In this document: positions 1-33,473 of the stretch, one piece after another
Position numbering within the stretch: position 1 is the first letter of the stretch
Layout: every line of letters starts with the position of its first letter
IMG/VR virus record: IMGVR_UViG_3300050821_003737
Location: 1-33,473 of that record
Reading direction: 5' to 3' (one strand)
Length of the DNA stretch: 33,473 nucleotides
Source: a virus
Made by a program: the position numbers and the translations under genes
The notes under the pieces: model-generated
What the model saw: the letters and a program-made list of their open reading frames with translations, nothing else
What the model was told of the DNA's origin: nothing
Databases searched by the model: none

Positions 1-241
1 CACCTTTCAGTTGCAAAATACGCGACGTGGAGAAACCAGTGATCGCGACGATCTCGGAGTTCTCGAAACCACGTGCGACCATCATGGCGAGCCGACGATG
101 GTGCTCACGGAGCTTCTGCGGGCGCCCTTGATCCGGTCGCTTCTCCATAAGCACAGCAAGGTCCTCACGCGTGAGCGGGCGCACCGCGATTATATTCGGC
201 TTGCGATCAAGGCGGCCTCGATGTAGCACTGGCGCGTTCAT
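1..241 (-). CDS. HTH DNA-binding protein, possibly small terminase subunit (3' end outside window)
   Basis: Reading leftward from the ATG at 241-239, the frame stays open to the window edge, giving about 80 residues that begin MNAPVLHRGRLDR. Residues ~54-80 read as a helix-turn-helix (RGFENSEIVAITGFSTSRIL), preceded by a basic linker (RPQKLREHHRRLAMMVA). I recall small terminase subunits of rhizobial phages having this arrangement, with the HTH following an HHR-like helix, so DNA packaging is a candidate role. The missing C-terminus prevents a firm call, and a transcriptional regulator is the alternative. Its ATG overlaps the TGA of the upstream GIY-YIG gene (ATGA), so translation is probably coupled. 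Confidence 0.6.
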   Translation of the reverse strand, partial: MNAPVLHRGRLDRKPNIIAVRPLTREDLAVLMEKRPDQGRPQKLREHHRRLAMMVARGFENSEIVAITGFSTSRILQLKG

Positions 242-630
242 ATTCGTCTGCGGATTCTTGGTTCAGGATCACGTTCGGCAACGAAGGGCATTAGCTCTAC
301 AAGCAAAGCTGAGATGTCTGGCGACGGCTGTCTAGGCATATGCCGAATATTGTATCGTGGCTGGTACCGTTTGATCATCTCGATCTCTACCTCGTCCAGC
401 TTATGCCAAGGACAAGGCATGATCCAAATAGCATCAAACAACATCGACTTCACTTCACGAACCTTGCCCCCCACGAAAGCTTTCTTCTTCCCCCACCCAC
501 CCCTATGCTGATTAATCCGCAATAGCGGAAGCTTACTTTGCCCTACATACACGACCCTTCCCTCACGCACAAGCGCGTAGATCGCAGCATGCAAAAGCAT
601 GGTTACATCGACAAATCCCTCCAATTCCAT
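238..630 (-). CDS. GIY-YIG family endonuclease
   Basis: The 130-aa protein carries a GIY-YIG nuclease core: A-I-Y at 16-18, V-Y-V-G at 27-30, R38 with H42 in the following helix, and the acidic helix E82/E84 leading to Y-Q-P-R-Y-N at 89-94. In this family the tyrosines, arginine and glutamate cut DNA; free-standing small phage versions are usually homing or repair nucleases. A GGGAG lies 9 nt before the ATG. A promoter with TTGACT and TATTCT stands directly upstream on the minus strand. The protein ends in IRRRI, a tail shared with three unrelated proteins in this window, here encoded without any AGGAGG. Confidence 0.8.
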   Translation of the reverse strand: MELEGFVDVTMLLHAAIYALVREGRVVYVGQSKLPLLRINQHRGGWGKKKAFVGGKVREVKSMLFDAIWIMPCPWHKLDEVEIEMIKRYQPRYNIRHMPRQPSPDISALLVELMPFVAERDPEPRIRRRI

Positions 631-656
631 CTTAGAATTCTCCCATCATACCCTTT

Positions 657-685
657 AGAATATACCCTTCGATTGCAAAAGTCAA
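657..685 (-). promoter_or_regulatory. sigma70-type promoter for the GIY-YIG operon
   Basis: On the minus strand, TTGACT (685-680) is followed by a 17-nt spacer and TATTCT (662-657). A second TATGAT hexamer lies at 650-645, just before the GGGAG ribosome-binding site. The -35 is part of a recurrent TTGACTTT element also seen at 1675, 4199 and 8099. Confidence 0.75.
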
Positions 686-781
686 TACCTCCACAATTCT
701 CAATTCCGCAAATATTTTTGTAATAGGCCCGTTCTTGGAAATTACATTTTTAGCGTGGAGCAATACTGCGCCCGCACGCGA

Positions 782-821
782 GACAAAATTTTGGCCCCCC
801 GCCCGTCGAAGGCGAGAGGCC
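782..821 (-). terminator. GC-rich hairpin, candidate terminator
   Basis: GGCC (793-796) pairs with GGCC (818-821), and CGCC (800-803) with GGCG (811-814), separated by a symmetric 3x3 internal loop. On the minus strand the hairpin is followed by AAAATTTTGT. It lies after the 857-1129 gene and before the next minus-strand promoter. The interrupted U-run makes it a weak intrinsic terminator. A second perfect hairpin, ATCTGGCAT (835-843) with ATGCCAGAT (849-857), sits directly after that gene's stop. Confidence 0.4.
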
Positions 822-856
822 GGGGAAGCGTGGCATCTGGCATGTGGTATGCCAGA

Positions 857-1129
857 TCAGTCCTTCGTGGCGAGCATGTGCTCATTCGCGGTGATGAATG
901 CACGGATCACATCAGCCGAGCCGAGCAGGCGCTCCCATTGCGAGCGATAGAGCGTGATCGGGAAGCGGCCAAGGCCATAGATGCTAATCGCGCCGGAAGT
1001 GCCAGTGCCATCGGCCTTAGGCGCGGTGACTTTGATCGTGATCTTCCGCTCGCTGGCTTTCTGTGCAGCCATGAGTTGTTCGATCAATTGCTCACGAGTG
1101 AGTTCGTTCAGGTTGCGGAGGATTGCCAT
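857..1129 (-). CDS. conserved small phage protein (YGLGRFPITLYRSQWERLL type)
   Basis: A 90-aa protein starting MAILRNLNELTREQL. The N-terminal ~25 residues form a charged helix, followed by a beta-rich part (KITIKVTAPKADGTG) and a signature YGLGRFPITLYRSQWERLL at about 53-71. I recall this signature from many short proteins of phages and prophages of Gram-negative bacteria, where it has no assigned function. The start is chosen because AAGGAG lies 9 nt upstream of the ATG at 1129 and the sequence turns protein-like only from there; the open frame extends further upstream without a good start. It is the first gene of the leftward block facing the divergent control region. Confidence 0.75.
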   Translation of the reverse strand: MAILRNLNELTREQLIEQLMAAQKASERKITIKVTAPKADGTGTSGAISIYGLGRFPITLYRSQWERLLGSADVIRAFITANEHMLATKD

Positions 1130-1338
1130 GGTGTTGCTCCTTAGTCGCAGATTGGCGTGATTGCCTTGGCGACAATCCCATAATGAGCGCCAATTGTGGC
1201 AAATTCGTGGCGCTTCGATCACAAGGCCGTGATGGTGCGCTGCGATACTGTTGTGCGGTGCGAACGCTGCGAGTGCAATGCAACATCGTTCATTCCATTC
1301 CCTCCCCACGCTTCGTCACAACAAGACCTGCACTCGAC

Positions 1339-1621
1339 ATCCTCATACCATCCTCATACTACCCTCATGTCTCTTCATTGCCTCATTGGCAAAGCCATGT
1401 CGTCCGGTGCCCTCTCCCTCCCTAGTACCGCATCCGTCCCTATCCGGATCGTTCTGGTCCCTTCTGTCCATTTCTGTCTACACATATATACGACAACAGA
1501 CAGAGCAGGCAAGAGGGCAAGGGACAGGACGCATACATGGGGCAGGGGAAGGGACACAGGGCTTGGGGATGCCAATCAGTGAATGAGGATAGAATCGAGG
1601 TAGTATGAGGCAGGTATGAGA
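1339..1621. repeat. large imperfect inverted repeat in divergent control region
   Basis: The 1130-1712 interval has no convincing gene. The reverse complement of 1339-1390 aligns with 1571-1621 over about 50 nt at roughly 75-80% identity by eye, including the shared string GAGG-TAGTATGAGG and the outer GGTATGAG. Both arms are equidistant from a centre near 1480. The inner flanks are pyrimidine-rich to the left and purine-rich to the right, so both outward transcripts would begin with G/A-rich leaders. It separates the leftward and rightward gene blocks. Confidence 0.6.
1473..1504. promoter_or_regulatory. central dyad TCTGTCT-18 nt-AGACAGA around TATATA
   Basis: TCTGTCT at 1473-1479 and AGACAGA at 1498-1504 form a 7-bp inverted repeat around an AT-rich core containing TATATA (1485-1490). 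It is at the symmetry centre of the larger inverted repeat. It could be a regulator site, a bidirectional start region or a melting element; the sequence alone does not decide. Confidence 0.45.
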
Positions 1622-1622
1622 G

Positions 1623-1643
1623 TAACGATAGCGAGAATCGTTA
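1623..1643. promoter_or_regulatory. operator-like 21-bp dyad
   Basis: TAACGAT (1623-1629) and ATCGTTA (1637-1643) form a perfect 7-7-7 dyad. It lies 31 bp upstream of the -35 box at 1675, a plausible place for a phage repressor or activator to bind. No regulator gene in the window can be linked to it. Confidence 0.5.
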
Positions 1644-1674
1644 GTGATTGGGTGCGGAGTGGGGAAATGAACCG

Positions 1675-1703
1675 TTGACTTTGCGAGGGAAATGGTGTAT
1701 GAT
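1675..1703 (+). promoter_or_regulatory. sigma70-type early promoter
   Basis: TTGACT (1675-1680), 17-nt spacer, TATGAT (1698-1703). It is the first rightward promoter after the divergent control region. The expected transcription start near 1710 is only about three bases before the ATG at 1713. Confidence 0.8.
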
Positions 1704-1712
1704 GTAGGGACA

Positions 1713-1871
1713 ATGGAAATCGAGTATGACTCCGGCCCGAGGCTTGGTTGCCAAACACTGGATGGCTTGTATGGACGATACCAGCATGGACTATCACAGC
1801 TTCGAGAGTGGCGGCTCGGCATTCCGCATCACGAAAAATTGATTTGTGTTGCGGTGCAAAATGCGGTATGA
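1713..1871 (+). CDS. small hypothetical protein, possibly leaderless
   Basis: ATG at 1713 opens a 52-codon frame (MEIEYDSGPRLGCQTLDGLY...) ending at TGA 1869-1871. I do not recognise the protein. It contains no membrane segment and is mildly basic in its second half. It is supported by position, immediately after a strong promoter, and by the ATGA overlap with the next ORF. There is no Shine-Dalgarno sequence and almost no 5' leader, so translation would be leaderless. It could instead be an untranslated leader for the downstream ORFs. Confidence 0.45.
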   Translation: MEIEYDSGPRLGCQTLDGLYGRYQHGLSQLREWRLGIPHHEKLICVAVQNAV

Positions 1872-1984
1872 TTACAGCGATGATATCAGCAGGGGCTTGG
1901 ACTATGAGACTAGAACTCGCCTTCATCCTTACCGCAATAGCGCTCGAAGCCTTGCTTTGGGTGCCGATCTTGGGAGATTTCTGA
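1868..1984 (+). CDS. 38-aa membrane peptide
   Basis: Starting at the ATG that overlaps the previous stop (ATGA), this frame encodes MITAMISAGAWTMRLELAFI followed by a hydrophobic stretch LTAIALEALLWVPIL. A single transmembrane helix at about residues 15-35 is likely. The stop overlaps the next start (TGATG), so three tiny genes are chained. Small early membrane peptides in phages often interfere with the host envelope or exclude other phages, but nothing here proves a role. Confidence 0.45.
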   Translation: MITAMISAGAWTMRLELAFILTAIALEALLWVPILGDF

Positions 1985-2199
1985 TGACGCCAAGTGTCAG
2001 AATGGAAGCGATACGTATCGCAAGAGCAATGATAAAGCAAACCATACGAGACATGCTGGCGAGTGCGAATGGCACAAACCTACGTAATCGTAACTCTGCG
2101 AAGCGATGGTTGGTTGCCAAACGCAGGTATCCATATGCCTCGGATCGGCAGATCAATCGGCAACATCGTGAGCGACAGCGGAGTGTAGCCCAAGCCTAA
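1984..2199 (+). CDS. small basic hypothetical protein
   Basis: A 71-aa very basic protein (MTPSVRMEAIRIARAMIKQT...), rich in Arg and Lys, with a helical N-terminal half and a C-terminus full of R, Q and N. GGGAG lies 7 nt before the ATG, which overlaps the previous stop. The basic composition suggests nucleic-acid binding, but no family is recognised. Its stop codon directly abuts the hammerhead ribozyme at 2201, so the ribozyme would cut its mRNA away from the downstream message. Confidence 0.5.
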   Translation: MTPSVRMEAIRIARAMIKQTIRDMLASANGTNLRNRNSAKRWLVAKRRYPYASDRQINRQHRERQRSVAQA

Positions 2200-2200
2200 A

Positions 2201-2254
2201 GGCCGAAAGGGGCATACTCGCCCCTCCACAGGTTAGTCCTGTGCTGATGAGGCC
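2201..2254 (+). ncRNA. hammerhead ribozyme, type II topology
   Basis: All core elements are present in circularly permuted type II order, with stem II open. Stem II is GGCC 2201-2204 paired with GGCC 2251-2254. GAAA is at 2205-2208. Stem III is GGGGC 2209-2213 with GCCCC 2220-2224, loop of 6. U2225 pairs with A2208 and C2226 is the cleavage-site nucleotide. Stem I is CACAGG 2227-2232 with CCTGTG 2238-2243, loop TTAGT. CTGATGA is at 2244-2250. Cleavage is predicted between 2226 and 2227, between the stop at 2199 and the ATG at 2349. A 9-bp direct repeat CCAAGCCTA flanks the element (2190-2198 and 2253-2261). Confidence 0.85.
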
Positions 2255-2348
2255 AAGCCTACAACGCAACGCAAAGTGCTCTCCGCACACGGCAACGCAA
2301 CGTAGCGAGTGCAGATCAGAACCAAGCTACCAGTTACTAGAGGTACCA

Positions 2349-3044
2349 ATGACTGATACAACGGTTGAACCCGACACGGCCGATGCAGGAGTGAAGAAGC
2401 TCCTCACCATCGAAATCCGTGCCAAATGCGGCTCTGTTGACGTGGACGTAGATCAGCTTCCCATCGAAGTGTACGAATACGCTTTGAAGGTAGGCCTCGA
2501 AGCCATCATCAACAAAGTCGGCATGTCCAAGATCGCCACTGGCATCACCAAGCTCACTGGCAAGGAAGCCGAGACCGCCAAGGCCAAGGTCGTCGAGCAA
2601 GCCCAAAAGAACGTAGCCGCTCTCTACGACGGCTCGATCAAGGGGATGCGTTCGGCAACCAAGCGCGCAGGTGTGGTCAACACCGAAGCCATGCGCCTCG
2701 CAAAGGCAATGGTCAAGGAGTTGCTCAGGTCAAACGGCTACAAGATCAGTGCCTTCGATGCCAAGGAACTGACGGCGATGGCCAAGGAAGTCTTGGCGGC
2801 GAACCCAGATATCTACAAGAAGGCCGAGGCCAATCTTGCGGAACGCTCGGCAACGCCGGTCAAGGGCTTTGATCTCAAGAAGATGCTTGGGACCAAGGCT
2901 GACGATGAGTCGTTCAAGGCCAAGCCGAAGGTTCCACCGAAGCCGAAGGCTAAGGGCGAAGGGAAACCGCTGTCAGCGAAGCAAGCGGGCATGGTTGCGC
3001 CGCGGACTAAGCCGACAGAGGGCCACAAGCCGACGGCGCATTAA
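2349..3044 (+). CDS. hypothetical early protein with Lys/Pro-rich tail
   Basis: A 231-aa protein beginning MTDTTVEPDTADAGVKKLL. A short acidic N-terminus is followed by a mixed alpha/beta region (LTIEIRAKCGSVDVDVDQLP), then a long helical Ala/Lys-rich region to about 180, and a C-terminus rich in K and P (KAKPKVPPKPKAKGEGK). No known domain is recognised. The tail looks disordered and suited to binding DNA, RNA or an acidic partner. The ATG at 2349 is chosen over the GTG at 2241 because AGAGGT lies just upstream and the 2241 start would lie inside the ribozyme. The 95-nt leader holds two copies of CAACGCAACG flanking a small hairpin. Confidence 0.7.
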   Translation: MTDTTVEPDTADAGVKKLLTIEIRAKCGSVDVDVDQLPIEVYEYALKVGLEAIINKVGMSKIATGITKLTGKEAETAKAKVVEQAQKNVAALYDGSIKGMRSATKRAGVVNTEAMRLAKAMVKELLRSNGYKISAFDAKELTAMAKEVLAANPDIYKKAEANLAERSATPVKGFDLKKMLGTKADDESFKAKPKVPPKPKAKGEGKPLSAKQAGMVAPRTKPTEGHKPTAH

Positions 3045-3060
3045 GCACATTCAGAAATGC

Positions 3061-3228
3061 CCTAGATCAAAAACGGACGCCATGCCATAACCGCGTATGA
3101 TCTAGGAGAGCTTTGGCGCCGGTAGTGCCAAGCCGGGAGCACCTAATGCTAGAGCGGGTAGCCGCTGACAACAAAAGCATCAAGGCCTCCCGGTTCTTCC
3201 CTTCCTTAAGTGTGGCATCCCTGCCACA
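3061..3228 (+). ncRNA. highly structured 5' leader of unknown class
   Basis: The gap 3045-3246 holds no gene but several nested helices. CCTAGATCA 3061-3069 pairs with TGATCTAGG 3098-3106. CCGGGAG 3133-3139 pairs with CTCCCGG 3187-3193 and encloses CCT 3142-3144/AGG 3183-3185, ATGCT 3146-3150/AGCAT 3176-3180 and AGCGG 3153-3157/CCGCT 3162-3166, the last with a GTAG loop. A separate hairpin TGTGGCA 3211-3217/TGCCACA 3222-3228 lies just before the ribosome-binding site of the 3247 gene. It does not match a ribozyme or riboswitch that I can name. Confidence 0.55.
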
Positions 3229-3246
3229 ATAAATCGGAGAAAAGCC

Positions 3247-3969
3247 ATGACTGGTGAAAAGATTAATTCCTTGGTTGGCGACTTGGTTGCCATGGCAAGG
3301 GCGATGGAACAACAGCCTGAACTTGAACAGCGCATACGTGATCTTGAGAGCAATGCGACAAAGTTAGCGCAGGCCAATGTTGCTCTCGAAGACTCCAACA
3401 ACATCCTCCGCTCCCATATCGACGAACTGAACCTCAAGATCGGGGAGGTGACTCGTGAGCGAGACGATGCTTCCTTTCGCGTCTTGGAGACGGAAGACAA
3501 GGCTGCTCAGGCGCTCGATCTGTGCAAGACTTTGCAGACTGGCTTGGGGCAGGTGATTGCGAAGCTTGAGCCGCCGAAGGCTGAGCCTGTTACCATAGAT
3601 CAATTTGGCTCTGGCTACACGCAGGCGGTTGTAGGCGAAGCCCTACGAAGCCAGCCTGAGGTAAGCGTGTCACAGGACCCTACTACTGCAAGCATACAGG
3701 AACCTATTGGTGGTACTGTGGATTTGCAGAATGCGCCAAGGAACGAAGATGCTTTCTATGGAATGGGTCAGAGTGACCCTCTCCCTACTTCGACGGTCGA
3801 GTCAACGAGTGGCGAGATCGGACAACAGGGCAGTTCTGTAAACGTCCCGCCGCCTAATGGGCCGTATACTGGCAAGCGTTGGTCTGAGCTTCCACAGGAT
3901 CAGCGTTGGGGATTGAGCTATAGCATATGGCTCGACGGTGGAGGCACTTACGAAGGCTGGAACGGCTAA
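3247..3969 (+). CDS. coiled-coil hypothetical protein
   Basis: A 240-aa protein. Residues ~20-110 form a long coiled coil (ELEQRIRDLESNATKLAQAN..., heptads of L/I/V with charged residues), followed by a low-complexity Ser/Thr/Pro/Gln segment (~115-205) and a C-terminal patch YTGKRWSELPQDQRWGLSYS with aromatic residues. No family is recognised; the layout suggests an oligomeric scaffold or adaptor. CGGAG lies 9 nt before the ATG. A strong intrinsic terminator follows, so it ends the first early transcription unit. Confidence 0.7.
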   Translation: MTGEKINSLVGDLVAMARAMEQQPELEQRIRDLESNATKLAQANVALEDSNNILRSHIDELNLKIGEVTRERDDASFRVLETEDKAAQALDLCKTLQTGLGQVIAKLEPPKAEPVTIDQFGSGYTQAVVGEALRSQPEVSVSQDPTTASIQEPIGGTVDLQNAPRNEDAFYGMGQSDPLPTSTVESTSGEIGQQGSSVNVPPPNGPYTGKRWSELPQDQRWGLSYSIWLDGGGTYEGWNG

Positions 3970-3979
3970 CAAACAATCC

Positions 3980-4015
3980 TTGGGGCAGGGCCAAATCGCT
4001 CTGCCCCAACTTTTT
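3980..4015 (+). terminator. Rho-independent terminator
   Basis: TTGGGGCAG (3980-3988) pairs with CTGCCCCAA (4001-4009), followed by CTTTTTG. It comes right after the 3247-3969 gene. Confidence 0.85.
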
Positions 4016-4040
4016 GATTTGGACATTTAGGAGAGAAGTC

Positions 4041-4202
4041 ATGAGCACTAACATAATCATCATAGCCATAAAGCGCCTGAACGAAATACTCAGAGACAAA
4101 ACAATTAGCATGAATGTACGTCATCATGCTCTTAGTGCCAAGATTTCATTGGAGCTATTGAATGAAGCTCTTTGCAATCAGCCCTCACCAGACAACACTT
4201 GA
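4041..4202 (+). CDS. 53-aa hypothetical protein
   Basis: Starts at ATG 4041 behind AGGAGAGAAG and encodes MSTNIIIIAIKRLNEILRDK..., a short, mainly helical protein ending QPSPDNT. No family is recognised. It lies between a terminator and a new promoter whose -35 box overlaps its stop codon, so it may depend on read-through or on a promoter I could not identify. Confidence 0.5.
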   Translation: MSTNIIIIAIKRLNEILRDKTISMNVRHHALSAKISLELLNEALCNQPSPDNT

Positions 4203-4227
4203 CTTTCGCACCTGGAAATGTTATAAT
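4199..4227 (+). promoter_or_regulatory. strong sigma70-type promoter
   Basis: TTGACT (4199-4204), 17-nt spacer, TATAAT (4222-4227). A second TATAAT sits at 4231-4236, then AAGGAG serves as the ribosome-binding site of the 4251 gene. The context TTGACTTTCG and TATAxTAGGTATA is shared with the promoter at 8099. It probably drives the small-gene array. Confidence 0.9.
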
Positions 4228-4250
4228 AGGTATAATAAGGAGATCGTTCG

Positions 4251-4436
4251 ATGGAACACGATTGTAAATTAACCTTAGACACTACTGAGCTTGAATACTA
4301 TCTTGAAACAGGTGAAATGCATCGTGACATGGATAAGTGCTTTGAAACCATGTTAGAGCTTGCACGTAAACGCAACGGCAAAGTGGTTTGCCTATTCACG
4401 GTTCATAAGGCCGAGAATGAGGAGGCTGAAGAATGA
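4251..4436 (+). CDS. 61-aa acidic hypothetical protein
   Basis: First gene after the promoter at 4199, with AAGGAG upstream. The protein MEHDCKLTLDTTELEYYLET... is acidic, with helices and a short beta stretch GKVVCLFTVH near its end. Not recognised. Its stop overlaps the next start (ATGA). Confidence 0.65.
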   Translation: MEHDCKLTLDTTELEYYLETGEMHRDMDKCFETMLELARKRNGKVVCLFTVHKAENEEAEE

Positions 4437-4603
4437 CCGCCTACGCCATCTTCCGCCAATGGTGCCTTGACCACGGCCAAGTCCCTTGCACCGAAGACTT
4501 CTTCCACAAGGCCACGCCACACTACGCGCTTGACGAGCCAGACTTCCGTGCGGATCAGCGAGAGATTGACCGCGAGAGAAGGGAGGGGTGGGCGTATGAC
4601 TGA
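4433..4603 (+). CDS. 56-aa hypothetical protein
   Basis: Starts in an ATGA overlap at 4433. The 56-aa protein MTAYAIFRQWCLDHGQVPCT... is rich in aromatic and charged residues, with no membrane segment and no known motif. GGAGGCTGAAGA upstream supplies the ribosome-binding site. It overlaps the following gene by 8 nt. Confidence 0.6.
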   Translation: MTAYAIFRQWCLDHGQVPCTEDFFHKATPHYALDEPDFRADQREIDRERREGWAYD

Positions 4604-4784
4604 ACGCTATAAGGTTAGCACACGCAACGAAGAAATTGAACATACCTGCTGCTATGATTGTTGCATTGTCGATTTGCATGAGCCTTACAAATATCGACCG
4701 GGCACCTTCACCTGTGTTGCCGAGTTCAAGGAATACGCCCTTGCAGAACAAACCTGCAAGCTGCTGAATGAGGCTCAGCCATGA
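4596..4784 (+). CDS. 62-aa Cys-rich hypothetical protein
   Basis: MTERYKVSTRNEEIEHTCCY... has two closely spaced CC-type pairs (TCCYDCC at 17-23) plus two further cysteines, suggesting a metal-binding or small redox fold. No family is recognised. GGGAGGGG lies upstream of the ATG. It overlaps the genes on both sides, and its end overlaps the next start (ATGA). Confidence 0.6.
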   Translation: MTERYKVSTRNEEIEHTCCYDCCIVDLHEPYKYRPGTFTCVAEFKEYALAEQTCKLLNEAQP

Positions 4785-5248
4785 CCTTCCTCTACCTCTG
4801 CCGCACCGACGGCGATCAATATCGAATGGTCAAGATGACCAGCCTGAGCGAGGTTGAGTCGTCCTATCTCTGTTCAGAGACGCATTGCGAATGTCCGGCA
4901 GGTGTCCGGCCTACCTGCCGCCATCGTGAAATGCTCCCTCGATTCATCCAACGCAACGCAATCAACACCGGCTGGGGATTTGATTATGATCGTGGTGGCT
5001 GGGTGCAGACAGAGTATGGATCAACGGATGAGCCCATCTCTGATCCCTATTCACACTTGCATTTGAGTGATGGCAAGTACAAAGGGCAACACCTTAACAC
5101 TCCAATATACGAAGTAGAGAACATTCAAGAACCAGCCCTCGCGGTGGAATTGGTAGACACAACGGTCTCAAAAACCGTCACTCCTGCGGGTTCGAGTCCC
5201 GCCGAGGGCACCAAACCAAAGGCATTGTTTATCAGGAGGCGTATATGA
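4781..5248 (+). CDS. SWIM-like zinc-finger protein whose frame runs through a tRNA
   Basis: The 155-aa frame carries C36-E-C38-P-A-G...C46-R-H48, a CxC-x7-CxH pattern like a SWIM zinc finger, followed by REMLPRF and an aromatic stretch TGWGFDYDRGGW. I recall short phage proteins with a CPAG...CRHR...MLPRF signature; their role is unknown, possibly nucleic-acid binding. From about residue 119 the frame is the tRNA-Leu sequence read as protein, with no stop until the terminal LFIRRRI. That tail holds the AGGAGG ribosome-binding site of the next gene. Either the tRNA was inserted into the end of the gene, or the frame is open by chance after a lost stop. Confidence 0.65.
   Translation: MTFLYLCRTDGDQYRMVKMTSLSEVESSYLCSETHCECPAGVRPTCRHREMLPRFIQRNAINTGWGFDYDRGGWVQTEYGSTDEPISDPYSHLHLSDGKYKGQHLNTPIYEVENIQEPALAVELVDTTVSKTVTPAGSSPAEGTKPKALFIRRRI
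5135..5213 (+). tRNA. tRNA-Leu, anticodon CAA
   Basis: Acceptor stem GCCCTCG 5135-5141 with CGAGGGC 5203-5209, discriminator A5210 and encoded CCA 5211-5213. Anticodon stem ACGGT 5162-5166/ACCGT 5174-5178 with loop CTCAAAA gives anticodon CAA (5169-5171), reading UUG. T-arm GCGGG/CCCGC with TTCGAGT. The D-arm GGTGGAATTGGTAGACAC is typical of tRNA-Leu. The variable region is only 7 nt (5179-5185), lacking the long variable arm normal for leucine tRNAs. Confidence 0.93.
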
Positions 5249-5439
5249 CAGACATTAAGCTTATCCATAAATCCTCTCGCTATTCCGACAAGATTGTATC
5301 GAGAATGAATACAATTACACGTCAACAGTTCGAAGATTACATTCGTAGTGTTATATTTGATTGCTGGAAAGATGCTTTTGCTGCTGGTTATAGTGCGGCG
5401 TTAAATGCTGGTCCACATAAAGAGGACATGGGAAAATGA
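5245..5439 (+). CDS. 64-aa hypothetical protein
   Basis: ATG at 5245 overlaps the previous stop, with AGGAGG 5 nt before it. The 64-aa protein MTDIKLIHKSSRYSDKIVSR... has a helical centre with aromatic residues (FEDYIRSVIFDCWKDAFAAG) and an Ala-rich end. It is AT-richer than its neighbours. Not recognised. Confidence 0.65.
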   Translation: MTDIKLIHKSSRYSDKIVSRMNTITRQQFEDYIRSVIFDCWKDAFAAGYSAALNAGPHKEDMGK

Positions 5440-5732
5440 CCGCCACCATCGCCAAATCCGCCGCACCCAAGTACGCAGTATTATGCTGGGCAGATGAGCG
5501 CTCCGTCTACGCCGAACTCCCATCCATCAACGGCCCTTACGTCGCATCCTTCGCCCGCTCCGAAGGCGGACTCTCTCAGGCCCTCCAAACTCTCGGCGCA
5601 ATGCACATGGAACACTCCGGCGAACCATACCTGCGACCGGAATTGCCGAGTAAGGTTATGCAAAAGGCTGGGGTAACGTCTAAGGACCTCGACGAGGCTC
5701 GGGTTGTGTTGCGAAAGATGGGTGTGTTGTGA
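5436..5732 (+). CDS. 98-aa hypothetical phage protein
   Basis: Starts in an ATGA overlap. The sequence has a beta-rich N-terminal half (YAVLCWADERSVYAELP...YVASFARSEGGL) followed by helices and a C-terminus DEARVVLRKMGVL. The look is of a small alpha/beta phage protein of unknown function. GC-rich codon use contrasts with the AT-richer gene before it. Its stop overlaps the next ATG. Confidence 0.65.
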   Translation: MTATIAKSAAPKYAVLCWADERSVYAELPSINGPYVASFARSEGGLSQALQTLGAMHMEHSGEPYLRPELPSKVMQKAGVTSKDLDEARVVLRKMGVL

Positions 5733-5815
5733 TGCCCCAAAGCCTCCTAGTCTGGCTCATCCTCATCCTGATCTTCGGCTCCTTCGCCTATTTGGTCCTG
5801 AGCAATGCCCCATGA
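5732..5815 (+). CDS. 27-aa single-span membrane peptide
   Basis: MPQSLLVWLILILIFGSFAY continues with LVLSNAP: almost entirely one hydrophobic helix. The ATG overlaps the previous stop (TGATG) and the frame overlaps the next gene's start by 11 nt, which supports it as a real coupled mini-gene. Role unknown. Confidence 0.5.
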   Translation: MPQSLLVWLILILIFGSFAYLVLSNAP

Positions 5816-6095
5816 TCTCTATTTGATCGCTCACGTAGTCAACGCTCACTCAGACCAGTCCGAGGTCGAGCTTGAGGTCGCATCTCTATCCGCCAACGAC
5901 GCATGGTACACCAACGATGGTCGCCAAGTGTGGCCCTTTTGGTGGCAGCCGATCGAGACAGTACCTGCAATCCCCGAAGGCTGGGTAGAGCACATCCAAG
6001 AGATGGCTGATCATTTCGTTGCCAAACGACCTACGTTCAACATCGCAGTCTTGTTGCCAAAGGCCCAAGTGCCAACCATAAGGAGGCGGATTTGA
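5805..6095 (+). CDS. 96-aa hypothetical protein with IRRRI tail
   Basis: MPHDLYLIAHVVNAHSDQSE... is a small alpha/beta protein with a Trp-rich centre (VWPFWWQPIETVPAIPEGWV) and an N-terminal strand pattern. It ends VPTIRRRI. The last codons, AGG AGG CGG ATT, also form the ribosome-binding site of the next gene. The start at 5805 was preferred; an ATG at 5812 belongs to another frame. Not recognised by family. Confidence 0.65.
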   Translation: MPHDLYLIAHVVNAHSDQSEVELEVASLSANDAWYTNDGRQVWPFWWQPIETVPAIPEGWVEHIQEMADHFVAKRPTFNIAVLLPKAQVPTIRRRI

Positions 6096-6298
6096 AACGC
6101 CCTCGCCCCGACACCCGTCTCTCTTGGCGCGATCCGCAGATGCCAGTGATTCGCGATTACCGCTTCCGCGACGGCCGTGTCATGACCAATGTCGATCCCG
6201 AATACGAACGACGCTATCGAGAAATGCTAGTCTCGGCATCGAACAATCCCAAGTGGGACAAAGACCCAACTTACAACATGAGAAAAAGAAATGTCTGA
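6092..6298 (+). CDS. 68-aa hypothetical phage protein (RPDTRLSWRDPQMPVIRDYR type)
   Basis: TTG start in a TTGA overlap, 5 nt after AGGAGG. The sequence RPDTRLSWRDPQMPVIRDYR followed by VDPEYERRYREM resembles a short protein I recall from other alphaproteobacterial phages, of unknown function. It is strongly basic with many Arg and Tyr. It overlaps the following HNH gene by 8 nt. Confidence 0.6.
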   Translation: MKRPRPDTRLSWRDPQMPVIRDYRFRDGRVMTNVDPEYERRYREMLVSASNNPKWDKDPTYNMRKRNV

Positions 6299-6797
6299 TG
6301 AACTTACAAAGGCTAAATATGATCCAGAACTTGGATTTGCCTACGATCCAAATACAGGCAAGCTTTGGCGAGTTCAAGAAATAGAAACCACGAAAGAGCG
6401 TGCATACGATGATAGATTAGTCTCTGCAAAGGTAAATACTCCCGGCAATATTGGCAAGGTAGTCACACATGTAATGTGGAAGATCATGACGGGGGAATGG
6501 CCAACTATAGGCTTGGTCATAGATCATAAAGATGGTAAGGTTGCCAATATGGAGTGGGATAATCTTAGAGAAGCTACTCACCAGCAAAATGCTATTAATA
6601 AACAACCAATGGGAAGGCCAAGCTTTGATTCGGACCATTTAGCAATTGGTGTTTACAAGGCAACAGATAGGGTTGGATATGAAGTTTCAATTCAAAATAC
6701 GTATTACGGATACTATAAAGATGTCGAACAAGCGAATGCCTTTGCAATAGCAAAGCGAAAAGAGCTTTATGGTGAGTTCTTTAGGTGTGAGCGATGA
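6291..6797 (+). CDS. HNH homing endonuclease with AP2-like domain
   Basis: The 168-aa protein carries an HNH_3-type core: LVIDHKDGKVANMEWDNLRE at ~75-94 with catalytic D78-H79, N91 and the following HQQNAINK. It is followed by a C-terminal AP2-like DNA-binding domain (GVYKATDRVGYEVSIQNTYY, 120-139, to 168). Free-standing HNH genes of this kind spread by cutting unoccupied sites in related phages. The gene is clearly AT-richer than its neighbours, a mark of transfer. It is wedged between two small genes, overlapping 8 nt before and 4 nt after. Confidence 0.92.
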   Translation: MSDELTKAKYDPELGFAYDPNTGKLWRVQEIETTKERAYDDRLVSAKVNTPGNIGKVVTHVMWKIMTGEWPTIGLVIDHKDGKVANMEWDNLREATHQQNAINKQPMGRPSFDSDHLAIGVYKATDRVGYEVSIQNTYYGYYKDVEQANAFAIAKRKELYGEFFRCER

Positions 6798-7003
6798 GCG
6801 TTCCTACTCCAAGCGAGACCTTTGTTCAACTTATTGAGCACCTTAGGAAAGCCCAAGAAAGTGCGGCAATGATGAGTCATTTGATACATACCGAATCCGG
6901 CCTCAAGGACGACATGCTCGCGAAGGGCTGGCTGATGATCGCTGAACTCCTTCGAAGGATGATTTTGAAGGTGACGGAAATGGCACAGGGGAGGTTGAAT
7001 TGA
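6794..7003 (+). CDS. 69-aa helical hypothetical protein
   Basis: MSVPTPSETFVQLIEHLRKA... is almost wholly helical, with Met-rich amphipathic stretches (LKDDMLAKGWLMIAELLRRM). It may form a small coiled-coil bundle. Not recognised. ATGA overlap with the HNH gene before it and TTGA overlap with the gene after it. Confidence 0.6.
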   Translation: MSVPTPSETFVQLIEHLRKAQESAAMMSHLIHTESGLKDDMLAKGWLMIAELLRRMILKVTEMAQGRLN

Positions 7004-7488
7004 AAGAGCCCATGACCTCGCCAGAGCTTCTGCCGTGTCCGTGGTGCAAGACAGCCGTTCAATTTCGGAAGGCGCTTTGGTCCATGGATGGGAATGTGGA
7101 CGCCATCATTCACGCTGCGCCGACCAACTGCGGCTTGATCGAATTTTCAGACGGCACGGTTGACGAAAGTATCATCGTCAAGTGGAACACCCGCGCACCC
7201 TCCACGGTGGGGGTGGAGGCGCAAGTCGATAGGGTTTACCGAGCCATTTATTTTGCGAATGGCTGCACCATCAACGACGGCAGTGCAGTTCGTGCTGCGA
7301 TCCGTTCCACCATCGCGAGTGAGAAAGAGGGCGGGAAGCCAAACGATCTAGTTGCGGCGGTTGTAAAAAACCTCGTGAGCGGGCTTCGAAAATCGGCCAA
7401 TGACCGCCATTCTTCCGGCTGGAACGATGCGCTTGCCGCCGTCATCAAGAACGCGGAGGAATATCCAAATGGCCGTGACGTTCGGTGA
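7000..7488 (+). CDS. Lar-like zinc-ribbon protein
   Basis: TTG start after GGGGAGG. The N-terminal ~70 residues match the Lar/restriction-alleviation zinc-ribbon pattern: LLPCPWC at the start, an aromatic spacer, HAAPTNCG, and the closing VKWNTRAP. The second half (70-162) is a helical extension of unknown function. Lar-type proteins were named for helping DNA escape host restriction, but many phage members are untested. Only three of the usual four zinc-binding cysteines are visible (C-x2-C and one downstream), so metal binding may be altered. Confidence 0.6.
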   Translation: MKEPMTSPELLPCPWCKTAVQFRKALWSMDGNVDAIIHAAPTNCGLIEFSDGTVDESIIVKWNTRAPSTVGVEAQVDRVYRAIYFANGCTINDGSAVRAAIRSTIASEKEGGKPNDLVAAVVKNLVSGLRKSANDRHSSGWNDALAAVIKNAEEYPNGRDVR

Positions 7489-7678
7489 AATTCTCGATCT
7501 AGCGCAGGAAGGTCTGGCGCGCTGGAAAAACAAACCACACAATGCAAAATGGTGGCGCAAGATCGACGGGACACCAATCCCGAATGATCTGCTCGTAAAC
7601 ATCGCCGAAGTAATCGCAGAATCTCTGCGCGACGCGCCCGCATCCGCATCGTTGATCGCAAAGGGAGAGGGGAAATGA
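7469..7678 (+). CDS. 69-aa hypothetical protein
   Basis: Start at 7469 is supported by GGAGGAATATCCAA before the ATG; it overlaps the previous gene by 20 nt. MAVTFGEILDLAQEGLARWK... has an N-terminal helix, a basic aromatic middle (KPHNAKWWRKIDG) and a second helix. No family recognised. Ends in an ATGA overlap with the next gene. Confidence 0.6.
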   Translation: MAVTFGEILDLAQEGLARWKNKPHNAKWWRKIDGTPIPNDLLVNIAEVIAESLRDAPASASLIAKGEGK

Positions 7679-8094
7679 GCGGCGGCACCTTCCTCGGCTA
7701 TCGCGACGAACATGGCAATGAAATGCACTGTGCCCACGCAAAATGCATCTCCGAGGTTATGTGCCGCAAGGGTTGCAAATCTCCAATTGCGAAGGTCCAC
7801 AAATCCCCTCTCCCTGATGGGGAGGCGGTCGCTTGGCAGAAAAGCAACGACGGCAACGATTGGGCGCCTATTACCGATTGTTCGGTGAAAAATCTCGAAA
7901 TGCTACGTAGCGGCGGTTGGAAAGTTCGACCCCTCTACGCCTCCCCTCCCCCTGTGAGCGGGGACGTGAGGGCGACGACAATCGAGGAATGCGCGAAGAT
8001 CGCCGAGAGCAGTTCTGTTCATTTTCACGGTGTCAATGTTGGAATAGGGATCGCTACGACAATTCGTGCCTTGTTACATACAATGAAGCCCTAA
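7675..8094 (+). CDS. 139-aa mosaic hypothetical protein
   Basis: The N-terminal 40 residues have four Cys and two His (MHCAHAKCISEVMCRKGC), possibly metal binding. The middle, AVAWQ...WKVRPLYASPPP, resembles a short module widespread in phage proteins. The C-terminal TIEECAKIAES...IATTIRALL resembles another recurrent phage module. It looks like a mosaic of common small phage modules with no known activity. It ends 4 nt before the next promoter. Confidence 0.6.
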   Translation: MSGGTFLGYRDEHGNEMHCAHAKCISEVMCRKGCKSPIAKVHKSPLPDGEAVAWQKSNDGNDWAPITDCSVKNLEMLRSGGWKVRPLYASPPPVSGDVRATTIEECAKIAESSSVHFHGVNVGIGIATTIRALLHTMKP

Positions 8095-8098
8095 CCCC

Positions 8099-8127
8099 TT
8101 GACTTTCGAATCAAATCGGAGTATACT
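8099..8127 (+). promoter_or_regulatory. sigma70-type promoter for the helicase unit
   Basis: TTGACT (8099-8104), 17-nt spacer, TATACT (8122-8127). A second TATAAT lies at 8133-8138, followed by CGGAG as ribosome-binding site. TTGACTTTCG is identical to the element at 4199. Confidence 0.87.
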
Positions 8128-8150
8128 AGGTATATAATCGGAGCCATGCC

Positions 8151-8339
8151 ATGCGATGTTCGATCAAAGGAATACAACTCAAACGCCCATATAAACCAGA
8201 AGAAGGTGTGGAATGGGAAATAGAAGCCACATTCCATTTCGTGTCTGACGAGGCTGCCTTGCAATTCAATCGTTTGCTACTTTCACTAATTGCAGATTTC
8301 AACACTCCAACAACTCTAAGCGTTGTAGGTAAAGAATAA
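8151..8339 (+). CDS. 62-aa hypothetical protein
   Basis: First gene behind the 8099 promoter. MRCSIKGIQLKRPYKPEEGV... reads as a two- or three-stranded sheet (VEWEIEATFHFVS) plus one helix (ALQFNRLLLSLIADF). Not recognised. CGGAG lies 7 nt before the ATG. Its TAA overlaps the helicase ATG (TAATG), so it may help translate the helicase. Confidence 0.65.
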   Translation: MRCSIKGIQLKRPYKPEEGVEWEIEATFHFVSDEAALQFNRLLLSLIADFNTPTTLSVVGKE

Positions 8340-9772
8340 TGGACACCGCCTTTCCTTTCACTGACGAACAGATCGACTGCATCAACGCCGCAACAATGAC
8401 CAATGACAATCTAATGATCTCAGCCCTTGCAGGCACAGGCAAGACCTCAACCTTGGAAGCAATCGAACGCTCGATCAAGCCAGCAGTACCTGCCCTCTAT
8501 CTTGTCTTCAACAAGAAGAACGCCGACGAAGCCTCCAAGCGAATGCTCTCCACCACCCAAGTCCGCACCTTCAATTCCATGGGACATCGAATATGGGCCA
8601 ATACCCAAAGCAAGAGACTAACGATAGACGCGAAGAAGATCAACAACCTAATGCGAGAGATCATCGACAAATCCCCGCGGGAACAAAAGGATGCCCTGTG
8701 GGCTGTCTACGCTTCTGTCGTATCGGGTATTGGTCTAGCGAAGGCCCTTGGATATGTACCGGACGGGGCGTATCCGAACGCTAAGCGCCTTATTGGACGT
8801 GCCGACTTCCACCGTCAACTCGACGAGGAACCAGATGACCTCACCACCGATCTCATCGACGCGATCCTCAAGAAATCAATCAAGCTTGCCTACGATGGCC
8901 TACTCGACTATAACGATCAAGTTTATATGCCCGCATTGTTTGGAGGAACATTTCCAAGATTTCCATTGGTATTGGTCGATGAATACCAAGACCTTTCGCC
9001 AGTTAACCATGTATTGCTTTCACGACTCGTCAAAGCCCGTCTTATTGGAGTCGGTGACCCTTATCAAAACATCTACGGCTTCCGAGGTGCTAAAGCCGGA
9101 GGCATGAGCCAAGCCACGCAACAATACTCCTGCCAATCCCTCCCCCTCTCCACCTCCTTCCGCTGTCCCTCTGCCATCGTCAAACACGTCCACTGGCGGG
9201 TCCCAACCTTCCGTTGGCTAACCGAAGGAGGCTCCGTTGACCGTCCCCAACGATTTTCGCCTAACGATCTGCCTGACGAAGCAACAATTATCTGTCGAAA
9301 CAACGCACCTCTCCTCGGATGCGCGCTGCGACTCCTCAGCATCGGTCGCTCTATCGCCGTTAGCGGCAGCGATATTGGCCCAAGACTTGTTGGAATCATG
9401 CGCAAGCTCGGACCCGAGACTCTCCCGCGTGAAGGCGTTCTTCAATCAATCGCCGAATGGCGAGCCGACAAGCTTGAGAAAGAGTCCAAGTCCGCCAACG
9501 ACCTAGCGGATTGCATGCAGGTGTTTGCTGGGCAGGGGAAGACGCTAAGCGAAGCGATAGCGTATGCGGAGTATCTGTTCAAACAAGGAGGTCGAATCCA
9601 ACTCACCACTGGCCACAAGGCCAAGGGCCTAGAATGGGGCTACGTAGTGCATCTTGATCCGTGGTTGGTTCGAAGGAATCCGAGTGTGCAGGATCAGAAT
9701 TTGGATTATGTCATCAGTACTCGTAGCTTTGACCGCTTGGTCGAAGTGGATTCGGAGCAGATAGAATGGTAA
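8339..9772 (+). CDS. UvrD/Rep-like superfamily I DNA helicase
   Basis: The 477-aa protein has the SF1A helicase motifs in order: Q-motif region FTDEQ at 7-11, Walker A AGTGKT 31-36, DEYQD 214-218 (motif II), GDPYQNIYGFRGA 239-251 (motif III), SFRCP 273-277 (motif IV), TGHKAKGLEW 424-433 (motif V) and NLDYVISTR 454-462 (motif VI). This fold moves 3' to 5' on single-stranded DNA using ATP. It is shorter than cellular UvrD (~720 aa), as in other compact phage helicases. Beside a nuclease, annealing ATPase and polymerase, it likely acts in phage replication or recombination. It ends overlapping the next gene. Confidence 0.93.
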   Translation: MDTAFPFTDEQIDCINAATMTNDNLMISALAGTGKTSTLEAIERSIKPAVPALYLVFNKKNADEASKRMLSTTQVRTFNSMGHRIWANTQSKRLTIDAKKINNLMREIIDKSPREQKDALWAVYASVVSGIGLAKALGYVPDGAYPNAKRLIGRADFHRQLDEEPDDLTTDLIDAILKKSIKLAYDGLLDYNDQVYMPALFGGTFPRFPLVLVDEYQDLSPVNHVLLSRLVKARLIGVGDPYQNIYGFRGAKAGGMSQATQQYSCQSLPLSTSFRCPSAIVKHVHWRVPTFRWLTEGGSVDRPQRFSPNDLPDEATIICRNNAPLLGCALRLLSIGRSIAVSGSDIGPRLVGIMRKLGPETLPREGVLQSIAEWRADKLEKESKSANDLADCMQVFAGQGKTLSEAIAYAEYLFKQGGRIQLTTGHKAKGLEWGYVVHLDPWLVRRNPSVQDQNLDYVISTRSFDRLVEVDSEQIEW

Positions 9773-10086
9773 GACGTTGTCCCTATTGCGGTAATATTCC
9801 AGAACAACCATTGCTGTTCAAGCTTGCTGTTCAACGGATATTCAATTATATCTGGAATCATCCAGAATGTACAATGCCTGAGCTTAAAGAAAAGTTCGGT
9901 GGTCAACAATCAAATTCAGTTGCAACTGCCCTAACTAAGATACGCCAAGGGCTTGTAGATACTCCTTATCGTTTGATTTCTCACAATTTGCCAAGAACAG
10001 GTAAAGGCAACAACGCAGTAGCCTATCAGATCATCGACATGTCACCTCACAAACAGAAACAAGAGCCAACTCATGGCACTCTCTAA
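9766..10086 (+). CDS. winged-helix-like DNA-binding protein
   Basis: A 106-aa protein beginning MVRRCPYCG, a half zinc knuckle, followed by a winged-helix pattern: helix AVQRIFNYIWNHPE, helix TMPELKEKFGG, recognition helix NSVATALTKIRQGL, and a beta wing PYRLISHN...AVAYQIID. Such small proteins act as phage regulators. The ATG overlaps the helicase stop by 7 nt, so both are made together. It is AT-richer than the helicase gene. Confidence 0.65.
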   Translation: MVRRCPYCGNIPEQPLLFKLAVQRIFNYIWNHPECTMPELKEKFGGQQSNSVATALTKIRQGLVDTPYRLISHNLPRTGKGNNAVAYQIIDMSPHKQKQEPTHGTL

Positions 10087-10462
10087 CTCCCTCCATTCCT
10101 ACACTGACTGCCTCGACTTCTTCGAGCGCGTCGTTGACGATCCCAAAGGCGGTCGGTGCTTCATTGGCACCTATGAGGACGCGCACTACTTTCGTATGCG
10201 GTGTAATCAAGCTCGGAAGTTGCATCGGCTAGAGAACGCCAAGGTCCACGCTGAAGGCAGCAAGATGCATGGGCATTCGGAATATGATCCGCTTTGTCTT
10301 CGGTTGAAGATGGATACGGACCATAAGTGGTACGTCTACGCAGAACGAATGCACATTGACGCTTCGCAGATTGACCTGCTGAGCGAGATCAATGACAGGC
10401 CACAGTTGGAAGATCACACGCCGTTGGCGATTGAGGATCATTCAAGGGAGGAGCAGGCATGA
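10073..10462 (+). CDS. 129-aa hypothetical protein
   Basis: MALSNSLHSYTDCLDFFERV... is alpha/beta with an N-terminal helix, a GGRCFIGTYEDAHYFRMRCN segment and an acidic C-terminus. It resembles early phage proteins of unknown function; no catalytic motif is visible. It overlaps the previous gene by 14 nt and the next by 4 nt. Confidence 0.6.
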   Translation: MALSNSLHSYTDCLDFFERVVDDPKGGRCFIGTYEDAHYFRMRCNQARKLHRLENAKVHAEGSKMHGHSEYDPLCLRLKMDTDHKWYVYAERMHIDASQIDLLSEINDRPQLEDHTPLAIEDHSREEQA

Positions 10463-10590
10463 AGCTCTATCCGTTAATCGGCAAATGGGGAATTGGTTTG
10501 ATCATCAAAACCAAAACAGCGCTTCATTGGTTCGTTCTTGGCTTTCATCCTGACTGGAAGCGTGCAAAGTTCTATGTAAGAGAACGCTGA
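10459..10590 (+). CDS. 43-aa hypothetical protein
   Basis: ATG at 10459, after GGGAGGAGCAGGC, in an ATGA overlap. MKLYPLIGKWGIGLIIKTKT... is basic and aromatic (ALHWFVLGFHPDWKRAKFYV); it could form a small beta-hairpin fold or bind a membrane surface. Its stop overlaps the next start (TGATG). Not recognised. Confidence 0.55.
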   Translation: MKLYPLIGKWGIGLIIKTKTALHWFVLGFHPDWKRAKFYVRER

Positions 10591-10817
10591 TGACCACCCG
10601 CCTCTCTCCCGCAGCCTACATCGAGTTCTGGCGCGAGGCCCACGCACTCGAAATCGGTCTCCATATCACCCTTGACCCAAAGTCCCAAACTAAATTCATC
10701 AACGAACTCTACAATGCCAGAAAGGAACTCGGCGGCTACGAAGACATGATCGTGTTCCAACCTGCACCGATTGGGACGGTATTTATTTGTCACAAAGACG
10801 CTCAGCTACCGGAGTGA
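10590..10817 (+). CDS. 75-aa hypothetical protein
   Basis: MTTRLSPAAYIEFWREAHAL... looks like a compact alpha/beta protein, with ALEIGLHITLDPKSQTKFIN in the middle and a hydrophobic strand TVFICHK near the end. No family is recognised. It sits between coupled genes and is followed by only 3 nt before the next ATG. Confidence 0.6.
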   Translation: MTTRLSPAAYIEFWREAHALEIGLHITLDPKSQTKFINELYNARKELGGYEDMIVFQPAPIGTVFICHKDAQLPE

Positions 10818-10820
10818 CCC

Positions 10821-11060
10821 ATGCAAGACGAACCCGAAGAAACCGATCTCAACGTCCTCATGTCCCTCGATCCACTCGAACTATCACGACGAGACCTAGA
10901 CCAGATCATCGCCTACCAACGCAAGAACCGAGCCCAACGTGAAGCCGGAGTTCGCACCAGAAAGCCAAAAGCTGACGGACCGAAGATCGACATCAAGGAC
11001 CTGCTGGCATCGGTGCCAAAGGCTACACCGAGTGGGCCGACGATTCGACGGAGGGTGTGA
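10821..11060 (+). CDS. 79-aa phage protein with IRRRV tail
   Basis: An acidic N-terminus (MQDEPEETDLNVLMSLDP) leads to LELSRRDLDQIIAYQRKNRA, a helix-loop pattern I recall from short proteins of other alphaproteobacterial phages, of unknown function. A basic KPKADGPKIDIKDLLA segment precedes the end PTIRRRV. GGAGG inside the tail codons is the ribosome-binding site of the HNH gene that follows. Not enzymatic by sequence; possibly an adaptor. Confidence 0.65.
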   Translation: MQDEPEETDLNVLMSLDPLELSRRDLDQIIAYQRKNRAQREAGVRTRKPKADGPKIDIKDLLASVPKATPSGPTIRRRV

Positions 11061-11413
11061 TGGGTCGAGAGGCTAAAACACCTGAGGAAATTGTTGAATA
11101 TCTCCTTGCTAATGCAATTCCAAATGGAGATTGCTTAGAATGTCATCTTCGACCTTCAATAGATCGAGGTAACCTAAAACGTGAGCGTCAATATGTTATG
11201 GTTGGTGGCCGTCTAGGTAAGAAATGGGGCGTGCCTCGTTTAGTCTTGCATGTTAAGAAAGGGCCATTGACAGAAGATGATTGGGCACTTCATTCTTGTG
11301 ATAATCCTAAATGCATCAACCTTGAACATTTATTCAAAGGTACGGCAAAGGATAATACACAAGACATGATGGCTAAAGGCCGTCACAAATATGAATGCAG
11401 AAAGGGACTGTAA
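11060..11413 (+). CDS. HNH endonuclease
   Basis: A 117-aa protein with an HNH core at the C-terminal half: WALHSCDNPKCINLEHLFKG followed by TAKDNTQDM. The H, the two Cys and the N-x2-H pattern fit the zinc-supported HNH_3 group of phage homing nucleases. ATG at 11060 is preferred because GGAGG lies 5 nt upstream; a GTG one codon earlier is possible. It is AT-richer than the genes on either side, as expected for a mobile nuclease. The stop overlaps the next start (TAATG). Confidence 0.85.
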   Translation: MGREAKTPEEIVEYLLANAIPNGDCLECHLRPSIDRGNLKRERQYVMVGGRLGKKWGVPRLVLHVKKGPLTEDDWALHSCDNPKCINLEHLFKGTAKDNTQDMMAKGRHKYECRKGL

Positions 11414-12453
11414 TGTTAGAGATGCCTCAGTCTCCGTTCCTACCCGGTACTAAAGTGCAGTTCGCATTTGACTCAACTAGTCTCGGTTATCTCAAAACCT
11501 GCCCTCGGCTGTACTACTACATAATGATAGAGGGCTGGGTCCCAAAGGACGAATCAATCCACCTTCGCTTCGGCCAAGAATACCACTCCGCGATCCAAGA
11601 CTTTGAATGGCTGAAGGCTGAAGGGAATGATTTCGACACCTGCCTTGCCGAGACGGTTCGTAACCTCTTGGTCCGCATCAAAGATTGGGACCCGGACCCA
11701 AGCACAAAGGCCGGTAACTACAAGAACCCAACCTCCCTTCTCCAACTGACCGTAGACTACTTCGACAAGTTCCGTGAAGACCCTTGCGAAACTCTGATCC
11801 TCGACAACGGCAGACCGGGTGTGGAACTGAGTTTCAGGTTCGAACTCGATTGGGGACCTGTAGGCAAGACCGAAGAAGATTATAAATGCACTCATGGCCA
11901 TGACAGGTGCGACTATCCAAGCAAGGACTGTCCATATTGTGAAAAGGTTATGGTAGCACCTTCGCAACCCTACCTCCTCTGCGGCCACCTCGATCGTGTC
12001 GTCACCTTCAACGGCGACACATATGTTCTTGATCACAAAACTACTACCTACACAATTATCGATTACTATTGGAGACAATGGGCGCCTAACAATCAGATGA
12101 CTCTTTACGCCTTTGCTGGCCAAGTTGTACTTGGCACTGTAATGAAAGGTGTCATTGTTGAAGCCGCACAAATCGCCAAAGAGGTTCCTAATAAATTCGA
12201 ACGCGGCTTCACCTATCGCACTGACGAGATCATCGACGAATGGCTGAACGATCTTGAATACCACCTCAACGCCGCCGAGGCCTTCGCACAAGCGAACCAT
12301 TGGCCGATGAACGATTCAGCCTGCGGCATGTATGGGGGATGTAAGTTCAGAGAAGTGTGCTCGAAGAATCCGCAGGTGAGGGAGAATTTCTTGCGGGCGG
12401 ACTTCGTACAATTGCCAGAGGAGGAACGATGGAATCCGCTCCGCAACAGATGA
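11413..12453 (+). CDS. PD-(D/E)XK nuclease with Fe-S-type cysteines
   Basis: A 346-aa RecB/Cas4-like nuclease. GHLD with D194, then VLDHKT with D207 and K209, give the metal-binding catalytic site; a Q-containing helix follows (NNQMTLYAF). C30 near the N-terminus plus C304, C310 and C316 match the four-cysteine 4Fe-4S arrangement of AddB/Cas4 nucleases. An extra Cys-rich insertion (CTHGHDRCDYPSKDCPYC, 159-176) looks like an added zinc knuckle. It probably processes DNA ends for the recombination genes next to it. The start at 11413 overlaps the HNH stop; a start six codons earlier at 11395 is possible. Confidence 0.85.
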   Translation: MLEMPQSPFLPGTKVQFAFDSTSLGYLKTCPRLYYYIMIEGWVPKDESIHLRFGQEYHSAIQDFEWLKAEGNDFDTCLAETVRNLLVRIKDWDPDPSTKAGNYKNPTSLLQLTVDYFDKFREDPCETLILDNGRPGVELSFRFELDWGPVGKTEEDYKCTHGHDRCDYPSKDCPYCEKVMVAPSQPYLLCGHLDRVVTFNGDTYVLDHKTTTYTIIDYYWRQWAPNNQMTLYAFAGQVVLGTVMKGVIVEAAQIAKEVPNKFERGFTYRTDEIIDEWLNDLEYHLNAAEAFAQANHWPMNDSACGMYGGCKFREVCSKNPQVRENFLRADFVQLPEEERWNPLRNR

Positions 12454-12635
12454 GGTCTAGACTGGTTCTAGGTAAATTTCACGTTGTCGAACGAGGCACC
12501 GACTACATCAAGATTTTCTTAGGTGGTTCCACAACGATGACGATCCGTCTGGAACATATGCATCTGTATGACATCAAAGATGGGGACCTGCTCACATACT
12601 ATTGCGAAGTTCTCTTAGCACCACTACAAGGATGA
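12429..12635 (+). CDS. 68-aa hypothetical protein
   Basis: ATG at 12429 after GAGGAGGAACG, overlapping the nuclease end by 25 nt. The protein MESAPQQMRSRLVLGKFHVV... is mainly beta (DYIKIFLGGSTTMTIRLEHM, DGDLLTYYCEVLL), like a small barrel or SH3-like fold. No family recognised. Confidence 0.6.
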   Translation: MESAPQQMRSRLVLGKFHVVERGTDYIKIFLGGSTTMTIRLEHMHLYDIKDGDLLTYYCEVLLAPLQG

Positions 12636-12805
12636 ATGCCATGCCAATACAAGAAGAATGCTCTAAATATATCAAGCTTCTCAAAGACACTGAAGAACTG
12701 AATCAAGAGATGCGTTACCTTGCCGCCGAATCTTTTAAAGAAGGCTGGCTTCAGTGCGAACTCGAACTCAAAGCAAAGGGATTGCTCAATGCCCTCCCTC
12801 GCTGA
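12632..12805 (+). CDS. 57-aa helical hypothetical protein
   Basis: Starts at 12632 in an ATGA overlap; an ATG three codons later (12641) has better spacing from AAGGA and may be used. The protein (NAMPIQEECSKYIKLLKDTE...) is almost all helical with a coiled-coil-like pattern. It overlaps the start of the ATPase gene by 17 nt. Role unknown. Confidence 0.6.
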   Translation: MNAMPIQEECSKYIKLLKDTEELNQEMRYLAAESFKEGWLQCELELKAKGLLNALPR

Positions 12806-13649
12806 CCATCAATCCAACGACATCGTGAAACTACTGGCTGTCGGTGATGCAATGGTAGGGAAGACAGGTTCTTTGGCATCTTTGGTGCCAAATTACAATC
12901 TCCGCATCCTAGACCTCGACAACAAGCTTGATGTCCTGAAACAATTCGTCCTTCGCGAGTGCCCTGCTCATGCCTCGAAAGTCGAATATCGGACCCTCCG
13001 TGATAACCGTGAAGCGACCGCCCTTGGTGCCACGATCAAAGGCCAGCCAAAGGCCTTTGTCGAAACGGTCAAAATGCTTTCCGAATGGAAGTATAAAAAT
13101 CCAGATGGTAGCGAAGTTAACCTCGGTCGGCCTGCCGATTGGGGGCCCGATTGTATTCTCGTCATCGACTCGCTATCCCGTCTATGCGATGCAGCGTACG
13201 ATTGGCAAGAAGCACTTACACCTGCCGGACGATCTGGTGAGAAGGATGGCCGGGCAATTTATGGCAATGCTCAAGATGTCATAGAGAATATGATCTCGAT
13301 GATCACATCACCATTGATGAATACGAACGTGATCCTGATCGCCCATGGCTCTTACATGGACCTGCCAGATGGCACATCGAAGATATTTCCTCAAGGAGTG
13401 GGCCAGAAGCTATCACCTAAAATCCCTCAATACTTCCCCAACATGGTCCGTTACAAAAACATCGCTGGCAAGCGAACGATCCAACTCAAATCCGACATGA
13501 TGATCGACCTCGCCAACGCCGCACCATTCGCCATGCCAGAGACTCTCGATGTCGAAACCGGCCTCGGGAAGTTCTTTGCCATACTCCGCGGTCAGCCTGC
13601 GCCCGCTGCCGTGGAGAAACCTAAGGTGGGCGTTGCTAGGAGAGTGTAA
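12789..13649 (+). CDS. Sak4-like RecA-fold ATPase
   Basis: A 286-aa single-domain ATPase: Walker A GDAMVGKTGS at 19-28, Walker B ILVIDS at 123-128, then NTNVILIAHGSYMD as the third core strand with a sensor-like end. Size, motifs and position between a RecB-like nuclease and a probable ssDNA-binding protein fit the Sak4 group, which helps anneal single strands during phage recombination. It ends GVARRV, loosely like the RRR tails in this window. The start at 12789 avoids a non-protein-like N-terminal extension of the frame. Confidence 0.8.
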   Translation: MPSLADHQSNDIVKLLAVGDAMVGKTGSLASLVPNYNLRILDLDNKLDVLKQFVLRECPAHASKVEYRTLRDNREATALGATIKGQPKAFVETVKMLSEWKYKNPDGSEVNLGRPADWGPDCILVIDSLSRLCDAAYDWQEALTPAGRSGEKDGRAIYGNAQDVIENMISMITSPLMNTNVILIAHGSYMDLPDGTSKIFPQGVGQKLSPKIPQYFPNMVRYKNIAGKRTIQLKSDMMIDLANAAPFAMPETLDVETGLGKFFAILRGQPAPAAVEKPKVGVARRV

Positions 13650-13695
13650 CCTGAACCTGACCTGACCAAATCCAACCTCAACCGAAAGAACCCAA

Positions 13696-14142
13696 ATGAC
13701 CAACCCTAACTTCGAATCCCTCCTCGACCGTCCTGCTGATGACGTCAAGCCGCCCCCGACCCTCCCTGCTGGTCCGTACCTGACGGTCCTTCAAGGGCTC
13801 CCTGAGAAGATCGAATCTTCCAAGAAGAAGACGCCCGGATTCCGCTTCATCCACAAGATCATCTCACCGCTCGACGGTGTCGATGACGATGCCCTTGCCC
13901 TCATCGAAGGAGGGGTCTCTGGCAAGACGGTCCGCAACGACATGTGGGTCACTGAAGATTCCCTCTTCATGCTCACCCAATTCCTTGAGAACTGCGGAGT
14001 CGAGATGGCAGGGAAATCGATCTCAGCCTGCATTGACGAGACGCCAAATCGTCAAGTCGTAATCTTCATCAAACACGAGTCCTCCGACGATGGCGAACGC
14101 ATCTTTGCCAAAGTCGGGAAGACCGCTCCTGCCGACGCCTAA
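13696..14142 (+). CDS. probable ssDNA-binding partner protein
   Basis: A 148-aa protein beginning MTNPNFESLLDRPADDVKPP. The core is beta-rich (PAGPYLTVLQGLPEKI, FRFIHKIISP, NRQVVIFIKHESS) and could be an OB-like fold. In many phages a Sak4 ATPase is followed by an SSB-like or DUF669-type protein, which is the basis for this call; no direct signature is seen. Two hairpins, the second a terminator, follow it and close the recombination unit. Confidence 0.55.
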   Translation: MTNPNFESLLDRPADDVKPPPTLPAGPYLTVLQGLPEKIESSKKKTPGFRFIHKIISPLDGVDDDALALIEGGVSGKTVRNDMWVTEDSLFMLTQFLENCGVEMAGKSISACIDETPNRQVVIFIKHESSDDGERIFAKVGKTAPADA

Positions 14143-14180
14143 GTTCCTCCCCTCACCCTATGTTTCCGGGTGAGCAACTT

Positions 14181-14216
14181 GCTAGGGGCGTCGCGAATGA
14201 GCCCCTAGCCTTTTAT
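14181..14216 (+). terminator. Rho-independent terminator
   Basis: GCTAGGGGC (14181-14189) pairs with GCCCCTAGC (14201-14209), followed by CTTTTATT. Another hairpin, CTCACCC (14152-14158) with GGGTGAG (14168-14174), lies just upstream. It ends the recombination operon. Confidence 0.85.
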
Positions 14217-14226
14217 TGGAGCCACC

Positions 14227-14646
14227 ATGCGTGACACAACAGCAGAACCTTTCGATATCGCTCAAACAAGTCTTGCGATCGAAGAGGAGATATCGGCAGT
14301 GCTCCCTAAGCGAACTTCAGGAGCTATACACTCTACTATCCAAAGGCTTAGGGACCAGACGAATATCAAAGATCATGAACCGCGACCGGCGCACGCTGCA
14401 AAATTGGAAGAACCATCCAAGGCCATTGATACTTCGATTGCTGAAGACGCAATCAATCCAAGTCACTACCGAAAGCATCCGTCAGGGATCGAATGCATCG
14501 AAGTCACTCGACATATGAACTTCAATGTTGGGAACGCGATCAAGTATCTCTGGCGGTATATGGACAAGGGGGACCCGGTTGAGAATCTAAAGAAGGCGCA
14601 ATGGTATATTGATGATGAAATTCGCAGGCTTGAAGGTAAGCGATGA
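14227..14646 (+). CDS. DUF3310 family protein
   Basis: The C-terminal half (about residues 77-139) has the DUF3310 pattern: INPSHYRKHPSGIECIEV, then NFNVGNAIKYLWRYMDKGDP and KKAQWYIDDEI. This small domain is common in phage replication regions and is often labelled nucleotide kinase without direct proof. The N-terminal half is a variable extension with a helix-rich, basic sequence (LPKRTSGAIHSTIQRLRDQT). TTGGAG precedes the ATG. It overlaps the UDG-exonuclease gene by 4 nt. Confidence 0.8.
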   Translation: MRDTTAEPFDIAQTSLAIEEEISAVLPKRTSGAIHSTIQRLRDQTNIKDHEPRPAHAAKLEEPSKAIDTSIAEDAINPSHYRKHPSGIECIEVTRHMNFNVGNAIKYLWRYMDKGDPVENLKKAQWYIDDEIRRLEGKR

Positions 14647-15743
14647 AACCAGTAGTGCTCGTCGGCGAGGCAAAAGGCGAGAATGAGGACAAAATAAACT
14701 CTTCGTTCGTCGGCACCACCGGCGCCCTTCTTCTCCAAATGCTCGCCGACGCTTCCGTCATCTCTTGGTCATCCGCCGATCAAGACTTCCTTTCTCAATA
14801 CTGGCGCACCCGCGATCCGCACTCCCTCGACACCATCTGGAAACTCCACCCTGAGGTCTATCGAACCAATGTATTCCAAAAGCACCCACCCGGAAACAAG
14901 CTCGAATGGTTCTGCGGAACCAAAGCCGAGGGCATACCATACTTCCCAGCCTTGCTCAAATCCAAATACGTCCGCAAGGAGTTTCAATCAGAACTGGACC
15001 GGCTCGGAGAAGAGATACTACGGCTTGACCCCAATCTCATTGTATGCCTTGGCAACTCTGCTATGTGGGCTCTTAGCGGCCGCACTGGTGTTACTAAGCT
15101 TCGTGGTACAACCGCGACTTCCACTCACACAGTGTCTGGATACAAGCTGCTCTACACATATCACCCGTCAGCGGTCGGTAGACAGTGGGAGCTAAGGCCG
15201 ACGACGATTATTGATCTTGCGAAGATAAACAAGGAAAAGGAGTATCCGGATGTCAGGAGACCGAGGGTTGAGATTTGGATTGAACCCGACCTACAAGATA
15301 TCGAAACGTTCATATCGCGCTACATCTCCAACAGCCATAAAATCCTTTCTGTCGACATTGAAACGAGCGGACAACAGATTACATGTATCGGCTTCGCTCC
15401 CAGAAAGGACCTTGCTATCGTTATTCCAATCCATGACGAGCGAAAAAAGAATGGATGCTATTGGCCTACTCAAGCAGATGAACGACGATGTTGGGAGCTT
15501 ATACGTTCAGTGCTTGAGGATAAATCAATTATTAAATTGTTCCAGAACGGATTATATGATATCACGTTCCTCGCTAGGTCCTATGGGATAAAAGTTATGG
15601 GGGCCAAACACGATACCATGCTATTAATGCATGCTCTACAACCAGAGGCTCTAAAGGGCTTGGCTTATCTTGGGTCAGTCTTTACCGACCACGGCCCGTG
15701 GAAATCCGAACGCAAAATGGAAACGATTAAGGCAGGATCGTGA
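14643..15743 (+). CDS. uracil-DNA glycosylase domain fused to pol I-type 3'-5' exonuclease (truncated)
   Basis: Residues 1-195 look like a family 4 uracil-DNA glycosylase: GEAKGENE 8-15, NVFQKHPPGN 76-85, LIVCLGNSAM 132-141 and YTYHPSA 171-177. Residues ~210-366 are a DnaQ-like exonuclease of family A polymerases: SVDIETSG with D238 and E240 (Exo I), FQNGLYDITFL with N302 and D306 (Exo II), and KHDTMLLMHAL. Exo III (Y-x3-D) is missing here and lies in the next ORF. The stop overlaps the polymerase GTG start (GTGA). The glycosylase may scan for uracil in phage DNA or be a structural remnant. Confidence 0.85.
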   Translation: MKPVVLVGEAKGENEDKINSSFVGTTGALLLQMLADASVISWSSADQDFLSQYWRTRDPHSLDTIWKLHPEVYRTNVFQKHPPGNKLEWFCGTKAEGIPYFPALLKSKYVRKEFQSELDRLGEEILRLDPNLIVCLGNSAMWALSGRTGVTKLRGTTATSTHTVSGYKLLYTYHPSAVGRQWELRPTTIIDLAKINKEKEYPDVRRPRVEIWIEPDLQDIETFISRYISNSHKILSVDIETSGQQITCIGFAPRKDLAIVIPIHDERKKNGCYWPTQADERRCWELIRSVLEDKSIIKLFQNGLYDITFLARSYGIKVMGAKHDTMLLMHALQPEALKGLAYLGSVFTDHGPWKSERKMETIKAGS

Positions 15744-17263
15744 GGATAGTCAGAACCGATGAAGCATCCCCAAACTCCATACCAGATCAATGGGAGCGAG
15801 ACCAGATTTATAACGGACTGGATTGTGCAGTTACAGCTGAGGTCTTGGATGCTATCCTTCCACAACTGGACAATTATACATCCGAAACGTATGCGTTTTC
15901 GAGAGCTTTGCAAGGTCCCTGTTTGGAAATGCGACTGCGGGGTGTATTGGTTGATCAAGCTCGAAAGGCAGAAGTCATCAGTGAGTATTTTGATAAGGTC
16001 GATCAATTATCCGAGCAGTTGGATCGTATAGTTCTCGAAGGCGTCGGCATGCCTTCGTTCAATTGGCGTTCCAACAAAGACTTGCAGGCCCTATTCTACG
16101 AACATCTTCAGATACCAGTAATCAGAAAACAAGGGAGGCCTACCTGTGACAGAGACGCGCTTGAGCGAATGGAATCGTATTTGGTCGCACGACCTATCGT
16201 CATGCACCTGTCTGCTATGCGAGAGCTTCAGAAGAGAATCGATTTTCTACGAACCGGCATCGACCCCGACGGCCGAGTCCGCACCAGCTACAATATCGCC
16301 GGAACAAATACCGGCCGCTTTAGCTCAAGCTTCAGCGAATTTGGCACTGGCGGAAATCTACAGAACGTGGAGGAAAGCCTTAGAAGCGTGCTCATCGCCG
16401 ATCGAGGGATGAAGTTCGCGAAGTTCGATGCGAAGTCGGGCGAGAGCTATATCGTTGGTGCAATAGAAGGGAACCTTTTCAATGATTGGAGATATTTTGA
16501 TGCGGTCGAATCTGGTGATGTGCATACAGCAGTTGCTAGAATCGTCTGGCCACACCTTGGATGGACAGGTGACCTTAAAAGAGATAAAAATATTGCCGAA
16601 GGGCCATTCTATCGACACTATTCTTATCGTTTCATGTGCAAAAAGCTTGGCCACGGTAGCAATTACGGTGGAAAGCCAACCACCCTCGCCCAACAAGCCA
16701 AGCTCCCAGAGCGGGTCGTTATCGACTTTCAGCCAAAGTACTTCAGAGCTTTTCCTAGTCATATACGATGGCAAGGATGGACCGACGATCAATTACGGCG
16801 AGTTGGTTTCTTGGTTACTCTCACAGGGCGTAAACGTTGGTTTTTCGGACGCCGTACTGAGCCAGCGACCCTTAGAGAAGCAATTGCATATAACCCTCAA
16901 GGGTCTCTAGCGGACATAGTCAATCGTGCCATGCTCCGCATCTGGCGCCAGCGAATCGCTATCGTTATGATGCAGGATCACGACGCCATCACCTTTATGT
17001 ATCCGGAAGAAGCCGAAGATGAAATCATTCCCCAATTACAAAAAGTCTTGGTGGAGGAGATTCCGCTTGAGCACGGTCGAACCTTGTCCATTCCATACGA
17101 TTGCAAAGTAGGATGGAACAAGGGGAACTTCGACTATGACCATCCAGAGATCAACCCAGACGGCCTCAAAGACTACGAAGGTCACGACAAACGGAAGCGC
17201 CAGCCGCAGGTGTCCATCATGGACAGAATTATTACCAGCCCTAAAAGAAGTCTTAGACTATGA
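15740..17263 (+). CDS. family A DNA polymerase, polymerase domain
   Basis: The 507-aa protein begins with the tail of the exonuclease domain (YNGLDCAVT, Exo III Y24/D28) and continues into a pol I-type polymerase: TNTGRFSS 189-196, NLQN 206-209, motif A FDAKSGE with D230, motif B R297-x3-K301-x7-Y309-G310, NPQGSLADI 385-393, and motif C QDHDA with H414/D415. All catalytic residues are present. The GTG start is coupled to the upstream stop, with AAGG 7 nt before it. The last ~14 residues (MDRIITSPKRSLRL) are probably not original but come from the HNH insertion that follows. Confidence 0.9.
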   Translation: MRIVRTDEASPNSIPDQWERDQIYNGLDCAVTAEVLDAILPQLDNYTSETYAFSRALQGPCLEMRLRGVLVDQARKAEVISEYFDKVDQLSEQLDRIVLEGVGMPSFNWRSNKDLQALFYEHLQIPVIRKQGRPTCDRDALERMESYLVARPIVMHLSAMRELQKRIDFLRTGIDPDGRVRTSYNIAGTNTGRFSSSFSEFGTGGNLQNVEESLRSVLIADRGMKFAKFDAKSGESYIVGAIEGNLFNDWRYFDAVESGDVHTAVARIVWPHLGWTGDLKRDKNIAEGPFYRHYSYRFMCKKLGHGSNYGGKPTTLAQQAKLPERVVIDFQPKYFRAFPSHIRWQGWTDDQLRRVGFLVTLTGRKRWFFGRRTEPATLREAIAYNPQGSLADIVNRAMLRIWRQRIAIVMMQDHDAITFMYPEEAEDEIIPQLQKVLVEEIPLEHGRTLSIPYDCKVGWNKGNFDYDHPEINPDGLKDYEGHDKRKRQPQVSIMDRIITSPKRSLRL

Positions 17264-17693
17264 TCCATTAACAGGGATTTTCACTTGGAAAGTCTCTGTT
17301 AGGAATGGCATCCATGAAGGTTCAATTGCAGGAACTGAATCTGATTATGGATACATTTTAATAAGATACCGAGGCCATGAATTTCAAGCTCATCTTCTTG
17401 CTTGGTATTTCATGACTGGTGATGTTGTTATGACCGATCATAAGAATCGACTCAGGAATGATAATCGATTTGAGAACTTAAGGCCTTCTAGTTACAGTCA
17501 AAACGGTGCAAATAGAAAATGCACTAGTGTCTTAGGTGTGAAAGGAGTAGCTATCAAAGGCACAAAGTTTATGGCACAGATAACTTATAACTACAAAAAC
17601 AATTATCTGGGGTTATGGGATTCGTTAGAAGAAGCACATGCTGCATATCTACAAGCAGCAATGGATTTGTGGGGGGAGTTTGCTTGTGGATAA
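17136..17693 (+). CDS. HNH-AP2 homing endonuclease fused to a captured helicase N-terminus
   Basis: The 185-aa frame overlaps the polymerase end in another frame. Residues 1-31 are not nuclease-like and include TNGSASRRCPSWTE, nearly the same as the start of the next protein. From ~32 it is a typical homing endonuclease: LDYDPLTGIFTWK, catalytic DHKNRLRNDNRFENLRP (101-117), NGANRK, then an AP2-like DNA-binding domain 134-183 (GVKGVAIKGTKFMAQITYNY). From 17229 on the DNA is AT-richer. ATG 17136, with AAGGGG about 10 nt before it, was probably the ancestral helicase start. The 3' end supplies the ribosome-binding site and GTG for the restored helicase gene. Confidence 0.85.
   Translation: MTIQRSTQTASKTTKVTTNGSASRRCPSWTELLPALKEVLDYDPLTGIFTWKVSVRNGIHEGSIAGTESDYGYILIRYRGHEFQAHLLAWYFMTGDVVMTDHKNRLRNDNRFENLRPSSYSQNGANRKCTSVLGVKGVAIKGTKFMAQITYNYKNNYLGLWDSLEEAHAAYLQAAMDLWGEFACG
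17187..17228 (+). repeat. left copy of duplicated helicase start (14 codons)
   Basis: Encodes TNGSASRRCPSWTE in the frame of the HNH fusion. It matches 17701-17742 at 12 of 14 residues but differs at many synonymous positions, so it is a duplicated, recoded gene end and not a simple DNA duplication. Confidence 0.8.
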
Positions 17694-18918
17694 GAAGAAA
17701 ACAAATGGAAGCGCTGCACGTCGTTGTCCTAGTTGGATAGAAGCTTTCGTCGATAGCACAGCGTCGCTTGAGGCCCCTGCGATCTTTCGCCGATGGGCTG
17801 CGATATCGACCATCGCTGCCTGTCTTGAGCAGAAGGTCTACGTGATGTCTGGGGGCAGTCGCCTATTCCCAAACATCTACTGCGCCCTCATCGCCCACCC
17901 CGGAGTTGGCAAGACACGGTGCATCCACGCCGCGAAGGACTACTACTTAGAAATCCCAGAGCCCCATCCGGCCCCAACATCCATGTCAGCCTCGTCAATG
18001 ATCGACGCTGTCTCCAAAGGCAAGCGCAGCATCATGCGACTCCCCGAAGGCATGGTCGAATACAACACCCTCTACATCACCGCCGATGAGCTCTCAGCCT
18101 TCATGCATAAGTACGACGAAGAAGCAATCGGCACGATGTCAGCCTTCTACGATCCCCGGCCCTACGGCCAAACCCGACGTGGCAATGATATCAATATCAA
18201 AATCAAATCGCCCCAACTCAATCTGATCGTCGGCACGACCCCTTCCAACCTAATGAAATACATGCCCGAAACCGCTTGGGAACAAGGCTTCACCTCGCGC
18301 ATCGTAATGCTCTTCTCCGACGAAAGGACCATCGGTGATGACTTCGCCGAGCATGAAAAGAACCTCAACCCCGATCTCATACACGATCTCGTTTCAATTT
18401 CAGGCCTTGTGGGCGAGTTCAAAGTCACACCGGAATATCGCAGCGCGGTTAACGCTTGGCGTAACCTCGGTGAGCCCCCGGTGCCCAATCATCCCAAGCT
18501 TATCCATTACGCGACCCGGAGAAGAATCCATCTGTATAAACTTTCGATGGTGTCTGCTATCGATCGCTCTGACGTCCTACTCCTTACCAAGGACGATTTC
18601 AACCGAGCAATGGGTTGGATGCTCGAAGCCGAAATGACGATGCCGGATATATTCAAGGCTGGGGCTGGGAATGCGGATGCGAAGGCGATGGATGAGATTT
18701 ATCATTTTGTGTTGACGACCGGGCATACGAATCCAGTGCCGGAGAGGAAGATTATCAACTATGCAAAGGAACTGATCCCGATCCATTCAATCGAACGGGC
18801 GGTGAAGATCATGGAGCAATCAGGGATGATTGTAGCAACGCATATTGATAAGCGGACAGGGCAACGGTTGTTCAAAGCCGTGACGCCGGAATTGAATACT
18901 CAATCGGATGTTATTTAG
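17686..18918 (+). CDS. DUF3987-like replicative helicase/primase ATPase
   Basis: A 410-aa RecA-fold ATPase: Walker A HPGVGKT 71-77, Walker B LYITADE 129-135, then QLNLIVGTTPSNLMKYMP as the third core strand and a WEQGFTSRIVMLF sensor region, with a helical C-terminal half. The pattern matches the DUF3987/phage primase-helicase ATPase group found next to phage polymerases. GTG 17686 is the start: GGGGGGAG lies 7 nt upstream, in the end of the HNH gene, which overlaps by 8 nt. Codons 6-19 repeat the sequence at 17187. Its stop overlaps the converging late gene by 8 bp. Confidence 0.82.
   Translation: MDKKKTNGSAARRCPSWIEAFVDSTASLEAPAIFRRWAAISTIAACLEQKVYVMSGGSRLFPNIYCALIAHPGVGKTRCIHAAKDYYLEIPEPHPAPTSMSASSMIDAVSKGKRSIMRLPEGMVEYNTLYITADELSAFMHKYDEEAIGTMSAFYDPRPYGQTRRGNDINIKIKSPQLNLIVGTTPSNLMKYMPETAWEQGFTSRIVMLFSDERTIGDDFAEHEKNLNPDLIHDLVSISGLVGEFKVTPEYRSAVNAWRNLGEPPVPNHPKLIHYATRRRIHLYKLSMVSAIDRSDVLLLTKDDFNRAMGWMLEAEMTMPDIFKAGAGNADAKAMDEIYHFVLTTGHTNPVPERKIINYAKELIPIHSIERAVKIMEQSGMIVATHIDKRTGQRLFKAVTPELNTQSDVI
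17701..17742 (+). repeat. right copy of duplicated helicase start (14 codons)
   Basis: Encodes TNGSAARRCPSWIE at the start of the helicase/primase ATPase. With the copy at 17187 it brackets the inserted HNH gene. Confidence 0.8.
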
Positions 18919-19111
18919 GCCGAAGCTCATTTCGTCCTTTCTCTAAGCCTTCTGCCATACCTGCCTCGCCCTTCAATTTCAACAATTCATCCATACGGCT
19001 GTTGATCGAGATATGAACCTCTTGAATCTTCTTGGCATTGCGGATCGATGCTATCACCGCACCGATGGCTGCAAGGGCACTGAGGAATGAAGCGATTGTG
19101 GCTAGGTCCAT
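18911..19111 (-). CDS. small membrane protein, holin-like
   Basis: A 66-aa protein MDLATIASFLSALAAIGAVI... with one transmembrane helix (residues ~5-22), then a basic turn and a charged helix with coiled-coil character. ATG 19111 is preferred: GGGGAG lies 8 nt upstream, and it overlaps the previous stop. It is the last gene of the lysis/envelope block; a holin- or spanin-associated role is possible. Its 3' end overlaps the converging helicase stop. Confidence 0.6.
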   Translation of the reverse strand: MDLATIASFLSALAAIGAVIASIRNAKKIQEVHISINSRMDELLKLKGEAGMAEGLEKGRNELRPK

Positions 19112-19425
19112 CACTTATACTCCCCATCTATCCCAGCCCTACCAGTCACCCAGCCGTTTCCATGACGAAGTTCTTCGACCCGCCGCTCGATCGAAGTCAC
19201 TTGTGACGCAAGGTTATTCAACTGAGTAGTCTGCACTGCTTGCTGAATGATGACTTCGGCAAGCTTCTTCAGTTCCTGCTTCATGTCATTCATGTCCTGT
19301 TGTAACCTTTCCGTGTAGACCTTTTGACGGGTGTCGCTGCGAATGCTGATCACCAATACGCCAAGAAGATACAGGAGAGTTTGTATCGAGAGAGCACCTA
19401 CGGCAACCCAAGCTTCGCTAGACAT
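19111..19425 (-). CDS. membrane-anchored coiled-coil protein (spanin- or holin-like)
   Basis: A 104-aa protein. After a short N-terminus (MSSEAWVAVGALSIQ) one transmembrane segment (TLLYLLGVLVISI, ~15-28) is followed by a long coiled coil (VYTERLQQDMNDMKQELKKL ... VTSIERRVEELR). This layout resembles inner-membrane spanins (Rz-like), which span the periplasm, but no overlapping Rz1 lipoprotein is seen. Start at 19425 is supported by GTAGGGAA before it. The GNGWVTGRAGIDGEYK tail is unusual for Rz. Confidence 0.55.
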   Translation of the reverse strand: MSSEAWVAVGALSIQTLLYLLGVLVISIRSDTRQKVYTERLQQDMNDMKQELKKLAEVIIQQAVQTTQLNNLASQVTSIERRVEELRHGNGWVTGRAGIDGEYK

Positions 19426-19446
19426 TTCCCTACCCACTGAAAGAGG

Positions 19447-19472
19447 TTGGGGGAGGAATTGCCCTCCCCCAA
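19447..19472 (-). terminator. strong hairpin between envelope-protein genes
   Basis: TTGGGGGAGG (19447-19456) pairs with CCTCCCCCAA (19463-19472), directly after the stop of the beta-barrel gene. On the minus strand it is followed by CCTCTTTC, a short U-run. It may be a partial terminator or an mRNA stabiliser. Confidence 0.5.
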
Positions 19473-19478
19473 TAACGC

Positions 19479-20105
19479 TTAGAAGTGCTTCTGCACTAGA
19501 ACACGAAACACATTCTCGTCGGCCTGACCCTTATAGTTGGGCGCGTTATACCACTGAAACGCAGTCGACCAGCCCTTGGCAATTACAGTATCGACCTCAA
19601 GTCCGGCACAGGCCTTCTCGATGCCATGACCGTAGCAGCCACCAGCAATTACCGCAGGAGTGGAGTTCGCTAGAAGGTTCGCAGGCACCAGTCCAGCAAA
19701 CGGATTCTGTGACGGAGTCGGTGCCGCACTTGCAGCGGCTGGGAAGAAGTTATAACCCAGCTTCACGAACTGCGTCGAGGTAAAGGTACCAGTGCTGCCA
19801 GCGGTACCTCCTTGATAACCAACATTGCCTTCAATGCCTGCTAGGACTTGACCTGTCCATAGCTGATAGCCAGCACCAACGTTGATACCGGCACCATTGT
19901 TCTGTCCAGTGCTGGCATTGTTGAGGAAAGTAGATGACAATGCCGCATTCATATTCAGGCCAAAGTCGAGATAACCGCCTGAGCAGTTGCCTACGGCTAG
20001 ACAGGATGATGCCTGCGGTGCCTTGATCGGGAACGTTGGTAGATCAGCAGCCATCGCCGGGAAGCCCCCCAGCAATAGCGTAGCAAGTAGTAGACCCTTA
20101 CGCAT
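19479..20105 (-). CDS. outer-membrane beta-barrel-like protein, Omp25/porin type
   Basis: A 208-aa protein with a clear signal peptide (MRKGLLLATLLLGGFPAMA, cleavage before ADLP). The mature start ADLPTFPIKAP recalls rhizobial outer-membrane immunogenic proteins and porins. The rest alternates short strands (YLDFGLNMNAALS, GINVGAGYQLWTGQVLAGIE, FVKLGYNFFP) and ends in VFRVLVQKHF, a terminal Phe expected of a barrel insertion signal. Four Cys (in SSCLAVGNCSGG and GGCYGHGIEKACAG) could form disulfides. ATG 20105 has AAGGAG 7 nt upstream. It may mask receptors, block superinfection or help lysis; it is probably host-derived. Confidence 0.65.
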   Translation of the reverse strand: MRKGLLLATLLLGGFPAMAADLPTFPIKAPQASSCLAVGNCSGGYLDFGLNMNAALSSTFLNNASTGQNNGAGINVGAGYQLWTGQVLAGIEGNVGYQGGTAGSTGTFTSTQFVKLGYNFFPAAASAAPTPSQNPFAGLVPANLLANSTPAVIAGGCYGHGIEKACAGLEVDTVIAKGWSTAFQWYNAPNYKGQADENVFRVLVQKHF

Positions 20106-20137
20106 AGTCATTCTCCTTTGTTAGCCCCCAAATCGGC

Positions 20138-20503
20138 CTAAGCCGATGCCTTAGCAGTGGCCTCTACCACAGCTTCAGCCGCAGGCGTTGCCTTGACCTT
20201 AGCTGAATCAGGAGAGTCAGACACTGCAATCTGTGCAAGCGCAGCGTTCGCTTGTCGATTAACCGAGATTCCTTCCACACCTGGCATCGCTGCGACAGTC
20301 TTAATCATTGAGCCCTGTCCTGAGAGAAAGGTGACAAGACCGCCACCGACAGAGTTGCCAAGGGAGCAGACTGCAACGATGATCTTTACTACATTAGCAC
20401 CAAAGAGATCGGTGAGTTGTGCGGTAGAACCGATCAAGGCGCCGTTGATCACGAGGATAATGCCAAGCCATTGTAGAGGGGTGATGCCTTTAAGAGTGTT
20501 CAC
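20138..20503 (-). CDS. holin-like membrane protein
   Basis: A 121-aa protein starting at GTG 20503, with AGGAG 7 nt before it. Two hydrophobic segments (~8-25, PLQWLGIILVINGALIGSTA; ~37-56, VVKIIVAVCSLGNSVGGGL) are joined by TQLTDLFGAN. The C-terminal half is Ala-rich, hydrophilic and probably cytoplasmic. Two spans next to an endolysin fit a class II-type holin. The stop codon lies in the loop of a small hairpin (ATCGGC/GCCGAT). Confidence 0.6.
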   Translation of the reverse strand: MNTLKGITPLQWLGIILVINGALIGSTAQLTDLFGANVVKIIVAVCSLGNSVGGGLVTFLSGQGSMIKTVAAMPGVEGISVNRQANAALAQIAVSDSPDSAKVKATPAAEAVVEATAKASA

Positions 20504-20513
20504 GTTTGTTCTC

Positions 20514-20615
20514 CTATCCAAATAGATGTATGTAGTTAAGATCAGGCAGAGTGTTGTTGAGCCAAACGAGGAACACGGCCCAAAGAAGGATGGCGATGGC
20601 GAAGGCCCATCTCAT
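20514..20615 (-). CDS. 33-aa membrane peptide in the lysis block
   Basis: ATG 20615 opens a short frame, MRWAFAIAILLWAVFLVWLN followed by NTLPDLNYIHLFG. Residues 3-19 form one hydrophobic helix. It fits exactly between the endolysin stop and the holin-like start, 1 nt after the endolysin stop. No strong ribosome-binding site is seen, so coupling to the endolysin gene would be needed. It may act as an accessory holin or antiholin. Confidence 0.45.
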   Translation of the reverse strand: MRWAFAIAILLWAVFLVWLNNTLPDLNYIHLFG

Positions 20616-20616
20616 A

Positions 20617-21270
20617 CTACAATCCCATTACATGTTTCCAAAGTCCCAACCAATGAACCCTTTCTGAGTATCCATTGATCAGGTTGACGTTGCTTGTATA
20701 GTGCCCAACATTAAGCATGGCTGACACACCAACAACGTCATTTCGTTTCGCGTAAGGTAAGCAGCCACAGAGTACAAAATCTGCAACGCCACATTCTAGC
20801 GCTGTGTCAGGTTGGATCAAAAGATCAGGATGGTTGATCACATCCAATCCAGACTTCTTTGCAAGAGCAATGTAACCGTTCTTGCCTGTGACCTGTGATA
20901 GTCCTTTTCCACGAAAGTTCCATCCATCATCAGACGGAGGAGGAGCATTGCCCATGCGGCCACCATAAGCTCGATCCGCAATGAGCCTTGGCTGGTGTTG
21001 TAATTCAATTGCCTGCGCACGAGTAAAGTGAGTAGGGAATACTTGCAACAAGCGCACAGCAGTATAGTTCATATTCTCTTGCATATCAAGACCTGCACCC
21101 GTTTCCTCAGATGCTTGAGCCATGAAATGAGCGATTGTCAAATCTGAATCAAGTTCATACTTTGGAAAGACCGTCGGTGCTGTCTTTGCCATTCCTTCGA
21201 TCAGCCCTGCTACGGTTACGTTCCTATGAGGCCAAAGCTTCTGTAGCATTTCTAGAGTAAGCATGTTCAA
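20617..21270 (-). CDS. GH19-type endolysin
   Basis: A 217-aa protein with the glycoside hydrolase 19 (chitinase/lysozyme) fold signature: the acid pair E55/E56 in QASEETG, MNYTAVRLLQVFPTHFT, IADRAYGGRMGN and GWNFRGKGLSQVTG (116-129). Phage GH19 proteins cleave peptidoglycan glycan chains at lysis. No signal peptide or membrane segment is present, so a holin is needed for release; a holin-like gene lies just downstream. The first codon is TTG 21270 in a TTGA overlap; ATG 21264 is an alternative. Confidence 0.88.
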   Translation of the reverse strand: MNMLTLEMLQKLWPHRNVTVAGLIEGMAKTAPTVFPKYELDSDLTIAHFMAQASEETGAGLDMQENMNYTAVRLLQVFPTHFTRAQAIELQHQPRLIADRAYGGRMGNAPPPSDDGWNFRGKGLSQVTGKNGYIALAKKSGLDVINHPDLLIQPDTALECGVADFVLCGCLPYAKRNDVVGVSAMLNVGHYTSNVNLINGYSERVHWLGLWKHVMGL

Positions 21271-24104
21271 TGTTTCCTTCTCTGTGCTTCACCATGGGCT
21301 ATGCCCCGCATCCATTCCACAGGCGTCTTTGGTTTCTGCTGACCGGTCATGACATCAGTGCCAAACCTAATCCCCCTTGCGACCGTCTTTGGCATCTTGC
21401 CGGTGATTTCGCCAAAGAGAGTCAGGCCATCTTCGATCGTCTTGCCAGCATGTTCTTTTGTAAAGAACTTCTTTGGATCGCTAACGGCTGATCGAGTGTC
21501 CCTGGCTACGTTTGCCATATCATGCATTGCTGACGATATCAATCCTGCACCGGGATCATGTCCAGTCGTCAGACCATAGACAAGATCACGAAGATACAGA
21601 ACCGAAGATGCCATTCCCATTGTGGCGCCTGCCAACAAGTGTGTACCCCAACCACGACGATCTTCAGTAGTCATGCCTGTGACGGCTTCTTCGATGAGAG
21701 TTGGAAGCACAGCATAGGTCATGAAGTTCTTCAGAAGCTTTGGCATGTTCTTGGCAGCTGCTTTGATCTCTCCTTCGCGACCAAGCTGGTAGATATCATT
21801 AGCCTGATGCATTAGCTCAATACGGCGTTGCATAACTGTGCCAAAGAATCCATAGACCGAAGTTAGGTATCGGTTAAGTGGACCACCTGAACGAACAGCC
21901 GGTGGCATGTTAGTCTCGGCTGTTGAACCATGTGCGAATCTCACATCGCGATCTGCCAAGAACACTGCTGTACCATGTGGCTTGCCTTCTGCTATAGCCT
22001 TCTGATAAGACGCCCACCACATAGGTCGTGCGGAGGACATGTCAGACCATGCGACAGCCTTTGAACCCCAATCGATTATCTGTTCGCGGATCGTTGACTT
22101 GTCACTTAGTTCATTGCCTTGTCCTGCAAGGGTATCTTGCCAATGGCGTTCACGGCGTTGGAGTTCTTCGGAATTATCCATGATGAATTTGATTGTAGGC
22201 TCAGAGCCGGGTCGAGCGAGATCGACGGTTGCTTTGACAAGGGCATCCGCACCGACTCTGGCAGAAGACATAAAGGCAGCCGTCGGTGCGTGCTTAAATA
22301 CCGTGAACGGGTTGAAGCCAATGTAGGTTGAGATGATGTTCTGTCTAGCCTTCTCCAAGAATGATTCGGCCCAGACCATATTCTCAGAACGAATACCCTC
22401 CGATCCCGCAAGCGAACGAAGATAAGGCATCAGTCCTTTAGAGTATTCCCTCCCATAATACTTCGCTACATCTTCTTGGAACAATCGATCAGCGAATATC
22501 TTCTCCGTCGATAATAGCGGCTCCCTGAAATGGATGTCGTGGGCGATTTGACGAAGTCTCGTCGGGATAAAGTTGAAGTCAAGGTTGAGTGGGTAGACGG
22601 CACCGGTTCGCTTCTTCGTGTAGCCATTAGAAGTCGATGCATGAAAGTAATCAGCGTCGCCATAGGCAGACTCCCTTCCTCGGGCAACGACGCGCTCGCG
22701 TTCGCCTGTCTCGGCGTCTTCCTTCCACATCGAAGCACGGATCGGATCGCGATCGAGAGGGTGGTACCAGCCGGGGACAGAGACCTTCTCGCCATCTGCA
22801 AGGGTGAACTCGATCGGCTTCAACGGGACCTTCTCGACTGTGGCACCGGTCAGGCGTTCGTAGACCTTGTCAGACTGCGCGATCAGCTTCTTGAAGATGT
22901 CACCCACATGCTGCGCACGAAGCACGTCGTCTTTGGTCACATTCTTTTGTAACCAATTGAACAAGGCTTCTGGCTCGGCACCGTAGCCCTTCGACAGCAC
23001 CGTCCAATTCGACTTGTTCCCAGCATTCTGCAACATCATCAAGACGTTGCCACGGTTGAAGCCGGTCCATTCGCCTTGTCCACCGGGCGTGGATGGGTCG
23101 GGGAAGGGAGCTTCGACTAGCTTACCAAGTTCACCTTTGGAAGGACGATCTATCTTGTCTAAGTCCTTTGCGATCTCCCGCAACAATCTAGATTTGCCAT
23201 TAGCGGCTTCAACAAGAGGACGGATTATAGCTTGGTTAAACACGCCCATAGGATCGTTGCGATCCCAGCGGTTGAGAAGGGTCTCTATATTCGTCAAGCC
23301 GAAGGCCATCTTCCTCAGAAGACTGAACTTCGTATTGGCCTCCATCTTGCTTCGATCATAACCAAAGGTCGCCAGCTTCTCAACCATCTCATGCTTGGTC
23401 TTCGCAAGGTCCCAATTCTCACCCTGTACATTGATCGACTTCTCGTCCCGCCCAGCCTTCTCAAGTATCTTGATCCCTTGCTTCAACCCCTCGAAATCAT
23501 GCACCGACAACTCATCTACCGGCGTTCTAAAATCCGGATCACGAAGGAAATCAGGCACATCCAACTGACGCATGCCCATAAAATGGGCCTCTTTAGCATC
23601 AATGAAAGCAGCCAGATTAGTCTCGCTCTGACGGCCGATGTTCTCAGCAAGGTCCCGAACAGAACGGGCGAGAGAATGGCCAGTGCGAAGGAGGATGTCT
23701 TGAATCCAATTGACATATTCCTGGTCTACCGATGCGACAGTTCGGTTCTTTGAGAAGGTCTTGGCGGTGCGGTCGAATTGAGCGCGGGACTTTTCGTAAG
23801 CGCGAGCGAGCTTGGCAGCGATTACAGTGTGGTTGCGCTGTTGCGAGAGCCGATAGGCCTCGCCCCAATCACCCTTGGCACCGGCTTCTTCGATCTTCTT
23901 GCCGATGGTGCCTGCCTTGGACATGAGGATGTCGGACGAGATAGAGCCAACGATGCGACTATCAAAGTCAGCCTTGACCATCTCACGGACTTCGTCTTTG
24001 GTGAACTGAGGTTCTTGACCGGCCTTCAAGGCATAGGCCAAAGTCTCTTCATGGACAAGGTTGAGGGCTGTCTCCGACAGGGCCTGATCCTTTGCCTCAT
24101 CCAA
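21267..24104 (-). CDS. C-terminal part of giant internal virion protein (gp16-like position)
   Basis: An open frame of 945 codons, mostly long amphipathic helices, with hydrophobic segments in the last third (FMTYAVLPTLIEEAVTG, HLLAGATMGMASSVLYL). Order in the late block, size and composition fit the DNA-ejection/internal core protein that sits before the endolysin in this phage. It has only a TTG start without a ribosome-binding site, and overlaps the 24026-26950 frame by 79 nt. Reading through with a -1 shift gives one protein of about 1,894 residues, so this is probably the second part of one gene. Confidence 0.75.
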   Translation of the reverse strand: MDEAKDQALSETALNLVHEETLAYALKAGQEPQFTKDEVREMVKADFDSRIVGSISSDILMSKAGTIGKKIEEAGAKGDWGEAYRLSQQRNHTVIAAKLARAYEKSRAQFDRTAKTFSKNRTVASVDQEYVNWIQDILLRTGHSLARSVRDLAENIGRQSETNLAAFIDAKEAHFMGMRQLDVPDFLRDPDFRTPVDELSVHDFEGLKQGIKILEKAGRDEKSINVQGENWDLAKTKHEMVEKLATFGYDRSKMEANTKFSLLRKMAFGLTNIETLLNRWDRNDPMGVFNQAIIRPLVEAANGKSRLLREIAKDLDKIDRPSKGELGKLVEAPFPDPSTPGGQGEWTGFNRGNVLMMLQNAGNKSNWTVLSKGYGAEPEALFNWLQKNVTKDDVLRAQHVGDIFKKLIAQSDKVYERLTGATVEKVPLKPIEFTLADGEKVSVPGWYHPLDRDPIRASMWKEDAETGERERVVARGRESAYGDADYFHASTSNGYTKKRTGAVYPLNLDFNFIPTRLRQIAHDIHFREPLLSTEKIFADRLFQEDVAKYYGREYSKGLMPYLRSLAGSEGIRSENMVWAESFLEKARQNIISTYIGFNPFTVFKHAPTAAFMSSARVGADALVKATVDLARPGSEPTIKFIMDNSEELQRRERHWQDTLAGQGNELSDKSTIREQIIDWGSKAVAWSDMSSARPMWWASYQKAIAEGKPHGTAVFLADRDVRFAHGSTAETNMPPAVRSGGPLNRYLTSVYGFFGTVMQRRIELMHQANDIYQLGREGEIKAAAKNMPKLLKNFMTYAVLPTLIEEAVTGMTTEDRRGWGTHLLAGATMGMASSVLYLRDLVYGLTTGHDPGAGLISSAMHDMANVARDTRSAVSDPKKFFTKEHAGKTIEDGLTLFGEITGKMPKTVARGIRFGTDVMTGQQKPKTPVEWMRGIAHGEAQRRKH

Positions 24105-26950
24105 GATCGACTGCTCTCGGTTGCCAAACTCTTGATTAAGCTTCGATCGGTTTCGATGTCGATGAGTCGATTGAGGTAGTCGCGAGAGGACATGCCACTT
24201 CGCACTCGGTCTTCAGTCAGCATCGTCAACCGTTCCACAAGAGCATCGCCGGTGGTGTAGCCAAAGTATCCAGCGAGGTCGTCAGGGTTGACCCCGTTCT
24301 TCTTTTGAATATAATCCTTTGGCAACCGGCTTCGCTGTTCTTCAGTCAGGTACTTGGGATCGATCTTGATTTTATCCGTGGTCATAATCTGATCGATAGC
24401 AATGTCGGGACGCTGTTCAATGCTCTCGCGGACTTCATCTCGAAGCTGGGTTCGGCGTTCCTTCCATTCCTTGTTCGATCGTCGTCGCTGCCGAACCTCG
24501 GCACGACGCTGAGCGGCTTCGAGGTCTTCGTTGTTCTTCTTATCGATCAGTTTCTGCATTCGCTCCATGTGGGCTTGAGTAACCCCAAGGGCTTTACCAC
24601 GATCGTAGAGGCCGTCGTCGACTGGTTGGGCTGCGATCTCGCCTTCAGCACCTTCAGCTTCTGGAAGCTCTCTCCTTCCAATCTCTCCCGAATCCACCTT
24701 CTGGAATATCTCTTCCCAAGAGAGATCGTGACCAAACAGTTCTTTGATTTGTGAACGAAGCCCTTCCAAGAACTGCTTGAACCTCTCGAAGAGCCCATGC
24801 ACTTCCTTAGGCATATCATTGCCACGTGCCCAATCAAGATAGGCTTCGGCGATTGATTCTTCGGTGAGCTTAACACCTTTGCCGCCGGCCCAACGCTCTT
24901 CGATGTTGTATTTCTTCACCCAATCAAGATCAACCGAGGCCTTCTGTAAGGTGGCCCATTCCTTATCCGAGAACAGACCAAGGTCCTTCAAAGCATGTAT
25001 GGCCTCATGCCTTGCGGTACCGATCGGATCAGTGGCTCGCAGCGATACCAAGATTTGACGGAAGTTGGGAACGTAGGCTCCGTGTAATTCGCCGAAGGCC
25101 CTTGCATGAAGGCCATGTGCCACATCAGCTTCGGCATCAGGCACGATACGAGCTAGTTCGTGCATTACCATTTGGCCAACAAGCGAATCCGCAGCGACGC
25201 CTTTGCCTTCTTCATGGAACAGACCAAAGAGGCCTTTGTGAATCTCCTCCCAATTCTGCGTCAGCAATTGCTTGAAATCTTCATGGGTCTTGAGATCAAT
25301 TGACTCTTCGCCGGGCTGAACCTTAATCCAAACATCCCTCTCAGTCCCAGCCTTCTCTCTCGCGCCTGAGATACGGAAGCCGCCGATCTGTTCTACTTGT
25401 GGGTAGGCATCCTTAATTTGCCTAATCAATGATCGTGTAAGAGCAGGGCCAAAGCTATTAGGACCATAACCAAGAGACTCAAAGCCACCGATGTTATCTA
25501 CATAAACCTTCTTCCCTCCTTCATATGGTGTGGTCTCGAGCCATCCAACTTTCTTTCCTGATTCGTCGAATATATGAAATTCATCAGCGCTAACTACACC
25601 GGTCTCAGAACTAATCTTACCTCGTCTTTGGCCAATGGTCAACTTCCGATCCCCAACCTGAAACATTGGCTCGAGCCCAGCCGAGCCACGGACGGCTTGA
25701 AGGGGTTCGGGGATTACTTCTTTGGCAACCGGCTCTGGATGCAACTGCCCTTCAACAACACCTTCTTTATCTGGCCCAACCTTCGTATCATTAATCGTCA
25801 GCCCACCATCTCTCACCCTCACATCATCATGCAATTCCTTCGCGACTTCTGGATCAACCTTTGCCAACCAATCCTTCAAAGGTACTCGAACATCATCTCC
25901 AACTGGCGACGTAAGTCTTTCAGCCAAGCCCGGAACCCAGCCAAGGATGCCATCGTCGGGGGCTGGGACTTTGTCTCCGTAGAGGCGACGGATGGCGTCT
26001 GCGTCGATCCCGATCTCTCGGTTGCCGATGTGGGACTCGATGAACTTGGCAAACATCTCTGGCGACCGCTCTCGGGTCTGGGATGCTTGAGCGGATCGAG
26101 TAAGTTCTTTGAGAGCATCACCATCTTCCTTAGCTTGGATTTTGTGTGCTTCGTCTAGGAGCGGGTTGATGTTCGCAGGCGGCTCCTTGCCTTCAACGGT
26201 GTAGATATCAGAGGTCTTGATAGCTTCAGAGGCCTTGCGAATTTGGGAAGCTAACTGTTCATTGATAGCAATACCAGTTCGAGACCCTCCACCACCAGCA
26301 CCCACTCCCATATCACCGCGCATCATTTGATGCTCAGCCATCGCAGCCATTTCTCTAGCGAACTTCTCACCAAAGACTTGTGACATACCTTCGTAACCGA
26401 GACGGAGGATGCCTGAGGTGGTGCGGCCGATTAACTCGCCAGCGAAGGCTGGGACTGAGGCAGCGGATGCGATCAAGGGATGAGAGATAGCAAATTCAAC
26501 ATCGTCAGGCCGCGAGAAAGCGGTACGGCCAACAGGCTGATCGCCGAAGCCTTCCATGAATGTCTCGGCAACGCTATCGCTCTTGAGCCATTGACCAAGA
26601 CGAGTGTCTTTATAAAACGACCCAAGATGCTCACTAACTTCATCCAGCTGTGCCAAGTCATCATGCGACACCGCCGCAGCCATAGGATGGCCAGTCAGAT
26701 AATCCTGAAGGAACTTATTATCCGCTGACAGCTTCGTATTGACCGCAACCCTTTGCTGCTTCTCAAAGCCTTCAAGGTCAGAATGGATCAAGACAGGATT
26801 GACGCCGGTTGCGGAACCAAGGTTCACGGCCTTAGCAGCATCCTCCGGATCATCATCGACAGCATTCACCAACGCGCCTGCGGCTTGGCGTCGTTGCGAA
26901 TCCTCTAAGTAGCGAGGGTCAAAAGGATCGTTGGTGTAGGTGTCGGTCAC
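24026..26950 (-). CDS. N-terminal part of giant internal virion protein with zincin-like peptidase motif
   Basis: A 974-codon frame starting at GTG 26950 in a GTGA overlap. Residues ~1-200 are helical, with a Gly-rich linker at ~215-225. An alpha/beta segment (452-545, VSADEFHIFDESGKKVGWLE ... GYGPNSFGPALTRSLIRQIK) resembles an acetyltransferase-like fold. ARHEAIHAL at 646-654 is an HExxH zincin motif, with a downstream acidic EESIAEAY as possible third ligand. This is the mosaic build of large phage polyvalent proteins. The last ~30 residues (from about RSLIKSLATESS) are out of character and mark the likely frame break near 24143. Confidence 0.78.
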   Translation of the reverse strand: MTDTYTNDPFDPRYLEDSQRRQAAGALVNAVDDDPEDAAKAVNLGSATGVNPVLIHSDLEGFEKQQRVAVNTKLSADNKFLQDYLTGHPMAAAVSHDDLAQLDEVSEHLGSFYKDTRLGQWLKSDSVAETFMEGFGDQPVGRTAFSRPDDVEFAISHPLIASAASVPAFAGELIGRTTSGILRLGYEGMSQVFGEKFAREMAAMAEHQMMRGDMGVGAGGGGSRTGIAINEQLASQIRKASEAIKTSDIYTVEGKEPPANINPLLDEAHKIQAKEDGDALKELTRSAQASQTRERSPEMFAKFIESHIGNREIGIDADAIRRLYGDKVPAPDDGILGWVPGLAERLTSPVGDDVRVPLKDWLAKVDPEVAKELHDDVRVRDGGLTINDTKVGPDKEGVVEGQLHPEPVAKEVIPEPLQAVRGSAGLEPMFQVGDRKLTIGQRRGKISSETGVVSADEFHIFDESGKKVGWLETTPYEGGKKVYVDNIGGFESLGYGPNSFGPALTRSLIRQIKDAYPQVEQIGGFRISGAREKAGTERDVWIKVQPGEESIDLKTHEDFKQLLTQNWEEIHKGLFGLFHEEGKGVAADSLVGQMVMHELARIVPDAEADVAHGLHARAFGELHGAYVPNFRQILVSLRATDPIGTARHEAIHALKDLGLFSDKEWATLQKASVDLDWVKKYNIEERWAGGKGVKLTEESIAEAYLDWARGNDMPKEVHGLFERFKQFLEGLRSQIKELFGHDLSWEEIFQKVDSGEIGRRELPEAEGAEGEIAAQPVDDGLYDRGKALGVTQAHMERMQKLIDKKNNEDLEAAQRRAEVRQRRRSNKEWKERRTQLRDEVRESIEQRPDIAIDQIMTTDKIKIDPKYLTEEQRSRLPKDYIQKKNGVNPDDLAGYFGYTTGDALVERLTMLTEDRVRSGMSSRDYLNRLIDIETDRSLIKSLATESSRSWMRQRIRPCRRQPSTLSMKRLWPMP

Positions 26951-27114
26951 TGGATGCTAATGCCTTTAAGAAGTCGCTCAGTTTGTTTCAACGACTGCTC
27001 TAACATCGTAAGCAATTCCATATAGGCTTCGATCACTTCTTCCTTAGTTTTATTATACCGCAGGTCTTGCTCAATTTCCCAATGCTCTTTCTCCGTAGCC
27101 TGAAAGGTATCCAT
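26947..27114 (-). CDS. 55-aa helical protein between virion genes
   Basis: MDTFQATEKEHWEIEQDLRY followed by NKTKEEVIEAYMELLTMLEQ and a final short helix: wholly helical and acidic-amphipathic. It lies exactly between the two large virion genes, overlapping the GTGA start of the giant protein. No good ribosome-binding site is seen; it starts 5 nt after the upstream stop, so coupling is likely. It could be a small virion or chaperone-like protein. Confidence 0.5.
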   Translation of the reverse strand: MDTFQATEKEHWEIEQDLRYNKTKEEVIEAYMELLTMLEQSLKQTERLLKGISIQ

Positions 27115-27119
27115 GATAA

Positions 27120-28865
27120 TCACATCGGTTGCTTGGTTGGATCACGAGGTTGGTAAAGTTCGCGAGCAAGGCCACGATAGAACAGCCTCTCAGTCTCTTG
27201 TGAAGAGGGTTCAGGCAAGCCTTGATCAAGACGATCTTGCGCATGGCGCTTGGCAAAGGCTTTGTATTTGTCTGTGGACAAGGCATCCTTGAACTCGGGC
27301 GCGGAAGTGTTGGTGCCCCATAGCCAGCCCAGTTCCTGATGCGTCTTCAACAATTGTGGAGCGATAGTCTCAGTCACGTCCTTGGAATCGGGTGGCTTGC
27401 CCTTTGCGGAAGTCCATTCTGAGATCGCTTCAGATAGGGCCCCAGTGAAGTGATCATAGTCATCAGGCTCTTTGCCATTTCGATGATAGATGCCAAGGGC
27501 CTGAAGCTGCGAACCCATTGAACCTCGAATCCAAGACATGGCCCGATTCACCTGCGGGTCTTGGTTCTGGTTCTTCTTCAATTCGGCCTGCCAGCCCATG
27601 ACAGTGCGAATCTGTGATTGGCTAAGCTTGTATTTCGCATCGGTTGGATCGATGTCGAGGAAGGACAGGACATCATTCTTGCGAAGGCCATCGAGGACTG
27701 TCATGTTACGTTGGTTATCGGCATAGTCCCTCGCCTTCACATACCGATTCAACTGCGCCGGTATCGCGTTCTGCTCCCTCGGCGGAAGCTGTTGGATCGC
27801 AGCCGCGGTCTTCGGGTTTGCCTGTAGCTCTTGCAAAGTCGTTGCGCCATTCTGCATCGCCACCGCAATCTCTTGCTTGGCATCCCAAGTGGCCTGCCGT
27901 TCCGATTGCTTCTCTCGGGTGTACTTGGCATGAATCGCGTTCTCAACATGCTGCGCGAAGATCGGATCATCCGGCGCGGTCTCATTCGCCTGCTTCTTGC
28001 CGATCGCAACCATGTCAGATTCAGATAGCTCAGGCTTGTCACCGTCGCCACGACCTTGAGCCCAGACTTCGTTCGCGATGTTGGCTGAGCCAATCGCACG
28101 ACGCTGGGAGGTGATGAAGTTGTCTACGCGATTGTAGTCTTGCTCGGTAATCTGCCCTTTCTTCGCATCGAGCATTTCCTTGGCCTTAAACGGATCGGTC
28201 TTGGCAAGGTTATAGACGCGATTGGAGTCGATGGAGGAGTTGATGATGCGTTCACCGTCATCGACAGAGTCGGGTTGACCCTTTAGCTGATGAAGCTTGT
28301 AGTTCAATCCTTGTGCCTTGCCACGAAGCTCTTCAATCTCAGCTGGGTCTTCGCTAGTAGCGGCTTTGTCTACGGTGCTATTCAGCCGCTGTGTGACTCC
28401 ATCAATCGCAGCCATTCTCGTCTGCGTAGCCGCATGCCCTGCACCATTGAATATCGTCCGACCCATTGTTGACAGAGATGTCTTATCGAACATCTTCTGT
28501 GACATGGGATTGGTCATGCCACCGCTAATATCAGTACGGGCGTCTTTCAGGTCTTGGATATACTTCGGAAACGCTTGCTGTGCCTCAACACCTTGCTTGG
28601 CAGAGAACTCGGCATGGAGGATACCAGCACGCTCCATGTATTTCGCATCGGCGCGATCAACCTCAGCTTCGTTGTTCAGGTTCTGGATTTCGACCGCCCG
28701 TTGCCAAATACGATCCCCAGCTTGGCTCAGATCGCTGCCAACTCCCTGTAGGGCATGCCCTATCGACGCACCGAAGGCATCAGGTGTGACACTGATGTTA
28801 AGCTCCGGCGTGCCTTGATCAGAAGGCCGCTGGGTTGGGGTTAGATCACCGGGGACTTGGGGCAT
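27120..28865 (-). CDS. internal virion protein (gp15-like position)
   Basis: A 581-aa soluble, helical, Gln/Asp/Lys-rich protein starting MPQVPGDLTPTQRPSDQG. No transmembrane or catalytic motif is visible. Position between the gp14-like and the giant gp16-like protein, size and composition match the internal core/ejection proteins of T7-like phages (T7 gp15 is ~750 aa). Such proteins form part of the channel that carries DNA through the cell envelope. Sequence similarity to gp15 itself cannot be shown here. Confidence 0.7.
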   Translation of the reverse strand: MPQVPGDLTPTQRPSDQGTPELNISVTPDAFGASIGHALQGVGSDLSQAGDRIWQRAVEIQNLNNEAEVDRADAKYMERAGILHAEFSAKQGVEAQQAFPKYIQDLKDARTDISGGMTNPMSQKMFDKTSLSTMGRTIFNGAGHAATQTRMAAIDGVTQRLNSTVDKAATSEDPAEIEELRGKAQGLNYKLHQLKGQPDSVDDGERIINSSIDSNRVYNLAKTDPFKAKEMLDAKKGQITEQDYNRVDNFITSQRRAIGSANIANEVWAQGRGDGDKPELSESDMVAIGKKQANETAPDDPIFAQHVENAIHAKYTREKQSERQATWDAKQEIAVAMQNGATTLQELQANPKTAAAIQQLPPREQNAIPAQLNRYVKARDYADNQRNMTVLDGLRKNDVLSFLDIDPTDAKYKLSQSQIRTVMGWQAELKKNQNQDPQVNRAMSWIRGSMGSQLQALGIYHRNGKEPDDYDHFTGALSEAISEWTSAKGKPPDSKDVTETIAPQLLKTHQELGWLWGTNTSAPEFKDALSTDKYKAFAKRHAQDRLDQGLPEPSSQETERLFYRGLARELYQPRDPTKQPM

Positions 28866-28866
28866 A

Positions 28867-29481
28867 TCATCCTGTCCATGAAGGGGCTAGGCCATCATTG
28901 CCACCGTTGGTGAACATACCGATTGGACCGCTGGAAGTACCGATGCCAATGGTATTGCCTTGGCTCCACTTCGACGCTACGCTAGAGCCTGCGTTGATGA
29001 AGGAGCCGATCGCACCGAGGATGCCAGAGGTCTTGGAATTAGAAGCGGCAGCGGTGTCCATACTAGCCTCAGCCTCATCCATAGCAGCTTTGGTCTCGTA
29101 ACCATACGCCTTCTTAGCAGCATCCCATCGAATGATTTCTTGATCTGTCTGTGCAGCAGCCTGTTGAGTGTCGCGCACCGCTGCATTGGTGCCAGTGTTC
29201 ACATCAAGATTCGACCCGCTCTGACCGACCTTAGTCTGGGCAATAACCTCGCCTGATTTCAGTCCTGACTCTGTCGCAGCGATGCCGCCTGCCTCTGTAG
29301 CCCAGACAGCATTTTGCTTATTGATTGTAGAGTTCGCAAGGGCCACACCGGCTTTGTAGTTGTACGAAGCAGCATTGGCATTGCCTTGGAAGATGTTGCC
29401 AATGCCACTAACGACCCCACCAGCGACAGTGGTCCCCATCGAAATCGCAGCCATTGTCCCTGCTGAGATCGGATCGACCAT
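28867..29481 (-). CDS. internal virion protein (gp14-like)
   Basis: A 204-aa protein. An N-terminal Gly/Ala-rich hydrophobic stretch (MAAISMGTTVAGGVVSGIGN) is followed by Asn/Ala/Gln-rich helices (NAASYNYKAGVALANSTINK) and a second Gly-rich hydrophobic segment (SKTSGILGAIGSFINAGSSV). This matches the pattern of T7 gp14-type ejection proteins, which form the outer-membrane part of the ejection channel. It overlaps the previous gene by one base and is one base from the next. Confidence 0.78.
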   Translation of the reverse strand: MVDPISAGTMAAISMGTTVAGGVVSGIGNIFQGNANAASYNYKAGVALANSTINKQNAVWATEAGGIAATESGLKSGEVIAQTKVGQSGSNLDVNTGTNAAVRDTQQAAAQTDQEIIRWDAAKKAYGYETKAAMDEAEASMDTAAASNSKTSGILGAIGSFINAGSSVASKWSQGNTIGIGTSSGPIGMFTNGGNDGLAPSWTG

Positions 29482-29897
29482 TAGGCTCTCCTGATCTCAA
29501 AAGGCACAAGCGGGCCCTGTGCCAAACCAAATTCCGCACCGAGCCATTGCAGCCATTGTCGAGCCGATCGTGAGCCGACCATACAATGCCCTACCAACAT
29601 ATCGTACCGATCCAACATCTTCTTAATCTGTATCTGCGAGTGTCGAACTAAAAGGAATTGATGTTTCACATCTGGCGGTACCCACATCCAAAGATAGGCC
29701 TGATCCGCAAGGAATGAAGGTGGGATCAATCCCCAGCAGGCTACGAGATCATCATTGACCATCCCGATCCAAACCTCGCCCATGGTTTGGCAATAGTCCA
29801 TCATCTCTGCGTCTCGTTCTGACATTATTGAGCCGTACTTCTCAGAAATCAAGGAAGAAATCCGTCGGTCCTTTAGAATTTGGATGGTGGTCGTCAT
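29481..29897 (-). CDS. gp13-like internal protein with GNAT-like fold
   Basis: A 138-aa protein beginning MTTTIQILKDRRISSLISEK. The pattern of strands and helices, with an active-site-like VACWGLIP strand and a C-terminal helix-strand RQWLQWLGAEFG, resembles GNAT acyltransferases. T7 gp13 and related DUF2833 proteins share this position and look; there it is needed for virion assembly, not known as an enzyme. It overlaps both neighbours by 1-4 bases. Confidence 0.7.
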   Translation of the reverse strand: MTTTIQILKDRRISSLISEKYGSIMSERDAEMMDYCQTMGEVWIGMVNDDLVACWGLIPPSFLADQAYLWMWVPPDVKHQFLLVRHSQIQIKKMLDRYDMLVGHCMVGSRSARQWLQWLGAEFGLAQGPLVPFEIRRA

Positions 29898-32722
29898 GTG
29901 TCACCGACTTCGATCTCAGGAATCACGCCAAGGATGGAGGCAGGGTAGGGGTTGTCTTGTTCGATGAAGTATTGACCGGGAACGTTCCAGTCAGGATCGA
30001 TAAAGGCACGGGCGTCAGCCGTGACGAGGCCAGTGATTGGTGCGTTAAGGGCTTCGTTCACATTGCCAAGGATCAGACTTTGAATTGGTTTGATATTAGC
30101 TTGAATGCTTCCCATGGACAGGCCAAGGGCGTTCTGGCATCGCAAGGTGACGGCTGATATCTTCTTCCGCTTGCCTTGGACTGTTGGCTCGCCGAGGTCT
30201 AAAGGAAGGGTTTGGAGTTGCGGCGTGAATGGAAGGCCTACAGTGACGCGGGTGTAGCCAGTGGCTGGCGCAGTTGGTGCAGCCAAGGTAAAGGTCCCAT
30301 TCGTTGGCATTGCAAACGCTGGTATCACCGTCACGTTACCAAGATTATCCGTTGCCAAACCAGTGACCATTGCACCTGCCAAATGCTGGGCGCCGGAGAA
30401 GGTCAGGGCTGAGGCTCCGTTGAATTGTATCCCAGCATCCACCTGCCATGCGTCGGTGAGGCCGACTGGATAATAGAGTTCAACCATCCGTTCGATGTAA
30501 TTGACAGTATTGCCGTTGATGCTCCGTTGGACGACGGTGTAGATTGCATCCACAGAACCTAGGGCTGTCTGTTCAGTGACCGTCGCTATGGATTTATAGG
30601 AGCCTTGCGTGTCGCTATGAGCCCAAGCGATCAACTCTTGTTCTTTAACGAAAGTTAGCGACAGCAATGTACCATCGCTCCGCACTACCCAAGCAACCTT
30701 AAACGGCTCTTCGGCCCAAGCCCATTGGACCATGCTGAAGCCGTAGAAGAGATGTGAGGATAGGACGGAGATGTCGGCACCGACGTAGCTGTTGAGATAG
30801 AAGTTGTAAGCGAGATCGCGAACGATGGAGCCTTTGGCTTGGACGTAGAGGATATCGTTTGGCGTGACGATCGGCGGCAGGTCACTAGCGCCTGCATAGC
30901 TCTGTGGATTGGCTGTGATGGTCAAGGCACCAATGGCGCTGCCAGAGCTACCACTGTTTAGCAACCATGCTGCCTTGTCAGCGAACACGATAAGGCCTGC
31001 GGCTGTAGAGACCGCGGATTTGATCGTGTTCAGTGTACTATTGGTGAAGGTATCTTGGATCGCATTGTCGTCCGCAGCAGGGTATGTAATGTTGAAGTTG
31101 TAAATGGCACCCGGTTGTGACATGTTGAATTGACTTGGCGACGACACCGGTCCACCGAAGAAGCTCCGTTGCTGATGAAACATCGGCACGGTTGGGTTGC
31201 CTGCCGAGGGCGAACCAAGGACAGCGGTGGCAGAGGCCGAGCCAAAGCCAAAAGCAACAGTTGGTGGCGAGCCATATCCAGTACCGGGCGAGGTTATACC
31301 GACCGATACAACCTGATACGATAGCTGCACCTGTGCCGTCGACGAACCACCCGGTACGTTCTGTGAATTGCCCGGCATCGACCCTGTGAAGCTGCCAGTG
31401 CTTACAAGTATAGCTGTAGAGATACTATTAAACGTACCCAAGCTTGTTACTTGAATAGAAACTCCGGGTGCGCCAGTTGGATAGATTCCATTAAGCGTAT
31501 AGCCTGATCCACCATTGGTTATAGCCAAGGCTGATGCAGCCATGACAGCTATGCCAGTAGCACCGGAACCACCGCCACCTGAGAAGGTGACAGATGGATT
31601 GGCTAGTGGAACGGAACTTGGAGTGTAGGTACCTCCACTAGTGATTGCGACAGACTGAACACCTGAGCCAGAGAACGGATTCTGTACTATCGGTGGCGAT
31701 TGCGAAAAGTCCGGATTGATAACTTGATCAATGAATGACGAACCAGTTGCTGTGCCAATGAAGCCATAAGGCTGGCCGACAGGTAAGGCAGAGCCTACAG
31801 ACAAAGTTGTCTTGTAGATGTTGTAGGCCACAGCACCCACAACAGGTGTCCATGAGACTGTGTTTGTATACCCCGAAGCAAGATTGACATTGGCTATGCC
31901 AAAAGGATTGGTCGGTGCTGACTCTTGACCGTTGACATCAACAGCCGTCATCACATACGAGAGCCAGTCCCCGGTACTGGTAGCATTGGTAGTGACATTG
32001 GTTCCTGTTGGAGTGGTGACGGTAGAGCCGAAGGTTATAGCACCAAAAGTCCAACTCGGTTGAACATTGGAAGTGTTCAGAACAAGCTGTGAAGGTGCAT
32101 GATTCGGATGGCAAAGGAAAAGGATGTTAACGTCTTGAGCATATTTGATGCCGAAGACTTCGGTGTCGAGATAGGTTGTGGCAACGGTATAAACTCGTTG
32201 GGCCGTACCGCCTGAGGTGTAGGCACCAGTGAAGGTGATGGTGTTGCCGTTCAAGTCAGTTAGCTTGATGGTGTTCGTAGCTGCTGAAGCAACGATGAAG
32301 TAATTGCCATTCAGCAAATTGCCAAGCGTGCCGACTATACCGTTGATGAATATCCAGTCTCCATTGGAATATCCATTGCTGGTAATCGTGAGAGTGCTAG
32401 TGCCGATGTTGGCACCAGAGATCGTCTTCGCAGCCTCAAGAACATACGATCCGTTATTGATGAATCGAATATAGTTCAGCCCAAACTCAAGCATATAGGA
32501 AACCGTCAGCGATGCCTGAAACGGAATCAGCCGAACGGTGGAATTGCTTTTAGCTTGGAGGATGTATTTCGAACCGGGCTTGGTGGTGACACCACCACGA
32601 TAGTCGACAAACCAATTCCTTATAAGCGCAGCGCCAGAATGAAATTTCTGTAAATCAACACGTGCGAATAGGGCGGGACTCCATTCCCCAGAATTGAAGC
32701 TGGTTTGTATGACTGACCCCAT
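29894..32722 (-). CDS. tail tubular protein B / tail nozzle
   Basis: A 942-aa beta-rich protein. The N-terminus GSVIQTSFNSGEWSPALFAR followed by DLQKFHSGAALIRNW and GGVTTKPGSKYI is the hallmark of podovirus tail-tube B proteins. The middle carries inserted domains: an immunoglobulin- or FCCH-like segment (~100-175), a fibronectin-like segment (~255-340), and a region of Gly-rich repeats (VAITSGGTYTPSSVPLANPS, ITNGGSGYTLNGIYP, VGITSPGTGYGSPPTVAFG; ~365-500). The core resumes with MFHQQRSFFGGPVSSPSQFN. It is larger than T7 gp12 (794 aa) because of the insertions, which may face outward and touch the host. Confidence 0.88.
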   Translation of the reverse strand: MGSVIQTSFNSGEWSPALFARVDLQKFHSGAALIRNWFVDYRGGVTTKPGSKYILQAKSNSTVRLIPFQASLTVSYMLEFGLNYIRFINNGSYVLEAAKTISGANIGTSTLTITSNGYSNGDWIFINGIVGTLGNLLNGNYFIVASAATNTIKLTDLNGNTITFTGAYTSGGTAQRVYTVATTYLDTEVFGIKYAQDVNILFLCHPNHAPSQLVLNTSNVQPSWTFGAITFGSTVTTPTGTNVTTNATSTGDWLSYVMTAVDVNGQESAPTNPFGIANVNLASGYTNTVSWTPVVGAVAYNIYKTTLSVGSALPVGQPYGFIGTATGSSFIDQVINPDFSQSPPIVQNPFSGSGVQSVAITSGGTYTPSSVPLANPSVTFSGGGGSGATGIAVMAASALAITNGGSGYTLNGIYPTGAPGVSIQVTSLGTFNSISTAILVSTGSFTGSMPGNSQNVPGGSSTAQVQLSYQVVSVGITSPGTGYGSPPTVAFGFGSASATAVLGSPSAGNPTVPMFHQQRSFFGGPVSSPSQFNMSQPGAIYNFNITYPAADDNAIQDTFTNSTLNTIKSAVSTAAGLIVFADKAAWLLNSGSSGSAIGALTITANPQSYAGASDLPPIVTPNDILYVQAKGSIVRDLAYNFYLNSYVGADISVLSSHLFYGFSMVQWAWAEEPFKVAWVVRSDGTLLSLTFVKEQELIAWAHSDTQGSYKSIATVTEQTALGSVDAIYTVVQRSINGNTVNYIERMVELYYPVGLTDAWQVDAGIQFNGASALTFSGAQHLAGAMVTGLATDNLGNVTVIPAFAMPTNGTFTLAAPTAPATGYTRVTVGLPFTPQLQTLPLDLGEPTVQGKRKKISAVTLRCQNALGLSMGSIQANIKPIQSLILGNVNEALNAPITGLVTADARAFIDPDWNVPGQYFIEQDNPYPASILGVIPEIEVGDT

Positions 32723-32749
32723 TTATTCAATCCAGTCACTTTCTTGATT

Positions 32750-33473
32750 TTATGTGTATCCTGGCCATAATGCCCCCCAATTGAAGCCTGTGTCGTAGGG
32801 ACCTGAATAATCTTCGGTGTAGGCAATGCCTCGCTTGCGAATCCAATCTGGGACGACATCATTAACGGTCAGACCTTCGTTGCCATCGTCACCACGAGCC
32901 GACATGATCGCGGCGTTGGCTTCTGAGATTTTGAAGTTGGCCCGTTTGATATCTCCGGAGAGAGCGAAGCAAAGGCGCGCGCCAAGGACAGAGACGAAGG
33001 CCTCTTGAAATGCGTCGTCGAAGATGTTGGGATCGGTTATGTTACGGACGTAATTGAGGATGGCAAATTCTTGATTGGTGAGGACGACTCGTTGGTCAGC
33101 TTGGGCAGCGGTAACGGTGACGGTGAATGTGGCACCGATACCAGAACCGGTTGTCGAGCCTTGGGCTAAGGTGCCGGATGGGGCGACGAAGTAGCTGCCG
33201 GTGACAGGGGTGGCCTCGCCACCAACGATCGGGACGATCTGGATACCAGTGATGACCCCACCGCCGCCGACTGATGTGACTTGCAATTGTCCTGGCGCTC
33301 CAACTGGAGCTACGCCCGCTGCGGATTGCGGAAGCGTTATAATATCATTGACGTTATGACCAGTCCCGCCTGAGACAATCGCTGCGGCCGAGATACCAAA
33401 GAACTGATCCACAGCAGTCTTGAACTTAACAGGTGGCCCCTGCCAGAAGCTAGGTGCGCCACCGGTGATCGCT
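32750..33473 (-). CDS. tail tubular protein A / adaptor with inserted Gly-rich repeat (5' end outside window)
   Basis: The frame enters from the right edge (ITGGAPSFWQGPPVKFKTAV...) and ends at 32750; an internal GTG at 33412 is not the true start. The C-terminal part (LTNQEFAILNYVRNITDPNI ... AFVSVLGARLCFALSGDIKR ... EANAAIMSARGDDGNEG) matches the helical adaptor (T7 gp11-like tail tube A). Before it lies a beta-rich insertion (AAIVSGGTGHNVNDIITLPQ ... GSYFVAPSG), related in pattern to the repeats in the adjacent nozzle protein. It should join the portal to the nozzle. Confidence 0.75.
   Translation of the reverse strand, partial: AITGGAPSFWQGPPVKFKTAVDQFFGISAAAIVSGGTGHNVNDIITLPQSAAGVAPVGAPGQLQVTSVGGGGVITGIQIVPIVGGEATPVTGSYFVAPSGTLAQGSTTGSGIGATFTVTVTAAQADQRVVLTNQEFAILNYVRNITDPNIFDDAFQEAFVSVLGARLCFALSGDIKRANFKISEANAAIMSARGDDGNEGLTVNDVVPDWIRKRGIAYTEDYSGPYDTGFNWGALWPGYT

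Follow-up and report, generated by a model that had tools for sequence, protein, structure and literature searches.

What does a hammerhead ribozyme do between two early genes of a phage? The question is raised by the IMG/VR virus record IMGVR_UViG_3300050821_003737, of which we analyzed positions 1 to 33,473 (33,473 nt, hereafter the window). A preliminary description had placed a complete type II hammerhead at 2201-2254, between two cistrons of the early (replication) gene region. Both points were borne out: every element was found in its place, the site was matched by an independent covariance model, and the surrounding genes are early genes. The features of the region are as follows.

1675..1703, + strand: sigma-70-like promoter TTGACT-17-TATGAT ahead of the rightward genes; weak, since shuffles give 1.3 such sites per region
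1984..2199, + strand: small upstream gene, 71 aa, its ATG following a GGGAG; the TAA stop at 2197-2199 leaves a single base before stem II
2190..2198, + strand: direct repeat copy 1, CCAAGCCTA, overlapping the upstream stop codon
2200, + strand: A directly 5' of stem II, candidate tertiary partner of U2233, as conservation suggests
2201..2254, + strand: complete type II hammerhead ribozyme, from pattern, core and covariance model
2201..2204, + strand: stem II, 5' strand GGCC, partner 2251-2254, from the pattern
2205..2208, + strand: core GAAA; A2208 pairs with U2225
2209..2224, + strand: stem III hairpin GGGGC-AUACUC-GCCCC, arms 2209-2213 and 2220-2224
2225..2226, + strand: U16.1 and C17, with the cut predicted after C2226 by homology to hammerhead chemistry
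2227..2243, + strand: stem I hairpin CACAGG-UUAGU-CCUGUG, arms 2227-2232 and 2238-2243
2233, + strand: U, first loop nucleotide of stem I, invariant among family copies
2244..2250, + strand: core CUGAUGA, from the pattern
2251..2254, + strand: stem II, 3' strand GGCC, from the pattern
2253..2261, + strand: direct repeat copy 2, CCAAGCCTA, beginning inside stem II
2255..2348, + strand: leader between ribozyme and ATG, 94 nt, with motif CAGAACC
2349..3044, + strand: downstream gene P0001, 231 aa, with homologues in related phages

The stems of the window hammerhead measured 4, 5+1 (the added pair being A2208-U2225) and 6 bp with zero mismatches, and CUGANGA, GAAA and the UH at the cut were all present. 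The GAAA corresponds to G12, A13, A14 and A15.1 in the standard hammerhead numbering. Stems I and III were closed by loops and stem II was open, the arrangement that defines type II. The descriptor GGCCGAAA..UC..CUGAUGAGGCC matched the window once and none of 100 shuffles. A covariance model trained on 21 other viral hammerheads, with the window copy left out, scored this copy at 61.6 bits (E 1.8e-17). A second match of the model in the window, at 25116-25138 (10.8 bits, E 0.31), was taken as chance.

A covariance check with the Rfam type II model, which had been proposed at the outset, was negative for the site although the motif is real. The hammerhead was reported neither in an Rfam scan of the whole window at gathering scores (37 bits for RF02276), nor in a permissive scan of 1900-2700 with E up to 10, nor in a direct RF02276 search. 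As a sole test, the Rfam scan was misleading here. Among 20 ribozyme-bearing loci, RF02276 passed three sites, all in locus L003; stem II has 2 bp in the RF02276 consensus, compared with 4 bp in the copies studied here. By these results, most of this phage subclass seems to escape the Rfam type II model.

The motif had been called uncommon, which was not supported: at least 119 stretches in IMG/VR matched the descriptor, although a minority of them are chance or imperfect matches. A finder open to other stem II sequences yielded 136 copies, or 116 once near-identical ones were removed. A slightly stricter pattern, run over 257 billion bases from bacteria and archaea, matched 40 stretches; only about half of these scored above 35 bits with the model, and the others about 30 bits or less. 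When 111 distinct core matches were picked without any pairing requirement, stems I and III both had at least 4 bp in 84 of them, against a mean of 0.05 for shuffled interiors. The 21 homologues had 100% paired cells and 88 two-sided changes, and shuffles never reached either value. Because these homologues came from a finder that demanded paired stems, the unselected test carries more weight. The core is surrounded by three helices, and these covary among relatives.

In 2011, Perreault et al. reported type II hammerheads on the flanks of prophage genes (PMC3088659), and the window ribozyme is a further member of that class. Closed stems I and III, an open stem II and the catalytic core are identical to those of the type II hammerheads of PMC3088659 and RF02276, and the bacterial or prophage setting with several copies flanking genes is also shared. 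The copies studied here differ in a 4-bp stem II, a 6-bp stem I, a loop starting with U and an A before stem II. Stem-loop I was 17 nt long in 101 of 116 copies, and its first loop nucleotide was U in all 101. The A directly before stem II was present in 115 of 116 copies; it was also kept in 58 of the 59 copies that have no nearby stop codon, and it is therefore more than the end of a stop codon. The two nucleotides resemble the conserved reverse Hoogsteen contact of types I and III (PMC6155905), whereas the strand order here is that of type II. From conservation only, we infer that the subclass may use an A-U tertiary contact between the loop U and the A beside stem II, as types I and III do.

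In the common type II form, loop I pairs with the 3' tail of stem II in a Watson-Crick pseudoknot of four or more pairs (PMC3088659). In contrast to that report, loop I and 3' tail among the 116 copies were no more complementary than shuffled loop and tail partners, and in the window copy they form 3 bp at most. This pseudoknot was rejected for the family. Loop I and the 5' flank could form 4 bp or more in 17 copies, where 10.5 were expected; 27 of 1000 shuffles reached this number, which makes it a weak excess at most.

We examined 38 related records found via the helicase, many of them partial. Six carried hammerheads, eight copies in all, including an identical pair of copies in each of L147 and L153; the other 32 had none, and the ribozyme is thus dispensable. 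P0001 had no PHROG match, and homologues with 31-59% identity were found in 25 related phage loci. The gap between ribozyme and P0001 homologue was 89-92 nt in L126, L129 and L146, close to the 94 nt of the window, 60 nt in L147 and 420 nt in L144. The leader motif CAGAACC was common to the window, L129, L146 and L123. Among related phages, also at the shared junction, the stems had changed yet were still paired: stem II at the same site in L129 is GACC/GGTC, a compensatory change relative to the window. Stem II of L144 reads GGTC/GACC, and one additional T follows the core there. A lack of covarying helices in related phages had been named in advance as evidence against the ribozyme; such helices were present. 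The upstream gene of L146, homologous to that of the window (34% over 59 aa), ends inside the ribozyme, before the cut.

No named relative of the ribozyme region was found at the DNA level, and the best listed matches of the helicase and tail protein in named phages were only about 26-33% identical. The right-going side of the genome encodes the helicase, an exonuclease, a Sak4-like protein, a DNA polymerase in two ORFs and a primase, and the opposite strand encodes tail, internal virion and endolysin-like proteins. The polymerase is split over the adjacent ORFs 14643-15743 and 15740-17263, which match successive parts of the same PHROG. Two large ORFs at 21267-26950 on the minus strand match successive parts of PHROG 9880, a pattern that would fit a single very large protein that has been split or frameshifted. 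The early region also holds a tRNA-Leu (CAA) gene at 5135-5213, and tRNAs were seen in L123 and L137 as well. Between P0001 and the next gene, 3045-3246 folds much better than shuffles (z -3.0) and had no match in Rfam.

The position of the family relative to reading frames was determined from the longest nearby ORF (50 codons or more) for every copy, with random positions on the same contigs as controls. The upstream stop codon ended between -3 and +1 nt relative to stem II in 57 of 116 copies, compared with 1.3% of control positions, figures that depend on a simple ORF rule, related sequences and sampling by a GGCC stem II. In 23 of the 57 stop-adjacent copies a TA stands directly before stem II, whose first G then also completes a TAG. 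The next start codon usually lay within about 40 nt 3' of the ribozyme, mostly with a Shine-Dalgarno-like stretch, and by this crude ORF rule the longest ORF extended past the cut in 12 of 116 copies.

Whole records contained up to 11 copies (G001); G006 had eight, including a weak one of 28 bits. At locus L204 of Singulisphaera sp. GP187 (1110-6216), seven hammerheads are spread over about 5.1 kb of a single strand. Five of them begin no more than a base away from the stop codon of the upstream gene, and one of the seven has an altered core, CTAATGA. Two of the L204 hammerhead sequences recur in IMG/VR loci L046 and L091, which indicates that L204 is probably a provirus. The L204 hammerheads sit between small genes, mostly of unknown function. 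The main text of PMC3088659 does not mention stop codons. A stop codon at stem II in about half of the copies, the missing pseudoknot signal and the serial arrays go beyond the 2011 description.

We favor the reading, with a probability of roughly 70%, that this is a genuine type II hammerhead that cuts the early transcript and so separates the mRNAs of its cistrons. The observed basis is the motif, its covariation, its conserved position, the stop-codon placement and the repeated use at consecutive gene junctions; from this we infer cleavage, its timing and its effect on mRNA fate. The rightward early transcript would be cut at 2226/2227, probably during transcription. As the preliminary description had it, this cut falls between the stop TAA at 2197-2199 and the next ATG at 2349, and both positions are correct. 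Cleavage would part the message of the small upstream gene, which ends at 2199, from a message starting with P0001. The stem III hairpin would close off the upstream piece, leaving a 2',3'-cyclic phosphate 27 nt past the stop codon. On the downstream piece, a 5'-hydroxyl would sit right on the stem I hairpin; that this piece would start with a hairpin, which might protect it, had been proposed before, and the hairpin itself follows from the type II layout. The resulting mRNAs would then decay and be translated independently.

PMC6155905 counts the role of bacterial and phage hammerheads among the field's open questions. Already in 2011, multi-copy type II hammerheads in phages were proposed to divide long transcripts into shorter mRNAs (PMC3088659), and our evidence fits this proposal. 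It is sharpened here in that the ribozyme lies where the upstream cistron ends, and with the type II order there is a hairpin on either side of the predicted cut. Cleavage in vitro has been published for tandem bacterial hammerheads, and for the A. tumefaciens ones in E. coli as well; in a halovirus, a transcript end was mapped at most 3 nt from a hammerhead cut (PMC3088659). That hammerhead, HHphage of haloviruses HF1/HF2, likewise precedes a gene, here within a lytic virus's early region, and has its transcript end mapped near the cut, whereas it is a hammerhead variant in an archaeal virus, 13 nt upstream of the start of a helicase, a different downstream gene.

The isolated 67-nt stretch folds as the hammerhead secondary structure (-26.4 kcal/mol, z -2.6). 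Once at least 10 nt of flank are included, the window copy gives up stem II in its minimum-energy fold for local hairpins of the CCAAGCCTA repeat, and stem II was retained in only 42 of 116 copies folded with 30-nt flanks; activity would therefore depend on kinetics or tertiary contacts. These folds, together with a stop codon that abuts or overlaps stem II far above chance, are consistent with a translation-coupled switch, in which a genuine ribozyme serves mainly for regulation, a terminating ribosome covers stem II, cleavage reports upstream translation and the repeat hairpins are the off state. We consider such a switch unlikely, because the repeats that form the alternative hairpins are not a family feature and compact phage gene packing alone could set a ribozyme against a stop codon.

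Several relatives that lack the hammerhead carry a different, conserved hairpin, X1, before the P0001 homologue, where the ribozyme sits elsewhere in the lineage. X1 has a conserved asymmetric C/UA internal loop, changing stems and an outer helix of the CUnACG/CGUnAG type, and was located as follows.

L121, 5865-5910: X1, by descriptor
L123, 3513-3560: X1, by descriptor
L127, 4673-4720: X1, by descriptor
L137 and L140: X1, by descriptor
L139: X1, by eye

X1 of L121 had no meaningful match in Rfam, and one strict X1 pattern searched across IMG/VR matched in its own lineage only. No locus was seen with hammerhead and X1 together before P0001, the numbers being too small for significance. X1 could belong to the leader or be a further processing element. 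A small hairpin of the form CGUGCAAUCCCGCACGA also recurs before P0001 homologues in L124, L131, L144, L148, L149 and L151. L126 (hammerhead) and L123 (X1) share both neighboring genes, their upstream genes being 55% identical over 53 aa, and common leader motifs continue downstream of either module. The region could accordingly be mainly a structured leader, acting for example in antitermination or P0001 translation, with the ribozyme as one interchangeable module. This seems quite improbable, as it leaves unexplained both the retention of a complete catalytic core and the presence of the same ribozyme at unrelated junctions of other phages.

An old hammerhead that survived by chance, decayed or neutral and with little or no activity in vivo, would agree with its absence from most related phages, a stem II that is weak in context and the changed core of one L204 copy. 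The window copy has perfect core and stems, and compensatory changes separate carriers whose P0001 is only about 33-49% identical to that of the window, which makes a passenger very unlikely.

The 9-bp direct repeat at 2190-2198 and 2253-2261 is real, and it had been taken as a hint of insertion or mobility. As the repeat is no family feature, mobility is not supported: flank repeats of at least 8 bp occurred in 1 of 116 copies, with about 0.7 expected, and none surrounded the L126, L129 or L146 copies. Since the second repeat copy starts inside stem II, it is not a clean target-site duplication, and such a duplication was rejected. A mobile element, inserted with this duplication or moving as an RNA-derived unit, is hardly credible even with near-identical copies and shared flanks within the single phages L003, L031 and L115, as the junction is unchanged over long divergence.

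Separation of cistron mRNAs thus remains our preferred reading. More broadly, and doubtfully, the widespread phage type II subclass might be a standard gene separator, composed of stop codon, ribozyme, ribosome-binding site and start codon and repeated along operons, with a placement locked to translation termination so that cutting would await or depend on the terminating ribosome; in the window's lineage, the slot can hold X1 instead, perhaps an unrecognized RNA element of equivalent role and possibly a new ribozyme. The subclass is perhaps under-annotated in viral genomes, as the Rfam model seems to miss most of it. The stop placement, the conserved junction and the serial arrays lead to specific, testable predictions on mRNA ends.
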